Source: Pseudacidovorax sp.
GTDB lineage: Bacteria; Pseudomonadota; Gammaproteobacteria; Burkholderiales; Burkholderiaceae_C
DNA length: 64,000 nucleotides
Direction: 5' to 3'
Assembly: GCF_017991995.1 (NCBI RefSeq)
Contig: NZ_JAGOPN010000012.1
Location: forward strand, 1-64,000
In this document: piece after piece, positions 1 to 64,000 of the stretch
Layout: each line of letters opens with the position of its first letter
Numbering within the stretch: the first letter of the stretch is position 1
Notes under the pieces: generated by a model
Databases searched by the model: none
What the model was told of the DNA's origin: nothing
Seen by the model: only the letters and a program-made list of their open reading frames with translations
Made by a program: the position numbers and the translations under genes

Positions 1-1065
1 TTCGTCGACCTCGGCGGCATCGACGGCCTGCTGCACATCACCGACATGGCCTGGCGCCGTGTCCGCCACCCGAGCGAAGTCGTTCAGGCCGGCCAGGAAA
101 TCACCGCCAAGATCCTCAAGTTCGACACCGAGAAGAACCGCGTCTCGCTGGGCCTCAAGCAGATGGGCGACGACCCGTGGCTGGGCGTGTCGCGCCGCTA
201 CCCGCAGGGCACGCGTCTGTTCGGCAAGGTCACGAACATCGCCGACTACGGCGCATTCGTCGAACTCGAGCCGGGCATCGAAGGCCTGGTGCACGTGTCC
301 GAGATGGACTGGACCAACAAGAACGTGGCTCCCAACAAGATCGTCTCCATGGGCGACGAAGTGGAAGTCATGGTCCTGGAAATCGACGAGGACAAGCGCC
401 GCATCAGCCTGGGCATGAAGCAGTGCAAGGCCAACCCCTGGCAGGAATTCGCGCAGAACACCAAGCGCGGCGACCGCGTCAAGGGCCCGATCAAGTCGAT
501 CACCGACTTCGGCGTGTTCGTGGGTCTGGCTGCCGGCATCGACGGTCTGGTGCACCTGTCCGACCTGTCGTGGAACGAAGCTGGCGAGACCGCCGTGCGC
601 AACTACAAGAAGGGCCAGGAAGTCGAAGCCATCGTGCTGGCCGTCGACGTGGACCGCGAGCGCATCAGCCTGGGCATCAAGCAGTTGGACGGCGACCCGT
701 TCACCACCTTCTCGTCCGTCAATGACAAGGGCCAGATCGTGACCGGCAAGGTCAAGACCGTGGACGCCCGTGGCGCCGAGATCGACCTGGGCGGCGACGT
801 CGTCGGCTACCTGCGCGCTTCGGAAATCTCCCGCGACCGCGTGGAAGATGCCCGCAACGTGCTGAAGGAAGGCGACGAAGTCACGGCCGTGGTCACCAAC
901 GTGGACCGCAAGAACCGCAGCATCCAGCTGTCGATCCGCCAGAAGGACATGGTCGACCAGCAGGAAGCCATGGCCAGCCTGAACCAGCAGTCGGCCCGCG
1001 AGAACGCCGGCACCACCAGCCTGGGCGCCCTGCTGCGTGCCAAGCTGGACGGCAGCGACAAGTAA
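1..1065 (+). CDS. rpsA: 30S ribosomal protein S1 (5' end outside window)
   Basis: RNA-binding protein of the small ribosomal subunit that helps bind mRNA at initiation. The reading frame is open from base 1, so the start lies upstream. The visible 354 residues hold the tail of one S1 repeat ([10 protein letters not shown]) and three further S1 repeats, recognisable by [36 protein letters not shown] and the more divergent [18 protein letters not shown], each closing with a K/D-R-x-I-S/Q-L-S/G strand. This matches repeats 3 to 6 of the usual six-repeat protein. ihfB follows after 60 bases, the standard proteobacterial order. I see no frame damage. Confidence 0.97.
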
Positions 1066-1125
1066 TCGACCCGGATCGCGGCGGGTCGCAGGGGTGCAGA
1101 CGCCTGAACCCGCCGTGTGCCAGCA

Positions 1126-1416
1126 ATGACACGTTCCGATCTGGTCGAAGAACTCGCCGCCCGCTTTGCGCAGCTCACGCACCGCGATGCCGAGCAGGCC
1201 GTCAAGACCATTCTTGACGCCATGAGCGACGCGCTGGTGCGGGGGCATCGCATCGAGATCCGCGGCTTCGGCAGCTTTTCGGTGAGCCGCCGCCCGCCTC
1301 GCCTGGGCCGCAACCCGCGTTCAGGCGAAAGCGTGCAGATCCCCGAGAAGCGCGTGCCGCACTTCAAGCCGGGCAAGGCCCTGCGCGAAGCCGTGGACCG
1401 TTCGAGCGAGGCATGA
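1126..1416 (+). CDS. ihfB: Integration host factor subunit beta
   Basis: DNA-bending nucleoid protein that pairs with IHF-alpha; 96 residues, the normal size. The family opening [10 protein letters not shown], the core [13 protein letters not shown] and the arm sequence GRNPRSGE are all present; the arm proline that intercalates in DNA is in RNPRSG. I chose the ATG at 1126 because family members begin MTRSDL; a GTG at 1117 in the same frame would add three residues. It sits just downstream of rpsA, as in most proteobacteria, and is probably co-transcribed with it. Confidence 0.95.
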
Positions 1417-1471
1417 GCCAAGCCGCGGCCCTTCGTCCTTTATGGGGGCGGATGGGCCAAGGCCTCCTACT

Positions 1472-1494
1472 TAGAATCGTCCCGCCATCGGGAC
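1472..1494 (+). promoter_or_regulatory. Possible -10 element followed by a small hairpin upstream of lapA
   Basis: TAGAAT at 1472-1477 resembles a -10 box; no good -35 is visible. It is followed at once by a 6-base inverted repeat (GTCCCG, loop CCAT, CGGGAC) at 1479-1494 that would lie near the 5' end of the transcript. TAGAAT recurs before other genes and the tRNA in this window, which is why I list it. The assignment is inferred. Confidence 0.3.
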
Positions 1495-1584
1495 CTTCAT
1501 GACGAGATATTGCCTTCACGCGCCCTGCTTCGTGTGGCCGCTGCCCCCTCACCGGACCGCAGTTCGCACCGGAGTGGCCTGGCG

Positions 1585-1902
1585 ATGAAATACCTCCTGT
1601 GGCTGCTCAAGGCAGCCATTTTTTTTACCCTGTTCGCCTTCGCGCTGAACAACCAGCACGAGACCACCGTGCACTTCTTCTTCGGCACCTCCTGGCGCGG
1701 GCCGCTGGTGCTGGTGGTGCTCGCGGCCTTCGCCGCCGGCCTGGTGGTCGGTGCGCTCGGCATGCTGCCCGGGTGGTGGCGCCATCGCTCGGCGGCCGCT
1801 GCGTTGCGCCAGCCGCCGGCGCCCCCGGACGGTGTGGCAGATGTGCCGCTGACCCCGCCCCCGGTGGCAGAACCCTCCCACGCCCGACGCCATGGACTTT
1901 GA
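1585..1902 (+). CDS. lapA: LapA family (DUF1049) inner-membrane protein
   Basis: Small inner-membrane protein that, with LapB, adjusts lipopolysaccharide synthesis by controlling LpxC turnover in enterobacteria. 105 residues with two hydrophobic segments (about 4-20 and 38-60) separated by the conserved NNQHETTVHFFFG stretch, then a basic WWRHR and a proline-rich tail. Its last 11 bases overlap the start of lapB, so translation is probably coupled. ATG 1585 is preferred over an in-frame ATG at 1510, which would add a non-conserved stretch ahead of the first membrane segment. Function is by family and neighbour. Confidence 0.87.
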   Translation: MKYLLWLLKAAIFFTLFAFALNNQHETTVHFFFGTSWRGPLVLVVLAAFAAGLVVGALGMLPGWWRHRSAAAALRQPPAPPDGVADVPLTPPPVAEPSHARRHGL

Positions 1903-3046
1903 CCTGAGCTGGCTGCTGCTGGGCCTGCCCCTGGCCTTCGTGCTGGGCTGGCTGGCCTCGCGCCTGGACCTGCGCCAACTGCGCTTCGAGAACCGGCAGG
2001 CGCCCAAGGCCTACTTCCGCGGCCTGAACTTCCTGCTCAACGAACAGCAGGACCAGGCCATCGACGCTTTCATCGAGGCGGTCCAGAACGACCCCGACAC
2101 GCAGGAGCTGCACTTCGCCCTCGGCAACCTGTTCCGCCGCCGGGGCGAGTACCAGCGCGCGGTACGCGTGCACGAGCACCTGCTGTCGCGGGCCGATCTC
2201 AACCGCGCCGACCGCGACCGCGCCCAGCATGCGCTGGCGCAGGATTTCCTGAGCGCCGGCCTGCTCGACCGGGCCGAGACGGCGCTGCAGAAGCTGGAAG
2301 GCACGCGCTACGAGAACGAGTCCCGGCTCGCCCTCCTCGCCATCTACGAACGCTCGCGCGAATGGGCGCAGGCCGAGGCCGTGGCGACCAAGCTCGATGC
2401 CTCCGACCAGGCGAGCTACGCCGCCCGGCGTGCCCATCACCTGTGCGAGCAGGCGGCGGAGCACAGCGCCCGCGGCGATGCGGACGCGGCGCTGCACCTG
2501 CTCCAGCAGGCGGCACAGCTTGCGCCCGACGCGCCCCGCCCGGCCATCGACACCGCGGCACTGCAACTGCGTCAGGGACGGGCCATGGAAGCCTGGACCA
2601 CGTTGTCGGAACTCAGCCGCACGGCGCCGCTGGCCCTGCCGCTTTACGCGGCCGCGCTGCAGCAGGCGGCACAGGCCGCCGGCGAACAGGCCGCGGCCGC
2701 AGACCTGCTGCGGACCCGCTACGAAGCCGAGCCATCCATCGATGTGCTCGAAGCCCTCATGGCGCTGGAAGCCACCGGCGGCGACGCGCCACGCGACCGC
2801 TACCTGGAGCATCTGGCCCGCCAGCCGGGCTCGCTGCTGGCCGCCTCCCGCTGGCTGGCCGGCGAAACCCTGCGCGACGATGCACGCACGCATCCGCCGG
2901 TGCAGCGCGCGCTGGACCAGGTGGCCCGTCCGCAGATGCGCTACCGCTGCGCCGCGTGCGGCTTCGAGGCCCACCAGTACTTCTGGCACTGCCCGGGCTG
3001 CCAGGCCTGGGACAGCTATCCACCCCGTCGCGTCGAGGAACTGTGA
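1892..3046 (+). CDS. lapB: Lipopolysaccharide assembly protein LapB (YciM), TPR protein
   Basis: Membrane-tethered TPR protein that guides FtsH degradation of LpxC and so limits lipopolysaccharide synthesis. 384 residues: an N-terminal membrane anchor (about 5-20), the conserved AYFRGLNFLLNEQQDQAI, a run of TPR-like helices to about residue 330, and a C-terminal rubredoxin-type metal knuckle with Cys353, Cys356, Cys367 and Cys370. That length and layout fit E. coli LapB. It overlaps lapA by 11 bases, the classic pair behind rpsA-ihfB. Confidence 0.93.
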   Translation: MDFDLSWLLLGLPLAFVLGWLASRLDLRQLRFENRQAPKAYFRGLNFLLNEQQDQAIDAFIEAVQNDPDTQELHFALGNLFRRRGEYQRAVRVHEHLLSRADLNRADRDRAQHALAQDFLSAGLLDRAETALQKLEGTRYENESRLALLAIYERSREWAQAEAVATKLDASDQASYAARRAHHLCEQAAEHSARGDADAALHLLQQAAQLAPDAPRPAIDTAALQLRQGRAMEAWTTLSELSRTAPLALPLYAAALQQAAQAAGEQAAAADLLRTRYEAEPSIDVLEALMALEATGGDAPRDRYLEHLARQPGSLLAASRWLAGETLRDDARTHPPVQRALDQVARPQMRYRCAACGFEAHQYFWHCPGCQAWDSYPPRRVEEL

Positions 3047-3160
3047 CGCGCTTCACGCGCGCCGGCACTGGATGCATTGACAGCCTCCGTCCGCCTGAAT
3101 TCTGATGGTCGGGCTGCGCGCAATGCGCAGCGCATTCCAATCACATTCAGGAGGAAATTC

Positions 3161-3475
3161 ATGATGATCAAGAAGCTCGTCGCATCCTTGGTGCTGGGCC
3201 TGTCGGCCCTGGGCGCCTTCGCCGCCGTCGACGTCAACAAGGGCAGCGCCGCCGAGCTCGACGCGCTGCCGGGCGTGGGGCCGGCCATGTCGCAGCGCAT
3301 CGTCGACGCGCGCAAGCAGGGGGAGTTCAAGGACTGGTCCGACCTCATGGCCCGCGTGAAGGGCATCAAGAGCAAGTCCGCCGCCAAGCTGTCGGCCGCC
3401 GGCATGACCGTGGGCGGCAAGCCCTTCGACGGTGCCGGTGCCCCGGCCAAGGAAGCCGCCAGCAAGAAGAAATAG
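3161..3475 (+). CDS. ComEA-like helix-hairpin-helix protein, exported
   Basis: Small protein of 104 residues with a signal peptide (MMIKKLVASL to AFAA, cleavage near residue 22) and one helix-hairpin-helix domain beginning VDVNKGSAAELDALPGVGP, as in the DNA-binding part of ComEA. A lysine-rich tail (KEAASKKK) follows. Such proteins bind DNA in the periplasm; a role in DNA uptake is possible but there are no other competence genes here. The start is set by a strong ribosome site (CAGGAGG) seven bases before ATG 3161. An intrinsic terminator follows at 3502. Confidence 0.85.
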   Translation: MMIKKLVASLVLGLSALGAFAAVDVNKGSAAELDALPGVGPAMSQRIVDARKQGEFKDWSDLMARVKGIKSKSAAKLSAAGMTVGGKPFDGAGAPAKEAASKKK

Positions 3476-3501
3476 GAACGAGGCCACATCGCTCAGACCA
3501 G

Positions 3502-3530
3502 GGCCGCCTTTGGGCGGCCTTGTCGTTTTT
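3502..3530 (+). terminator. Intrinsic terminator after the ComEA-like gene
   Basis: A 7-base stem (GGCCGCC, loop TTTG, GGCGGCC) followed by TTGTCGTTTTT. It separates the ComEA-like gene from the TRAP transporter genes. Confidence 0.8.
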
Positions 3531-3627
3531 GCACCGGCATGCGGCCAGACAAACCCCCAGCCGGTGGCCTGATATTTGCACGTATCCTGGATTTCCATAT
3601 CTTCAACAACAGTCGGAGCGTTCATTC

Positions 3628-4596
3628 ATGAAGTTCAAGTCCAGCCTCGCACTGGCCACGTTCGCCCTTGCGACCGCCGCGTCCGCCCAGGTCAAGTGGG
3701 ATCTGCCCACGGCCTATCCGCCGAGCAACTTCCACACGGAGAACCTGGCCAAGTTCGCGGGCGAGGTGGACCAGGCCACCGGCGGCAAGCTCAAGATCAC
3801 CGTGCACTCCAACGCCTCGCTGTTCAAGGCACCCGAGATCAAGCGCGCGGTGCAAGGCGGCCAGGCGCAGATGGGCGAGATCCTGCTGGTGAACTTCCAG
3901 AACGAGTGGCAGGTCTTCGGCGTGGATGGCATCCCCTTCCTGGCCGACAGCTACGACGCCGCCTGGAAGCTCTACCAGGCGCAGAAGCCGGTGCTCTCCA
4001 AGAAGCTGGCGGAACAGGGCATCGTGCTGCTCTACACCGTGCCCTGGCCGCCGCAGGGCATCTTCATCAACAAGCCCATCGCCTCGGCGGCCGACCTCAA
4101 GGGCGTGAAGTGGCGCGCCTACAGCCCGGCGACCGCCCGCATCGCGGAGCTGGTGGGCGCCCAGCCGGTGACGGTGCAGCAGGCCGAGCTGTCGCAGGCC
4201 ATGGCCACGGGCGTGGTGGAGTCGTACATGTCCTCCGGCTCCACGGGCTACGACACCAAGACCTACGAGTACATCAAAAACTTCTACGACACGCAGGCCT
4301 GGCTGCCCAAGAACGCCGTGCTGGTGAACAAGAAGGCCTTCGATGCGTTGGACAAGCCCAGCCAGGATGCCCTGCTCAAGGCTGGCGCCGACGCCGAGAA
4401 GCGCGGCTGGGAGGTCTCCAAGGCCAAGACGCAGGAATACCTCGACCTCCTCAAGAAGAACGGCATGGCCATCCATGTGCCGTCCGCCCAGCTCAAGGCC
4501 GACATGAAGAAGGTCGGCGACACGATGATCAAGGAGTGGTCGGAGAAGGCGGGCGCAGACGGCCAGGCAGTGCTCGACGCCTACCGCAAGATGTGA
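3628..4596 (+). CDS. dctP: TRAP transporter substrate-binding protein (DctP family)
   Basis: Periplasmic binding protein that delivers a carboxylate-type ligand to the DctQ/DctM membrane parts. 322 residues: signal peptide ending near ASAQ (residue 19), then the DctP fold with the ligand-binding region around VKWRAYSPATARIAELVGAQP, where the conserved arginine that usually contacts the substrate carboxylate is in KWRAY. The ligand cannot be read from the sequence. The two membrane genes follow directly (15 and -8 bases apart), forming a complete P-Q-M operon. Confidence 0.92.
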   Translation: MKFKSSLALATFALATAASAQVKWDLPTAYPPSNFHTENLAKFAGEVDQATGGKLKITVHSNASLFKAPEIKRAVQGGQAQMGEILLVNFQNEWQVFGVDGIPFLADSYDAAWKLYQAQKPVLSKKLAEQGIVLLYTVPWPPQGIFINKPIASAADLKGVKWRAYSPATARIAELVGAQPVTVQQAELSQAMATGVVESYMSSGSTGYDTKTYEYIKNFYDTQAWLPKNAVLVNKKAFDALDKPSQDALLKAGADAEKRGWEVSKAKTQEYLDLLKKNGMAIHVPSAQLKADMKKVGDTMIKEWSEKAGADGQAVLDAYRKM

Positions 4597-4611
4597 CCTC
4601 CGGCGCCGGCG

Positions 4612-5118
4612 ATGCGAAAGGCCCTGGACGCCCTCTACGACGCCGCCGCCGGCCTGGCGGCGCTTTCCATGGTGGGCCTGCTGCTCGCGGTGCTCACCTC
4701 CATCCTCGCGCGGCAGTTGCACTTCAACGTGCCGGGCATCGATGCCTACGCCGGCTACCTGATGGCCGGCACCGGCTTCCTGGCGCTGGCCCATACGCTG
4801 AAGAAGGGCGAGCACATCCGCGTGACGCTCGTGCTCACGGCCATGGGCGTCACGCCGCGCCGCTGGCTGGAGCGGTGGGCGGCACTGGCCAGCGCGGCGC
4901 TCGCCGCACTCTTCGCCTTCTACAGCGTGCGGCTGGTCCTGCAGTCGTACGAGTTCAACGACATGTCCACCTCGAACGACGCCACGCCACTGTGGCTGCC
5001 GCAGCTGTCGATGGCGATCGGCACGGTCACCTTCGCCATCGCGGCGCTGGACGAATGCGTGCTGGAGTGGCGCGGACGCGTGCGCGAGACCGACGGGGAG
5101 ATGCTGCGCCATGAGTGA
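4612..5118 (+). CDS. dctQ: TRAP transporter small permease subunit (DctQ)
   Basis: Four-helix inner-membrane subunit that pairs with DctM in sodium-driven uptake. 168 residues with hydrophobic stretches near 14-33, 44-62, 82-103 and 128-146. The conserved stretch ending in GEHIRVTLVL is seen after the second helix. It overlaps the next gene by 8 bases, so the two are made in step. Confidence 0.9.
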   Translation: MRKALDALYDAAAGLAALSMVGLLLAVLTSILARQLHFNVPGIDAYAGYLMAGTGFLALAHTLKKGEHIRVTLVLTAMGVTPRRWLERWAALASAALAALFAFYSVRLVLQSYEFNDMSTSNDATPLWLPQLSMAIGTVTFAIAALDECVLEWRGRVRETDGEMLRHE

Positions 5119-6406
5119 CCTCGGCATTGCCGGCCTGCTGATCCTGGCGCTGTTCCTCATCCTCGGCAGCGGCGTCTGGATCGGCCTGACGCTGTCGGGC
5201 GTGGCGTGGATCGCCATGCAGCTCTTCACCTCCCGCCCGGCGGGAGACGCCATGGCCGTGACGATCTGGGGCTCTGCGTCGAGCTGGACGCTCACCGCGC
5301 TGCCGCTCTTCGTCTGGATGGGCGAGATCCTCTTTCGAACACGGCTGTCGCAGGACATGTTCAAGGGCCTGTCGCCCTGGATGCAGCGCCTGCCCGGGCG
5401 GCTGCTGCACACCAACGTGGTGGGCTGCGCGATCTTCGCGGCCGTCTCGGGCTCCAGCGCCGCCACCTGCGCCACCATCGGCAAGATGACCCTGCCGGAG
5501 CTGGGCCGCCGCGGCTACCCGCAGGACATGGTCATCGGCACGCTCGCCGGCGCCGGCACGCTGGGGCTGCTGATCCCGCCCTCGATCATCATGATCGTCT
5601 ACGGCGTGGCGGCGGATGTGTCGATCGCCCGCCTGTTCATCGCCGGCGTCGTGCCGGGCGTGCTGCTGGCGCTGCTGTTCTCGGGCTACATCGCGGTCTG
5701 GGCCCTGCTGCATCCGGACCAGGTGCCCGCGCCAGACGGCCGGATGCGCTTCGCCGAGAAGCTGGCTGCATCGCGCAGCCTGATCCCTGTGACGCTGCTC
5801 ATCCTTGCCGTGCTGGGCTCGATCTACGCCGGCATCGCCACCGCGACCGAAGCAGCCGCCGTGGGCGTGCTGGGCGCGCTGGTGATCTCGGCCGCCCAGG
5901 GCTCCCTCCGTTGGCAGACCTTCAAGGATTCGCTGCTGGGCGCGACCCGCCTCTACTGCATGATGGCGCTGATCCTGGCCGGCGCCGCCTTCCTGACGCT
6001 GGCCATGGGCTATGTCGGCCTGCCGCGCCACCTGGCGGAATGGATCGGCTCGCTCGGTCTCAGCCGATTCCAGCTCGTGCTGATCCTGGCCGTGTTCTAC
6101 ATCGTGCTGGGCTGCTTCCTGGACGGCATCTCGATGGTGGTGCTGACGATGGGCGTGATCATGCCCACCGTGACGGCAGCCGGCATCGATCCGATCTGGT
6201 TCGGCATCTTCATCGTGCTGGTGGTGGAGATGGCGCAGATCACGCCGCCGGTGGGCTTCAACCTCTTCGTGCTGCAAGGCATGACCGGCAGGGACCTGCT
6301 CTACATCGCGCGGGTCACCCTGCCGATGTTCCTGCTCATGGTGCTGGCGGTGCTGATCATCTATGCCTTCCCGGCGCTGGTCACCTGGTTGCCGCGCCAG
6401 ATGTAG
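5111..6406 (+). CDS. dctM: TRAP transporter large permease subunit (DctM)
   Basis: The transport channel of the TRAP system, an inner-membrane protein of 431 residues with about 12 hydrophobic segments, the usual size for DctM. Family signatures include the SSAATCATIGK stretch (near 118-128), LAGAGTLGLLIPPSIIMIVYG and, in the second half, QITPPVGFNLFVLQGM. The start is fixed by overlap with dctQ. No regulator lies beside the operon. Confidence 0.93.
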   Translation: MSDLGIAGLLILALFLILGSGVWIGLTLSGVAWIAMQLFTSRPAGDAMAVTIWGSASSWTLTALPLFVWMGEILFRTRLSQDMFKGLSPWMQRLPGRLLHTNVVGCAIFAAVSGSSAATCATIGKMTLPELGRRGYPQDMVIGTLAGAGTLGLLIPPSIIMIVYGVAADVSIARLFIAGVVPGVLLALLFSGYIAVWALLHPDQVPAPDGRMRFAEKLAASRSLIPVTLLILAVLGSIYAGIATATEAAAVGVLGALVISAAQGSLRWQTFKDSLLGATRLYCMMALILAGAAFLTLAMGYVGLPRHLAEWIGSLGLSRFQLVLILAVFYIVLGCFLDGISMVVLTMGVIMPTVTAAGIDPIWFGIFIVLVVEMAQITPPVGFNLFVLQGMTGRDLLYIARVTLPMFLLMVLAVLIIYAFPALVTWLPRQM

Positions 6407-6649
6407 AGCGGGCAGCGTCGGCCGCGCCTGTTGCGACTTCGCCGCAACCGCCGGACCTGACCTTGCTCGCCTGCTTTGCTTGGACTACGCTTTTACCTCC
6501 AGTTAAGAGTTAGCACATTCAGAAACAACCTGGGAGGGTTGCGGTGGGAGCAAGCATGGGCCCCGGAACGGTGTGCCCGTCCCTCCTGCGGCTGAATGTG
6601 ACGAGCGATGCGGCCCCGCCGCATCACCACGTCCAACAGGAGGATCCCT

Positions 6650-7882
6650 ATGTTCAAGTTCTTGAAGCCCTTGCTCTTGGCCGGCTTTTTGGCCGCCGCG
6701 GCAATCTTGCCCGCACATGCCCAGGCGCCGGTCGCGGCGCCAACGCCGTCCGCGAAGACCATCGCCGGCAACGTGCAGTACGAATTGATCGGCCAATGGG
6801 ACGTCAACCGGCTCAACACCATCCTGAGCACCGATACGCCGAAGTTCGCCGGCATCACCGTTTCCTACACGCCAGCCCGCACGGGAGTCCGGCTCTACCG
6901 CATCAGCTATGACTCGGTCGTTCCGGAGAAGGGCAACAAGCCGATACGCGCTTCGGGCCTGCTGGCGCTCCCCGACAACGCTGGCGCCACGCTGCCGGTG
7001 GTCTCGTACCAGCATGGCACGGTGTACGGCCGCCAGGAAGTGCCCGGCTTCCCGGAGCAGTCGCCCGAGACCCAGCTCATGATTGCCCAATTCGCCGGGC
7101 AAGGCTATGCGGTGGTGGGCGCGGACTACTTCGGCATGGGCATCTCCACCGAGCCCGAGGGCTACCTGGTCAAGGCCAGCCACCAGCAGGCCTGCTTCGA
7201 CTTCCTGGTGGCCGCCAAGGGCGTGATGGCCGACCTGGGCCGGCAGTCCAGCAAGCTCTACCTGGCCGGCTGGTCGCAGGGCGGCTTCGTCACCATGGCG
7301 CTGCTGGAGAAGCTGGAGCGCTCGGGCGTGAAGGTCGACGGCGCCGCGACGGCCAGCGCCCCGCTGGACCTGGGTGTGGCGATGAGCGGCTTCCTGAGCT
7401 ACCCGCGGCCCTTCGACGCGGTCTGGCTCAACAGCATCTTCATCCTGTCAGCCTTCTCGTACGAGAACTACTACGGCGTCCCCGGCCTCGCCCGTTCGCT
7501 GATCAACGAGCCCTACTACGACGCCGCCCGCAAGGCCTACGAACGCCAACCCTTCAACGCGGCCGACATCCCCAGCGACCTGCACAAGCTGCTGAAGGCG
7601 GAGTATTTCGATCCGCACTATTTCGCGGACTCCGCCTTCGGCAAGCTCATCGCCGCCACGCAGTCGTACCGTTGGGTGATCAAGTCCCCGGTGCGCAACT
7701 ACTACGGCGAAACCGACGAGGCGATCACGGTGGGCGTGGGCCGCATGGCACAAACGTATGCGCAGGCGCTGGGCGCCGGCAATCCGATGGTCGAGGCCGT
7801 CTCCACCGGCAAGACCACGCACCGGGGCACCTTTGCCACGGCCGTGCCGCAGTGGAAGGCCTGGTTCGACACCGGCCGCTGA
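6650..7882 (+). CDS. Exported alpha/beta hydrolase (secretory lipase-like)
   Basis: Predicted periplasmic or secreted serine hydrolase of 410 residues. It has a clear signal peptide (cleavage near AHA-QAP, about residue 24) and the nucleophile elbow GWSQGG with Ser209. Upstream motifs VVSYQHGTVYG (oxyanion loop) and VVGADYFGMG are typical of the fold; an acid near YYGETDEAI and a His near KTTHRGT could complete the triad. A strong ribosome site (CAGGAGG) sets ATG 6650. The substrate is unknown; ester or lipid cleavage is the family expectation. It stands alone between the TRAP and Mrp operons. Confidence 0.8.
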   Translation: MFKFLKPLLLAGFLAAAAILPAHAQAPVAAPTPSAKTIAGNVQYELIGQWDVNRLNTILSTDTPKFAGITVSYTPARTGVRLYRISYDSVVPEKGNKPIRASGLLALPDNAGATLPVVSYQHGTVYGRQEVPGFPEQSPETQLMIAQFAGQGYAVVGADYFGMGISTEPEGYLVKASHQQACFDFLVAAKGVMADLGRQSSKLYLAGWSQGGFVTMALLEKLERSGVKVDGAATASAPLDLGVAMSGFLSYPRPFDAVWLNSIFILSAFSYENYYGVPGLARSLINEPYYDAARKAYERQPFNAADIPSDLHKLLKAEYFDPHYFADSAFGKLIAATQSYRWVIKSPVRNYYGETDEAITVGVGRMAQTYAQALGAGNPMVEAVSTGKTTHRGTFATAVPQWKAWFDTGR

Positions 7883-8035
7883 TCGTCGCGACGGCACATG
7901 CCGCCGGGCGCGGGAGCCTGTGCGCGGGCGGGCCCGCAGCGCCTTGAAAAACGCCTACGGCGACATGGGGCCGAGTCCTCCAAAGACCGGCCGCCATGCA
8001 GAGGTTTTTGCAATGGAGGTGGGAAGGTCGGTCGA

Positions 8036-8041
8036 TAGAAT
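8036..8041 (+). promoter_or_regulatory. mrpA: Candidate -10 (TAGAAT) close to the mrpA start
   Basis: TAGAAT lies only eight bases before ATG 8050, so a transcript from it would have almost no leader. No convincing -35 hexamer is visible at 16-18 bases. Listed because it is one of several TAGAAT elements in front of genes here. Confidence 0.25.
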
Positions 8042-8049
8042 CGATTGAG

Positions 8050-11016
8050 ATGCCCCTGGTCGCCCTCGTCCTCCTCCCTTTCCTGGCCAGTGCGCTGGCG
8101 GCCATGATGCCGTCCGACGCCCGCAACCGAGGGGCGGCCATCGCGGGATTCACGGCCCTGGGCTGTGCCGTCTTCGCCGCCTGGCAGTTCCCGGCGCTCG
8201 CCGCCGGCGAGGTGCTGCAAGAAGGCCATCGGTGGATCCCCACCCTGGGCGTCGACCTGTCCTGGCGCATGGACGGTCTGGCTTGGCTGTTCTGCATGCT
8301 GGTGCTCGGCATCGGGGCGTTGGTGGTGCTCTACGGGCGCTACTACATGTCCTCCTCGGACCCGGTGCCCCGCTTCTTCGCCTTCTTCCTCGCTTTCATG
8401 GGCGCGATGGTGGGTGTGGTGCTGTCGGGCAACCTGATCCAGCTGGTGCTGTTCTGGGAGCTGACCAGCCTGTTCTCCTTCCTGCTGATCGGCTACTGGC
8501 ACCACCGCCGCGACGCCCGCCGCGGCGCTCGCATGGCGCTGACTGTCACCGGCGCGGGCGGCCTCTGCCTTCTGGCAGGCGTGCTGCTGCTGGGCCGCAT
8601 CGCGGGCAGCTACGAACTGGACGTGGTGCTGAATTCGGGCGACGTGGTACGGGCCGATCCGCTCTATCCGCTGGCGCTGGTGCTGCTGCTGCTGGGCGCC
8701 TTCACCAAGAGCGCGCAGTTCCCCTTCCACTTCTGGCTGCCGCGCGCCATGGCGGCGCCCACGCCGGTGTCGGCCTACCTGCATTCGGCCACCATGGTGA
8801 AGCTGGGTGTGTTCCTCATGGCGCGCCTGTGGCCGGTGCTGTCGGGCACCGACCTGTGGTTCTGGCTGGTGGGCGGCGCGGGCGCCTTCACGCTGCTGCT
8901 GGGTGGCTATGTCGCCATGTTCCAGCGCGACCTGAAGGCGCTGCTGGCCTATTCGACGATCTCGCACCTGGGCCTCATCACGCTGCTGCTGGGCATGAAC
9001 AGCCCGCTGGCCGCCGTGGCGGCGGTCTTCCATGTGATGAACCACGCCACGTTCAAGGCGTCGCTGTTCATGGCCGCCGGCATCATCGACCACGAGACCG
9101 GCACCCGCGACATCAGCCGGCTGAGCGGGCTGCTCAAGTCCATGCCCATCACCGGCGCGCTGGCCATCATCGCCAGCGCCTCCATGGCCGGCGTGCCGCT
9201 GCTCAACGGCTTCCTGTCGAAGGAGATGTTCTTCGCCGAGACGGTGTTCCTCGACGGCGCGCCCTGGCTGGAAATCGCGCTGCCCGTGCTCGCCACCCTC
9301 GCCGGCGCCTTCAGCGTGGCCTATTCGGCACGCTTCGTCTTCGACGTCTTCTTCGGCCCGCGCTGCGACACCGAGGTGCCCAAGCCGCCGCACGAGCCCC
9401 CCCACTGGATGCGGGTGCCGGTCGAGTTCCTGGTGCTGCTGTGTCTGGTCGTCGGCGTGGTGCCAGCCTGGTCGGTGGGCGCCTTCCTGGCGACGGCCGC
9501 GGCGCCGGTGGTCGGCGGCACGCTCCCCGAATACAGCCTCGCGGTCTGGCACGGCTTCAACCTGCCTCTGGCCATGAGCGTCGTGGCGCTGGCGGGCGGC
9601 GCCGCCATCTATCTGATGCAGCGTCGCAGCCGGGCGCATGGCGGCCTGAACCGCACGCCGGTGATCTGGATGTTCGACGGCCAGCGCATCTTCGAGAACC
9701 TGCTGGCGCGCCTGTCCCAGCTCGGACGCAATGGCCGGCGCGTGCTCTCGACCAACCGGCTGCAGCCGCAGTTGCTCCTGCTGGTGATGGTGGCGGTGCT
9801 CGGCGCGGGCGCCTCGCTGTGGCTGGCGCCTGCCGACACGGGCAGCCGCCAGCGCCTGCCCTTCTCGCCCATGTTCCTGATGACCTGGGTCATCGGCTGC
9901 ACCTGCGCGGTCGCGGCCGCCTGGCAGGCCAAGTTCCACCGGCTCGCTTCGCTGATGCTGGCCTCCGGGGCGGGGCTGGTGAGCTGCATCACCTACATCT
10001 GGTTCTCGGCGCCCGACCTGGCGCTGACGCAACTGGTGGTCGAGACGGTGACCACCCTGCTCATCCTGCTGGGCCTGCGCTGGCTGCCGATGCGCAAGGC
10101 CGAAGTCCAGCCCCCGCGCGAGCGCATGCGCCCCTGGGGCCGCCGCGGGCGCGACCTGCTGCTGGCCACGGTGGCTGGCTGCGGCATGGCGGCGCTGGCC
10201 TGGTACATGATGACCCGGCCCTTTCCGCAGAGCATCTCCCCCTTCTTCCTGGAACGCGCCCTGCCCGAGGGCGGCGGCACCAACGTGGTCAACGTGATGC
10301 TGGTCGACTTCCGCGGCTTCGACACCTTCGGCGAGATCACCGTGCTGGGCATCGTGGCGCTGACGGTCTATGCGCTGCTGCGGCGCTTCCGCCCGGCCGC
10401 CGAGGCAATGGCGCTGCCGCCGCAACAGCGGGTGCAGCAGGACCAGGGCGGCACCGACCTCGTCAATCCGCGCCGCGCCACGGACACGGCCATCGGCTAC
10501 CTGATGGTGCCCGCCGTGCTGGTGCGCCTGCTGCTGCCGCTGGCGGCCATGGTGTCGGTGTACTTCTTCATGCGCGGCCACAATCAGCCGGGCGGCGGCT
10601 TCGTGGCCGGGCTGGTGATGTCGGCCGCGTTGATGCTGCAGTTCATCGTCTCGGGCGCGGCCTGGACGGAGGAGCACCTGCGGATCTACCCGCGGCGCTG
10701 GATCGCCCTGGGCCTGCTCATCGCGCTGGCCACGGGCGCCGGCGCCATCGCGATGGGCTATCCCTTCCTGACCACCCACACGGCCCATGTCACGCTGCCG
10801 GTGCTGGGCGAGTTGCACGTGCCCAGCGCCATGTTCTTCGACATCGGCGTCTTCGCGCTGGTGCTCGGCGCCACGCTGCTGATCCTCACCGCCCTGGCGC
10901 ACCAGTCCATCCGCAGCCACCGCTGGGCCGAGGAGCAGGAAGAAAAGGCCGCGGCCAGGGCCGCCCTCGAAGCTGCGAATGCCGAGGCCATCCGCATCAC
11001 TGGCGGAGCCGTCTGA
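8050..11016 (+). CDS. mrpA: Monovalent cation/H+ antiporter subunit A, fused to subunit B (MrpA/B)
   Basis: Largest subunit of the Mrp (Mnh/Pha) Na+(K+)/H+ antiporter, related to complex I antiporter subunits. 988 residues with about 20 or more hydrophobic segments. Conserved ND5-like motifs include VLFWELTSLFSFLLIGYW and KSAQFPFHFWLPRAM, which hold the proton-path glutamate and lysine. The C-terminal part from about residue 820 (IGYLMVPAVLVRLLLPL, then GHNQPGGGFVAGL) is the MrpB domain, so A and B are fused as in other betaproteobacteria. I start at ATG 8050 (MPLVALVLLPF); an in-frame ATG at 7996 would add 18 charged residues. mrpC follows after one base. Confidence 0.94.
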   Translation: MPLVALVLLPFLASALAAMMPSDARNRGAAIAGFTALGCAVFAAWQFPALAAGEVLQEGHRWIPTLGVDLSWRMDGLAWLFCMLVLGIGALVVLYGRYYMSSSDPVPRFFAFFLAFMGAMVGVVLSGNLIQLVLFWELTSLFSFLLIGYWHHRRDARRGARMALTVTGAGGLCLLAGVLLLGRIAGSYELDVVLNSGDVVRADPLYPLALVLLLLGAFTKSAQFPFHFWLPRAMAAPTPVSAYLHSATMVKLGVFLMARLWPVLSGTDLWFWLVGGAGAFTLLLGGYVAMFQRDLKALLAYSTISHLGLITLLLGMNSPLAAVAAVFHVMNHATFKASLFMAAGIIDHETGTRDISRLSGLLKSMPITGALAIIASASMAGVPLLNGFLSKEMFFAETVFLDGAPWLEIALPVLATLAGAFSVAYSARFVFDVFFGPRCDTEVPKPPHEPPHWMRVPVEFLVLLCLVVGVVPAWSVGAFLATAAAPVVGGTLPEYSLAVWHGFNLPLAMSVVALAGGAAIYLMQRRSRAHGGLNRTPVIWMFDGQRIFENLLARLSQLGRNGRRVLSTNRLQPQLLLLVMVAVLGAGASLWLAPADTGSRQRLPFSPMFLMTWVIGCTCAVAAAWQAKFHRLASLMLASGAGLVSCITYIWFSAPDLALTQLVVETVTTLLILLGLRWLPMRKAEVQPPRERMRPWGRRGRDLLLATVAGCGMAALAWYMMTRPFPQSISPFFLERALPEGGGTNVVNVMLVDFRGFDTFGEITVLGIVALTVYALLRRFRPAAEAMALPPQQRVQQDQGGTDLVNPRRATDTAIGYLMVPAVLVRLLLPLAAMVSVYFFMRGHNQPGGGFVAGLVMSAALMLQFIVSGAAWTEEHLRIYPRRWIALGLLIALATGAGAIAMGYPFLTTHTAHVTLPVLGELHVPSAMFFDIGVFALVLGATLLILTALAHQSIRSHRWAEEQEEKAAARAALEAANAEAIRITGGAV

Positions 11017-11017
11017 C

Positions 11018-11365
11018 ATGGAAGCCGTTCTCGCCATCGCCATCGGCGTGCTCACCGGGTCGGGCGTGTACCTGCTGGTGCGCCCTCGGACCTTCCAGGT
11101 GATCATGGGCCTGACGCTCATCTCGTATGCCGTCAACCTGTTCATCTTCAGCATGGGCCGGCTCAAGGTCGACAGCGAGCCGGTGCTGCGCAAGGGCGTG
11201 GAGGCCACGCTGCAGAACACGGCCGACCCCATGCCGCAGGCCCTGGTGCTGACGGCCATCGTGATCGGCTTCGCCATGACGGCGCTCTTCCTGGTGGTGA
11301 TGCTGGCCTCGCGCGGCATCTCGGACACCGACCACGTGGACGGCCAGGAGCGGGAGGAGACATGA
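11018..11365 (+). CDS. mrpC: Mrp antiporter subunit C
   Basis: Small membrane subunit of the Mrp complex, a homologue of NuoK. 115 residues with three hydrophobic segments; the first opens MEAVLAIAIGVLTGSGVYLL and the last contains VLTAIVIGFAMTALFLV, both standard for MrpC. The charged tail follows. Its stop overlaps the mrpD start by four bases. Confidence 0.93.
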   Translation: MEAVLAIAIGVLTGSGVYLLVRPRTFQVIMGLTLISYAVNLFIFSMGRLKVDSEPVLRKGVEATLQNTADPMPQALVLTAIVIGFAMTALFLVVMLASRGISDTDHVDGQEREET

Positions 11366-13071
11366 GCAACGAAATCCTCGCGCTGCTCGACCGACTGCTC
11401 GACGCCACCATGCCGCACCTGGTGGCGGCGCCCATCCTGCTGCCACTGCTCACGGCCGCGCTGATGCTGCTGATGGGCGAGCAGCGCCGGCGCGCCAAGT
11501 CGGCACTCACGGTCATCTCCGGCCTGTTCGGCCTGCTGGTGGCGCTCGCCCTGCTGCGCTGGGTGAACACGCCCGACACCGGCGGTGGCCCGGGCTCCAT
11601 CGGCGTCTACCTGCCCGGCAACTGGGCCGCACCCTTCGGCATCGTGCTGGTGGCCGACCGCCTGTCGTCCATGATGGTGGCGCTGACGGGCGTGGTGGCC
11701 TTCGCAGCCTCGATCTATTCCACCTCGCGCTGGGACCGGGCCGGTGTGCACTTCCATCCGCTGCTCCAACTGCAGCTGATGGGCCTGAACGGCGCCTTCC
11801 TCACGGGCGACCTCTTCAACCTGTTCGTGTTCTTCGAGGTCATGCTGGCGGCGTCGTACGGGCTGCTGCTGCATGGCTCCGGCGCCCTGCGCGTGCGCGC
11901 TGGCCTGCACTACATCGCCATCAACCTGGCGGCCTCGTCGCTGTTCCTGATCGGCGCAGCCATGCTGTACGGCGTGACCGGCACGCTCAACCTGGCCGAC
12001 CTGAGCCAGCGCATTGCCGAGGTGGCACCGGCCGACCGGGGGCTGCTGCATGCCGGCGTCGCCATCCTGGCCGCCGCCTTCTTCGCCAAGGCCGGCGCCT
12101 GGCCACTGAATTTCTGGTTGGTGCCCGGCTACAGCGCGGCGGTGTCGCCCGTGAGCGCCGTCTTCGCGCTGCTGACCAAGCTGGGCGTGTACGTGGTGCT
12201 GCGCACCTGGACGCTGTTCTTCGGCCCCGACGCGGGCGACTCGGCGCTGTATGGCCAGCCGGTGATCATCGGCCTGGGGCTGGCCACGCTGACCGTCGGC
12301 TCGCTGGGGCTGCTCGGCTCGCAGCGGCTGTCGCACCTGGCGAGCTTCGCGGTGGTGGTGTCGGCCGGCACGCTGCTGGCTGCCGTCGGGCTGGGGCAGG
12401 AAGGCGTCTGGGCCGGCGCGCTCTACTACCTGCTCGGATCCACGCTGGCGGCCAGCGCCCTCTTCCTGCTGATCGACATGATCGAGCGCTGGCGCAACGC
12501 CGGCCACAGCATCGCGCCCCACGAATCGGCCGCGACCACGCCCTTCCTGACCGAGGACCTGCAGGCCCTGGACGACGTCAACCTGGACGACGAGGCGCAG
12601 GCGCTGTATGGCCGCGCCATCCCGGCCGGCGTCGCCTTCCTGGGCCTGGCCTTCGTGTGCTGCGTGCTGCTGCTGGCCGGGCTGCCGCCGCTGCCCGGCT
12701 TCATCGGCAAGTTCGCCATGCTGTCGGGCCTGCTGGACGCCCAGCAGGTCAGCCGCTGGGGCTGGGCCTTCATGGGCCTGCTGCTGGTCTCGGGCTTCAT
12801 GACGCTGGTCGCGTTCTCGCGCAGCGGCATCCGGCATTTCTGGACCCACACACAGGGCTCGCTGCCGGCGCTGCGTGCACTGGAGGTGCTGCCGGTGGCG
12901 GGCCTGCTGGCCGCGTGCATCGCCCTGGCGGTCGGTGCCGGCCCGGTGCTCCTGCACGCCCAGGCCACCGCCGCCAACCTGGCCGACACCCGCGACTACC
13001 GTGCCGCCGTGTTCGCGGCCACCCAGAAGGCCGGTCCGACGACCACCGGGCGGGCGGAGGTCCGGCCATGA
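11362..13071 (+). CDS. mrpD: Mrp antiporter subunit D
   Basis: Antiporter-like inner-membrane subunit homologous to NuoM/NuoN. 569 residues with about 14 hydrophobic segments. The signatures DLFNLFVFFEVMLAASYGLL and AFFAKAGAWPLNFWLVPGY contain the conserved glutamate and lysine of the proton path. There is a polar insert near residues 375-410 (TEDLQALDDVNLDDEAQA), within the normal length range. It overlaps mrpC and mrpE by four bases each. Confidence 0.93.
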   Translation: MSNEILALLDRLLDATMPHLVAAPILLPLLTAALMLLMGEQRRRAKSALTVISGLFGLLVALALLRWVNTPDTGGGPGSIGVYLPGNWAAPFGIVLVADRLSSMMVALTGVVAFAASIYSTSRWDRAGVHFHPLLQLQLMGLNGAFLTGDLFNLFVFFEVMLAASYGLLLHGSGALRVRAGLHYIAINLAASSLFLIGAAMLYGVTGTLNLADLSQRIAEVAPADRGLLHAGVAILAAAFFAKAGAWPLNFWLVPGYSAAVSPVSAVFALLTKLGVYVVLRTWTLFFGPDAGDSALYGQPVIIGLGLATLTVGSLGLLGSQRLSHLASFAVVVSAGTLLAAVGLGQEGVWAGALYYLLGSTLAASALFLLIDMIERWRNAGHSIAPHESAATTPFLTEDLQALDDVNLDDEAQALYGRAIPAGVAFLGLAFVCCVLLLAGLPPLPGFIGKFAMLSGLLDAQQVSRWGWAFMGLLLVSGFMTLVAFSRSGIRHFWTHTQGSLPALRALEVLPVAGLLAACIALAVGAGPVLLHAQATAANLADTRDYRAAVFAATQKAGPTTTGRAEVRP

Positions 13072-13562
13072 TGCGACGCCTGATTCCCTCGCCCCCGCTC
13101 ACCATGGCACTGTGGGTGGTATGGCTGCTGCTGAACCAGTCGCTGCATCCGGCCACCATGCTGCTGGGTGCGGTGCTCGCGGTGGCGGTGCCGCTGCTCA
13201 CCAAGGGCCTGCGGCCGGCGACAGTGCGCATGCGCCGCCCGCTGGCGGCGCTGCGGCTCCTGCGCCTGGTGATGGCCGACCTGCTGGTGTCGGCGCTGGG
13301 CGTGGCGCGCGCCCTGCTCACCCGCCGGACGCCGCAGATCCATTCGGCCTTCGTGCGCGTGCCGCTGGACCTGCGCGACCCCAACGGCCTGGCCGTGCTG
13401 GCGATGATCCTGTGCCTGACGCCCGGCACGGCCTGGGCCGAGCTGGCGGTCGACCGCAGCCAGCTGCTGCTGCACGTCTTCGACGTGGACGACGAAAGCG
13501 ACCTGATCGAGCGCATCAAGCTGCGCTACGAGACCGTGCTGATGGAGATCTTCGAGTCATGA
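13068..13562 (+). CDS. mrpE: Mrp antiporter subunit E
   Basis: Accessory membrane subunit of 164 residues with N-terminal hydrophobic segments (about 11-45) and the conserved second half FVRVPLDLRDPNGLAVLAMI followed by LTPGTAW, the hallmark of MrpE. It starts at ATG 13068, overlapping the mrpD stop, with a second ATG directly after it. It ends overlapping mrpF by four bases. Confidence 0.92.
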   Translation: MMRRLIPSPPLTMALWVVWLLLNQSLHPATMLLGAVLAVAVPLLTKGLRPATVRMRRPLAALRLLRLVMADLLVSALGVARALLTRRTPQIHSAFVRVPLDLRDPNGLAVLAMILCLTPGTAWAELAVDRSQLLLHVFDVDDESDLIERIKLRYETVLMEIFES

Positions 13563-13837
13563 CGCCACTCTTGTTCTGGGCGCTCAAGGGCGCGTTGTTC
13601 CTCCTGGCCGTCGCCATGCTGTGCGCGCTGGCGCGGCTGCTGATGGGCCCGACGGCGCAGGACCGGGTGATGGCGCTCGACTGCCTCTACATCAACGGCA
13701 TGCTGATGATGCTGACGCTGGGCATCGTCTACTCCAGCGCCGTCTACTTCGAAGCGGCGATGCTGATCGCGCTGTTCGGCTTCGTGGGCACGACGGCGCT
13801 GGCCAAGTTCCTGTTGCGCGGCGAGGTGATCGAATGA
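13559..13837 (+). CDS. mrpF: Mrp antiporter subunit F
   Basis: Small subunit of 92 residues with three hydrophobic segments and the family motif RLLMGPTAQDRVMALDCL, equivalent to the GP-x-x-x-DR-x-x-ALD block of MrpF. It is translated from the ATGA overlap with mrpE and in turn overlaps mrpG. Confidence 0.92.
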   Translation: MTPLLFWALKGALFLLAVAMLCALARLLMGPTAQDRVMALDCLYINGMLMMLTLGIVYSSAVYFEAAMLIALFGFVGTTALAKFLLRGEVIE

Positions 13838-14226
13838 GCGGACCGCTGCCTTTGTGGGCCGAGGCACTCACGGCCCTCCTGGTGGTGGTGGGCGCCGGCT
13901 TTGCCGCCATCGGCTCCTTCGGTCTGGTGCGCATGCCCAGCTTCTTCCGCCGCATCCACACGCCCACGCTGGGCGCGACCGCCGGGGTGTGGTCGATCTC
14001 CCTGGCCACGGCGGTGTACTTCTCGGCGCAGGGCTCGCACCTGTTCCTGCACGCGGCGCTGATCGCGATGTTCGTGGCGCTGACGGCGCCGATCACCACC
14101 ATCTTCCTGACGCGGGCTGCGCTGTTCCGCGAACGCCAGAAGGGCGGCGACGTGCCGCCACCAGCCGCCACGCGCAGCGAAGACGGCGCCCCGGTCACGG
14201 TCCAGCTCGACAAGACGCCGGATTGA
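13834..14226 (+). CDS. mrpG: Mrp antiporter subunit G
   Basis: Last subunit of the Mrp complex, 130 residues, with three hydrophobic segments and the MrpG motif RMPSFFRRIHTPTLGATAG. A polar tail of about 30 residues follows the last helix. With A/B, C, D, E and F it completes the complex, so the operon is intact. No regulator gene is attached. Confidence 0.92.
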   Translation: MSGPLPLWAEALTALLVVVGAGFAAIGSFGLVRMPSFFRRIHTPTLGATAGVWSISLATAVYFSAQGSHLFLHAALIAMFVALTAPITTIFLTRAALFRERQKGGDVPPPAATRSEDGAPVTVQLDKTPD

Positions 14227-14370
14227 CCCCGTCAGCGGGCGCGCGGCACTGCGCGTTGTGCAGACGCCTCGCCACCCGCAGCACGTCGATACCAGCCCGG
14301 CAAGCCCGCCTTGCGCGGCGGCAGCGAGTCCGTTAACGTCTTGTAACTTTAGTCAATCTCGGACACGTTC

Positions 14371-15390
14371 ATGGTCGACAAGCGCCGCCTGCTCCATTCC
14401 TGTGCCGCCCTGGCGGCCAGCGCTTGCCTGCCGGCCTGGGCGCAATCCGGCACCAAGTCGCCCCGACCCGCCATAGCGCCGGATGGCGGCGCCAGCTGGC
14501 CCACCCGGCCCGTGAAGCTGCTGGTGGGATTTCCGCCCAATTCCTCGCCCGACATCGCGGCACGCATCGTGGCCGATCCGCTGGCGCGGCTGCTCGGCCA
14601 GACCGTGGGTGTCGAGAACAAGCCCGGTGCCAGCGGCAACATCGCCGCCAACGCGGTGGCCAAGGCCCGCGACGACCACACCCTCGGCGCGCTGATCAAC
14701 GGCAACCTCACCATCGCCCGGCTGCTGGACGCTGCCGTGCCCTTCGACCCCGAGACCGACTTCGCCCCGGTCGGCCTGATCGGCACCGCACCGCTGGTGC
14801 TGGCGGTCACGGCGCAGGCCCAGGGCACCCGGCCGGACGAGCTGCTGCTGTGGGCCCGCAACCTGGGCACCGATGCCCGCTACGGCACGCCCGGCAACGG
14901 CACCGTCGGCCACCTGGGTATGGAGCTGCTGAAGATGCGCACCAGCATCCGCGCGCAGTACCAGGGCTTTGCCGGCAATCCGCAGGTGATCGAGGCCATG
15001 CTGGCCAACCAGATCCAGCTGGCCCTGCTGCCGCCGGGGCTGGCGCTGCCGCACATCCGCCAGGGGCGGCTCAAGGCCATCGGCATCACCGCGCCCGAGC
15101 GCAGCCCCCTGACGGGCGAGATGCCCACGCTGCGCGAGGCCGACGTGCGCGGCGCGGACCTGGAGATCTGGACGGCCCTGGCCGCGCCGGCCGGGCAGTC
15201 GCCAACGGCCATCGCACGGCTCAATGGCGCGCTGCAGACGGTGCTGCGCACCCCCGAGGTGAGCGAGGCCCTGCTCAAGGCCGGCTGGCAGGCCCGCGGC
15301 GGCACGCCCGAGGCGCTCGCGCGACGCATCCGCAGCGACACCACCACGCTCGGCGGCGTCATCCTGATGCGCGGGATCAAGGCCGCCTGA
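14371..15390 (+). CDS. Bug family tripartite tricarboxylate transporter receptor (TctC-like)
   Basis: Periplasmic solute-binding protein of 339 residues. Signal peptide with a basic start (MVDKRR) and cleavage near AWAQ (about residue 25), then the Bug fold opening WPTRPVKLLVGFPPNSSPDI and GQTVGVENKPGASGNIAA. Bug proteins bind carboxylates, amino acids or aromatic acids; the ligand is not readable here. The TctA/TctB membrane partners are not adjacent, which is common for Bug genes in Burkholderiales. Confidence 0.9.
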   Translation: MVDKRRLLHSCAALAASACLPAWAQSGTKSPRPAIAPDGGASWPTRPVKLLVGFPPNSSPDIAARIVADPLARLLGQTVGVENKPGASGNIAANAVAKARDDHTLGALINGNLTIARLLDAAVPFDPETDFAPVGLIGTAPLVLAVTAQAQGTRPDELLLWARNLGTDARYGTPGNGTVGHLGMELLKMRTSIRAQYQGFAGNPQVIEAMLANQIQLALLPPGLALPHIRQGRLKAIGITAPERSPLTGEMPTLREADVRGADLEIWTALAAPAGQSPTAIARLNGALQTVLRTPEVSEALLKAGWQARGGTPEALARRIRSDTTTLGGVILMRGIKAA

Positions 15391-15453
15391 CGGCGGTGGA
15401 CGTGTCCGGTGGCGGACTGCCCGCTGGCGGGCGCCTTTCTATGATCGCCGCCC

Positions 15454-16374
15454 ATGTACGCTCCCCGCCGCCTGCCGCAGTCCGACTTCGTTCCCGTGCG
15501 CAACCTGCGCTACCACGTGCTCACCTGGGGCACGCCCTCGCTGACGCGTCCGCCCCTGGTGCTGCTGCACGGCTGGATGGATGTGGCGGCCTCCTGGCAG
15601 TTCGTCATCGATGCCCTGGCGCAGGAGCGCTTCGTCATCGCGCCCGACTGGCGCGGCTTCGGCCAGACCGGCGGCGGCGACGTCGACAACTACTGGATGC
15701 CCGACTACCTGGCCGACCTCGACTGGCTGCTCGACCACTACGCCGCCGACCGCGCCGTCGACCTGGTCGGCCACAGCATGGGCGGCAACGTCGCGATGCA
15801 CTATGCGGGCGTGCGACCGGGCCGCATCCGGCGGCTGGTCAATCTCGAGGGATTCGGCATGCCCGCCTATGCGCCCGACGAGGCGCCCAGGCGCTACGCG
15901 CGCTGGATCGACGAGAACAGGCAGTTGCATGAAGGCGGCATGCGCCTGTCGGGCTACAGCACGCCCGATGGCGTAGCGCGCCGCCTGATGAAGACCAACC
16001 CCCGGCTGTCGCAGGACAAGGCCGACTGGCTGGCCCGGCAGTGGGCCCGGCCGGTGCGCCAGGAGGATGGCAGCGAGCGCTGGGAGATCCAGGGCGATGC
16101 CGCGCACAAGGTGATCAACGCCAACATCTTCCGCGTGGACGAGACGCTGGCCCTCTATGCCGCCATCACCGCGCCGGTGCTGGCCGTGGTGGCCAGCGAC
16201 GACAGCCTGCACGGCTGGTGGAACGGCCGCTACACCCTCGACGAATTCCACCGGCGCCTGGAGGTGCTGCGCGAACTGCGCACCGCCCGGGTGGAGGACG
16301 CGGGCCACATGCTGCATCACGACCAGCCGGACCAGGTGGCGGCGCTGATCGAAGACTTCTTCCAGCCGTCATGA
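15454..16374 (+). CDS. Cytosolic alpha/beta hydrolase
   Basis: Serine hydrolase of 306 residues without a signal peptide. Motifs in order: oxyanion region LLHGWMDVAASW, DWRGFGQTGG, nucleophile elbow VGHSMGG, a probable acid in VASDDS and the catalytic His in DAGHMLHHD. The pattern fits the epoxide hydrolase or haloalkane dehalogenase-like branch, but the reaction cannot be assigned. It lies between the Bug protein and the signalling cluster, apparently alone. Confidence 0.82.
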   Translation: MYAPRRLPQSDFVPVRNLRYHVLTWGTPSLTRPPLVLLHGWMDVAASWQFVIDALAQERFVIAPDWRGFGQTGGGDVDNYWMPDYLADLDWLLDHYAADRAVDLVGHSMGGNVAMHYAGVRPGRIRRLVNLEGFGMPAYAPDEAPRRYARWIDENRQLHEGGMRLSGYSTPDGVARRLMKTNPRLSQDKADWLARQWARPVRQEDGSERWEIQGDAAHKVINANIFRVDETLALYAAITAPVLAVVASDDSLHGWWNGRYTLDEFHRRLEVLRELRTARVEDAGHMLHHDQPDQVAALIEDFFQPS

Positions 16375-16498
16375 ACGCGGGCGGCGCCAAGGTGGTCGGC
16401 CAGCGCCCGCCGGTCTTGGCATAAGCGGCGTTTTCCGACACCCCCCGGGCACGTCCTCGGGCAGACTCGGTCGGTTTTGCTCCGACCAAGCCCCACCC

Positions 16499-19986
<3,488 letters not shown>

Positions 19987-19990
<4 letters not shown>

Positions 19991-20919
19991 GCGCCCGCCC
20001 CGCCAGCCCGGACGCCGAGGAAGCCGGGGGCCGCCTCGAGACGCCGCGCCCGCCGGGCCTTGCCCCGTCGGGCACGGACGCCGACCGCCCCGCGCCACCG
20101 CCGCCCAGCGCCTCCGACATCGAGCTGCGCCTGCTGATGGAGGCCATCTATCTGCGCTACAGCCACGACTTCCGCGACTACACCGGCGCCTCGCAGAAGC
20201 GCCGGGTGAACTATGCGCTGGAGCAGATGGGCTACCGCAGCATCTCCGCACTGCAGGAGCAGGTGCTGCGCGACGACCAGGTCTTCGGCCGGCTGCTGCA
20301 GTACCTCACCGTGCCGGTCAGCGAGATGTTCCGCGACCCGGACTACTTCCTCGCGCTGCGCCAGCAGGTGGTGCCGGTGCTGCACACCTATCCGTCGATC
20401 AAGGTCTGGGTGGCGGGCTGCAGCACGGGCGAAGAGGTCTATTCCCTGGCCATCCTGCTGCGCGAGGAGGGACTGCTGGAGCGGGCGCTGATCTACGCCA
20501 CCGACATCAATCCGCAATCGCTGGAGAAGGCACGGCAGGGCATCTTCCCGGCCGACGCGGTGCGCGAGTACACGGCCAACTACCAGCGCGCCGGCGGTCG
20601 CAAGTCCTTTTCCGACTACTACACCGCGGCCTACGGCGGTGCGCGCTTCGACCCCGCGCTGCGGACCAACGTGATCTTTGCCGACCACAGCCTGGCCACC
20701 GACAGCGTGTTCGCCGAGACGCACCTCGTCTCCTGCCGCAACGTGCTGATCTACTTCAACCGCCGGCTGCAGGACCGGGCGCTGGGCCTGTTCCACGACT
20801 CGCTGTGCCACCGCGGCTTCCTGGGGCTGGGCGCGAAGGAGAGCGTGGATTTCTCGGCCTATGCCGAGCGGTTCGAGCCGGTGGCGCGGGCGGAACGCAT
20901 CTTCCGCAAGGCGGCCTGA
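19987..20919 (+). CDS. CheR-type protein-glutamate methyltransferase
   Basis: SAM-dependent methyltransferase of 310 residues. After a proline-rich leader of about 38 residues come the CheR N-terminal helices and the SAM-binding fold with VWVAGCSTGEEVYSLAILL and SCRNVLIYFNRRLQ. The GTG start at 19987 overlaps the kinase stop (GTGA), giving tight coupling. CheR normally methylates chemoreceptors, but no receptor gene is adjacent. The substrate may be a distant receptor or another protein. Confidence 0.9.
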
Positions 20920-21584
20920 TGTCGGCGATCCGCTCCCCCTACACCGCCGGTCACGCCGCGCCGCCGTCGGCGCCGGACGATGGCGACTTCGACCCCGGCC
21001 CGCTGCCGCAGGTGGATGCAGTGGTGGTCGGCGCCTCCGCCGGTGGCGTCGACGCCCTGCTGCGCCTGACGGCGGCCCTGCCCACGCCGTGGCACCTGCC
21101 GCTGATCGCGGTGCTCCACCTGCCGCAGGACCGGGAGAGCCGCCTGGCGGACATCTTCTCGCACCGGTTGCCGATCCCGGCCTGCGAGGCGCGCGACAAG
21201 GCCGCCGTCGAGGCGGCCACGCTGCACTTTGCACCGCCGGGCTACCACCTCTTCATCGAGGCGGACCGCCACTTCTCGCTGAGCTGCGAGCCGCCGGTGC
21301 ACTTTTCGCGGCCCTCCATCGACCTGCTGATGAGTTCCGCCGCCGACGCCTACGGGCCCCGCCTGGCCGGCCTGCTGCTGACCGGCGCCAACGAGGACGG
21401 TGCGCAGGGGCTGGCCGATATCGCCGCCGCGGGCGGCCTCACTGCCGTACAGTCGCCGGGCGAAGCCATGGCGCCCCAGATGCCCCAGTCCGCCCTGGCC
21501 CTGCGCCAGCCCGATTACGTCCTGCCCCTGGCCCAACTGCGCCGGCTGCTGATCCTGCTCGACGCCCAGCACCATGCCCATTGA
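20919..21584 (+). CDS. CheB-type methylesterase, catalytic domain only
   Basis: Glutamate methylesterase/deamidase domain of 221 residues lacking the N-terminal receiver of classical CheB. The triad is visible: Ser40 in GASAGG, His67 in VLHLP and Asp160 in GANEDGA. Its start shares a base with the cheR stop and its end overlaps the next gene by 11 bases. Without a receiver it may be controlled by partners, for example the receivers of the neighbouring kinases. Confidence 0.9.
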   Translation: MSAIRSPYTAGHAAPPSAPDDGDFDPGPLPQVDAVVVGASAGGVDALLRLTAALPTPWHLPLIAVLHLPQDRESRLADIFSHRLPIPACEARDKAAVEAATLHFAPPGYHLFIEADRHFSLSCEPPVHFSRPSIDLLMSSAADAYGPRLAGLLLTGANEDGAQGLADIAAAGGLTAVQSPGEAMAPQMPQSALALRQPDYVLPLAQLRRLLILLDAQHHAH

Positions 21585-22797
21585 CCCGTCCGAGATCGAA
21601 ACCAAGCTCCTGATCGTCGACGACCTGGAAGAGAACCTGATCGCGCTCGAAGCGCTGATCCGCGACCCGGGTCGGCGCGTGTTCCAGGCGCGCTCGGGCG
21701 ACGAGGCGCTGGCGCTGATGCTGGAGCACGAGTTCGCGCTGGCCGTGCTGGATGTGCAGATGCCCGGCATGAACGGCTTCGAGCTGGCCGAGCTGATGCG
21801 CGGCACCGAGCGCACGCGCACCATCCCGATCATCTTCGTCAGCGCCGCGGGCCGCGAGCTCAACTACGCTTTCCAGGGCTACGAAAGCGGCGCGGTCGAC
21901 TTCCTGCACAAGCCGCTGGACGCGCACATGGTGCGCAGCAAGGTCAGCGTCTTCGTCGAGCTTTACCACAGCCGCATGGCGCTCCAGCGCGAGATGGACG
22001 CCCTGGCCACCCTCCACCGCGAGCAGCAGGCGCTGGTGGCCGAACTGCGCGAGGCGCGTGCCGACCTGGAGCGCGCCGTTCGCATGCGCGACGACTTCAT
22101 GTCCATGGTCTCGCACGAGCTGCGCACGCCGCTCAACACGCTCTACCTGGAGACCCAGGTGCGCAAGATGCACCTGGCGCGGGGCCACATGTTCTTCTTC
22201 ACGCCCGAGCGGCTGAAGGAAACGGCCGAGCGCGACCAGCGCCAGATCCAGGCCATGGTGCGGCTCATCGACGACCTGCTGGACGTCACCCGCATGCGCA
22301 ATGGCCGGCTGTCGATGAGCCCGCAGGCCTTCGACCTGAGCGCCATGGCGGCGCGCGTGGTCGCCGCGCTGGCGCAGCAGGCAGAGGCCGCCGGGGCCGC
22401 CATCCATCTGGAGGCGCCCGAGCCACTCACCGGCGTCTGGGACGAGTTCCGACTGGAGCAGGTGCTGACCAACTTGCTGACCAACGCCCTGCGCTATGGC
22501 GGCGGCAAGCCGGTGGACGTACACGTCGGCTTGCGCGGCGAGGAGGCCGTGATGAGCGTGCGCGACCGCGGCATCGGCATCGCGCCGGAGGACCAGGCCC
22601 GCATCTTCCAGCAGTTCGAGCGCGCCGAATCGGGCCGCCGCGAGGTGGCCAGCGGCCTGGGGCTGGGCCTGTTCATCACCCAGCAGATCGTCCAGGGCCA
22701 CGGCGGGCGCATCGAACTGGAGAGCACGCCGGGCGAAGGGTCCACTTTCCGCGTGGTGCTGCCCTTCGAGCCGCCCTCGGCCGAAGACGCCGCGTGA
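21574..22797 (+). CDS. Receiver-histidine kinase (response regulator fused to kinase)
   Basis: Cytosolic signalling protein of 407 residues: receiver domain (about 10-125, acceptor Asp60 in VLDVQMPG), coiled coil (130-170), HisKA with His181 in SHELRTPL, and HATPase with QVLTNLLTNALRYGG and GLGLGLF. The order receiver-then-kinase suggests it takes phosphate from or senses another kinase, probably the hybrid kinase at the start of this operon. It overlaps cheB by 11 bases. A short gap then leads to prfB. Confidence 0.9.
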   Translation: MPIDPSEIETKLLIVDDLEENLIALEALIRDPGRRVFQARSGDEALALMLEHEFALAVLDVQMPGMNGFELAELMRGTERTRTIPIIFVSAAGRELNYAFQGYESGAVDFLHKPLDAHMVRSKVSVFVELYHSRMALQREMDALATLHREQQALVAELREARADLERAVRMRDDFMSMVSHELRTPLNTLYLETQVRKMHLARGHMFFFTPERLKETAERDQRQIQAMVRLIDDLLDVTRMRNGRLSMSPQAFDLSAMAARVVAALAQQAEAAGAAIHLEAPEPLTGVWDEFRLEQVLTNLLTNALRYGGGKPVDVHVGLRGEEAVMSVRDRGIGIAPEDQARIFQQFERAESGRREVASGLGLGLFITQQIVQGHGGRIELESTPGEGSTFRVVLPFEPPSAEDAA

Positions 22798-22843
22798 GAA
22801 AATCTCGCGTTTCCCCGAACACCCGCAAGAACAGGATCGCACC

Positions 22844-23948
22844 ATGGACGCAGAACAGATCAACCTCATTGGCACCACCCTGGCCGACCTGAGCACCCGG
22901 ACGGCCGACTTGCGGAGGTATCTTTGACTTCGATGCCAAAGCCGAACGCCTGAGGACGGTCAACGCCTCGCTGGAAGACCCGACGGTCTGGAACGACCCC
23001 AAGAAGGCCCAGGAACTGGGCAAGGAAAAGAAGGCGCTGGACGGCGTGGTGCTGGCCATCCAGCGCCTGGAGCGTGACCTGGCCGACAACACCGAGCTCT
23101 ACGAGATGAGCAAGGAAGAAGGCGACGAGGCGGGCCTGAAGGCCATCGCCGACGACGCCGAGGAACTGCGCAAGGAGATCGAGCAGCTCGAGTTCCGCCG
23201 GATGTTCAACAACCCGGCCGACCCCAACAACTGCTTCGTCGACATCCAGGCCGGCGCAGGCGGTACCGAGGCGCAGGACTGGGCCAGCATGCTGCTGCGC
23301 CAGTACCTCAAGTACGCCGAACGCAAGGGCTTCAAGACCACGGTCGAGGACGAATCCCCCGGTGAAACCGCGGGCATCAAGAGCGCCACGATCAAGGTCG
23401 AGGGCGAATACGCCTTCGGCCTGCTGCGCACCGAGACCGGCGTCCACCGCCTGGTGCGCAAGTCGCCCTTCGACTCCTCGGGCGGCCGCCACACCAGCTT
23501 CGCCTCGCTCTTCGTCTATCCGGAGATCGACGACTCCATCGAGATCGAGATCAACCCCTCGGACGTGCGCGTGGACACCTACCGCGCCAGCGGCGCCGGT
23601 GGCCAGCACATCAACAAGACGGACTCGGCGGTGCGACTGACGCACATCCCGACCGGCATCGTGGTGCAGTGTCAGGACGGCCGCAGCCAGCACAGCAACC
23701 GCGACGTGGCCTGGAAGCGCCTGCGCTCGCGCCTGTACGACTTCGAGATGCGCAAGCGCATGGAAGAACAGCAGAAGCTGGAGGACAGCAAGACCGACGT
23801 CGGCTGGGGCCACCAGATCCGCAGCTACGTGCTGGACAACAGCCGCATCAAGGACCTGCGCACCGGCGTCGAGATCTCGGCCACGCAGAAGGTGCTTGAC
23901 GGCGACCTCGATCCCTTCATCGAAGCCTCGCTGAAGCAGGGCGTCTGA
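22844..23948 (+). CDS. prfB: Peptide chain release factor 2, with programmed +1 frameshift
   Basis: Release factor for UGA and UAA stops; total product 367 residues. The first 27 codons from ATG 22844 end at an in-frame TGA (22925-22927); the rest continues in the +1 frame from GAC 22926. The shift site is the classic one. Downstream are the anticodon-like SPF tripeptide (RKSPFDSSG) and the catalytic GGQ ([11 protein letters not shown]). Low RF2 makes ribosomes pause at TGA and shift, giving autoregulation. This is not a broken gene. The HAD gene overlaps its stop by one base. Confidence 0.96.
22914..22928 (+). promoter_or_regulatory. prfB: RF2 programmed frameshift site
   Basis: An internal Shine-Dalgarno-like GGAGG (22914-22918) precedes TAT CTT TGA C. 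The CTT slippery codon, the TGA stop and the following C are the same as in the well-studied E. coli site, with the same spacing. Confidence 0.95.
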
Positions 23949-24658
23949 TGCCCGACCGCAGCCCGCGCCCCGAGGGCGCCGCCCTGCCCGTGCAGGCCCT
24001 GATCTTCGACATGGACGGCACCATGATCGACTCCATGCCCTGGCATGCGAAGTCGTGGGTGGCTTTCGCGCAGCGGCATGGCATCACGATGCCGGCGGAG
24101 GAGATCCTGCGCCGCACCACGGGCCGCACCGGCACCGAATGCATGCGCGAGGTCTTCGAGCGCGAGCTGCCGCCGGACGAATGCCTCGCGTTGGTGAACG
24201 AAAAGGAAGCGATCTACCGCGAACTCTTCGACGCGCCCTTTGCCGAGGTGGCGGGCTTCGCCGCCTTCGCGCGGCAAGCCGCCGCGCGCGGCCTGAAGGT
24301 TGCCGTCGGCACCGCGGGCGACCGGCACAACGTGGCCTTCGCCCTTGAACGCCTGAAGATGGACCCGCCGCCGCTGACCATCGTCGGCGGCGACGAGGGC
24401 CTGCGTGGCAAACCCGAGCCCGACATCTTTCTCGAAGCGGCCCGCCGCATCGACGCCGATCCCGCGCGCTGCATCGTGTTCGAGGACGCGCCCTTCGGCA
24501 TCGAGGCCGCGCGCCGCGCCGGCATGTATGCGGTGGCCGTGTGCAGCACCCATGGCGCCGACGAACTCGCCGGTCCGCATGTGATCGCGGCCGTGCCCGA
24601 CTACCACTCCCTCCTCCGCTCTCATTTTCTGGAGACGCTCGATGTTGCTCTCTCGTGA
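23948..24658 (+). CDS. HAD superfamily phosphatase (beta-phosphoglucomutase-like)
   Basis: Haloacid dehalogenase-type hydrolase of 236 residues. Motif I is IFDMDGTMID (nucleophile and acid aspartates), the cap is helical (about 25-95), motif II is AVGTAGD, and motif III/IV is KPEPDIFLEAA with the acidic pair in VFEDAPFG. The substrate is probably a sugar phosphate or a small phosphate, but this cannot be read out. Its ATG shares a base with the prfB stop, and its 3' end overlaps pepN by 17 bases. Confidence 0.87.
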   Translation: MPDRSPRPEGAALPVQALIFDMDGTMIDSMPWHAKSWVAFAQRHGITMPAEEILRRTTGRTGTECMREVFERELPPDECLALVNEKEAIYRELFDAPFAEVAGFAAFARQAAARGLKVAVGTAGDRHNVAFALERLKMDPPPLTIVGGDEGLRGKPEPDIFLEAARRIDADPARCIVFEDAPFGIEAARRAGMYAVAVCSTHGADELAGPHVIAAVPDYHSLLRSHFLETLDVALS

Positions 24659-27341
24659 CGCCCAATCGGCCCAGCCCGTCGCCATCCAGCGCGAGGACTA
24701 TTCGCCGCCGGCCTACTGGATCGACACCGTCGACCTGTGTTTCGACCTCGACCCGGCCAAGACGCGCGTGCTCAACCGCATGAAGCTGCGGCGCAACCCG
24801 GACGTGGCGGCCCAGCCGCTGCGCCTGGACGGCGACGAGCTCAACCTGGCCCGCGTGCTGGTCAACGGCCAGGGCGCCGCCTTCCGCATGGAAGGCAGCC
24901 AGTTGGTGATGGACGGCCTGCCCGATGAGTTCGAGCTGGAGATCTTCACCACCTGCTGCCCGGCGAAGAACACCAAGCTGATGGGCCTGTTCGTCAGCCA
25001 GAACACCTTCTTCACCCAGTGCGAGGCCGAGGGCTTCCGCCGCATCACCTACTTCCTGGACCGTCCGGACGTGATGGCCAGCTACACCGTCACGCTGCGC
25101 GCCGACAAGACGGCCTACCCGGTGTTGCTGTCCAACGGCAACCTGGTCGAACAGGGCGAGCTCCCGGAAGGCCGCCATTTCGCCAAGTGGGTCGACCCCT
25201 TCAAGAAGCCCGCCTACCTGTTCGCCCTGGTGGCGGGCAAGCTGGTGGCGCGCGAGCAGCGCATCAAGGCGCGCAACGGCCGCGAGCACCTGCTGCAGGT
25301 CTACGTGCGCGCCGGCGACCTGGACAAGACCGAGCATGCGATGAACTCGCTGATCCACTCGGTGCTGTGGGATGAGGCCCGCTTCGGCCTGCCGCTGGAC
25401 CTGGACCGCTTCATGATCGTCGCCACCAGCGACTTCAACATGGGCGCGATGGAGAACAAGGGCCTGAACATCTTCAACACGAAGTACGTCCTCGCCAGCC
25501 AAGCCACCGCGACGGATGCCGACTACGCCAACATCGAGAGCGTGGTGGGCCACGAGTACTTCCACAACTGGAGCGGCGACCGCGTCACCTGCCGCGACTG
25601 GTTCCAGCTCTCGCTCAAGGAGGGCCTGACGGTCTTCCGCGACCAGGAGTTCAGCATGGACCTGTGCGCCGAACCGTCCGCGCGCGCGGTCAAGCGCATC
25701 GAGGACGTGCGGGTGCTGCGCACCGCCCAGTTCCCCGAGGACGCGGGCCCGATGGCCCATCCGGTGCGGCCCGACAGCTACATCGAGATCAGCAACTTCT
25801 ACACCGTCACCATCTACGAGAAGGGCGCCGAAGTCGTCCGCATGATGCAGACGCTGGTGGGCCGCGACGGCTTCGCCCGCGGCATGACGCTGTACTTCGA
25901 ACGCCACGACGGCCAGGCCGTGACCTGCGACGACTTCGCCCAGGCCATCGCCGATGCCAACCCCGACAGCGAGCTGGCCCGCCGCCTGCCGCAGTTCAAG
26001 CGCTGGTACAGCCAGGCCGGTACGCCACGTCTGGCCGCCACGGGGCACTACGACGCCGAGGCCCGCACGTACACGCTGGCCTTCACGCAGAGCTGCCCAC
26101 CGACGCCGGGTCAACCGGTGAAGGAGCCGTTCGTCATTCCGGTGGCCGTGGGGCTGCTGGGTGCGGATGGCCGCGCGCTCCCGTTGCAGCTGGAAGGCGA
26201 GCCGCAGCCCGCCGGCGAATCGCTCACGCTGGTGCTGCACGAAGCCGAGCAGCGCTTCACCTTCACCGGCCTGGACGAGGCGCCGGTGCCCTCCATCCTG
26301 CGCGGCTTCAGCGCGCCGGTGGTGCTGCAGTTCGACTACACGCGCGAACAGCTGCTGGCCCTGCTGGCGCACGACAGCGACCCCTTCAACCGCTGGGAGG
26401 CCGGACAGCGCCTGGCGCTCGGTGCCGCGCTCGCTGCCATCGGCGATGACAGCCGCCAGCCCGACGCACCGGTGCTGGACGAGGCCTTCGTCGGCGCCAT
26501 GCGCGAGGTGCTGCGCAATGGAACGCTGGATGCCGCCTTCAAGGAACTGGTGCTGACGCTGCCCTCGGAGGTCTACATCTCCGAGCAGCTGGACGTGGTC
26601 GATCCGCAGCGCGTGCACCGCGTGCGCGAGGCCATGCGCATCCAGCTGGCGACGGCTCTGTACGCCGAATGGCAGCAGGCCTACGAGGACAACAAGGACA
26701 CCGGCGCGTACCGGCCCGAGCCGGTCTCGGCCGGCCGCCGTGCGCTGGCCGGCATGGCGCTGGCGCACCTGTGCATCGCCGCACGCGAGTCGGGCGACGC
26801 CGTCTGGCCCGGCAAGACGCTGCAGCGCTTCAAGGACGCTTCGAACATGACCGACCGCTTCAACGCGCTGACGGCGCTGGTCGTGTCGGGCCACCCGCTG
26901 GCGGCGCAGGCGCTTGCGCGCTTCCATGCGATGTTCAAGGACGAGGCCCTGGTCATCGACAAGTGGTTCAGCCTGCAGGCCGGCGCGCCCGACCGCGGCG
27001 GCGACGTGCTGCCGCTGGTCAAGCAGCTGACGCGCCATCCGGACTTCTCCCTCAAGAACCCGAACCGCGCCCGCAGCGTGATCTTCAGCTACTGCAGCGC
27101 CAACCCCGGCGCCTTCCATCGCCTGGACGCCGCCGGCTACGTGTGGTGGAGCGATCGGGTGATCGAGCTCGACGAGATCAACCCGCAGGTCGCCGCCCGG
27201 CTGGCGCGCGCGCTGGACCGCTGGAACAAGCTGGCCGAGCCCTACCGGGGCGCCGCACGCGAGGCCATCGCCCGCGTGGCGGCCCGCCCGGGCCTGAGCA
27301 AGGACACGCTCGAGGTCGTCAGCCGCGCCCTCGCCCCCTGA
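24642..27341 (+). CDS. pepN: Aminopeptidase N
   Basis: Zinc aminopeptidase of the M1 family, 899 residues, as expected for the proteobacterial PepN. The substrate-recognition motif GAMEN is at 268-272 and the zinc site is HEYFH (His304, His308) with Glu327 and catalytic Glu305. A C-terminal helical domain follows. It trims N-terminal residues from peptides in the cytosol. It starts inside the end of the HAD gene, so the two are probably translated together. fbp follows after 26 bases. Confidence 0.95.
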
Positions 27342-27367
27342 TTTTTGAAACCCTCCCAGGAGTCCCC

Positions 27368-28378
27368 ATGGCCTCTCAGAACATTTCACTCACCCGCTAC
27401 CTCGTCGAGCAGCAACGCGTCGACGGCCTCATCCCTGGCCAGCTGCGCCTGCTGCTGGAGGTGGTGGCCCGCGCCTGCAAGCGCATCAGCCTCTCGGTCA
27501 ACAAGGGCGCCCTGGGTGGCGTGCTGGGCACCGCCGGCAGCGAGAACGTGCAGGGCGAGGTGCAGAAGAAGCTGGACATCATCGCCAACGAGGTGCTGAT
27601 CGAGGCCAACGAATGGGGCGGCCACCTCGCCGCCATGGCCAGCGAGGAGATGGACAGCATCTACGTGGTGCCCAACCGCTATCCGCAAGGCGAATACCTG
27701 CTGATGTTCGACCCGCTCGACGGCTCCAGCAACATCGACGTCAACGTCAGCATCGGCACCATCTTCAGCGTGCTCAAGAAGCCGGACGATCACCCGGGCG
27801 TGCAGGAAGGCGATTTCCTGCAGGCGGGCTGCAAGCAGGTGGCCGCCGGCTACTGCCTCTATGGCCCGCAGACGGTGCTGGTGCTCACCGTGGGCGATGG
27901 CGTGGCCATGTTCACGCTCGACCGCGAGCAGGGCAGCTTCATCCTCACGCAGGACAAGATGGAGATCCCGGCCGACACCAAGGAATTCGCGATCAACATG
28001 AGCAACATGCGCCACTGGGACGCTCCGGTGAAGCGCTACATCGACGAATGCCTGGCCGGCAAGGACGGCCCGCGCGGCAAGGACTTCAACATGCGCTGGA
28101 TCGCCAGCATGGTGACCGACGTGCACCGCATCCTCACGCGCGGCGGCGTGTTCATGTACCCCTGGGACAAGCGTGAACCCGAGAAGCCGGGCAAGCTGCG
28201 CCTGATGTACGAGGCCAACCCGATGGCCTGGCTGGTGGAGCAGGCGGGCGGTGCGGCCACCAACGGCCGCGAGCGCATCCTCGACATCCAGCCCCAGAAG
28301 CTGCACGAACGCGTGTCGGTGATCCTCGGCTCCAGGAACGAGGTCGAGCGCGCGACGAAGTACCATTTGGAGGCGTGA
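27368..28378 (+). CDS. fbp: Fructose-1,6-bisphosphatase class 1
   Basis: Gluconeogenic enzyme releasing phosphate from fructose-1,6-bisphosphate; 336 residues, normal length. The metal-site signature [20 protein letters not shown] is intact, as are the substrate-binding stretch [16 protein letters not shown] and the end-of-domain [22 protein letters not shown] ribosome site (CCAGGAG) precedes ATG 27368. It sits directly behind pepN and before the tRNA. Confidence 0.96.
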
Positions 28379-28440
28379 GCTTTTTCGCGCTATACTCCTG
28401 GGCTGCTTACGAAGGCGCTCACCACAGTGCCTTCTTGCCC

Positions 28441-28446
28441 TAGAAT
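28441..28446 (+). promoter_or_regulatory. Candidate -10 box of the tRNA-Thr gene
   Basis: TAGAAT ends nine bases before the first tRNA base (28456), a suitable distance for a start just ahead of the tRNA. No clear -35 is seen. A second -10-like sequence, TATACT, is at 28391-28396. Confidence 0.4.
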
Positions 28447-28455
28447 AAGTTTTTC

Positions 28456-28531
28456 GCCGGCGTAGCTCAGTTGGTAGAGCAACGCACTCGTAACGCGTAG
28501 GTCACCAGTTCGATTCCGGTCGCCGGCACCA
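28456..28531 (+). tRNA. tRNA-Thr (anticodon CGT), CCA encoded
   Basis: The cloverleaf can be folded by eye: acceptor arm GCCGGCG with CGCCGGC, D-arm GCTC-AGTTGGTAGA-GAGC type, anticodon loop CTCGTAA with CGT in the middle, T-arm ACCAG-TTCGATT-CCGGT with the standard TTC. The encoded CCA ends at 28531. It reads ACG threonine codons. A terminator follows six bases later. Confidence 0.95.
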
Positions 28532-28536
28532 TCTCC

Positions 28537-28569
28537 AAAGCCCGCAAGCTGACGCTTGCGGGCTTTTTT
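28537..28569 (+). terminator. Intrinsic terminator after tRNA-Thr
   Basis: A 13-base stem (28537-28549 with 28554-28566), loop TGAC, then a T run to 28569. Strong, well-formed terminator. Confidence 0.88.
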
Positions 28570-28670
28570 GTTGGCCCCTCGCGCGCAGGCCGCAGCACCC
28601 CCGGTCCGCGGCAAGCGCAGCCCGCGCGTTGTAGGACCCTGTAAGCTCTTCCCCTCCCCAGACTCTCCAC

Positions 28671-31600
28671 ATGCCTACGCAGACCGACTGGCTCGGCATC
28701 CTTGCGCCCCTGCAATCGGCCGCGGGCGTGTGGCTGGCCGCTGCCGCCGCCGTGCTGTGCGGCTGGCAAGTGCTGCAGGCCGGCCTTCAGGCCGGGACGT
28801 CCGCCGATCGCAGCGCGGCCGCGCTGCTGGCCACGCTGCTGTGGACGATGGCCCTGGCGCTTTCCATCCACGCCGGCCTTGGCTTCGGCCTGCACGGCAC
28901 CGGGGCGGACGAGGTCGCCTGGGGCTGGCCCTTGCTGCCCGGGGCAGCCGCCGCGGCGGCGCTGGCCGCCAGTTGGAGCGGGGCCACACGCTGGCGGGCC
29001 GGGGCTGCCGGCCTGGCAGGCTTGGCGGGCACGGCGCTTTTCATCGGCCGCACCGCGACGCCACTGGGCTTCATGAGCGTGCTTCTGGCCGCCGCCGCGC
29101 TGATCATGCTGCTGGCCTATGCGCTGCTGCGAGCACCGCGCTCGCCGGCGGCCACGATGCGCTGGCAGCCCGGGCTCTGGGCCCTGGCAGCGCCGCTGGT
29201 CGTCGCCGTCGTGGCCGCTGTGGGCGCCCTGCCGGGACCAATCGCGGCGCCGGCGCTGCCCCACTGGAACGAACTGCCGTGGCCGCAGCAATGGTTCGGC
29301 CTGTGCGCCCTGACTCTTCTGTACATCGGTGTGTGTGGCATCCGGCGGACGCAGGCACAGGCGGCGACGCTCGACGCCTTGCAGCAACGCTTCGACCTCG
29401 CGCCGGACGGCCTGCTCGTGCTCGACGCCGAGCACCGGATCACGGCCGCCAATGCCGCGGCACTGCGGCTGCTGGCGCTGCGCCCGGAAGAGGCCACCGG
29501 CAAGACACTCCCGACCCTGCTCGACGCGGCAGACACCGACCTCGGGGAATGGCTCAGGGATCCGGCCAGCAGCCCGGCCGGGCCCGGCGAACGCCGCGCG
29601 CTGCGCCCGCTGGCCGGCGGCGGCGCGCTGGCGCTGCGCCTCGCGCGCGCGGGCCTGGGCGTCGACCGCCAGGGTCGCGACGCCGCCTGCATCGTCACCC
29701 TGGCAGACATCAGCGCGCAGCATGCCGAGGAAGAAGCGATCCGCCAGCGCGAGCGCCGCTACCGCGGGCTGATCGACAACATCCCGGGCGTGTCCTTCAG
29801 CACCCTGCTCGACGAGCCCCACACGACGCTCTTCGCCAGCCCCAGCGTGGACGCGCTGACGGGCTGGCCCGCCTCCGACTTCACCTCGGGGCGGCGCACC
29901 CTGGCGCACCTCATCCATCCCTCCGACCGGCAGCGCATCCAGCAGGCCCTGATCCTGGCGGCCGGCCTGCCCGAGGGCGGGCCGGTGACGGCGGAGTTCC
30001 GGCTGCTGCACCGCAGCGAGTCCGAACGCTGGGTCTGGTTCACCGGCCAGGTGACCCATCCGCGCGAGGGTGGCCCGCCGCGCCTGGATGGCGTGCTGCT
30101 CGACATCACGGAAACCCGCCGCCACCACTGGATGCAGGGCGGCACCGCCGAGGCGGTGCAGCGGGTGATGGGGGTCGCGGTGTTTGCCATGGACGGCCGC
30201 ATCGAGTGGGCCAACGACCGCATGCTCGGCTGGATGGGCTACACGCTCGAGGAGTTCACCGCCCGCCACCACCACGACCTCGTGGATGCCGCCGCCGGCC
30301 GCCAGACCGCCTTCGATGCCCTGTGGCAGCGCCTGCGCCGCGGCGAATTCGAGGTGGGCGAATACCGCCGCGTGACCCGGCAGGGCCAGGAGTTCTGGCT
30401 CCAGGGCTCGTACAACCCCATCTTCGACGCCGACGGCATCGTGGTGCGCGTGGTGCTCCTGGCGCAGGACATCAACCCCCGCCGCCAGATGGAAGGCGCC
30501 CTGCGCGAAGCCAAGGCCCGCGCCGAGCAGGCCGCCGCGGCGCGCACCATGTTCCTGGCCAACATGAGCCACGAGATCCGCACACCGATGAACGCCATCC
30601 TCGGCTTCACCGAACTGCTGCTCGAAGGCCCATTGGCGGTGGAGCAACGGCGCCACCTGCAGACCGTGCGCCAGTCGGCCCAGAGCCTGCTCGGCCTGCT
30701 CAACGGCATCCTGGACACCGCCAAGCTCGACCGCGGCGCGCTGGAACTGGAACTCGCCGACTTCTCCCTCCGGGAATTGTTGGAGCAGACCGCCACCTCG
30801 CTGCGACTGGAGGCCGAGCGCAAGGGCCTGGCGCTGCAGGTGCTGTGGGACGACGCGCTGGACATGCATTTCCGCGCCGATGCCGTGCGCATCCGCCAGG
30901 TGCTGACCAACCTTCTGGGCAATGCCATCAAGTTCACCGAGCGCGGCGAGGTGCGGCTTGCGGCGCGCCGCGCGGGCGATCTGGTCGAGTTGTCGGTGCA
31001 GGACACGGGCATCGGCATCCCCGCGGACCGGCTGGCCGCCATCTTCGACCCCTTCGCGCAGGCCGATGCCTCCACCAGCCGGCGCTTCGGCGGGACGGGC
31101 CTGGGCACCACCATCGCCCGCCAGCTCACCGAGCTGATGGGCGGGCGCATCGAGGTCCAGAGCACGCCGGGCCAGGGCAGCGTCTTCCGGGTGCTGCTGC
31201 CGCTGAAGACCGCGCTGGCACCGGCTCCCCTGCCGCGCCTGCCGGAGCCGCCCGTCGAGCCGCCGCCGCTGTCCGTGCTGGCCGTGGACGATGTGCCCGA
31301 GAACCGCGACCTGGTGCGCCTGGCGCTCGGGCAGCGCGGCCATCAGGTGAGCACCGCGGCCGACGCGCCGAAGGCGCTGGACCTGCTGATGAAGCACCGC
31401 TTCCACGTGGTGCTGCTGGACGTCCACATGCCCGGCATCGACGGCCTGGAGGCCGCCCGGCGCATCCGCGCCTACGAGGCCTCGCGCAGCCTGCCGCCCA
31501 CCCCGCTGATCGCGCTGAGTGCGAGCGTCTTGCCCGCCGACCGGCAGGCCGCGCGCACGGCCGGCATGGAAGGCTTCGTGCCCAAGCCCTTCGAGGCCGC

Positions 31601-32311
31601 CCAGCTCCTGGCGGAGATGGCGCGCGTCACCGGCCTGCAGCGCGGCGGCGACCTCGCCCTGCCGATGCCAGCGGCGGCGCCCGCCGGCACGATGCTGCCG
31701 GCGGGCGTCGACTGGGCCCGCGGCATCCGCAACTGGACCCATGAAGCCGCGCTGCGCCGGGCCCTGGACAAGATGCTGGCGCAGCATGGCGGGGCCGCTG
31801 CCGCCATCGCCGAACAGGTCGAGCGCGGCCAGTTGGACGAAGCGCGCCAGATCGCCCATCGCCTGCGCGGCCTGGCCGGCAACCTGGCCTGCGACGAGCT
31901 CTTCGCCGCCGCGACGAACGTCGAGCTGGCCCTGGCGCAAGGCGAGCCGGACGCCGCGCGGCAGGGCATCCCGGCACTCAGCGCCGCGTTCGACGCCGTG
32001 CAGGCTGCGCTCGACAGCCGGCCCTTGCCGCCCTCCACGCCGGACGGCGAACGCGTGATGCTGGACGGCGCGCGGCTGCGCACGGCGCTGGCGGAACTGC
32101 TGCGGGCGATACACCGCAACGAGATGGCCGGCGACGAGGACTGGCCCGACGTCGCCGCCACGCTGGCGTTCATGGGCGAGGGCCCGACCGCCGATGCGCT
32201 GCGGCAGGCGCTGGACGGCTTCGAGTTCGGCGCCGCGGCCCGGCTCCTAGAATCGCTGATCGACCGGCTGCCCCCCGACGCGGCCCTGGCAGGCGAGAAG
32301 GCTTCCCATCC

Positions 32312-32315
<4 letters not shown>
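28671..32315 (+). CDS. PAS-containing hybrid histidine kinase with receiver and HPt
   Basis: Membrane sensor kinase of 1214 residues. The first 225 residues hold about seven hydrophobic segments, so the input may be in the membrane. Then come three PAS-like domains (about 235-355, 360-485, 490-615), HisKA with His634 in MSHEIRTPM, HATPase (QVLTNLLGNAIKF, GTGLGTTI), a receiver with acceptor Asp917, and a C-terminal HPt with His1063 in IAHRLRGLAGN. This is a full phosphorelay in one protein. Its stop overlaps the HD-GYP regulator by four bases, so that is the likely output partner. Confidence 0.9.
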
Positions 32316-33346
<1,031 letters not shown>

Positions 33347-33348
33347 CG

Positions 33349-33858
33349 GTGGCCCTGGCTGCAGCCCTGCTGCTGTGCCTCGTCACCGCAGTGAGCGACG
33401 GCGACACCCTCCACGCCGACTGCGACGGTGGCGAGGCGCTGACGGTGCGCGTGCATGCCATCGACGCCCCCGAATCAGGGCAGCCCCAGGGCCGCAACGC
33501 GCGGCGCCTGTTGGCGCGGCTGGCGCTGCACCGCGAGGTCGAGCTGCGCTGCGTGGACCGCGACCGCTATGGCCGGGCCGTCTGCGCCGTGCAGGTGCCG
33601 CCGCCCGAAGATCCGGATGCAGCGCCCAGCCTGGATGCCGGAGAAGCCATGCTGGAGGCGGGCTTGGCCTGGTGGTACCGCCAGTACGCCGAGGCGCAGA
33701 CGGCCGCCGCCCAACGCCGCTATGCCGCCGCCGAAGCGCGGGCACGCCGGGCGCGTGTCGGCCTGTGGAAGGCGGCGAACCCGACGCCGCCCTGGCAATG
33801 GCGCCGCGAGCAACGCGAACGCGAACTCGACACGGATCGCGCAGAACAGGCACATTGA
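33349..33858 (+). CDS. Thermonuclease-like (SNase) protein
   Basis: Staphylococcal-nuclease fold protein of 169 residues. Core motifs are VSDGDTL, RVHAIDAPESGQ and CVDRDRYGRAVC, giving the Asp, Glu and Arg residues needed for calcium-dependent phosphodiester cleavage. The first 14 residues from GTG 33349 are hydrophobic and look like a signal peptide, so it is probably exported. The tail is rich in Arg and Glu. The start is two bases after the HD-GYP stop, but a functional link is not evident. Confidence 0.8.
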   Translation: MALAAALLLCLVTAVSDGDTLHADCDGGEALTVRVHAIDAPESGQPQGRNARRLLARLALHREVELRCVDRDRYGRAVCAVQVPPPEDPDAAPSLDAGEAMLEAGLAWWYRQYAEAQTAAAQRRYAAAEARARRARVGLWKAANPTPPWQWRREQRERELDTDRAEQAH

Positions 33859-33952
33859 ACGCACAGGCGACGCGGGCCGCGCGCCCGGTCGGGCATCGAT
33901 CCTGCGAAGCAGCCGGTGGCCTCGTCGGCCGACCGGAACCGGGGCGCCGGAC

Positions 33953-35260
33953 TCAGCGGGCGTCCGCCGGGACCAGCGGACGCGCCTGCACGCGGTCGAT
34001 GCGGCGGCCTTCCAGCGCGAGCACCTCGAAGCCCCAGCCCGCGCATTCGATCTGCTCGCCCACCGCCGGCAGGTGGCCCGACACGGACATCAGCAACCCG
34101 GCCACGGTGTTGTAGCGGCCGCGCTCCTCGTCCGGCAACTCGCGGATGGCCAGCCGCGCCCGCAGTTCCGACACGGGCATCAGGCCGTCGAGCGCCCAAC
34201 TGCCGTCGGGCTGCGGCATGGCCCAGGCGTCCGCCGGCACGTGGGGGTGCAGCTCGCCAGTGATGGCCTCCAGCAGGTCGCGGGGCGTGAGCAGGCCCTG
34301 CACCACGCCATATTCATCCACCACCATCACCATGCGGCCCGCCTGTGCCCGGAACTGCTCCAGCAACTCCAGGCCGGTCAGCGTCTCAGGCACGAAGGAC
34401 GCCGGCTGCGCCAGCGTGCCCAGCGCCCCCTCGTGCGCCGGCCCCAGCTTGAGCAACTGCGCCACGCTCACCACGCCCACCACGTCGTCCAGCGAGTTGC
34501 GGCAGACGGGATACCAGGAATGCATCAGGTTGATGGCGCCGGCCGCGGCCACCTTCTGCAGGGCCTCGGCCACCGTCAGGTTGGCGGGCATCCACTCGAT
34601 GTCGCTGCGCGGCACCATCAGCGAGGACAGTCGGCGGTCGTCCAGATGGAACACGTTGCGCACCATCTGGTGCTCGTGGCGCTCGATGACGCCGGACTCC
34701 ACACCCTCCTCCAGGCTGGCGGATATCTCTTCCTCGGTCACCGCGCGCGCGCCCGTGGCATCGATGCGCAGCAGCCGCAGCGTGGCCGCCGTGGTGCCGG
34801 AGAGCAGGTAGACGAAGGGCTTGGTGCCCTTGGCCAGCGCGCGCATCGGGCGCGACACCCAGCGCGCCACCGGCTCGGGATAGAGCTGGCCGATGCGCTT
34901 GGGCACCAGCTCGCCGAAGATGATGGTGAAGAAGGTGATGCAGGTCACCACCAGCGCGGTGGACAGGATGCTGGCCGGCCCCTCGCCCAGGCCCCATTCC
35001 TGCATCCGGATGGCCAACGGCCCGGCAAAGGCCGATTCGCCCACGATGCCGCTGAGCATGCCGATGGACGTGATGCCGATCTGCACGGTGGACAGGAACT
35101 GCGTCGGCATGTCCATCAGCTTGAGCGCCGCCGCGGCCCCCGGGTCGCCCGTCTCCGCCAATGCCGCCAAGCGGGCGCGGCGGGAGGTGGCCAGAGCCAT
35201 TTCGGACATCGCGAACAACGCATTGCACGTCGTCAGCAAGGCCAACAGAAGGATATCCAT
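33953..35260 (-). CDS. CNNM/CorC-type membrane protein with CBS domains (hemolysin family)
   Basis: 435 residues. The N-terminal half is a DUF21/CNNM membrane domain with four hydrophobic segments and the conserved ALFAMSEMALATSRRARL and IIFGELVPKRIG. Two CBS repeats follow (about 205-330; MVPRSDIEWMPAN, then MVVVDEYGVVQGLLTPRDLLEAI), then a CorC_HlyC transporter-associated domain (YNTVAGLLMSVSGHLP). Members are linked to magnesium or other cation export; hemolysin is a legacy name. I start at ATG 35260 because the upstream ATG would overlap apaH, which reads the other way 26 bases away. Confidence 0.9.
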   Translation of the reverse strand: MDILLLALLTTCNALFAMSEMALATSRRARLAALAETGDPGAAAALKLMDMPTQFLSTVQIGITSIGMLSGIVGESAFAGPLAIRMQEWGLGEGPASILSTALVVTCITFFTIIFGELVPKRIGQLYPEPVARWVSRPMRALAKGTKPFVYLLSGTTAATLRLLRIDATGARAVTEEEISASLEEGVESGVIERHEHQMVRNVFHLDDRRLSSLMVPRSDIEWMPANLTVAEALQKVAAAGAINLMHSWYPVCRNSLDDVVGVVSVAQLLKLGPAHEGALGTLAQPASFVPETLTGLELLEQFRAQAGRMVMVVDEYGVVQGLLTPRDLLEAITGELHPHVPADAWAMPQPDGSWALDGLMPVSELRARLAIRELPDEERGRYNTVAGLLMSVSGHLPAVGEQIECAGWGFEVLALEGRRIDRVQARPLVPADAR

Positions 35261-35286
35261 CGAGGGGTCAAGGGGAGAATGAGGGC

Positions 35287-36129
35287 ATGGCACTCTATCT
35301 CATCGGTGATGTGCAGGGCTGCGACGAGGCGCTGGGCCGCCTGCTCGACACCCTGGACTTCTCGCCCAGCCGCGACCGGCTGGTGCTGCTCGGCGACCTG
35401 ATCAACCGGGGGCCTGACTCGCTGGCTGTGCTGCGCCGGGTGCGGGCGCTGGGCGATTCGGCCCGCAGCCTGCTGGGCAACCACGACCTTCACCTGCTCG
35501 GCGTGGCGCAGGGCGTGCGCAAGCCCGGAAGGCGCGACACGCTCGCACCCATCCTGGACGCACCCGACCGGGAGCCTTTGCTGGACTGGCTGCGCCACCG
35601 CGCGATGGCGCTGCACGAGCGCATCGGCGGGCGCGACCTGCTCATGGTGCACGCGGGCGTGCTGCCCGCCTGGACGGTGGAAGACACGATGGCACGCGCC
35701 CGCGAACTCGAAGCCGTATTGCGCAGCCCGAACCTGGGCAATTTCCTGCAGGAGATGTACGGCAACGAGCCCGCCGCCTGGTCCGACGATCTTGCGGGCA
35801 GCGCGCGCCTGCGGGTGATCGTCAACACACTCACCCGCCTGCGCTTCTGCAGCGCCCACGGGGTGATGGAGTTCGAGGCCAAGGACAGCGCCGCGGAGGC
35901 CCCGGCGGGCTACATGCCTTGGTTCGACGTGCCCGGTCGGCGCACTGCCGAGGCAGTGGTCGCCTTCGGCCACTGGTCCACGCTGGGCTGGCTGTCGCGG
36001 CCGGATCTGCTGTCGACCGACACCGGCTGCGTCTGGGGCGGCTGCCTCACGGCCGTGCGCATCGGCGCCACGCTGGACGAGCGGGAGCGCATCGACGTGC
36101 GCTGCACCCAGGCGCAGGCGCCGGGCTGA
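35287..36129 (+). CDS. apaH: Symmetrical bis(5'-nucleosyl)-tetraphosphatase
   Basis: Hydrolyses Ap4A to two ADP; metallophosphatase fold, 280 residues. The metal motifs are GDVQGCDEAL, LGDLINRGPDS and LLGNHDLHLLG, with MVHAGVLP and FGHWSTLG further on, all typical of ApaH. ATG 35287 is preferred because it begins the conserved MALYLIGDVQG. It is divergent from the CBS gene with 26 bases between the starts, so promoters must overlap the coding ends or be very compact. Confidence 0.95.
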   Translation: MALYLIGDVQGCDEALGRLLDTLDFSPSRDRLVLLGDLINRGPDSLAVLRRVRALGDSARSLLGNHDLHLLGVAQGVRKPGRRDTLAPILDAPDREPLLDWLRHRAMALHERIGGRDLLMVHAGVLPAWTVEDTMARARELEAVLRSPNLGNFLQEMYGNEPAAWSDDLAGSARLRVIVNTLTRLRFCSAHGVMEFEAKDSAAEAPAGYMPWFDVPGRRTAEAVVAFGHWSTLGWLSRPDLLSTDTGCVWGGCLTAVRIGATLDERERIDVRCTQAQAPG

Positions 36130-36160
36130 GCGCGCGCCCTCACGCAGCGGCAGCGGCGGC

Positions 36161-37378
36161 TCAGGCCGTGCCGAGCACCTTGTCCAGGCCGGCCTTCAGG
36201 TGGCCCACGCTGCGGTCCAAGTTGCGCCACTTCTCCAGGCCAAACAGCCCGATGCGGAAGGTCATGAAGTCCGGCCCCTCGCCGCACTGCAGCGGCACGC
36301 CGGAGGCGGTCTGCAGGCCGGCCTCGATGAACTTCTTGGCGCTCTGGATGCCGGGGTCGGTGGTGTAGCTCACCACCACGCCCGGCGCCTTGAAGCCTTC
36401 GGCCGCCACGCTGGGCAGGCCGCGCGATTCGAGCAGCGCGCGCACCTTGTCGCCCAGTTCGAACTGCGCCTGGCGCGCCGCCTCGAAGCCCCAGTCGCGG
36501 GTTTCCTTCATCACGTCGCGCAGCAGCACCAGCGCGTCGGTGGGCATGGTGGTGTGATACGCATGCTGGCCGCGCTCGTAGCCCTCGGCGATCTGCATCC
36601 ACTTCTTGAGGTCGCAGGAGAAGCTGCTGCTGGTGGTGCCCTCGATGGCCTCGCGCGCGCGTTCGCCCAGCATCACCATCGCGCAGCAGGGCGAGCCGCT
36701 CCAGCCCTTTTGGGGCGCACTGATCAGCACGTCCACGCCGGTGGCCTGCATGTCCACCCACACGGCGCCGGAGGCCACGCAGTCCAGCACGAACAGGGCG
36801 CCCACCTCGCGGGCAGCGGCGCTCACGGTGCGCAGGTAATCGTCGGGCAGCAGGATGCCGCTGGCCGTTTCCACATGCGGCGCGAAGATGACCTTGGGCT
36901 TCTCGGCACGGATGGTGGCGGCGATCTCCTCCGCAGGGCATGGCGCCCAGGGCGCCTGGGAACCCTCGCCCTGCTGGCGGGCCTGGCAGACGATGGCGCC
37001 GCCACCCAAGGAAGCGCCGGGCCGCCCCAAGCTTCCTTGTCCCCCTTGGGGGGCGGGCTGGGCATCGCCCGGCCCTGGGGGCAAACCGAATCCACCGGCG
37101 TCGAAGATCTGGCTCCAGCGGTAGCTGAACCAGCCGTTGCGGATGATCAGCACCTTCTCGCGATTGGCGAACTGGCGCGCGACGGCTTCCATGCCGAAGG
37201 TGCCACTGCCCGGCACCAGCACCGCGGTGCGCGCGTGATAGACCTCCTTCAGCGTCGCCAGGATGTCCTGCATCACGCCGGTGAAGCGCTTGGACATGTG
37301 GTTGAGGGCGCGGTCGGTGTAGACGACCGAGAACTCGAGCAGGCCGTCGGGATCGACGTGGGGCAACAGGCCGGGCAT
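36161..37378 (-). CDS. Class V aminotransferase (alanine-glyoxylate / serine type) with in-frame insertion
   Basis: PLP enzyme of 405 residues moving amino groups to glyoxylate or pyruvate. Family features: VPGSGTFGMEAVARQF near 55-70, HVETASGILLP near 168, FVLDCVASGAVWVDM, and the PLP lysine in SAPQKGWSGSP. Between FSYRWSQIFDAGGF and QAPWAPCPAEEIA there is an odd stretch (about residues 97-128) rich in Gly, Pro and Gln that has no counterpart in the family as I know it. It corresponds to a palindromic DNA element (36995-37090). The frame is kept, so the enzyme may still work. The insert is close to the cofactor domain surface. Confidence 0.88.
   Translation of the reverse strand: MPGLLPHVDPDGLLEFSVVYTDRALNHMSKRFTGVMQDILATLKEVYHARTAVLVPGSGTFGMEAVARQFANREKVLIIRNGWFSYRWSQIFDAGGFGLPPGPGDAQPAPQGGQGSLGRPGASLGGGAIVCQARQQGEGSQAPWAPCPAEEIAATIRAEKPKVIFAPHVETASGILLPDDYLRTVSAAAREVGALFVLDCVASGAVWVDMQATGVDVLISAPQKGWSGSPCCAMVMLGERAREAIEGTTSSSFSCDLKKWMQIAEGYERGQHAYHTTMPTDALVLLRDVMKETRDWGFEAARQAQFELGDKVRALLESRGLPSVAAEGFKAPGVVVSYTTDPGIQSAKKFIEAGLQTASGVPLQCGEGPDFMTFRIGLFGLEKWRNLDRSVGHLKAGLDKVLGTA
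36995..37090. repeat. Palindromic repeat-like element inside the aminotransferase gene
   Basis: About 96 bases with several short inverted repeats: CAAGGAAGC (37007-37015) with GCTTCCTTG (37031-37039), the self-paired CCCCCTTGGGGGG (37041-37053), and GGGC-ATC-GCCC (37060-37070). It is far richer in palindromes than the gene around it and reads through in frame. It resembles the short palindromic repeats scattered in Comamonadaceae genomes; I saw no second copy in this window. Exact borders are estimated. Confidence 0.6.
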
Positions 37379-37505
37379 GGGAGTCTCCTTTTTGTGGATG
37401 CAGGGTACCGGCCAGCGACCGGCAGAAAGACAAAGGCTGGCACGCGTGCCAGCCCTGGGGACCATCGCAGCGGCCCGACCCGCGAGGCCGGTCGCGCAGC
37501 GGCAC

Positions 37506-38978
37506 TCAATTCTGCTGCTGCGGCTCCGCCGACTTGAACAGCGCGGCCACCTTGCGCTTGGTACGGATGTTGCCCGATCCCGGCTGCTTGGGCGCGGGCG
37601 CCTTGGCGGTCTGCTCCCAGGCGGGTGCCTCGTCACCGCCAGCGGCCTCGTAGGGCTTGTCGAAGAAAGGATCGCGCGGTGCGTGGGTGCGCTGCGGGCG
37701 CGGGGCGCGGTAGCCCTCGGCCGCCGCGGGGGCGCTGCTGCGGGGTCGGTCGAGCGCGTCGCGGGCATCGCCCGTCTCGCCGTCCTCGCGCCAGCGGCGG
37801 CGACCGTCGTTCATGCGGCCGCGCGGACGCTCGTCGTCCATCTCCAGCGGCTGCAGCTCGATCTTCTTCTTGATCAGCTTCTCGATGTCGGCCACCAGAC
37901 GGGCGTCATTGCCGCCGCCGGCAAAGCTCACGGCCAGGCCCGAGGCGCCTGCACGGCCGGTGCGACCGATGCGGTGCACGTAGTCCTCGGCGTTGAAAGG
38001 CACGTCGTAGTTGAAGACGGCGGGCACGTCCTTGATGTCCAGGCCACGGGCCGCGACGTCGGTGCACACCAGCAGGTCCACCTCGCCGGCCTTGAAGGCG
38101 GCCAGCGCCTTCAGGCGCTCGTCCTGGCTCTTGTCGCCGTGCAACGCCGTGCAGCGCAGGCCCTCGCGCTCCAGCGAACGGGCCAGCCGGGCGCAGCCCA
38201 GCTTGCTGTTGACGAAGACGAAGGCCTGCGTGATGCCGCGCTGGCGCACGATCTGCTTGAGCGCACGGCGCTTGTCGTCCTCGTGCACGCCGTAGAACAC
38301 CTGCTCGACGGTGGAGGCGGTCTCGTTGGGCCGGGCCACCTCGATGGTGATCGGGTCCTGCAGGTAGCTGGAGGCCAGGCGTTTGATCTCGGGCGAGAAG
38401 GTCGCCGAGAACAGCAGCGTGGTGCGCTGCTTGGGCAGGTACGACAGGATGCGTTGCAGGTCGGGCAGGAAGCCGATGTCCAGCATGCGGTCGGCCTCGT
38501 CGAGCACGACGTATTCGACCTGGTTCAGCACCGCGTTTTTGGCCTCGATGTGGTCGAGCAGCCGGCCGGGCGTGGCCACCAGCACCTCCACGCCCTTCTT
38601 GAGCTCGGCGGTCTGCGGCTTCATGTCGATGCCGCCAAAGACCACGGTGCTGCGCAGCTGCGTGTACTTGGCATACATCTTCACCTGCTGGGCGACCTGG
38701 TCGGCCAGTTCGCGCGTGGGCAGCAGCACCAGCGCGCGCACCGGATGCCGGGCGGGCGAAGTCGAGGCGTTCTCGTGTTTGAGCAGGCGATGCAGCAGCG
38801 GCAGGGAGAAGGCGGCGGTCTTGCCGGTGCCGGTCTGGGCGGCGCCCATCACGTCCTGGCCGGACAGCACCACCGGAATCGCCTGCGCCTGGATCGGCGT
38901 CATATGTTCGTAGCCCATGTCGGCCACGGCGCGCTTCAACGGGTCCGCCAGCGCGAGGTCGGAATAGAGAGTACTCAT
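37506..38978 (-). CDS. DEAD-box RNA helicase (RhlE-like)
   Basis: ATP-dependent RNA helicase of 490 residues. Motifs in order: Q motif region MTPIQAQAIPVV, AQTGTGKT (Walker A), PTRELADQ, VATPGRLLDH, VLDEADRMLD, FSATFSPEI, FVNSKLGC, CTDVAARGLDI and HRIGRTGRAG. A basic, disordered tail of about 110 residues (rich in Arg, Pro and Ala) should bind RNA. The tail and the RhlE-type helicase core suggest ribosome assembly or mRNA turnover. ATG 38978 gives MSTLYSDL; an earlier in-frame ATG would add 10 non-conserved residues. Confidence 0.92.
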   Translation of the reverse strand: MSTLYSDLALADPLKRAVADMGYEHMTPIQAQAIPVVLSGQDVMGAAQTGTGKTAAFSLPLLHRLLKHENASTSPARHPVRALVLLPTRELADQVAQQVKMYAKYTQLRSTVVFGGIDMKPQTAELKKGVEVLVATPGRLLDHIEAKNAVLNQVEYVVLDEADRMLDIGFLPDLQRILSYLPKQRTTLLFSATFSPEIKRLASSYLQDPITIEVARPNETASTVEQVFYGVHEDDKRRALKQIVRQRGITQAFVFVNSKLGCARLARSLEREGLRCTALHGDKSQDERLKALAAFKAGEVDLLVCTDVAARGLDIKDVPAVFNYDVPFNAEDYVHRIGRTGRAGASGLAVSFAGGGNDARLVADIEKLIKKKIELQPLEMDDERPRGRMNDGRRRWREDGETGDARDALDRPRSSAPAAAEGYRAPRPQRTHAPRDPFFDKPYEAAGGDEAPAWEQTAKAPAPKQPGSGNIRTKRKVAALFKSAEPQQQN

Positions 38979-39069
38979 AGGAAGTCCGCGATTGTCGCAT
39001 TGCCGCAAAAAACGGCAGTGACAGCGGGGTGACGGGCGTTCTGGTGCCGTCAGGCCGACCGTGCAAGGC

Positions 39070-39945
39070 TCAGAGCGTGGAGGCGTTGAAGGTGTCGCAG
39101 GCCTTCACATGGCCGCTCTTGTAGCCGTTCATGAACCAGCGCTGGCGCTGGGCGCTGCTGCCGTGGGTGAAGCTGTCGGGCACCACCGCCCGGCCCGCGG
39201 AACGTTGCAAGGCGTCGTCGCCGATCTTCTCGGCCGCATTCATGGCGGCGGCGATGTCGGACGGGTCAAGCCATTGCTTCGACTCCTGCGAGCGCTGGGC
39301 CCATACGCCCGCGAAGCAGTCCGCCTGCAGTTCGACCCGCACGCTCGTCGCATTGACCTGGGTCTCGTTCTGCCGCCGGCGCATGGCGTCGACCTTGTCG
39401 GTGATACCCAGCAAGTGCTGAACGTGATGGCCCACCTCATGCGCGATGACATAGGCCTGCGCGAATTCCCCAGGCGCTCCGAGCCGGTCGCGCAGGGTGT
39501 CGTAGAAGCGCAGGTCGATGTAGACCTTGCTGTCGCCCGGGCAGTAGAAGGGGCCCATGGCACTCTGCCCGGTGCCGCAGGCCGTGGGCGTGCTGTTGTC
39601 GAAGAGCACCAGCGTGGGCGCACGGTACTGGGCGCCGCCTTCTCGGAACACCTCGCCCCACACCACCTCGGTGTTGCGCAGCACCGTGCGTACGAATGCG
39701 GTCTCGCGGTCGTTACGCGGCGCATGAGCGGGGGCTTGCTGCTGCTGGACGACGGGGCCGCCGCCTCCGCTGAGCAGGCCCAGCAAGGTCAGGGGATTGA
39801 TCCCGAACAGCCAGCCCGCCACCACCGCCACGGCCACCGTGCCGAGGCCGATGCTGCGGCCGCCGATGGGGAAGCCGCCACCGCCGCCGCCCATGCCGCG
39901 GCGGTCTTCGACGTTGTCCGATTGGTCGTTGCCTTCCCAGCGCAT
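39070..39945 (-). CDS. Neutral zinc metallopeptidase-like protein (YpfJ family)
   Basis: Membrane-anchored protein of 291 residues: polar, glycine-rich start containing MRWEGNDQSDNVEDRRG, one membrane helix (about 33-50), a linker with QQQQ, and a peptidase-like domain with the zinc motif HEVGHHVQH (near residue 170) and the later ELQADCFAGVWA. The N-terminal MRWEG-x-x-x-SDNVEDRRG is characteristic of the YpfJ family. The physiological substrate is unknown. Confidence 0.87.
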   Translation of the reverse strand: MRWEGNDQSDNVEDRRGMGGGGGGFPIGGRSIGLGTVAVAVVAGWLFGINPLTLLGLLSGGGGPVVQQQQAPAHAPRNDRETAFVRTVLRNTEVVWGEVFREGGAQYRAPTLVLFDNSTPTACGTGQSAMGPFYCPGDSKVYIDLRFYDTLRDRLGAPGEFAQAYVIAHEVGHHVQHLLGITDKVDAMRRRQNETQVNATSVRVELQADCFAGVWAQRSQESKQWLDPSDIAAAMNAAEKIGDDALQRSAGRAVVPDSFTHGSSAQRQRWFMNGYKSGHVKACDTFNASTL

Positions 39946-40003
39946 TGCTTTCCTTTCGAATCGGCCCGGCCGGCCAATGGCGCAACGATGCGCCGCGTTT
40001 GTT

Positions 40004-40270
40004 TCAACGGGCCAGGGTGTAGCTCACGGACTGTACGCCCGCGGGCTGCTCGAAGGCAGCCGTCAGCCGGGCGCGCTGGGCTCGGACCTCCTCGGCCGTC
40101 TGGACGGCGATGCGCGCCTGGGCGTCACGCAGTTGGGCGGCCTGGACCTGTCCGCGCGCCACCTGGTAGATCGCAGCAAGAAGGAACAGCGCCACCACGG
40201 CGAGCGAGCCGATCAGCAGCCACTGAGAGGGCGAAAGGAAGGAAGGGCGTGCGGCAGGGTGTTGGGACAT
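40004..40270 (-). CDS. Small membrane protein of unknown function
   Basis: 88 residues with one hydrophobic segment (about 18-38, LIGSLAVVALFLLAAIYQVA) and an alpha-helical, Gln/Ala/Arg-rich second half that could form a coiled coil. I do not recognise a family. The ATG at 40270 has GGAG upstream; an in-frame ATG at 40285 would add five residues. It lies 58 bases before the metallopeptidase gene on the same strand, so the two may be co-expressed. Confidence 0.55.
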   Translation of the reverse strand: MSQHPAARPSFLSPSQWLLIGSLAVVALFLLAAIYQVARGQVQAAQLRDAQARIAVQTAEEVRAQRARLTAAFEQPAGVQSVSYTLAR

Positions 40271-40429
40271 CGGCGGCTCCTGCACGGCCCATCCGTGCGG
40301 GTGGCCGAAGACTCGTGGGCAACCGGGCCGAGGCGTGGCGGCCCGCTGCGCGAATCCTTGTAGGCGCCGCCAAGCAGCGGCTGTCAGCCGCGCCGGGCAC
40401 CCTCCCTGGCATCCGCCGGCGGCAAGGCT

Positions 40430-40996
40430 TCAGGCCTTGGGCAGCGTCACGCCGCTCTGCCCCTGGTACTTGCCGCCGCGGTCCTTGTAGCTCACCTCGC
40501 AGACCTCGTCGCTCTCGAAGAACAGCACCTGCGCACAGCCCTCGCCCGCGTAAATCTTCGCGGGCAGCGGCGTGGTGTTGGAGAACTCCAGCGTCACGTA
40601 GCCTTCCCACTCCGGCTCGAAAGGCGTGACGTTGACGATGATGCCGCAGCGCGCGTAGGTGCTCTTGCCCAGGCAGATGGTCAGCACATTGCGGGGAATG
40701 CGGAAGTACTCCACCGTCCGCGCCAGCGCAAAGCTGTTGGGCGGGATGATGCAGACGTCGGCATGGATGTCGACGAAGCTCTTCTCGTCGAAGTTCTTCG
40801 GGTCCACCACCGTGCTGTGGATGTTGGTGAAGACCTTGAATTCGGGCGCGCAGCGGATGTCGTAGCCATAGCTGCTGGTGCCGTAGCTGATGAGCTTGCG
40901 ACCGTCCTGCTGGCGCACCTGACCCGGCTCGAAAGGCTCGATCATGCCGTGCTGCTCGGCCATGCGCCGGATCCATTGGTCGCTCTTGATGCTCAT
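40430..40996 (-). CDS. dcd: dCTP deaminase
   Basis: Deaminates dCTP to dUTP in pyrimidine nucleotide supply; 188 residues, normal length. Conserved stretches: [27 protein letters not shown], the active-site block [21 protein letters not shown] and [19 protein letters not shown]. The start MSIKSDQWI matches the family, so ATG 40996 is used. It stands alone between the small membrane gene and guaD on the minus strand. Confidence 0.95.
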
Positions 40997-41077
40997 GGGA
41001 AGACTCGCGCTGGGCGTGCCGGGGCACGCGTCGGAAAAGAGGGCCCGCATTGTGGCACGCGGGGCCCGGGCGGCGGC

Positions 41078-42364
41078 TCAGCCGGCACGGGCGATCACCG
41101 TGCGCGCGATGACACGGTCGTCGCCCAGCACGATGAGGGCGAACAGCAGTTCCTCCAGAGAGGCTGCGTTGGCCGACTTGCGCGCCAGCAAGGGCGTCGC
41201 CGCCGGGTCCAGCACCAGGAAGTCCGCCTCGCAGCCCGGTTGCAGGTTGCCGATGGTGCCGGACAGCCCCAGGGCCTGCGCGGCGCCCGCCGTGTGCAGC
41301 CACCACAGGCGCGAGGGGGCAAGACTCAGGCCCGGCTTGGTCTGCCCTTCACGTCCCGCGTAATAGGCGGCCAGCATGGTGTGGAAGGGGCTGAAGCTGG
41401 TGCCGCCGCCCACGTCGCTCGCCAGTCCATGCAGGTAGTCGACGCGCTGGGCGCCCTCGAAGTCGAAGAAACCGCTGCCCAGGAACAGGTTGCTGGTGGG
41501 GCTGACGGCCGCCGCGGTGCGGGTGGCACGCATCAGGTGACGGTCGTCGTCGTCGAAATGGATGCAGTGGGCGTACACCGCGCGCTCGCGCATCAGGCCG
41601 AAGTCGTCGTAGACGCCCAGGTAGGAGCGCGATGCGGGAAACAGCTCGCGCGCCCACTTCACCTCGTCCTTGTTCTCGGCCACGTGCGACTGGATCCAGG
41701 TATCGGCGTAGCGCGCCGCCAGTTCGCCGGCCCCCCTCAGTTGCGCTTCGGTGCTGGTCGGTGCAAAGCGGGGCGTGATGGCGTAGCCGAGCCGGTCCAC
41801 GCCGTGCCATCGGCGGATCAGGTCTTCGGTGTCGGCCAGGCTGCGTTCGGTCTCGTCACGGACCCCGTCGGGCGAATGGCGGTCCTGCAGCACCTTGCCG
41901 GTGATCAGGCGCATCTGCCGGTGCCGGGCGGCCGAGAACAGCGCATCCACCGAGGCCGGATGCGAGGTCGCGAAGGTCAGCGAGGTGGTTACGCCATGGC
42001 GCAGCAGCTCGTCCAGGAAGACCTCGGCCACCTCGGCCGAATGCGCGGCTTCGGCGAAGCGGGTCTCGGCCGGGAAGGTGTAGTTCTCCAGCCAGGGCAG
42101 CAGGCCGTCGGCGGGCGCGCCGATGATGTCCGTCTGGGGAAAGTGGATGTGCATGTCCACGAAGCCCGGCGCCAGGATGCGGCCCGGCAGGTGTTCGGGC
42201 TCCACGTCGGGATGGCGAGGCTGCACCGCGCCGTGGCTGCCAGCGTCGACCACGCGCTCGCGGCCCTGGGCATCGGGCGCGACGACCAGCAGGCCGTCGG
42301 TGTCGAACAGGGGTCGGCCGGCGTCGTCGAAACGCAGCAGCGAGGCGCGGTAGGCTTTTTTCAT
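41078..42364 (-). CDS. guaD: Guanine deaminase
   Basis: Zinc amidohydrolase turning guanine to xanthine; 428 residues. The metal-binding HxH is His72 and His74 in FVDMHIHFPQTDIIG, followed by the guanine deaminase signature around LPWLENYTFPAE, then SHVAENKDEV, VYAHCIHFDDDD, SPTSNLFLGSGFFDF and DVGGGTSFSPFHTM. It lies downstream of a BMP-type binding protein gene on the same strand, which supports a role in purine salvage. A nested inverted repeat separates the two genes. Confidence 0.93.
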   Translation of the reverse strand: MKKAYRASLLRFDDAGRPLFDTDGLLVVAPDAQGRERVVDAGSHGAVQPRHPDVEPEHLPGRILAPGFVDMHIHFPQTDIIGAPADGLLPWLENYTFPAETRFAEAAHSAEVAEVFLDELLRHGVTTSLTFATSHPASVDALFSAARHRQMRLITGKVLQDRHSPDGVRDETERSLADTEDLIRRWHGVDRLGYAITPRFAPTSTEAQLRGAGELAARYADTWIQSHVAENKDEVKWARELFPASRSYLGVYDDFGLMRERAVYAHCIHFDDDDRHLMRATRTAAAVSPTSNLFLGSGFFDFEGAQRVDYLHGLASDVGGGTSFSPFHTMLAAYYAGREGQTKPGLSLAPSRLWWLHTAGAAQALGLSGTIGNLQPGCEADFLVLDPAATPLLARKSANAASLEELLFALIVLGDDRVIARTVIARAG

Positions 42365-42462
42365 CGGTCGGAATCGGGGGGAAGGATGCAGCGGCCCAAG
42401 GCCGCGGCAGGTACTTCGGCGGAGCGTACTGGAAGCCGCGGTGCCCCGGCTGCCGCTCGGCT

Positions 42463-42475
42463 TATAGCGGCTATA
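42463..42475. promoter_or_regulatory. Short palindrome upstream of guaD
   Basis: TATAGC-G-GCTATA, about 90 bases upstream of the guaD start. It has the form of a small operator but no regulator is known here. Confidence 0.2.
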
Positions 42476-42499
42476 TGCCGCGCGGCAGTGCAGGGTCAG

Positions 42500-42657
42500 A
42501 AGGTGTGAATGAATCCGCCGTGGCCGATCGGGCCGCCAAAACGCGCCCAATCAAGGCGCGCAGCGCAGCCATAGCTCGGGCTATGGCGAGCATTTGCAAC
42601 GCGGAGTGGGCGCGTTTTGGCAGGACGAGCGGGCATGACGCGTTCGTTCACACCCTT
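42500..42657. repeat. Nested inverted repeat between the BMP-type gene and guaD
   Basis: Three nested pairs around one centre. Outer: GGTGTGAATGAA (42502-42513) against TTCGTTCACACC (42643-42654), one mismatch. Middle: CCAAAACGCGCCCA (42536-42549) against TGGGCGCGTTTTGG (42607-42620), perfect over 14 bases. Inner hairpin: GCCATAGC (42568-42575) with GCTATGGC (42580-42587). There is no T run, so it is not an ordinary terminator. It could be a mobile repeat (MITE- or REP-like) or an RNA structure between the two genes. The outer arm ends three bases from the BMP-type stop codon. Confidence 0.75.
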
Positions 42658-43755
42658 TCAGGGCTCGACGCGGCCCTGCACGCCCTCGACCAGCCAGTTC
42701 ATCTTGAGGATCTGTCCGTCGTCCAGCGCCTGGCCGCGTGCGATCACGACACGGCCTTGGTTGTCGCGCACATCGGCGGCCACAGCACGGAAGGGCTGCA
42801 GCCGGCCGGCCGCGATGTCCTGCTGGCGCGCCATCACCTCGTCCTGCACCGCCTTGGGCACCTTGGGGCCGAAGTCGCCGACACGGATCATCCCTTCCTT
42901 GACGCCGCCCCAGGTGTCGGTGCTCTTCCAGCTGCCGTCGAGCACGGCCTTGGCGCGCTGGACGTAGTAGTCGCCCCAGCGGTGCGTGACCGCGACGATC
43001 TGCGCATCGGGCGCCACCTGGCGCATGTCGGAGTGATAGGCCACGGCCATCCGGCCACGCTCCTGCGCCGCCTTCATCACGGCGGAGGAGCCGGTGTGGA
43101 AGGCCAGCACGTCCGCGCCCTGGTCCATCAGCCGCATGGCGGCATCGCGCTCCAGCGCCGGGTCGAACCACTGGTTGAGCCACACGATCTTGACCTGCGC
43201 GGTGGGGTCGACCGAGCGCATGCCGAGCGTGAAGGCATTGATGCCCTGCAGCACCTCGGGAATCGGGAAGCCCGCCACATAGCCGGCGACATGCGACTTG
43301 CTCATGCGCCCCGCCGCCACGCCCGCCAGGTAGCGGCCTTCGTAGTAGCGCGCATTGGCCGTGGCTACGTTGTCGGCCCGCTGGTAGCCGGTGATCGATT
43401 CGAAGCGCACCTGCGGAAATTCGCGCGCCACGCGCATCGTCGGCGCCATGTAGCCGAAGCTGGGCGTGATGATGAGCTGGTTGCCCTGGCGTGCCAGGTC
43501 GCGGATGACGCGCTCGGCGTCGGGCCCTTCGGCCACGTTCTCGACATAGGTGGTCTTCACCTTGCCGGGCAGCGCCGCCTCGATGGCCTGGCGGCCCAGC
43601 TCATGCTGGTGCACCCACCCGGCGTCGCCCAGCGGTGCGACGTAGACGATGCCGATCTTCAGCGGCGCCTGCGACGGCGTCGGCTGGGCATGGGTGAAGG
43701 GGGAAGACAGAAAACAGCAGGCGGCCGCGAGCGCGGCTGCGAGGTTTTTGTACAT
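42658..43755 (-). CDS. BMP family ABC transporter substrate-binding protein
   Basis: Periplasmic binding protein of 365 residues: signal peptide ending near THAQ (residue 24), then the BMP/PnrA-like fold with KIGIVYVAPLGDAGWVHQH, LIITPSFGYMAPTMRVA and GRYLAGVAAGRMSKS. BMP proteins bind nucleosides or purines; its place ahead of guanine deaminase fits purine uptake. The ATPase and permease genes are not adjacent. A hairpin with a U tract lies directly before its start, which may influence expression. Confidence 0.9.
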   Translation of the reverse strand: MYKNLAAALAAACCFLSSPFTHAQPTPSQAPLKIGIVYVAPLGDAGWVHQHELGRQAIEAALPGKVKTTYVENVAEGPDAERVIRDLARQGNQLIITPSFGYMAPTMRVAREFPQVRFESITGYQRADNVATANARYYEGRYLAGVAAGRMSKSHVAGYVAGFPIPEVLQGINAFTLGMRSVDPTAQVKIVWLNQWFDPALERDAAMRLMDQGADVLAFHTGSSAVMKAAQERGRMAVAYHSDMRQVAPDAQIVAVTHRWGDYYVQRAKAVLDGSWKSTDTWGGVKEGMIRVGDFGPKVPKAVQDEVMARQQDIAAGRLQPFRAVAADVRDNQGRVVIARGQALDDGQILKMNWLVEGVQGRVEP

Positions 43756-43776
43756 GGTGTTCCTCTACATGGCCCC

Positions 43777-43815
43777 AAAAACGAAAACGCCGCGCAGCGG
43801 GGCGGCTGCGCGGCG
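43777..43815 (-). terminator. Hairpin with T run between ahpF and the BMP-type gene
   Basis: On the minus strand: an 11-base stem (43815-43805 with 43798-43788), 6-base loop, then TTTTCGTTTTT. It can end ahpF transcription. It also lies just 21 bases before the BMP-type start codon, and a -10-like TACAAT at 43826-43821 is directly in front of it, so it may instead be a leader hairpin of the BMP-type mRNA. Confidence 0.65.
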
Positions 43816-43894
43816 GGCGAATTGTAATGAGTGGACCGATTCCGGCCCCGGCGGGCGGGCTCTGCAGCGCCCGCCTCGGGCCCGCCGCCTGCGC

Positions 43895-45457
43895 TCAGGC
43901 AGCCACGGGCGCGCTGGTGCGGATCAGGTGGTCGAAGGCGCTGAGTGCCGCCTTCGCGCCCTCCCCCGCGGCAATGATGATCTGCTTGTACGGCACCGTG
44001 GTGCAGTCACCCGCAGCGAACACACCCGGCACCGAGGTCTGGCCCTTGGCGTCCACGATGATCTCGCCGTGGCGAGACAGCTCGACCGTGCCCTTGAGCC
44101 AGTCGGTGTTCGGCACCAGGCCGATCTGGATGAACACGCCTTCCAGGTCCACACGCTGCTCCTGGCCGGTCGCGCGATCCTTGTAGGTCAGGCCGTTCAC
44201 CTTGTCGGTGCCGGTGATGGATGTGGTCTGCGCGTTGGTCAGCACCGTCACGTTGGGCAAGCTGGCGAGCTTGCGCTGCAACACCGCATCGGCGCGCAAC
44301 TGGGTGTCGAACTCGATCAGCGTCACATGGCCCACGATGCCGGCCAGGTCGATGGCCGCCTCGACGCCGGAGTTGCCGCCGCCGATCACCGCCACGCGCT
44401 TGCCCTTGAACAGCGGGCCGTCGCAGTGCGGGCAGTAGGCCACGCCCTTGTTCTTGAACTCCTGCTCGCCCGGCACGTTGATGTTGCGCCAGCGGGCACC
44501 GGTCGACAGGATCACGGTCTTGGCCTTGAGCGTGGCGCCGCTTTCCATGCGCACTTCGATCAGGTCATTGCCCGGCACCAGCGCCGATGCACGCTGCAGG
44601 TTCATCACGTCCACGTCGTAATGGCGAACGTGCTCGTCCAGCGCCAGCGCGAAGTGCGGGCCTTGCGTCTCCTTGACGGAGATGAAGTTCTCGATGCCCA
44701 GCGTGTCCAGCACTTGGCCGCCGAAGCGCTCTGCCGCCACGCCGGTGCGGATGCCCTTGCGGGCCGCGTACACCGCTGCCGCAGCGCCTGCCGGGCCGCC
44801 GCCGACGATCAGCACGTCGAAGGCTTCCTTTGCGCTGAGCTTCTTGGCCTCGCGCTCGACGCCGCTGGTGTCGATCTTGGCCAGGATCTCTTCCAGACTC
44901 ATGCGCCCCGAGCCGAACATCTGGCCGTTCATGAACACGGTGGGCACGCCCATGATCTGGCGGTCCTCGATCTCCTTCTGGAAGGTGCCGCCTTCGATCA
45001 TGGTGGTCTTGATGCGCGGGTTCTGCACGGCCATCAGGTTCAGGGCCTGCACCACGTCCGGGCAGTTGTGGCAGGTAAGCGAAACGTAGACCTCGAATTC
45101 GAAGTCGCCGTCGAGTTGCTTGATCTGGTCGAGGATGGCCTGCTCCACCTTGGGCGGATAGCCGCCCTGCTGCAGCATCGCCAGGATCAGCGAGGTGAAT
45201 TCATGACCCATGGGCAGGCCGGCAAAGCGCGGGCCGTCGGTCTGGCCAGGCTTGTTGATCGAGAACGAGGGCTTGCGGTCATTGCTCTCGGCGTGGTCGA
45301 TCACGGTGACCAGCTTCGACGTGCTGGCGATGTCCTGGAGCAACTCGCGCGTCTGTGCCGACGCCGGCGAGTCGTCCAGCGCAGCCACGATCTCGATGGG
45401 CTGGGAAATGCGCTCCAGGTAGCTGGAAAGCTGGGCTTTGGTGGCGGCGTCAAGCAT
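43895..45457 (-). CDS. ahpF: Alkyl hydroperoxide reductase subunit F
   Basis: FAD and NAD(P)H enzyme that re-reduces AhpC; 520 residues. N-terminal double thioredoxin domain with Cys129-Cys132 (CHNC), an FAD domain starting [21 protein letters not shown], the redox pair Cys342-Cys345 (CPHC), and the NAD domain [16 protein letters not shown], closing with [15 protein letters not shown]. It matches enterobacterial AhpF in every motif. It is downstream of ahpC, but a terminator lies between, so it probably has its own promoter or depends on read-through. Confidence 0.96.
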
Positions 45458-45562
45458 GGCGGTGTCTTTCTGGCGTTCGGGTCTTCAATGGGAGATGGGC
45501 CTCGGGGCGTTGGCCCGACGGCGGGGCTCGTCTCCAGCATCTAGGGACGGGCCGGCAATAAA

Positions 45563-45597
45563 AAAGCCCGAGTCACAAGGGTGCCCCGGGCTCGGGG
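45563..45597 (-). terminator. Terminator between ahpC and ahpF (minus strand)
   Basis: On the minus strand: stem AGCCCG with CGGGCT (or the alternative CCCGAG with CTCGGG), then TTTTTTATT. It would limit read-through from ahpC into ahpF, a common way to make more AhpC than AhpF. Confidence 0.7.
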
Positions 45598-45709
45598 GCA
45601 GCTGCTGCGCAGCCGCCCGGCAGGCAGGTTCAGGCGTGCGCCGTCCATCCCTCCACAGCGGAGAGCATCTGGTACGGGAAGCCTGACGCCAGCCGGGCGA
45701 AGGGCATGC

Positions 45710-46273
45710 TCAGATCTTGCCGACCAGGTCGAAGGAAGGCTTCAGGGTGGCGGCGCCTTCTTCCCACTTGGCGGGGCAGACTTCGCCGGGGTGGGCAGCG
45801 ACGTACTGCGCGGCCTTGACCTTGCGCAGCAGGTCCTTGGCGTCACGGCCGATGCCTTCGGCGGTGATTTCCAGCGCCTGGATCACGCCTTGCGGGTCGA
45901 CGATGAAGGTGCCGCGGTTGGCCAGGCCCTGGTCTTCACGCAGCACTTCGAAGTTGCGGCTGATGGCCAGCGTGGGGTCGCCGATCATCGTGTACTTGAT
46001 CTTGCCGATGGTCTCGGACGAGTCGTGCCAGGCCTTGTGGGTGAAGTGGGTGTCGGTCGAGACCGAGTAGATCTCCACGCCCATCTTCTGGAACTCGGCG
46101 TAGTGGTCGGCCACGTCGCCCAGCTCGGTCGGGCACACGAAGGTGAAGTCGGCCGGGTAGAAGAAGAAGACGGACCACTTGCCCTTGACGTCGTCGCTGG
46201 AGACGTCGACGAACTTGCCGTCCTTGTAAGCGGTGGCCTTGAAGGGCTTGATTTCGGTGTTGATCACGGACAT
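45710..46273 (-). CDS. ahpC: Alkyl hydroperoxide reductase subunit C (peroxiredoxin)
   Basis: Typical 2-Cys peroxiredoxin that reduces hydrogen peroxide and organic peroxides; 187 residues. The peroxidatic Cys47 is in FTFVCPTE and the resolving Cys166 in EVCPAKW. The start [13 protein letters not shown] is the family start, so ATG 46273 is used. Its product is recycled by AhpF encoded downstream. The upstream region holds an OxyR-like site and a -10 (TATACT). bfr is divergent. Confidence 0.96.
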
Positions 46274-46313
46274 GTGCGGTTCCTCTTGAGGTCGAAAAAA
46301 CTTGCGAGGCTCT

Positions 46314-46319
46314 AGTATA
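46314..46319 (-). promoter_or_regulatory. ahpC: Candidate ahpC -10 box
   Basis: TATACT on the minus strand, 40 bases before the ahpC start. The matching -35 position falls at the edge of the OxyR-like site, as expected for an OxyR-activated promoter with a weak -35. Confidence 0.5.
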
Positions 46320-46340
46320 TGCATGAGCTAAAGGAAATTG

Positions 46341-46377
46341 ATAGATAAACACTATCGATCGGGATCCCTGTAGCTAT
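46341..46377. promoter_or_regulatory. ahpC: OxyR-like binding site upstream of ahpC
   Basis: The pattern ATAG-N7-CTAT-N7-GATC-N7-CTAT matches the spacing of the OxyR tetramer consensus (ATAG-N7-CTAT twice, 7 apart). The first half (46341-46355) is perfect in the fixed bases; the second has CTAT and two of four bases in the other quarter. It lies 68 bases upstream of ahpC, between ahpC and bfr. Confidence 0.55.
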
Positions 46378-46526
46378 GACGAAGTCGGTGTGCGCGGCCC
46401 GACCGATACGAACGCCTCTCACGATCAAACGCATGCAGACCAGACCGGCCGGGTCTTGCCTTGTGGGCACTGGAGAGCGCCCGCACAATCCGCCACTTCG
46501 GGACCCTCCGGTCCGAGGACGAGAAC

Positions 46527-47003
46527 ATGCAAGGCGATCTCCAGGTCATCGATCATCTCCAGGCCCAGCTCAAGATCGAGTTGACGGCCATCAACCAGTA
46601 CTTCCTTCATTACCGGATGCTCAAGCATTGGGGCTTCGACAAGCTGGCGAAGAAGGAATATTCCGAATCCATCGAAGCCATGAAGCACGCGGACAAGTTG
46701 ATGGACCGCATCTTCATGCTGGACGGCCTGCCGAACCTGCAGGACCTGGGCAAGCTCAACGTGGGCGAGGACGTGCCCGAGATCCTCGACTGCGATCTGC
46801 GCACCGAGCAGGGCTCGCAGGCCACGCTCAAGGCTGGCATCGCCTACTGCGAGTCGGTCCGCGACTTCGTCTCTCGCGACCTGCTGGAGGACATCCTGGA
46901 AGACGCCGAAGAGCAGATCGACTTCCTGGAAACGCAGATCGATCTGGTCGGCAAGGTGGGCCTGCAGAACTATCTGCAGTCGCAGATGGGCGACGCCGGC
47001 TGA
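46527..47003 (+). CDS. bfr: Bacterioferritin
   Basis: Haem-containing iron-storage ferritin of 158 residues. The ferroxidase ligands lie in [31 protein letters not shown] (with E-x-x-x-H) and [19 protein letters not shown] Met (near residue 52, [11 protein letters not shown]) matches the usual haem ligand position. ATG 46527 starts [11 protein letters not shown], the family start. It is divergent from ahpC, linking iron storage to peroxide defence. Bfd, which helps release this iron, is encoded 8 kb further on. Confidence 0.95.
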
Positions 47004-47046
47004 GATTACCGTTCTTACGGCGACACGATTCGCCGATCTTTTCATC

Positions 47047-47070
47047 AAGGGCCCCGCGTGGGCCCTTTCT
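47047..47070 (+). terminator. Terminator after bfr
   Basis: 8-base stem AAGGGCCC with GGGCCCTT, loop CGCGT, followed by TCT. The T run is short but the stem is strong. Confidence 0.65.
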
Positions 47071-47174
47071 GCTTCATGAAACTTTACCTGCTCCGGATGC
47101 TTTCTATTTGATAGCAACAGGCGGCCGCGGGGCGAGCGATATACCTCAAGATCGGTATCCAGCGCAAAAATTCA

Positions 47175-47193
47175 AATAACATCGATTCTCATT
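47175..47193 (+). promoter_or_regulatory. Fur-like box before the PepSY gene
   Basis: The right half ATTCTCATT (47185-47193) equals the conserved Fur half-site; the left half is weaker. A -10-like TAGAAT (47202-47207) lies nine bases downstream and the start codon 11 bases after that. Iron-dependent repression of the five-gene unit downstream is inferred. Confidence 0.55.
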
Positions 47194-47218
47194 TGCGCCC
47201 ATAGAATCCGCGGCGCCG

Positions 47219-47863
47219 ATGACACCTCCCGCCTCTTCCGCCCGCCGCGCCTGCTGGCTCAAGACCCTGCATGAATGGCACTGGGTGAGTTCGGCCTTGT
47301 GCCTGGTGGGCATGCTGCTGTTCAGCCTCACGGGCATCACGCTCAACCATGCGGCGGACATCGAAGCCAGGCCGAACGTCGTCCATCGGACAGCCACCTT
47401 GCCGCCGACGCTGCGCGGCGCCTTGCGGCAGCAGCAGGCTGAAGTCGACGGCCAGCACCACGGCCGCGCCCCCGCGCCAGCCGCCCTGGCGGCATGGCTG
47501 AAGTCGCAGTGGGCCATCGACGCCGGCGGGCACGAGGCCGAATGGTCGGCCGACGAGTTCTACCTGTCCCTGCCCCGACCGGGCGGCGATGCGTGGGTGC
47601 GCATCGCGCTGGACGACGGCAGCGCCGAATACGAACGGACCGATCGCGGCTGGATCGCCTACCTCAACGACCTGCACAAGGGGCGCCACACCGGGCCGGC
47701 GTGGCAGTGGTTCATCGACGTGTTCGCTGGCGCGGCCCTCCTCTTCTCGCTGACGGGCCTGCTCATCCTGAAGATGCATGCGGGCCGCCGCCCCTTCACG
47801 TGGCCGATGGTCGGTCTGGGTCTGCTCGCGCCTCTGCTGCTGGCATTGCTGCTCATCCATTGA
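47219..47863 (+). CDS. PepSY-associated transmembrane protein
   Basis: Inner-membrane protein of 214 residues with three hydrophobic segments: about 23-40 (VSSALCLVGMLLFSLTGITL), 166-186 (FAGAALLFSLTGLLIL) and 196-213. Histidines flank the first two (LHEWHWVSS, LNHAAD; DLHKGRHTG, KMHAG) and could bind haem, as in PepSY proteins such as the siderophore reductase FoxB. The loop between is a PepSY-like periplasmic domain. First gene of a five-gene unit under a Fur-like box; I infer transfer of electrons across the membrane to iron. Confidence 0.75.
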   Translation: MTPPASSARRACWLKTLHEWHWVSSALCLVGMLLFSLTGITLNHAADIEARPNVVHRTATLPPTLRGALRQQQAEVDGQHHGRAPAPAALAAWLKSQWAIDAGGHEAEWSADEFYLSLPRPGGDAWVRIALDDGSAEYERTDRGWIAYLNDLHKGRHTGPAWQWFIDVFAGAALLFSLTGLLILKMHAGRRPFTWPMVGLGLLAPLLLALLLIH

Positions 47864-47910
47864 CCGACTCGCCACCGCCTTTTCCTCGCTTCTCTTTCAA
47901 AGGACGCTCC

Positions 47911-48444
47911 GTGCAGCTTCGCTATCCCCTTGCGCCTCTCACCTTGTCGATGCTGTTCGCCGGCCCGGCCGCAGCTGCCGGGCTCGGTGTCAACATCGAG
48001 ATCCCGCGCCTTTCCGTGTCCGAGTACCACCGGCCCTATGTGGCGGCGTGGATCGAGCGGCCCGACAACACCGTGGCCACGACGCTGGCCGTCTGGTACG
48101 ACGTGCGCACCCGCGCCAACAACCCCGAGGGCGAAGGCACCAAGTGGCTCAAGGATCTGCGCCAATGGTGGCGGCGCACGGGCCGCGAGCTGTCGGTGCC
48201 CATCGATGGCGTGACCGGCGCCACCAAGCCGGCAGGGCGCCATGCGCTCGCCTTCACCGAAGGCAGCAAGCCGCTTGGCCAACTGGCGCCCGGCAGCTAC
48301 AGGCTTGTCGTCGAGGCTGCCCGCGAGGTCGGCGGCCGCGAGGTGGTGACCGTCCCCTTCCAGTGGCCGCCCGCGAAGGCCGAGCAGGCGGGCGCCGCCG
48401 GCAAGGAAGAGTTGGGCGAGATCAGGCTCGAGCTCAAGCCCTGA
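47911..48444 (+). CDS. DUF2271 exported protein with ApbE flavinylation motif
   Basis: Exported protein of 177 residues. Signal peptide with cleavage near AAA-GLG (about residue 24), then the DUF2271 domain (VNIEIPRLSVSEYHRPYVAAWIE is its hallmark region). Residues 99-105, DGVTGAT, fit the D-x-x-T/S-G-A-T/S motif on which ApbE places FMN, with Thr105 the likely linkage. An apbE gene is two genes downstream. GTG 47911 has AAAGGA before it. Known DUF2271 proteins are linked to flavin-based redox in the periplasm; electron transfer to ferric siderophore is my inference. Confidence 0.78.
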   Translation: MQLRYPLAPLTLSMLFAGPAAAAGLGVNIEIPRLSVSEYHRPYVAAWIERPDNTVATTLAVWYDVRTRANNPEGEGTKWLKDLRQWWRRTGRELSVPIDGVTGATKPAGRHALAFTEGSKPLGQLAPGSYRLVVEAAREVGGREVVTVPFQWPPAKAEQAGAAGKEELGEIRLELKP

Positions 48445-48485
48445 CCGATTGCCAACTGATCCCTGCCCTTCTCTGGAGCCCTTTC

Positions 48486-49289
48486 ATGCGAATTCCCTTC
48501 CGCCTTGCGACCCTTGCCCTGGGCCTCTGCGCCGCCGTCGCCGCCCAGGCCCACAACCTCTGGCTGCTGCCCTCCACCACCGTCCTGTCCAAGCCCGACT
48601 GGGTGACAGTGGACGGTGCCGTCTCCAACGACCTGTTCGTCGCCAACCATTTCCCGCTCAACCTCGACAACCTGCAGGTCACGGGCCCCGACGGCGCAGC
48701 CGTCAAGCCCGAGAACCTGGCCAGGCTCAAGTACCGCAGCGTGTTCGACCTGAACCTCGCGCAGTCGGGCACCTACCGTATTGCCGTGATCAACAGCGGC
48801 GTCTTCGCCAGCTGGAAGGACAAGGCCACCGGCCAGCCCCGCCGTGCGCGCGGCACGGCCGAGACCATCGGCCGCGAGATCCCCGCGGATGCGCAGGACG
48901 TCGCAGTCACGCAGTCGCTGGGCCGCGTGGAAACCTTCGTCTCGGTGGGCAAGCCGACGGCACTCAAGCCGGCGGGCCAGGGACTCGAACTCGTGGCAAC
49001 GGGCAGCGCCACCGACCACGCCAAGGGCGAAAAATCCGCGTTCACGCTGCTGCTCGACGGCCAGCCAGCGGCGGGACTGGAGGTGACAGTCACGCAAGGC
49101 AACACCGTCTACCGCGACAAGCTGAATGAAACGACCGTCAAGACCGATGCGCAGGGGCGGTTCGACGTCACCTGGCCCGCGGCCGGCATGTACTGGCTGG
49201 AAGCGAGCACGCGCGATACCAAGACCTCGCTGCCGCAGGCCAAGGAACGGCGGCTGAGCTACGCGGCCACGCTCGAAGTCCTGCCCTGA
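48486..49289 (+). CDS. DUF4198 exported protein
   Basis: Periplasmic protein of 267 residues. Signal peptide ending AAQA, so that the mature protein would begin HNLWLLPS with a free N-terminal histidine. The C-terminal third (VTVTQGNTVYRDK, then TDAQGRFDVTWPAAGMYWLEA) has an Ig-like or carboxypeptidase-regulatory-like pattern. DUF4198 proteins often accompany metal uptake genes and may bind metal; this is not proven. It sits between the DUF2271 and apbE genes. Confidence 0.78.
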   Translation: MRIPFRLATLALGLCAAVAAQAHNLWLLPSTTVLSKPDWVTVDGAVSNDLFVANHFPLNLDNLQVTGPDGAAVKPENLARLKYRSVFDLNLAQSGTYRIAVINSGVFASWKDKATGQPRRARGTAETIGREIPADAQDVAVTQSLGRVETFVSVGKPTALKPAGQGLELVATGSATDHAKGEKSAFTLLLDGQPAAGLEVTVTQGNTVYRDKLNETTVKTDAQGRFDVTWPAAGMYWLEASTRDTKTSLPQAKERRLSYAATLEVLP

Positions 49290-49291
49290 GC

Positions 49292-50368
49292 GTGAGCAGC
49301 CCATCATCCACCGAGCGCAACCGCATGGCCGGGATGCCTGCGCTGTCCTTCGCCCGCTGGCAGGCCGGCGGCTACGCGCAGGTGCGCATGCCCCGAGCGG
49401 CCGACCCTGCGCGACTGCAGGCGCTGTCGGGCCAGACCATGGGCACCCACTGGTCGCTCCGGCTGGACAACCCGCGGATGCTGCCGCGGGGCGACGTGTG
49501 TGCGGCGGTCGAGGCGGTGCTGGCGGATGTCGTTGCGCAGATGAGCCATTGGGTGAGGGATTCCGCACTCGGCCGCTTCAATGACGCACCACCCGGCAGC
49601 TGGCACGCGCTGCCGGAAGGGCTCGCCCAGGTGCTCGGTCGTGCCCTCCAATGGGCGAAGGCAAGCGGTGGCGCCTTCGATCCGACGCTGGGCGCGTTGG
49701 TCGCGGCCTGGGGTTTCGGGCCGGACGCCAGCGCCTCGCCCGCATGGCCGGACCCGCACACACTGGCGACGGCCCGCGAACGCTGCGGCTGGCACCGGCT
49801 CGATCTGCGGAGCGACGAGGGTGGCAGATCGGCCAGACAGCCCGGCAGCCTGAGACTGGACCTGTCCGGCATCGCCAAGGGCCATGCCGTGGACCGCGTC
49901 GCCGAGGCGCTCGCGGCCATGGGACTGCGGGACTTCCTCTTCGAGATCGGCGGCGAGCTGATCGCCCGCGGTCAACGCCCGGACGGACAGCCGTGGCGGG
50001 TGCAGGTCGCCGCCGCTGCCACGGATGCCCAGGCGCCGCTGCTGCTGCCATTGCGCGACGAAGCCGTGGCCACCTCGGGCGATCACTGGCATGTGCGGGA
50101 GCACGCGGGGCGGCACTGGTCGCACACGCTCGATCCCCGCACGGGCAAGCCGGTCGGCCACGCCCTGGCCGCGGTGACCGTGGTGCACCCCGCCTGCATG
50201 GATGCGGATGCGCTGGCCACGCTGCTCACGGTCATGGGCCCCGAGGAGGGGTTGGCCTTCGCCGACCTGCATCAGGTGGCCGCGCTCTTCACCGAGCGCA
50301 AGCCGGATGGCACGCTGCGCCGGCTGGCCAGCCGGTGCTGGCGCTTCGGCATCGGCGCAGCTTCGTGA
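49292..50368 (+). CDS. apbE: FAD:protein FMN transferase (ApbE family)
   Basis: Attaches FMN from FAD to Thr or Ser in target proteins. 358 residues with MGTHWSLRLD, LSGIAKGHAVDRVAEAL, FEIGGELIARGQRPDG, SHTLDPRTGKPVG and CMDADALATLLTVMG, which include the magnesium-binding aspartates. No signal peptide or lipobox is visible at the GTG start (49292; ATG 49325 is an alternative), so it looks cytosolic. The nearby DUF2271 protein is its probable target. It overlaps the next gene by four bases. Confidence 0.9.
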   Translation: MSSPSSTERNRMAGMPALSFARWQAGGYAQVRMPRAADPARLQALSGQTMGTHWSLRLDNPRMLPRGDVCAAVEAVLADVVAQMSHWVRDSALGRFNDAPPGSWHALPEGLAQVLGRALQWAKASGGAFDPTLGALVAAWGFGPDASASPAWPDPHTLATARERCGWHRLDLRSDEGGRSARQPGSLRLDLSGIAKGHAVDRVAEALAAMGLRDFLFEIGGELIARGQRPDGQPWRVQVAAAATDAQAPLLLPLRDEAVATSGDHWHVREHAGRHWSHTLDPRTGKPVGHALAAVTVVHPACMDADALATLLTVMGPEEGLAFADLHQVAALFTERKPDGTLRRLASRCWRFGIGAAS

Positions 50369-51720
50369 GCGAAGCGCTGCGTCACTGGTCGGCTGGCGGC
50401 GCCATGCTGGCCTATGCCGCGCTGTGCGCCGCCATCTACGCCAGACAACGGCGGCAGGCGAGGACGCGGGCTGCGGCGGCTGCGGGCCTGGCTGGCACAG
50501 CCGCCTCCCCGGTGCTGGTCGTGCATGCCACGCAGACGGGCCTGGCCGAGCAGTGGGCCTGGGTCACTGCAGAAGCCCTTCACCGCGGCGGCACGCCCGC
50601 GCGCGTGCTGCCCCTCAACGCATTGGACGCCGACCTGCTGGCCGGCACGTCCCGCGCCTTGTTCATCGCCAGCACCTACGGCGAAGGCGACGCACCCGAT
50701 GGCGCCAGCGCGTTCGCCGATGCGGTGATGCGCGAACCGGCCGCGCTGGCCCGCTTGCGCTATGCCGTGCTGGCGCTGGGGGACCGGCAGTACGCGCAGT
50801 TCTGCGGCTTCGGCCGGCGGCTGGATGCCTGGCTCCAGGCAGCGGGCGCCACGCCCGAGTTCGCCCGCATCGACGTGGATCGCGGCGATCCCGATGCGCT
50901 GCAGCGCTGGCACCAGCACCTCGGCCTGATCGCGCCTGCCGCCAGCGCTGGCGCCGAAGCCGCCTTCCACCCCTGGACCCTGCGCCAGCGCGAGCACCTG
51001 AATCCGGGCAGTCTGGGCGGGCCGATCCATCGCCTGCACCTTCAGGCACCTGCCGGCATGACCCCGCGCTGGGAGGCGGGCGACCTGGTCGACCTCCACC
51101 TGGACAGCGACCCCACGCGGCCCCGCGCCTACTCGATCTGCTCCATTCCCGAGGAAGGCGATCTGCAGCTGATGGTGCGGCAGACCCGGCATCCGGACGG
51201 CCGGCCTGGTGCCGCGTCGGGGCTGCTGACAGAGACGCTGCAGCCAGGCCAGTCGGTGCCGCTGCGGCTGCGCCCCCATCCCGGCTCCCGCCTGCACCCC
51301 GACGCGCAACGACCTCTGCTGCTGATCGGCAATGGCACCGGCCTGGCCGGCCTGCGGGCGCTGCTGCGCGAGCGCATCCGGCGCGGGCAGCATGAGAACT
51401 GGCTGGTCTTCGGCGAGCGGCAACGCGCGCACGACCGACTGCTCGACGACGAATTGACCGCGTGGCAGGCCGAGGGCCGTCTGGCGCGGCTGGACCGGGT
51501 CTTCTCCCGCGACGACGACGATGGCGCCTATGTCCAGCACCGCCTGCTGCGCGAAGCGGCACAGGTGAGCGCCTGGTGCGAGCGTGGCGCGGTCATCCAC
51601 GTCTGCGGCAGCCTGCAGGGCATGGCCTCGGCGGTGGACCTCGCGCTGCGCCAGATCCTGGGCGAGCCGGCGATGCAGTTGCTCCACCGCGAAGGCCGTT
51701 ACCGGCGCGACGTGTACTGA
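50365..51720 (+). CDS. Membrane-anchored flavodoxin-FAD reductase (CysJ-like)
   Basis: 451 residues: one N-terminal membrane helix (about 8-23), a flavodoxin domain (about 50-190; VLVVHATQTGLAEQWAWV, STYGEGDAP, LALGDRQYAQFCGFGRRLD), an FAD-binding domain (RAYSICSIPEEG) and an NADP domain (LLIGNGTGLAGLRALLRERI, then HVCGSLQGMA). This is the layout of cytochrome P450 reductase and CysJ. It overlaps apbE (GTGA). I infer it takes electrons from NADPH in the cytosol and passes them to the PepSY membrane protein. Confidence 0.88.
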   Translation: MSEALRHWSAGGAMLAYAALCAAIYARQRRQARTRAAAAAGLAGTAASPVLVVHATQTGLAEQWAWVTAEALHRGGTPARVLPLNALDADLLAGTSRALFIASTYGEGDAPDGASAFADAVMREPAALARLRYAVLALGDRQYAQFCGFGRRLDAWLQAAGATPEFARIDVDRGDPDALQRWHQHLGLIAPAASAGAEAAFHPWTLRQREHLNPGSLGGPIHRLHLQAPAGMTPRWEAGDLVDLHLDSDPTRPRAYSICSIPEEGDLQLMVRQTRHPDGRPGAASGLLTETLQPGQSVPLRLRPHPGSRLHPDAQRPLLLIGNGTGLAGLRALLRERIRRGQHENWLVFGERQRAHDRLLDDELTAWQAEGRLARLDRVFSRDDDDGAYVQHRLLREAAQVSAWCERGAVIHVCGSLQGMASAVDLALRQILGEPAMQLLHREGRYRRDVY

Positions 51721-51826
51721 GGCGCGGAAACACCGTCACGGCATCACGCGCGTGGGGCAGCGTTGCCGCAGGGCCACACCGGTGCGATTTCGATGCGCCG
51801 AGACCGCCTCGATCCCTCCAATCTTG

Positions 51827-51845
51827 TTGCGAGTCGTTATCATTC
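51827..51845 (+). promoter_or_regulatory. Fur-like box before the TonB-dependent receptor
   Basis: The sequence around TTGCGAGTCGTTATCATT holds a near-consensus right half (GTTATCATT) and a partial left half. It lies about 105 bases before the receptor start. Confidence 0.5.
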
Positions 51846-51950
51846 ACGGTGCTGCAGCATCGACTGCTGTGGCTCCTGCCAGCCACGCGCCCTCCCCGTT
51901 GCGCCAGCCAAGCGAAACACGCAACGCAATCAGCTTCCGGAGGGAATCCC

Positions 51951-54278
51951 ATGGCACAACACATCAAGAGCCGCAAACACGCGGTGCCGCGCAAAGCTGC
52001 GGGCTGGACCGGCGCCGCCGCCGCCACGCTCGTGGCCATCGCCGCGCCTGCGGGCGCGCAGACCGCCTCGTCCACCACCGATACCACCGCCAGCACCAGC
52101 ACGCTGCGCGAAGTCCGCGTGGAGGGCGCCCGCGAGTCGTTCAAGGCCGACACCGTCTCCTCGCCCAAGTTCACGCAGCCGCTGGTCGACACGCCGCAGA
52201 CCATCACTGTCATCAAGAAGGAAGTGCTGCAGGAGCAGGGTGCCAACACCCTGACCGAGGCGCTGCGCAACACGCCCGGCATCACCTTCCAGATGGGCGA
52301 GAACGGCAACACCTCGACCGGCGACGCCGTCTTCCTGCGCGGCTTCGACAGCTCCGGCAGCATCTTCGTGGACGGCGCGCGCGACGTCGGCACCGTCACG
52401 CGCGACATGTTCAACGTCGAGCAGGTCGAGGTGGTCAAGGGCCCGGCCAGCGCCGACATCGGCCGCACCGCGCCCACCGGCTACATCAACCTGGTGAGCA
52501 AGGTGCCGCAGGCCTCCAATTTCTTCGCTGGCAGCGTGAGCCTGGGTTCGGGCGACCAGAAGCGCGCGACCGCCGACATCAACCGCGTGCTCAACGCCGA
52601 GGGCACGATGGCCCTGCGCCTGAACGTGATGACGCAGGACAGCGGCGTGCCGGGCAGGGACGATGTCAAGAACAAGGGCTGGGCCATTGCGCCGTCCATC
52701 GCCTTCGGGCTGAACACGCCGACGCGGGTGATCCTGCAGTACCAGCACGTCAACCAGCGCAACAGGCCGGACGGCGGCATTCCCACCGTCGGCCTGAAGG
52801 GCTACTACCTGGACCAGTTGAAAGGCATCGGCGGCAATGGCCCGCAGCCCGACACCAGCAACTACTACGGCTGGCTGTCCGACCACGACAACGTGGACGC
52901 CGACATGTTCACGGCCCGGATCGAGCACGACTTCGACTCCGGCGTGAAGCTGCGCAACCTCACGCGCTGGGGCCGCACCGACCAGGACCTGGTTCTCACC
53001 GCCCCCTTCAGCAACGGGCTGCTGACGCCCTCGGTCACCAACCCGCTGACCTGGTCGACGCGGGTGCTGCCGCAGGGCAAGGGCCAGCGCAACGAGATCC
53101 TGACCAACCAGACCAACGTGACGGCCGAGGCCACCACGGGCAGCATCAGGCATTCGATCAGCGCTGGCCTGGAACTGGCGCGCGAGCAGCAGGACAACAC
53201 CACGATGGCCGCCACCATCAATGCGGCCAACGGCGTGCGCACGGTGTCGGCCGGGACGGTGTCCTACCAGGCCTACAACAGCCTGTACATGCCGAACCCG
53301 TACCGCGCCTTCGTGCCCGTGCTGCCCACCGGCGCCACCACCGAAGGCACGACCAGCACGGCCGCGCTGTATGCCTTCGACACGCTCAAGTTCAACGAAC
53401 AGTGGCAGCTCACGGGCGGCCTGCGCTGGGAGCATTACCGCACCCGCTTCACCAGCCTGGCCGCGCCGGTGAATGGTGTGCAGACGGCGCTCACGCAGGA
53501 GGGCTCGGACAACCTTCTGACCGGCAAGCTCGGCGTCGTCTACAAGCCGGCGGACAACGGCAGCGTCTACGCCGCCTATGCGACCGGCGCGCAGCCGCCG
53601 GGCGGCAACTTCAGCTTCCCCACGTCGCTGACCACCGCCAACGTCAACAACCTGAGCCTCGATCCGCAGAAATCCAAGACCTTCGAGCTCGGCACCAAAT
53701 GGGATGTGCTGGACAGGCGCCTCGCACTGTCGGCCGCCGCCTTCCGCACCACGAACGAGAACGAACAGGTGCAGGTCGACACTTTCGGCAACTTCGAGCA
53801 GTACGGCAAGACGCGCGTGCAGGGCCTGGAGCTGAGCGCGGTCGGCCAGATCACGCCGGCCTGGCAGGTCATCGGCGGTCTGGCGCGCATCGACACCAAG
53901 ATCCTCGAAGGCTCGCGTACCAGCACCACGCAGAACGGCGCACAGATCCGCTATTCGCCCAAGCTCACGGCCACGCTGTGGACGAGCTACAAGTTCCCCT
54001 TCGGCCTGACGGTCGGCGGCGGTGTGCGCTACGTGTCGACCCAGCAACGCTCCACCTCCACGGCGGCGATCACGCCCACCAGCTTCTTCCCCGAGGTGCC
54101 GAGCTACACCGTGTGGGATGCGATGGTGGGTTATGAGATCAACCGCAACGTCAGCATCCAGCTGAACCTGTACAACCTGGCCGACAAGTTCTACCTGGCG
54201 CGGGTGAACAACGGCGGCAACCGGCTGGTCATGGGTACGCCGCGCTCGGCACTGCTGAGCGCCAACTTCCGCTTCTGA
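51951..54278 (+). CDS. TonB-dependent siderophore receptor (Fiu/FhuE-like)
   Basis: Outer-membrane ferric-siderophore receptor of 775 residues. Signal peptide to about AGAQ (residue 37), TonB box region near [12 protein letters not shown], plug domain ([15 protein letters not shown], then [19 protein letters not shown] and [13 protein letters not shown]), then the beta-barrel, ending LLSANFRF with a terminal Phe. The plug and barrel pattern fits the catecholate group. A Fur-like box lies upstream, and a PiuC-type dioxygenase gene follows, the common pair with Fiu/PiuA. Confidence 0.92.
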
Positions 54279-54314
54279 TCGCCTGCCGCCGCCTCAGGCG
54301 CGCAGTCCCCATCC

Positions 54315-54338
54315 ACCCGGCCGCCTGGCCGGGTTTTT
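54315..54338 (+). terminator. Terminator after the TonB-dependent receptor
   Basis: 8-base stem ACCCGGCC with GGCCGGGT, loop GCCT, then five Ts. The dioxygenase gene starts 24 bases later, so part of its expression may depend on read-through or another promoter. Confidence 0.78.
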
Positions 54339-54361
54339 CGCTTGTCGAGGAGAACGACACC

Positions 54362-55042
54362 ATGATGGTCCATGTCCCCGAAGTCCTGAACCCCGAGCAG
54401 GTGCGGCAGCTGCGTGCGGCGCTGGACGCCGCCGAGTGGATCGACGGCCGCGACTCGGCGGGCCCGCAGGGCGCGCGGGTCAAGAACAACCGGCAGCTCT
54501 CGGAGCAGTCGCCCGTCGCCCAGGAACTGGGCGGCGTGATCCGCGAGGCGCTGGCCCGGCATCCGCAATTCTTCTCGGCGGCCCTGCCTCTGCGGGTGGT
54601 GCCGCCGATGTTCAACCGCTACGAGGGCGGCGAGACCTATGGCCTGCATGTTGACGGCTCGGTGCGCTCCCTGCCGGGCGGCGGCGGACAGCTGCGCACG
54701 GACCTGTCGTGCACGCTCTTCCTGTGCGACCCACAGGACTACGACGGCGGCGAACTGGAGGTGGTCGACACCTACGGCACGCACGAGGTCAAGCTGCCCG
54801 CGGGAGACCTGGTGCTGTATCCGTCGAGCAGCCTGCACCGCGTGCAGCCGGTGACGCGCGGCGCGCGGGTGTGCTCCTTCTTCTGGCTGCAGAGCATGGT
54901 CCGCGACGACGCCCGCCGCGGACTGCTGTTCGAGCTGGACCAGAACATCCAGAGCCTGCGCGCCCGCCTCGGCGAGACCGACGAGACGGTGGCGCTGACC
55001 GGCACATACCACAACCTGCTGCGGATGTGGGCCGAGGTGTAG
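54362..55042 (+). CDS. Fe(II)/2-oxoglutarate dioxygenase, PiuC type (PKHD hydroxylase)
   Basis: Oxygenase of 226 residues with the iron ligands His96, Asp98 (in GLHVDGS) and His159 ([11 protein letters not shown]) and the oxoglutarate-binding Arg168. The full-length match to the PiuC/YbiX family is clear. Genes of this type usually stand beside catecholate siderophore receptors, as here. Its substrate is unknown. ATG 54362 is preceded by GAGGAGA. Confidence 0.92.
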
Positions 55043-55087
55043 CTCACGCCCCATCGAAGACACCCTTCTTTGCAGTGAGGATAGAGA

Positions 55088-55117
55088 TTGCGAATGCGAG
55101 AAATTCGTATTTATAAT
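55088..55117 (+). promoter_or_regulatory. bfd: bfd promoter with Fur-like box in the spacer
   Basis: TTGCGA (55088-55093), 18 bases, TATAAT (55112-55117). A near-palindromic 19-mer, AATGCGAGAAATTCGTATT (55093-55111), fills the spacer and fits the Burkholderiales-type Fur site at 16 of 19 positions. Iron would repress bfd by blocking RNA polymerase. Confidence 0.65.
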
Positions 55118-55160
55118 CGTCCAACTTCTTCCTCACAGCCAGCCAACTGCAGCCACCGCC

Positions 55161-55433
55161 ATGATCGTCTGTGTATGCCGCCGAGTGTCGGACCGCGAGA
55201 TCGTGCGGCATGCCCGTGCAGGCATGAGTTTCGACGAGATCCAATTCGAGCTCGGTGTGGCCACCCAGTGCGGCCGCTGCGAAACCTGTGCCCGCGACGT
55301 GGTGGCCCAATGCAGTGCGTCGCATCCGGTTGCCGCCCTTCACAGCGACATCGAACCCCGCGCGATCCAGCTTGCCACTGCCATCACGGAGAGCAAAGCA
55401 TGGAATTCGTCGCAGCCCTCGTCGGCGGCCTGA
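55161..55433 (+). CDS. bfd: Bacterioferritin-associated ferredoxin
   Basis: [2Fe-2S] protein of 90 residues that docks on bacterioferritin and helps release stored iron. The cluster cysteines are Cys4 and Cys6 (VCVC) and Cys37 and Cys40 (CGRC). The C-terminal tail is longer than in E. coli Bfd (64 residues). It has its own strong promoter with a Fur-like box, and bfr lies 8 kb upstream on the same strand. A small open frame overlaps its 3' end. Confidence 0.92.
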   Translation: MIVCVCRRVSDREIVRHARAGMSFDEIQFELGVATQCGRCETCARDVVAQCSASHPVAALHSDIEPRAIQLATAITESKAWNSSQPSSAA

Positions 55434-55471
55434 TCTTCGCCGGCTCGGTCTGGTGGGTACTGCGCCGCTAG
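55400..55471 (+). CDS. Possible 23-residue membrane peptide
   Basis: ATG 55400 has GGAGAG upstream; it would give MEFVAALVGGLIFAGSVWWV followed by LRR: one membrane helix with a positively charged end. It overlaps the end of bfd in another frame. I know no family for it; the well-placed ribosome site and the ideal membrane pattern are the only support. Confidence 0.3.
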   Translation: MEFVAALVGGLIFAGSVWWVLRR

Positions 55472-55537
55472 ATCCTCTTTTCTGATCTACGCTCACCGGC
55501 TCTGCATGCATGGCCGGGCTGTGTTTCTGGGTTGACC

Positions 55538-56254
55538 GTGTCGAGCCGCTTTTCCTCTCCCCCCTCTTCTCCCCTCGGCGTCTCCCGCACGACCTTGATC
55601 GTCGGCGGCGTGGTGCTCTTCCATGCCGCAGCGCTCTGGGCGCTGCAGAGCGGGCTCATCCGCAAGGCCGCCGAAGTGATCGTGCCGGTGGAGATCCTGG
55701 CGCAGATCATCGAGCCGCCCCGGCCGGCACCACCGCCGCCGCCCCCACCGCCGCCGCCCGCTCCACCGCAGAAGCAGGCACCCAAGCCTCCGCCCCGGCC
55801 GATTGCGATCCGGGAGCCCAAGCCGGTGCCGGCTCCCAACGCGCCCACCGGCGTGGTGGAGCCGCCGCCCGTCACCGCGCCGGCGCCCATGCCACCCGCG
55901 CCGCCGGCGCCTGCCGCCCCCGTCGCGCCACCTGCACCGGTCGCGCCGCCGGCACCGCGGCTGGTGGAGGTCACGCAGGGACAGACCACCTACGTGCGCG
56001 AACCACGCGCGACCTACCCGACCATGAGCCGCAAGCTCGGCGAGACGGGCACCGTGGTGGTGGCCGTCTATTTCAATGCCGACGGTATGGCCAAGCGGGC
56101 CGAGATCGCCAAGTCCAGCGGCTACGAGCGGCTGGACCAGGCCGCGCTGAGCGCGGCCATGACTGCGCAGGTGACGCCCTTCCGCCAGTTGGGCGGCGGC
56201 GACGCCCAGACGGTGTACCTGCTGCGCGCCCCCTTCAACTTCGTCCTGAACTGA
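55538..56254 (+). CDS. tonB: Energy transducer TonB
   Basis: Periplasm-spanning protein of 238 residues that powers outer-membrane receptors. N-terminal membrane helix (about 18-38, LIVGGVVLFHAAALWALQ), a very proline-rich spacer (about 60-145), and the C-terminal TonB domain (YPTMSRKLGETGTVVVAVYF, SGYERLDQAAL). The start is either GTG 55538 or TTG 55532. exbB and exbD follow directly, giving the complete complex next to the iron receptor. Confidence 0.9.
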   Translation: MSSRFSSPPSSPLGVSRTTLIVGGVVLFHAAALWALQSGLIRKAAEVIVPVEILAQIIEPPRPAPPPPPPPPPPAPPQKQAPKPPPRPIAIREPKPVPAPNAPTGVVEPPPVTAPAPMPPAPPAPAAPVAPPAPVAPPAPRLVEVTQGQTTYVREPRATYPTMSRKLGETGTVVVAVYFNADGMAKRAEIAKSSGYERLDQAALSAAMTAQVTPFRQLGGGDAQTVYLLRAPFNFVLN

Positions 56255-56273
56255 TCTTTTCGCTGGAGTATTT

Positions 56274-56990
56274 ATGGATTCCCAATTTGGCCTGATGCAC
56301 GTCTGGACGCAGGGCGACTTCGTCACCAAGGCCGTGGCCCTGCTGCTGCTGGGCATGTCCCTCGCATCGTGGATCGTCATCCTCGTCAAGGCGATCGACA
56401 TCGTGCGCTACAAGCGCATGGCACGGCAGTCCGGCAACTTCTGGCACAGCGAGGATTTCGCCGCGGCGCTGGACAAGCTGGGCAAGGACGACAGCAACCC
56501 CTTTCGCGTACTCGCGCTCGAAGGCCGCGAGGCCGCCGCCCACCATCGCAACACCAAGGCGCACCTTCACGACGCGCTCGACGTGAGCGACTGGATCACT
56601 CGCTGCCTGCGCAATGCCATCGACGAATTCACGGCGCGCCTGCAGGGCGGCCTGGCCATCCTGGCGTCGGTGGGCTCGACGGCGCCCTTCATCGGCCTGT
56701 TCGGCACCGTCTGGGGCATCTACCACGCGCTGCTGGGCATCGGCACCGCGGGCCAGGCCACCATCGACAAGGTGGCCGGCCCGATCGGCGAAGCGCTGAT
56801 CATGACGGCGCTGGGCCTGGCCGTGGCCATTCCTGCCGTGCTGGGCTACAACGCGCTGGTGCGCGGCAACAAGTTCGTGCTGAACAAGCTCAACAGCTTC
56901 GCCCACGACCTGCACGCCTACTTCGTCACAGGTGGCCGGGTGCAGGCCAGTGGCGAGGCGGCCACCATCCTGCCGCTCAAGAAGGGCTGA
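56274..56990 (+). CDS. exbB: Biopolymer transport protein ExbB
   Basis: Inner-membrane motor subunit of the TonB complex, 238 residues with three hydrophobic segments (about 17-38, 125-150 and 170-190). The MotA/TolQ/ExbB signature is SVGSTAPFIGLFGTVWGIYH followed by GEALIMTALGLAVAIPAVLGYN. ATG 56274 is preceded by TGGAG. It is four bases before exbD. Confidence 0.94.
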   Translation: MDSQFGLMHVWTQGDFVTKAVALLLLGMSLASWIVILVKAIDIVRYKRMARQSGNFWHSEDFAAALDKLGKDDSNPFRVLALEGREAAAHHRNTKAHLHDALDVSDWITRCLRNAIDEFTARLQGGLAILASVGSTAPFIGLFGTVWGIYHALLGIGTAGQATIDKVAGPIGEALIMTALGLAVAIPAVLGYNALVRGNKFVLNKLNSFAHDLHAYFVTGGRVQASGEAATILPLKKG

Positions 56991-56994
56991 TGCC

Positions 56995-57408
56995 ATGGCC
57001 TTCGGAACCCAGGACGAAGCCGACGACGTGATGAACGAGATCAACATGACGCCCCTGGTGGACGTCATGCTGGTGTTGCTCATCATCTTCATCATCACCG
57101 TACCGGTGATGAAGCATGCGGTGAACATCGACCTGCCGCGCGCCACCAACGAGCGCGAGGAGACCAAGCCGCAGACCATCCAGCTGAGCGTGGCCGCCGA
57201 TGGCAGCTACTTCTGGAACCAGGAAAAGATCGACGACGCGACGATGGTGTCGCGCCTGGCGGCCGAAGGCGCGCGCGATCCGCAGCCTGAACTGCACATC
57301 CGCGGCGACAAGGACGTGCGCTACGAACGCGTCGCCACGGCCATGGCCGCCGCCCAGAAGGCCGGCGTGCACAAGATCGGTTTCATCACCGATCCGACGC
57401 CGCAGTAA
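56995..57408 (+). CDS. exbD: Biopolymer transport protein ExbD
   Basis: Inner-membrane partner of ExbB, 137 residues. One N-terminal helix with the essential acidic residue in NMTPLVDVMLVLLIIFIIT (Asp23), and a periplasmic domain (PQTIQLSVAADGSYFWN, then HIRGDKDVRYERV). ATG 56995 is used; it gives the normal length. A terminator follows at 57449. Confidence 0.94.
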   Translation: MAFGTQDEADDVMNEINMTPLVDVMLVLLIIFIITVPVMKHAVNIDLPRATNEREETKPQTIQLSVAADGSYFWNQEKIDDATMVSRLAAEGARDPQPELHIRGDKDVRYERVATAMAAAQKAGVHKIGFITDPTPQ

Positions 57409-57448
57409 CTTCCTGAGACCCGTGCGGAAGGCGGGCGCATCCTGAACG

Positions 57449-57473
57449 AGCCGGCAGCAGCCGGCTTTTTCTT
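57449..57473 (+). terminator. Terminator after tonB-exbB-exbD
   Basis: 7-base stem AGCCGGC with GCCGGCT, loop AGCA, then a T-rich tail TTTTCTTT. Confidence 0.8.
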
Positions 57474-57575
57474 TGGCACGCCTCCAAGAGCGACCCCTGC
57501 GGGCGGCCGCGCCGGGCCGAATCGAGCCGGCCGGACCCGCTGGCGGTTTGCCTTCAAAAAAACTCATGACGACGA

Positions 57576-57605
57576 TTGCTTTTATAAGTGCGAATCGTTA
57601 TCATT
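57576..57605 (+). promoter_or_regulatory. hemP: hemP promoter region with Fur-like box
   Basis: AGTGCGAATCGTTATCATT (57587-57605) fits the Fur site in 17 of 19 positions. Candidate promoter: TTGCTT (57576-57581), 17 bases, TATCAT (57599-57604), so the box would cover the spacer and the -10. Confidence 0.68.
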
Positions 57606-57646
57606 TGCTCATCCGCTTCACCGATCCGATTCGAAAGGTCCATCCC

Positions 57647-57862
57647 GTGCAAGCCCAGTCCTCGCATTCCCAGAAAGTGCTCAGCCATCCTTCGCTCGAC
57701 CAGGGCGGCAGTGGCGCATCGGCACACATCACCCCCTCCCCGGCCCAACTGCTGCAAAGCAGCGAGCTGCTCAAGGGCCAGAAGACCATCGGTATCCTGC
57801 ACAACGGCTCGCTCTATCGCCTACAGGCCACCAAACTCGGCAAGCTCATCCTGACCAAGTGA
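57647..57862 (+). CDS. hemP: Hemin uptake protein HemP
   Basis: 71-residue protein whose C-terminal third (GILHNGSLYRLQATKLGKLILTK region) is the HemP signature. GTG 57647 is chosen because the Fur-like box lies just upstream of it; AAGG precedes it. In related bacteria HemP is Fur-regulated and promotes haem receptor expression. No haem receptor gene is next to it here. Confidence 0.88.
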   Translation: MQAQSSHSQKVLSHPSLDQGGSGASAHITPSPAQLLQSSELLKGQKTIGILHNGSLYRLQATKLGKLILTK

Positions 57863-57994
57863 TGCAGCGTCTGCCCCGACCGTTCATCGTGGGGCGACTC
57901 GAGGAGATCTGACTCTCCAAGGGTCGTTTTTGGCCAGCCAGTGTTCGACCAGCCACGCCTTTTTTTGCGCTGAACGCGTCTTGATGTCCAAACG

Positions 57995-58032
57995 AAAGCG
58001 CCCCGCCGGCATTGCCCGGCGGGGCGCTTTTC
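57995..58032. terminator. Bidirectional terminator between hemP and the HbpS-like gene
   Basis: A perfect 15-base stem (57995-58009 with 58016-58030), 6-base loop, T-rich ends on both strands. The two convergent genes share it. Confidence 0.85.
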
Positions 58033-58066
58033 ATGGGCGCGGCGGCCAAGGCCGCCGGCAGTCCTG

Positions 58067-58474
58067 TTAAAGGCCGATGGCCGCGATGCCCGCCTTGGCG
58101 ATCTGCGCGTCCTCGTTGGACTTCACGCCGCTGACGCCCACCGCGCCAATCACCTGGCCGTCCTTGACGATCGGCACGCCACCTTCGAGCAGGCCGTCCA
58201 CCGTGGGGGCCGACAGGAAGGCGGTGCGGCCGCCATTGATGATGTCTTCATAGACCTTGCTCTCACGACGACCGAGGGCGGCCGTGCGGGCCTTGGCCGG
58301 GCCGATGTGGGCCGACACGGGCGCGGCACCATCCAGGCGCTGCAGCCACAGCAGGTGGCCGCCGTCGTCGCAGATGGCAATGGTCACGGCCCATTGGTTC
58401 TTGACGGCTTCCGCTTCGGCAGCGGCGGCGATCTTCTTGACGTCTTCGAGTTCGAGAAAGTGCTTGGTCTTCAT
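58067..58474 (-). CDS. GlcG/HbpS family protein (possible haem-binding)
   Basis: 135-residue protein with the family core ICDDGGHLLWLQRLDGA, SAHIGPAKARTAALGRRES and GGVPIVKDGQVIGAVGVSG. Some members (HbpS) bind haem; others are of unknown role. No signal peptide is seen from ATG 58474. It is convergent with hemP, which fits a haem or iron link, but that is only context. Confidence 0.82.
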   Translation of the reverse strand: MKTKHFLELEDVKKIAAAAEAEAVKNQWAVTIAICDDGGHLLWLQRLDGAAPVSAHIGPAKARTAALGRRESKVYEDIINGGRTAFLSAPTVDGLLEGGVPIVKDGQVIGAVGVSGVKSNEDAQIAKAGIAAIGL

Positions 58475-58593
58475 GGGGCCGAAGAATACAGGATGCGTCC
58501 CCTGCGCCCCGCACCCCCGTGCGCCTGCAAGACCCCATGGTTCCAAAGGGCGACGCGCCGTCCGGATATGCCGGCGCTGCCCTTGATCTTTCC

Positions 58594-58599
58594 TAGAAT
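58594..58599 (+). promoter_or_regulatory. Candidate -10 (TAGAAT) of the Bax inhibitor-like gene
   Basis: TAGAAT 52 bases before the start codon; no clear -35. One of several TAGAAT elements in this window. Confidence 0.3.
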
Positions 58600-58651
58600 G
58601 ACCTGCAACTGCCCGTCAAGCAGTCCCCTCAACCCTTTCAGGAGTTTTGCC

Positions 58652-59353
58652 ATGAACGACAGAGCCCCCACCTTCGACACACCGGCCGGCTACGGCCAGG
58701 TGCTGCCCCAGGCAGAGCGCCACCGCGTTCTGCGCAATACCTACTGGCTGCTCGCGCTGAGCATGATTCCCACCGTACTGGGCGCTTGGCTCGGCGTGGC
58801 CACCGGCATCACAGCCGCGCTCACGGGCGGGCTCGGCCTGGTGGTCTTCCTGGCCGGTGCCTTCGGCTTCATGTTCGCCATCGAGAAGACCAAGAACTCG
58901 GCCGCTGGCGTGCCCGTGCTGCTGGGCTTCACCTTCTTCATGGGACTGATGCTGTCGCGGCTGATCGCGATGGTGCTGGGCTTCAAGAACGGCTCCGAGC
59001 TGGTGATGACCGCCTTCGCGGGCACGGCTGGCGTGTTCTTCGTGATGGCATCGCTGGCCACGGTGATCAAGCGGGACCTGAGCGGCATGGGCAAGTTCCT
59101 GTTCGTGGGCGTGCTGGTGCTCTTCGTCGGCTCGATCATCAATGTCTTCATCGGCTCCAGCGCCGGCATGATGGCGATCTCGGTCGCGGCCATCGGCATC
59201 TTCTCGGCCTACATGCTGTACGACCTGAAGCAGATCATCGACGGCGGCGAGACCAACTACATCAGCGCCACGCTCGCGCTCTATCTGGACGTGTTCAACG
59301 TCTTCCAGAGCCTGCTGGCCCTGCTGGGCATCTTCGGAGGCGAGCGCGACTGA
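58652..59353 (+). CDS. Bax inhibitor-1/YccA family membrane protein
   Basis: Seven-helix inner-membrane protein of 233 residues. Hydrophobic segments near 32-50, 54-72, 83-102, 111-131, 139-158, 162-184 and 207-226, with the family end region [20 protein letters not shown] followed by LYLDVFNVF. YccA members modulate FtsH. A TAGAAT -10-like element lies at 58594-58599 and a good ribosome site (CAGGAG) precedes ATG 58652. Confidence 0.92.
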
Positions 59354-59380
59354 CGCCCGTCCGAGCGCACTGAAACGGAA

Positions 59381-59404
59381 AAAGGGGCCCACGCGGGCCC
59401 CTTT
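59381..59404. terminator. Bidirectional terminator between the Bax inhibitor-like gene and rlmD
   Basis: 10-base stem AAAGGGGCCC with GGGCCCCTTT, loop ACGC. On the minus strand it is followed by further Ts, so it is stronger for rlmD. Confidence 0.8.
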
Positions 59405-59426
59405 GCTTGCGGACGATCCGCCCCTC

Positions 59427-60962
59427 TCAATCTGCCAGGTCGAAGACGGCGATGGACTCGACGTGTGCGGTGTGCGGGAACATGTTCACCGCGCCGGCAA
59501 AGGTGCAGCGGTAGCCGCCCTGATGGACCAGCAGGCCCGCGTCGCGCGCCAGCGTGGCCGGGTTGCAGCTGACGTAGACGATGCGCCGGGGCGGCGTCCA
59601 GCCCCCGGTGCGCAGTTCAGGCTGCTGATGCAGGTCGGCCAGCGCCCTCACCAGCGCGAAGGCGCCCTCGCGCGGCGGATCGACCAGCCAGCGATCGGCA
59701 TACCCGTCCGCCACCAACATCTCGGGCGTCATCTCGAACAGGTTGCGGGCGACGAAATCCGCCTTGCCCCAGGGCCGCTGCGCGGCCTGCCTGTTTTCGG
59801 CCGCGTTGTGACGGGCACGGGCCACCAGCGTCTCGCTGCCCTCGATGCCCAGGACTTCGCGTGCCTGGGTGGCCAGCGGCAGGGTGAAGTTGCCCAGGCC
59901 GCAGAACCAGTCGATCACGCGCTCCTCCGGCTTCACGTCGAGCAGGCGCAGGGCGCGGGAGACGAGCACCCGGTTGATGTGCGGATTGACCTGGGTGAAG
60001 TCGGTGGGCCGGAAGGGCATGGTGATGCCGAATTCAGGCAGTTCATAAGCCAGGTCAGGCACGGCCTCGTCGAGCAGGTGGACGGTGTCCGGCCCCTTGG
60101 GCTGCAGCCACCACTGCACACCGGGATGCGCCGCGGCAAAGGCGCGCAGGCGGTCCCCGTCGGTTCCACCCAGCGGCTCCAGGTGGCGCAGTACCAGGGC
60201 GATGACGCCAAGTCGGGTGGTGCCCGCGGCATCGCCGCAGGCCACCTCGATCTGGGGGCAGGTCAGCCGCGCGTCCATGGAATCGATCAGCCTGCGCAAC
60301 GGCACGAGCATGTCGCTGACCGGCTTCGGCAGCACGGGGCAGATTTCCATGTCGGCCACGTAACGACTCTTGCGCTCATGGAAACCGATCAGGGTGGTGC
60401 CCTTCTTCTGCACGTAGCGCACCGACAGGCGGGCGCGGTAGCGGTAGTGCCAGGCCGGGCCCTCGATGGGCCGCAGCAGCGTGTCTGGCCGCACCTTGCC
60501 CAGGTGCCACAGGTTGTCTTCGAGGGCCCGCTGCTTCACAGCCACCTGGGCCGAGGCGTGCAGGTGCTGCATCTTGCAGCCACCGCAGGCGCCGGCGTGC
60601 AGGCCGAAATGCGGACAGCCCGGCCGCACGCGCAACGGCGACTCGCGCCGGATGTCGGTGAGCTGGCCCTGCTCCCAGTTGTTCTTCTTGCGGTGCACAT
60701 TGGCCCGGACGATCTCGCCGGGCAGCGCGCCATCGATGAAGACGACCTTGCCGTCTTCCCGTCGGGCGACGCCCTGGGCCTCCAGGTCGAGCGATTCGAC
60801 GGCGAGCCAGCCCGGCTCGAGCGCTGCACTGGCCGCCCGGTCGGGAGGCACGGGAAGGTCGAGGAGAGAGGAAGAAGCGACCGAGACGCCAGCGGGCACA
60901 GCGGCGTCGGCAGAAGCGGGGGACGTGGGGAGCGTGTCCTTGTTGTCGAGGGAATCCGTCAT
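59427..60962 (-). CDS. rlmD: 23S rRNA (uracil-1939-C5)-methyltransferase RlmD
   Basis: SAM-dependent rRNA methyltransferase with a [4Fe-4S] cluster; 511 residues. After an N-terminal extension of about 45 disordered residues come a TRAM-like domain, the cluster cysteines in [19 protein letters not shown], the SAM fold ([16 protein letters not shown]) and the catalytic [12 protein letters not shown]. Last gene of the surE-pcm-nlpD-rlmD set, 46 bases after nlpD. rpoS, which in many relatives lies between nlpD and this gene, is missing here. Confidence 0.93.
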
Positions 60963-61008
60963 CCCCCGATTGTCGCCGGCCGCCCTGATGGGGACGGCCG
61001 GCGCATGC

Positions 61009-61911
61009 TCAAGGCCGCGCCGGCAGGTAGCGCGAGGGATCCACCGGCTTGCCCTGACGGCGGATCTCGAAGTGCAGCTTCACGCGGTCGGCGTCGCTGC
61101 TGCCCATCTCGGCGATCTTCTGGCCCTTCTGCACCGACTGGTCTTCCTTGACCAGCAATGCCTGGTTGTGCGCGTAGGCCGTGAGGAAGGTGTTGTTGTG
61201 CTTGAGGATGATCAGGTTGCCGTAGCCGCGCAGGCCGGCGCCGGCGTACACCACCTTGCCATCGGCCGCCGCCAGCACCGGATCGCCGGCGCGGCCGGCG
61301 ATGTCCAAGCCCTTGTTCTTGGCATCGTCGAAGCCGGCGATCAAGGCGCCCTGGGCGGGCCAGATCCACCCCAGGTCATCCTCGCCGCCCGCGGCGGGCG
61401 GATTGCCCGCCGGCTTGGCAGGAGGCGTCGCGCCGGCCACCACCGGTGGGGGCACCGGAGTGGTCGTCGCCGGCGGCACGGCGCCTGCGCCCGAACCCGC
61501 GACGGCAGGCGGCGGCACCAGGGGCGCGCCCGCGACGGGAGGCACCACGCGCAGCACCTGACCCACTTCGATGCGGTCGGGGTTGTCAAGGTTGTTCCAG
61601 CGGACGATGTCCCGCCAGCTGTGTCCGGTATCCAGCGCGATGCGCCGCACGGTGTCGCCCGGGCGAACGGCGTAGTAACCCGGCTTGCCCAGGTTCTCGA
61701 TGCCGGGCAGCGGCTTGCCGCTGGCGTCCGTGGTCGGCAGTCCCGACGCCGCCGGGCTCGCGGCGCCCACCCCACTCACGGGCGCGCGATCTTCCACCGG
61801 GGCCGGTCCACGCGAAGAGGCGCAACCCGCCAGCACGACGCAGGCCGCCGCAGCGCCCATCCAAGCCAGCCTGTGCCAGCGACCAGAACCCTGCATATGT
61901 CTTTCCTTCAT
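61009..61911 (-). CDS. nlpD: NlpD-like lipoprotein with LysM and LytM domains
   Basis: Outer-membrane lipoprotein of 300 residues that activates cell-wall amidases. Signal peptide with lipobox VLAGC, LysM domain ([16 protein letters not shown], then [10 protein letters not shown]), a Pro/Ala/Val-rich linker, and a LytM (M23) domain. The first zinc ligand positions are changed ([12 protein letters not shown]) while TAYAHN and LHFEIR remain, so it should lack peptidase activity, as for NlpD. ATG 61911 overlaps the pcm stop by four bases; ATG 61896 is an alternative. Confidence 0.9.
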
Positions 61912-62699
61912 GCAATTCCCGATTTTAGAGGCACGAAGTTGACGGCCTCAAGAAACCGGCGCTCAACCCCCCTGTTCGTTTTGTCAATGATGACAAGTGC
62001 TTGGCCCGCATTTCCAGACTGTACTGGAGCAACGATGCGCCCGCCCGGTGCCAGTTGGTCCAGCCAGGCCGCCGGCAGGTCGGCCCCACCCGCGGCCGCA
62101 ATGATGCCCGCGTAGGGTGCGCCCGCCGGGTAGCCCTGCATGCCATCGCCCAGCAGCAGATGCACGGTGGCCAGCCGCAGGGGCCGCAGGTTGGCCCGCG
62201 CCTTCTCATGCAGGCCGCGCAGCCGCTCGATGCTGTAGACCTCGCGGGCCACGTGGCTGAGCACAGCGGCTTGGTAGCCGCAGCCGGTGCCGATCTCCAG
62301 CACCCGGCCCAGCCGTGCCTGCGGCTGGTCGGCCAGCGCCGGGGCCGCCAGCAACAGTTCGACCATCCGCGCCACGACGCTCGGCTTGGAGATGGTCTGT
62401 CCCAGGCCGATGGGCAGGCTGGTGTCCTCGTAGGCCTGCGCGGCCAGGGCGCCATCGACGAAGGCATGCCGCGCCACCGCGCCCATGGCCTGCAGCACGC
62501 GCTCGTCGGCGATGCCCTGCGCGGCCAGCCGACGCACCATGCGCTGACGGACCGCATCGGAGGCCATGGCCGGGGTGGCACTGAGTGGCGGCGGCGGAAC
62601 CGCGGGCAGCTTGGCCCGCAGAGGTGTCGGCGCCGCTGGCGCGGGCGCGCGGTCGAGGGTGACGGGAAAGGTGGGACGGGAACGTGGAGGCTGCGGCAC
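61908..62699 (-). CDS. pcm: Protein-L-isoaspartate O-methyltransferase
   Basis: Repairs isoaspartyl residues with SAM; 263 residues from GTG 62699, which has AGGAG seven bases upstream. The enzyme proper begins near residue 45 ([11 protein letters not shown]); the Pro/Ala-rich leader is an extension. Motifs: [19 protein letters not shown], the SAM site [15 protein letters not shown], and [15 protein letters not shown]. It lies 23 bases after surE and overlaps nlpD. Confidence 0.92.
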
Positions 62700-62722
62700 C
62701 GGGACTCCTGCGTCGGTCCGGC

Positions 62723-63487
62723 TCAGTCGCTGGCGTCGAGCCGGCGCACGGCCTCGCGCCACTCGCCCAGGCTGGCGTGGTCGGTCAGATCGATCTGCAG
62801 CGGCGTGACCGCCACATGGCCAGCGGCGGTGGCGTGGAAATCGGTCCCTTCACCGCTGTCCTTGGCGCCGCCCGCGCCGGCGATCCAGTACATGGTCTCG
62901 CCGCGGGGGCTCTGCTGGGTGATCACCTTCTCGGCCGCATGGCGGCGGCCCAAACGGCAGACCTTGATCGGCTTGAGGGACTCGGCCGGCAGGTTGGGAA
63001 TGTTGACGTTCAGCAGCCACGCCGGCTGCTCGTGCATGCGCTCGCGCTGGATGCGCTCCACCAGCCGCCGGGCAGCCTGGGCGGCTGCGTCGACGTGGGC
63101 CCAGCCCTTCTCGGTCTGCGAGAAGGCGATTGCCGGGATGCCGAACAGGTAGGCCTCCATGGCCGCGCCGACGGTGCCCGAATAGATGGTGTCGTCCCCC
63201 ATGTTGGCGCCGTTGTTGATGCCGGAGACGACCAGGTCGGGCCGGTAGTCCAGCAGGCCCTTGAGCGCGATGTGCACGCAGTCGGCCGGCGTGCCGGTGA
63301 CGTAGCGGAAGCCATTGTGCGCACGGTGCACGTACAACGGCGCCGCCAGGGTCAGGGCGTTGGACTTGGCACTGTTGTTGTGCTCGGGGGCGATGACCTC
63401 GACATCGGCCACCTCGCGCAGCGCGTCGTGCAGGGCCACGATGCCGGGGGCCTGGTAGCCATCGTCGTTGGAGATGAGGATCTTCAT
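62723..63487 (-). CDS. surE: 5'/3'-nucleotidase SurE
   Basis: Metal-dependent nucleotidase of 254 residues, start fixed by the family opening [16 protein letters not shown]. The metal site lies in ISNDDGY and the conserved SKSNALTL-like and [20 protein letters not shown] regions follow. First gene of the minus-strand stationary-phase/repair set with pcm and nlpD. Confidence 0.95.
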
Positions 63488-63604
63488 GGGCGGCGGGATT
63501 TTAGGAGGCGAAGCCCCACGGGCACGGGGTCGCCGCAGAGACAAGAACGCCGCGAGGCGGCCCCCTATCATGCCTGCGCCTCAATGAAGACGGAGACTGA
63601 TTCC

Positions 63605-64000
63605 ATGCACGCATGGCTTTGCGAAAACCCGGTCGGCGTCGACGCGCTGACCTGGAAGGAATTGCCCACGCCGCAGCCCGGTCCGGGCGAAGTGCTGGTG
63701 GAAATCAAGGCGGCCAGCCTGAACTTTCCCGATCTGCTGATCGTGCAGAACAAATACCAGATGAAGCCGAAGCTGCCCTTCGTGCCCGGCTCCGAATATG
63801 CGGGCATCGTGAAGGCCGTCGGCGAAGGCGTCACCCACCTGAAGGTCGGCCAGCCCATTGCCTGCCTTTCCGGAACGGGCGGCTTCGGTACGCACACGCT
63901 GGCGCCGGCAGCCATGTGCATGCCGCTGCCGCCGCAATTCGACATGGTGGACGCGGCCGCCTTCATCATGATCTATGCGACTTCCTGGCACGCACTGATG
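63605..64000 (+). CDS. NADPH:quinone oxidoreductase / zinc-type alcohol dehydrogenase family (3' end outside window)
   Basis: The first 132 residues of a medium-chain dehydrogenase: MHAWLCENPVGVDALTWKEL, PGPGEVLVEIKAASLNFPDLL and FVPGSEYAGIVKAVGEGV are the usual N-terminal catalytic-domain elements of quinone oxidoreductases. No structural-zinc cysteines are visible so far. The cofactor domain lies beyond base 64000. It is divergent from surE with 117 bases between the starts. Confidence 0.85.
   Translation, partial: MHAWLCENPVGVDALTWKELPTPQPGPGEVLVEIKAASLNFPDLLIVQNKYQMKPKLPFVPGSEYAGIVKAVGEGVTHLKVGQPIACLSGTGGFGTHTLAPAAMCMPLPPQFDMVDAAAFIMIYATSWHALM

Follow-up and report, generated by a model that had tools for sequence, protein, structure and literature searches.

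In the 64,000-nucleotide stretch of Pseudacidovorax sp. DNA analyzed here (the window), five ORFs (47219-51720) encode proteins that were assigned by profile search to PepSY_TM_like_2, DUF2271, DUF4198, ApbE and a flavodoxin/FNR reductase. The unit, its electron path and role in iron metabolism included, is probably a trans-membrane ferric reductase that is induced by iron starvation and belongs to the published PepSY-like flavinylation class, of which the operon is an ordinary representative. What goes beyond the literature searched is that the cluster ApbE is leaderless, which suggests that FMN is attached to the DUF2271 precursor in the cytosol.

Gene order, linked receptors and Fur-like boxes

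The genes were found in the place and on the strand given in a preliminary description of the window, and the profile scores confirmed all five families (Table 1). Downstream of the unit are a Fiu-type receptor, PiuC, Bfd and TonB; the siderophore receptor that the preliminary description had placed behind the operon proved to be of the catecholate Fiu type. Absent from that description were the PiuC/Bfd/TonB continuation, the published precedent and the lack of a signal peptide on ApbE. The DUF2271 frame probably starts at GTG 47911. The start of ApbE is uncertain, with three candidates read by eye (GTG 49292, ATG 49325 and ATG 49334), and the reductase start, GTG 50365, overlaps the ApbE stop.

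Table 1 Features of the operon and its surroundings in the window
Feature	Position	Strand	Basis
Bacterioferritin	46461..47003	+	TIGR00754 233.4 bits
Fur-like box, upstream side of the operon	47178..47196		12/19 matches to E. coli consensus
PepSY_TM_like_2, inner-membrane protein, 214 aa	47219..47863	+	PF16357 268.6 bits, PF03929 33.7 bits
DUF2271, Sec-type signal peptide, flavinylation motif DGVTGAT	47911..48444	+	PF10029 168.3 bits
DUF4198, Sec-type signal peptide	48486..49289	+	PF10670 177 bits
ApbE, FAD:protein FMN transferase, without recognisable signal peptide	49292..50368	+	PF02424 260.8 bits
Flavodoxin + ferredoxin-NADP-reductase-like protein, CysJ-like	50365..51720	+	PF00258 78 bits, PF00175 39.8 bits
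Fur-like box preceding the receptor gene	51829..51847		12/19 matches to E. coli consensus
Fiu/PiuA/CciT-type catecholate siderophore receptor	51951..54278	+	NF007349 821.4 bits, cut-off 686
PiuC/YbiX/CciO-type Fe(II)/2-oxoglutarate dioxygenase	54362..55042	+	NF003975 351.2 bits, cut-off 180
Bfd-like [2Fe-2S] protein	55161..55433	+	PF04324 35.3 bits
TonB	55532..56254	+	PF03544 55.7 bits

Gene neighbourhoods, whose comparison had been proposed at the outset, were compared in 80 named loci, 10 split-type loci of a family sample and 23 loci of a phylum sample. All five genes keep their order in 75, 8 and 7 of these loci, respectively, and PepSY-DUF2271-DUF4198 keep theirs in 78, 9 and 19; this conserved order is not due to chance. 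Bacterioferritin is present in 51 of the 80 named loci.

A Fiu-like receptor was encoded within the fetched stretch in at least 59/80 named loci (a lower bound, since 17 of the 80 are shorter than 20 kb) and in 16/23 phylum-sample loci, but in only 3/10 family-sample loci, with none found nearby in the other seven. PiuC is linked in 63/80, 5/10 and 9/23 loci of the named, family and phylum samples. It stands without a receptor at the locus in 10 of the 80 named loci, including that of Xenophilus, which together with its near relatives has retained PiuC. The idea that a dedicated receptor gives the system a general siderophore specificity was rejected because the receptor is optional among loci.

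Both Fur-like boxes are individually weak, their 12/19 matches to the E. coli consensus falling below the initial limit of 13/19. The upstream place claimed for such a box is nevertheless conserved: 61 dereplicated upstream regions, which as related sequences are not independent, outscore Markov shuffles (p=1.5e-24), and the block AAAT...A.T.ATTCTCATTTG is at least 70% conserved in each marked column of these regions.

Components and proposed electron path

Three long helices are predicted for the PepSY protein (AF2 model, mean pLDDT 86.8). The helix-flanking histidines pointed out earlier are well conserved, with His18, 21, 153, 187 and 214 invariant and His44 kept in at least 90% of the 36 sequences of alignment A2, and the protein is a probable di-haem trans-membrane electron carrier. 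Its likeness to FoxB rests on a partial Pfam match (PF03929, 174-291 of 295), because Foldseek, queried with the model, matched none of the solved structures at E<=0.001; a sequence search with alignment A2 also matched no solved structure. In a sister architecture, PepSY_TM, flavodoxin and NAD-binding domains are found in one polypeptide (2/2 tested ORFs). A role as siderophore permease has been suggested in the literature for Alteromonas PepSY proteins near iron-responsive receptors, but it is very improbable that the window protein is a permease and not an electron carrier, as its long helices carry conserved histidines close to either end, the sister PepSY is fused to a flavodoxin/FNR reductase, and most of the named loci and of the split-type family-sample loci also encode ApbE and flavoprotein partners.

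The ApbE motif previously noticed on DUF2271 was found, and its last Thr is invariant in all 36 aligned DUF2271 sequences (alignment A3); the flavin acceptor Thr is residue 85 of the stretch 47971-48441. DUF2271 is the sole protein of the cluster that regularly bears a flavinylation motif, a motif-like pattern being found in 111 of 114 DUF2271 proteins. Another ApbE target within the cluster was considered and rejected, as the pattern is absent from PepSY (0/111) and ApbE (0/113) and rare in DUF4198 (2/112) and the reductases (4/115). Foldseek found no solved structure for the DUF2271 model at E<=0.001, and a sequence search with alignment A3 gave weak structure matches only (best FlgD, E 0.002-0.004). 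For DUF4198, we would guess at a probable role in binding or presenting the iron complex. The reductase has an N-terminal hydrophobic segment that looks by eye like a membrane anchor. Identity with CysJ was rejected on a partial match to the cysJ model TIGR01931 (200.9 against a cut-off of 668.15); judged by its sequence, the enzyme would work like CysJ but is not CysJ.

In the proposed path, electrons would pass from NADPH, the presumed donor, to the membrane-anchored FAD/FMN reductase, then to the putative PepSY haems and, in the direction we assume, across the membrane to the FMN fixed on exported DUF2271. This FMN would reduce Fe(III) delivered to the periplasm by the neighbouring Fiu-type or other receptors, the resulting Fe(II) would enter via FeoB, which is encoded in the same genome, and PiuC would probably process the same imported ligand. 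Cytosolic FAD, if we have the compartment right, would be the source of the FMN placed on the DUF2271 precursor prior to Sec threading. As first put forward, the electron path agrees with the published model, with an operon of Caulobacter and with the PepSY-reductase fusion, but a ferric siderophore is no more than a candidate for its specific substrate.

The Caulobacter crescentus operon, CC_3059-3063 (CCNA_03155-03159), has the gene order of the window, namely CC_3059, DUF2271, DUF4198, ApbE and sulfite reductase flavoprotein; CC_3059 was annotated 'Transporter' in 2013 and the locus was called PepSY-like in 2025 (PMC3751524, PMC12004947). Its genes are reported to be 12- to 44-fold up under iron limitation and 16- to 51-fold up in a fur mutant, i.e. 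Fur-repressed, with Fur binding to the promoter by gel shift and a loss of fitness of insertions in EDTA (PMC3751524, PMC12004947). That this phenotype was measured with EDTA, and that the receptor is so often missing from family-sample loci, would fit the same electron path ending on a different physiological acceptor, be it Fe(III) in free or weakly chelated form, Cu(II) or some other oxidant. We regard such a non-siderophore acceptor as rather unlikely, since it is opposed by the linkage of PiuC in all three samples and, in the same two studies, by Fur control in Caulobacter and by PiuC-type genes that adjoin Fiu/PiuA-type receptors (PMC3751524, PMC12004947).

The missing ApbE leader and the site of flavin attachment

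The window ApbE is a full-length match to its family (PF02424 1-266 of 266), and its residues 41-343 align with the FMN transferase 5mgy (203 bits); the usual, though not universal, ApbE signal peptide or lipobox was not found on it. Leaders were called with a home-made hydrophobicity rule, not SignalP, and among distinct family members the rule called 3/110 ApbE, 78/95 DUF2271, 94/99 DUF4198 and 0/72 PiuC proteins. It errs in both directions, leaving 17/95 DUF2271 proteins uncalled, most of which look leader-like by eye, and calling 2/25 Bfd proteins, for which no leader is expected. Within the same 47 genomes, a leader was called in none of 36 cluster ApbEs versus 24 of 34 other ApbEs (Fisher p=3.7e-11). 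In 20 of these 47 DUF2271-bearing genomes no ApbE was found besides the leaderless one of the cluster, and the source genome has one further ApbE above cut-off, also without a called leader. Seven of the 34 non-cluster ApbEs lack a leader by eye, and leaderlessness is therefore not unique to the cluster. Leader-bearing exceptions are the cluster ApbEs of Lysobacter maris (L103) and of a gammaproteobacterial bin (L112), and an ApbE-DUF2271 fusion (L167). RILIP-like and SFA-like patterns were seen in 13 and 67 of 108 cluster ApbE tails.

The pairing of a leaderless ApbE with a leader-bearing DUF2271 suggests that the flavin is attached before export: lacking a signal peptide, the cluster ApbE would act in the cytosol and load FMN onto the DUF2271 precursor there. 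For proteobacterial DUF2271 systems at large, we give an even chance to flavinylation in the cytosol followed by export of the covalently flavinylated precursor via Sec. Tat export of folded, flavinylated DUF2271 was rejected; RRxhh occurs in 4/104 leader regions, no more than two of which look plausible by eye, and its rarity makes Sec more likely than Tat. Cytosolic flavinylation followed by Sec export was not found in the literature searched. For a truncated V. cholerae ApbE, a peptide tag containing DxxxGA[T/S] at either the N- or the C-terminus is an accepted substrate (PMC10722498), so that little more than the motif seems necessary for recognition. Against a cytosolic step, the methods for the A. 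ursilacus protein mention a cognate ApbE that was signal peptide-truncated (Meheust 2021, eLife, PMC8238504).

ApbE is described mostly as periplasmic, most characterised ApbEs are periplasmic lipoproteins, and according to a review an older study found ApbE function to require periplasmic localisation (PMC12052999). In line with this, the cluster ApbE might reach the periplasm non-classically or via an unrecognised N-terminal signal and there modify exported DUF2271, an alternative to the cytosolic step only. The motif is kept in three Azoarcus/Parazoarcus loci where ApbE is absent from the fetched stretch, and in nine phylum-sample genomes ApbE occurs outside the cluster only, each of the nine having a leader-bearing one; a periplasmic route for such a substrate therefore probably exists, and the Lysobacter maris leader also fits it. 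As an account of the cluster ApbEs in general we find it doubtful, however, in view of the 36 without a callable leader and of the inspected tails, which, the fusion excepted, showed neither a Tat motif nor a lipobox by eye.

The leader contrast makes the flavin source of periplasmic flavoproteins a directly testable question. If attachment is cytosolic, FMN would enter the periplasm attached to protein and a FAD exporter would be unnecessary, the usual order of export and then flavinylation would be reversed, and Sec would be shown able to transport a protein with covalently bound FMN. Cytosolic attachment would also explain extracytosolic flavoproteins where no leader-bearing ApbE is found, the source genome included.

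Relation to known systems

PepSY-like flavinylation clusters and the flavinylation of DUF2271 have already been described; the A. ursilacus DUF2271 protein is flavinylated, and exchange of Thr to Ala abolishes this (Meheust 2021, PMC8238504). The window shares with these systems the PepSY protein (PF16357/PF03929), DUF2271 with [S/T]GA[S/T], DUF4198, ApbE, the association with iron and nearby TonB-related genes (PMC8238504). As in that class, a PF03929/PF16357 protein lies within five genes of ApbE/DUF2271, of the target families ApbE, FMN-binding, DUF3570 and DUF2271 at least one bears a signal peptide or lipidation site (DUF2271 leader in 78/95 by the home-made rule, none on the window ApbE), and DGVTGAT supplies the [S/T]GA[S/T] motif. 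The passages of Meheust 2021 on these systems regard the flavinylation as extracytosolic, with no mention of a leaderless ApbE; 1077 PepSY genes with a NAD-binding domain are reported there, whereas the window has this domain on a separate protein (PMC8238504). The cytoplasmic ApbE of Klebsiella also lacks a signal peptide, but its target is a cytoplasmic soluble fumarate reductase, and the window target bears a Sec-type signal (PMC12052999).

The window PepSY resembles FoxB of P. aeruginosa and HiuB of Caulobacter in its PepSY_TM relationship and in conserved histidines that may bind haem, but compared with these ferrisiderophore reductases it is smaller, a single unit, and accompanied by accessory flavoproteins. 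As in the Fiu/PiuA/CciT and PiuC/YbiX/CciO systems, the receptor adjoins the dioxygenase, and both score above their NCBIfam cut-offs. The corresponding Caulobacter pair, cciT/cciO (CCNA_00028/00027), is located at another locus, whereas the window pair directly follows the operon and, unlike the known systems of this type, is co-directional with PepSY/flavin genes.

Gene content of the iron island and its conservation

The 6.24-Mb genome containing the window has as its nearest named relatives Pseudacidovorax intermedius DSM 21352 and Pseudacidovorax sp. NFM-22 (97% identity over the DUF2271 protein). Profile searches of the window ORFs recovered the five-gene unit as the preliminary description had given it, within a tightly spaced plus-strand series of bacterioferritin, PepSY_TM_like_2, DUF2271, DUF4198, ApbE and flavodoxin/FNR reductase genes, in which the start codon of the reductase gene overlaps the stop codon of ApbE. 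The receptor part of the island follows on the same strand, 3' of the reductase, with genes for a Fiu-type TonB-dependent receptor, a PiuC/YbiX-type dioxygenase, a Bfd-like protein and TonB. A FeoB gene is present in the same genome. By eye, the ORF list also shows genes of peroxide defence, AhpF-like and AhpC-like, adjoining the bacterioferritin/iron island.

Features of the window, with matches of Fur-like sites to the consensus
Feature	Position	Strand	Matches
AhpF-like and AhpC-like genes	43895-46324	minus	
Fur-like site	47178-47196		12/19
Five-gene unit	47219-51720	plus	
Fur-like site ahead of receptor gene	51829-51847		12/19
Fur-like site, joint best	57078-57096		13/19
Fur-like site, joint best	57590-57608		13/19
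Fur-like site, joint best	59134-59152		13/19

The named set comprised the best 80 of 315 relatives retrieved with the DUF2271 protein, mostly Comamonadaceae and not independent; 17 of the 80 loci are shorter than 20 kb. The expected co-occurrence was borne out by this neighbourhood comparison, with all five genes in order in 75 of the loci and, within the fetched stretch, PiuC in 63, a Fiu-like receptor in 59 and both in 53 (PiuC without receptor in 10, receptor without PiuC in 6). PiuC lies immediately 3' of the reductase, with no receptor between, in Xenophilus and its close relatives (L040-L045). In the family sample, drawn evenly as 100 genomes from 99 genera and including the window's own, 18 genomes encode DUF2271. 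Besides the window, ten of these loci are of the split type, with PepSY and reductase as separate proteins (five genes in order in 8, PiuC in 5, receptor in 3), and the other seven carry a more divergent DUF2271 and, in six, a long reductase ORF, the seventh being cut at a contig end. Both long ORFs tested from this sister architecture encode PepSY_TM, flavodoxin and NAD-binding domains on a single polypeptide.

DUF2271 matches were found in 33 of the 249 genomes of the phylum sample, which also includes the window's own, and exceed the cut-off in 30. Among the 30 loci over the cut-off fetched from outside the window (29 genomes), the DUF2271 gene was recognised by profiles in 23, L167 and L174 being atypical; PepSY-DUF2271-DUF4198 is kept in 19 of the 23, all five genes in 7, PiuC in 9 and a receptor-like match in 16. 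L174 (G225:C4), from a genome that holds the trio as well, is an additional DUF2271-like gene; AGAT replaces the usual motif, and the stretch read contains no clear leader.

Regulation and proposed electron path

Fur-like sites were scored against the E. coli Fur consensus. A 12/19 match is by itself a weak indication of a site, because 17 positions in the window score at least 12, compared to 10 in five 64-kb Markov copies. The location ahead of the operon is conserved, and a set of 61 dereplicated upstream regions, related in sequence, outscores shuffles (p=1.5e-24). Fur probably controls the window's operon, with support from Caulobacter.

The preliminary description had proposed an electron path from NADPH through the reductase, PepSY haem and FMN-DUF2271 to the Fe(III)-siderophore. 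The reductase is CysJ-like, yet far under the CysJ cut-off, and NADPH is therefore only a presumed donor. That the reductase feeds PepSY is best evidenced by the single-chain PepSY-flavodoxin-FNR proteins of the sister architecture. In 36 aligned PepSY sequences His18, 21, 153, 187 and 214 are invariant and His44 nearly so. The predicted model has long helices at 5-43, 159-188 and 194-213. His18 and His21 fall within the N-terminal half of the first helix, which His44 directly follows; the second helix has His187 at its end and is preceded by a short one carrying His153, and His214 comes directly after the third. By analogy with FoxB, PepSY would hold two haems; Foldseek with this model returned no solved structure at E<=0.001. 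Four more PepSY_TM genes of the window's genome (contigs C34, C27, C13 and C5), each matching nearly the whole profile, perhaps encode FoxB-type reductases.

DUF2271 is the only cluster protein regularly bearing a flavinylation-like pattern (111/114; the other four families have it in 0 to 4 members each). The acceptor Thr of DUF2271 does not vary among the 36 aligned sequences and in the predicted model lies just past a lower-confidence stretch (pLDDT 53-62, residues 51-80). The C-terminal half of the DUF2271 alignment has weak profile similarity to flagellar FlgD (E 0.002-0.004).

A leaderless ApbE and the place of flavin attachment

No signal peptide is recognisable in the ApbE encoded within the DUF2271 locus (cluster ApbE). 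A single leader rule was applied to all families: from any in-frame start, a hydrophobic 11-mer (mean Kyte-Doolittle >=1.8, free of D, E, K, R, H, N and Q) with a basic residue before it and a small-x-small site after it. Among distinct proteins, leaders were called in 3/110 cluster-locus ApbEs, 78/95 DUF2271 and 94/99 DUF4198 proteins, 0/72 PiuC, 0/38 bacterioferritin, 2/25 Bfd and 2/101 PepSY. The three leader-bearing ApbEs belong to Lysobacter maris (L103), a gammaproteobacterial bin (L112) and an ApbE-DUF2271 fusion (L167).

We also surveyed ApbEs above the Pfam cut-off in 47 genomes with DUF2271 (18 from the family sample, including the window's own, and 29 from the phylum sample). The rule called leaders in 0 of 36 cluster ApbEs versus 24 of 34 ApbEs encoded elsewhere (Fisher p=3.7e-11, the genomes being related and not independent; 27/34 by eye). 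On plain hydrophobicity two cluster ApbEs reach the limit (L189, 1.80; L204, 2.13), with the other leader features absent. These counts leave out a contig-end fragment (L145), the fusion (L167/L205), a sub-cut-off match (L218) and the second halves of split matches in G079 and G013; one of the 36, L122 (genome G094), is on a different contig from its DUF2271 and was assigned by likeness and contig ends. At the leader position, cluster ApbE N-terminal tails show recurrent short non-hydrophobic patterns (SFA-like 67/108, RILIP-like 13/108), possibly docking motifs.

The leaderless protein is the only ApbE in 20 of the 47 genomes, seven of the family sample (G071, G016, G023, G022, G063, G015 and G079, the last with two matches in one frame) and thirteen of the phylum sample. 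Nine phylum-sample genomes (G122, G285, G165, G281, G261, G225, G308, G336, G273) have no ApbE in the fetched cluster stretch; all nine encode a leader-called ApbE elsewhere, with a lipobox by eye. Three named Azoarcus/Parazoarcus loci (L100, L101, L105) are without ApbE and keep the motif DGVTSAT. Sister-architecture ApbEs are likewise leaderless, and in the DUF2271 proteins there a leader that looks Sec-like by eye accompanies an xGAS motif (14/14 loci). In a tree of 98 ApbE rows, cluster ApbEs form two starred groups, of 53 rows (SH-aLRT 98; including both leader-bearing gamma proteins) and 10 rows (99), nested in a 76-row group (95) whose remainder is leader-bearing; fusion L167 is placed elsewhere on a long branch. 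This quick tree with open forks fits a leader lost once or twice and then regained, or lost several times.

DUF2271 leaders look like Sec rather than Tat signals, RRxhh occurring in 4/104 leader regions. Sec substrates cross the membrane unfolded, and the DUF2271 precursor should therefore do so. The simplest account is that FMN would be put on DUF2271 in the cytosol, ahead of export; truncated V. cholerae ApbE is reported to modify peptide tags located at protein ends. ApbE may instead be exported by an unrecognised route, and the signal peptide-truncated ApbE mentioned for A. ursilacus in the eLife methods (Méheust et al. 2021) speaks against complete generality of cytosolic flavinylation. 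In our search of main texts, mostly open-access, no paper stated that an exported substrate of ApbE is flavinylated in the cytosol.

Comparison with published systems

PepSY-like flavinylation clusters with DUF2271, DUF4198 and ApbE have been defined, iron reduction was proposed for them, and A. ursilacus DUF2271 was found to be flavinylated, the modification being lost on Thr to Ala exchange (Méheust et al. 2021). Caulobacter CC_3059-3063 (transporter, DUF2271, DUF4198, ApbE, sulfite reductase flavoprotein) is reported to rise 12- to 44-fold on iron limitation and 16- to 51-fold in a fur mutant, with the CC_3059 promoter bound by Fur in gel shift; the riboflavin biosynthesis operon is likewise up under both conditions (PMC3751524), consistent with a flavin demand of iron uptake. 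An EDTA study terms this locus PepSY-like and reports lowered fitness on insertions there and in cciT/cciO, of Fiu/PiuC type (PMC12004947). In Alteromonas, DUF4198/DUF2271 pairs were tied to iron-responsive receptors and PepSY proteins read as permeases (PMC7190382). The proposed electron path, partly supported here, is therefore essentially already in print and largely not new; the leaderless cluster ApbE is apparently one overlooked, testable property of an otherwise known system. The window, whose single iron island unites the PepSY operon with the Fiu/PiuC pair, represents a new member of these published systems.
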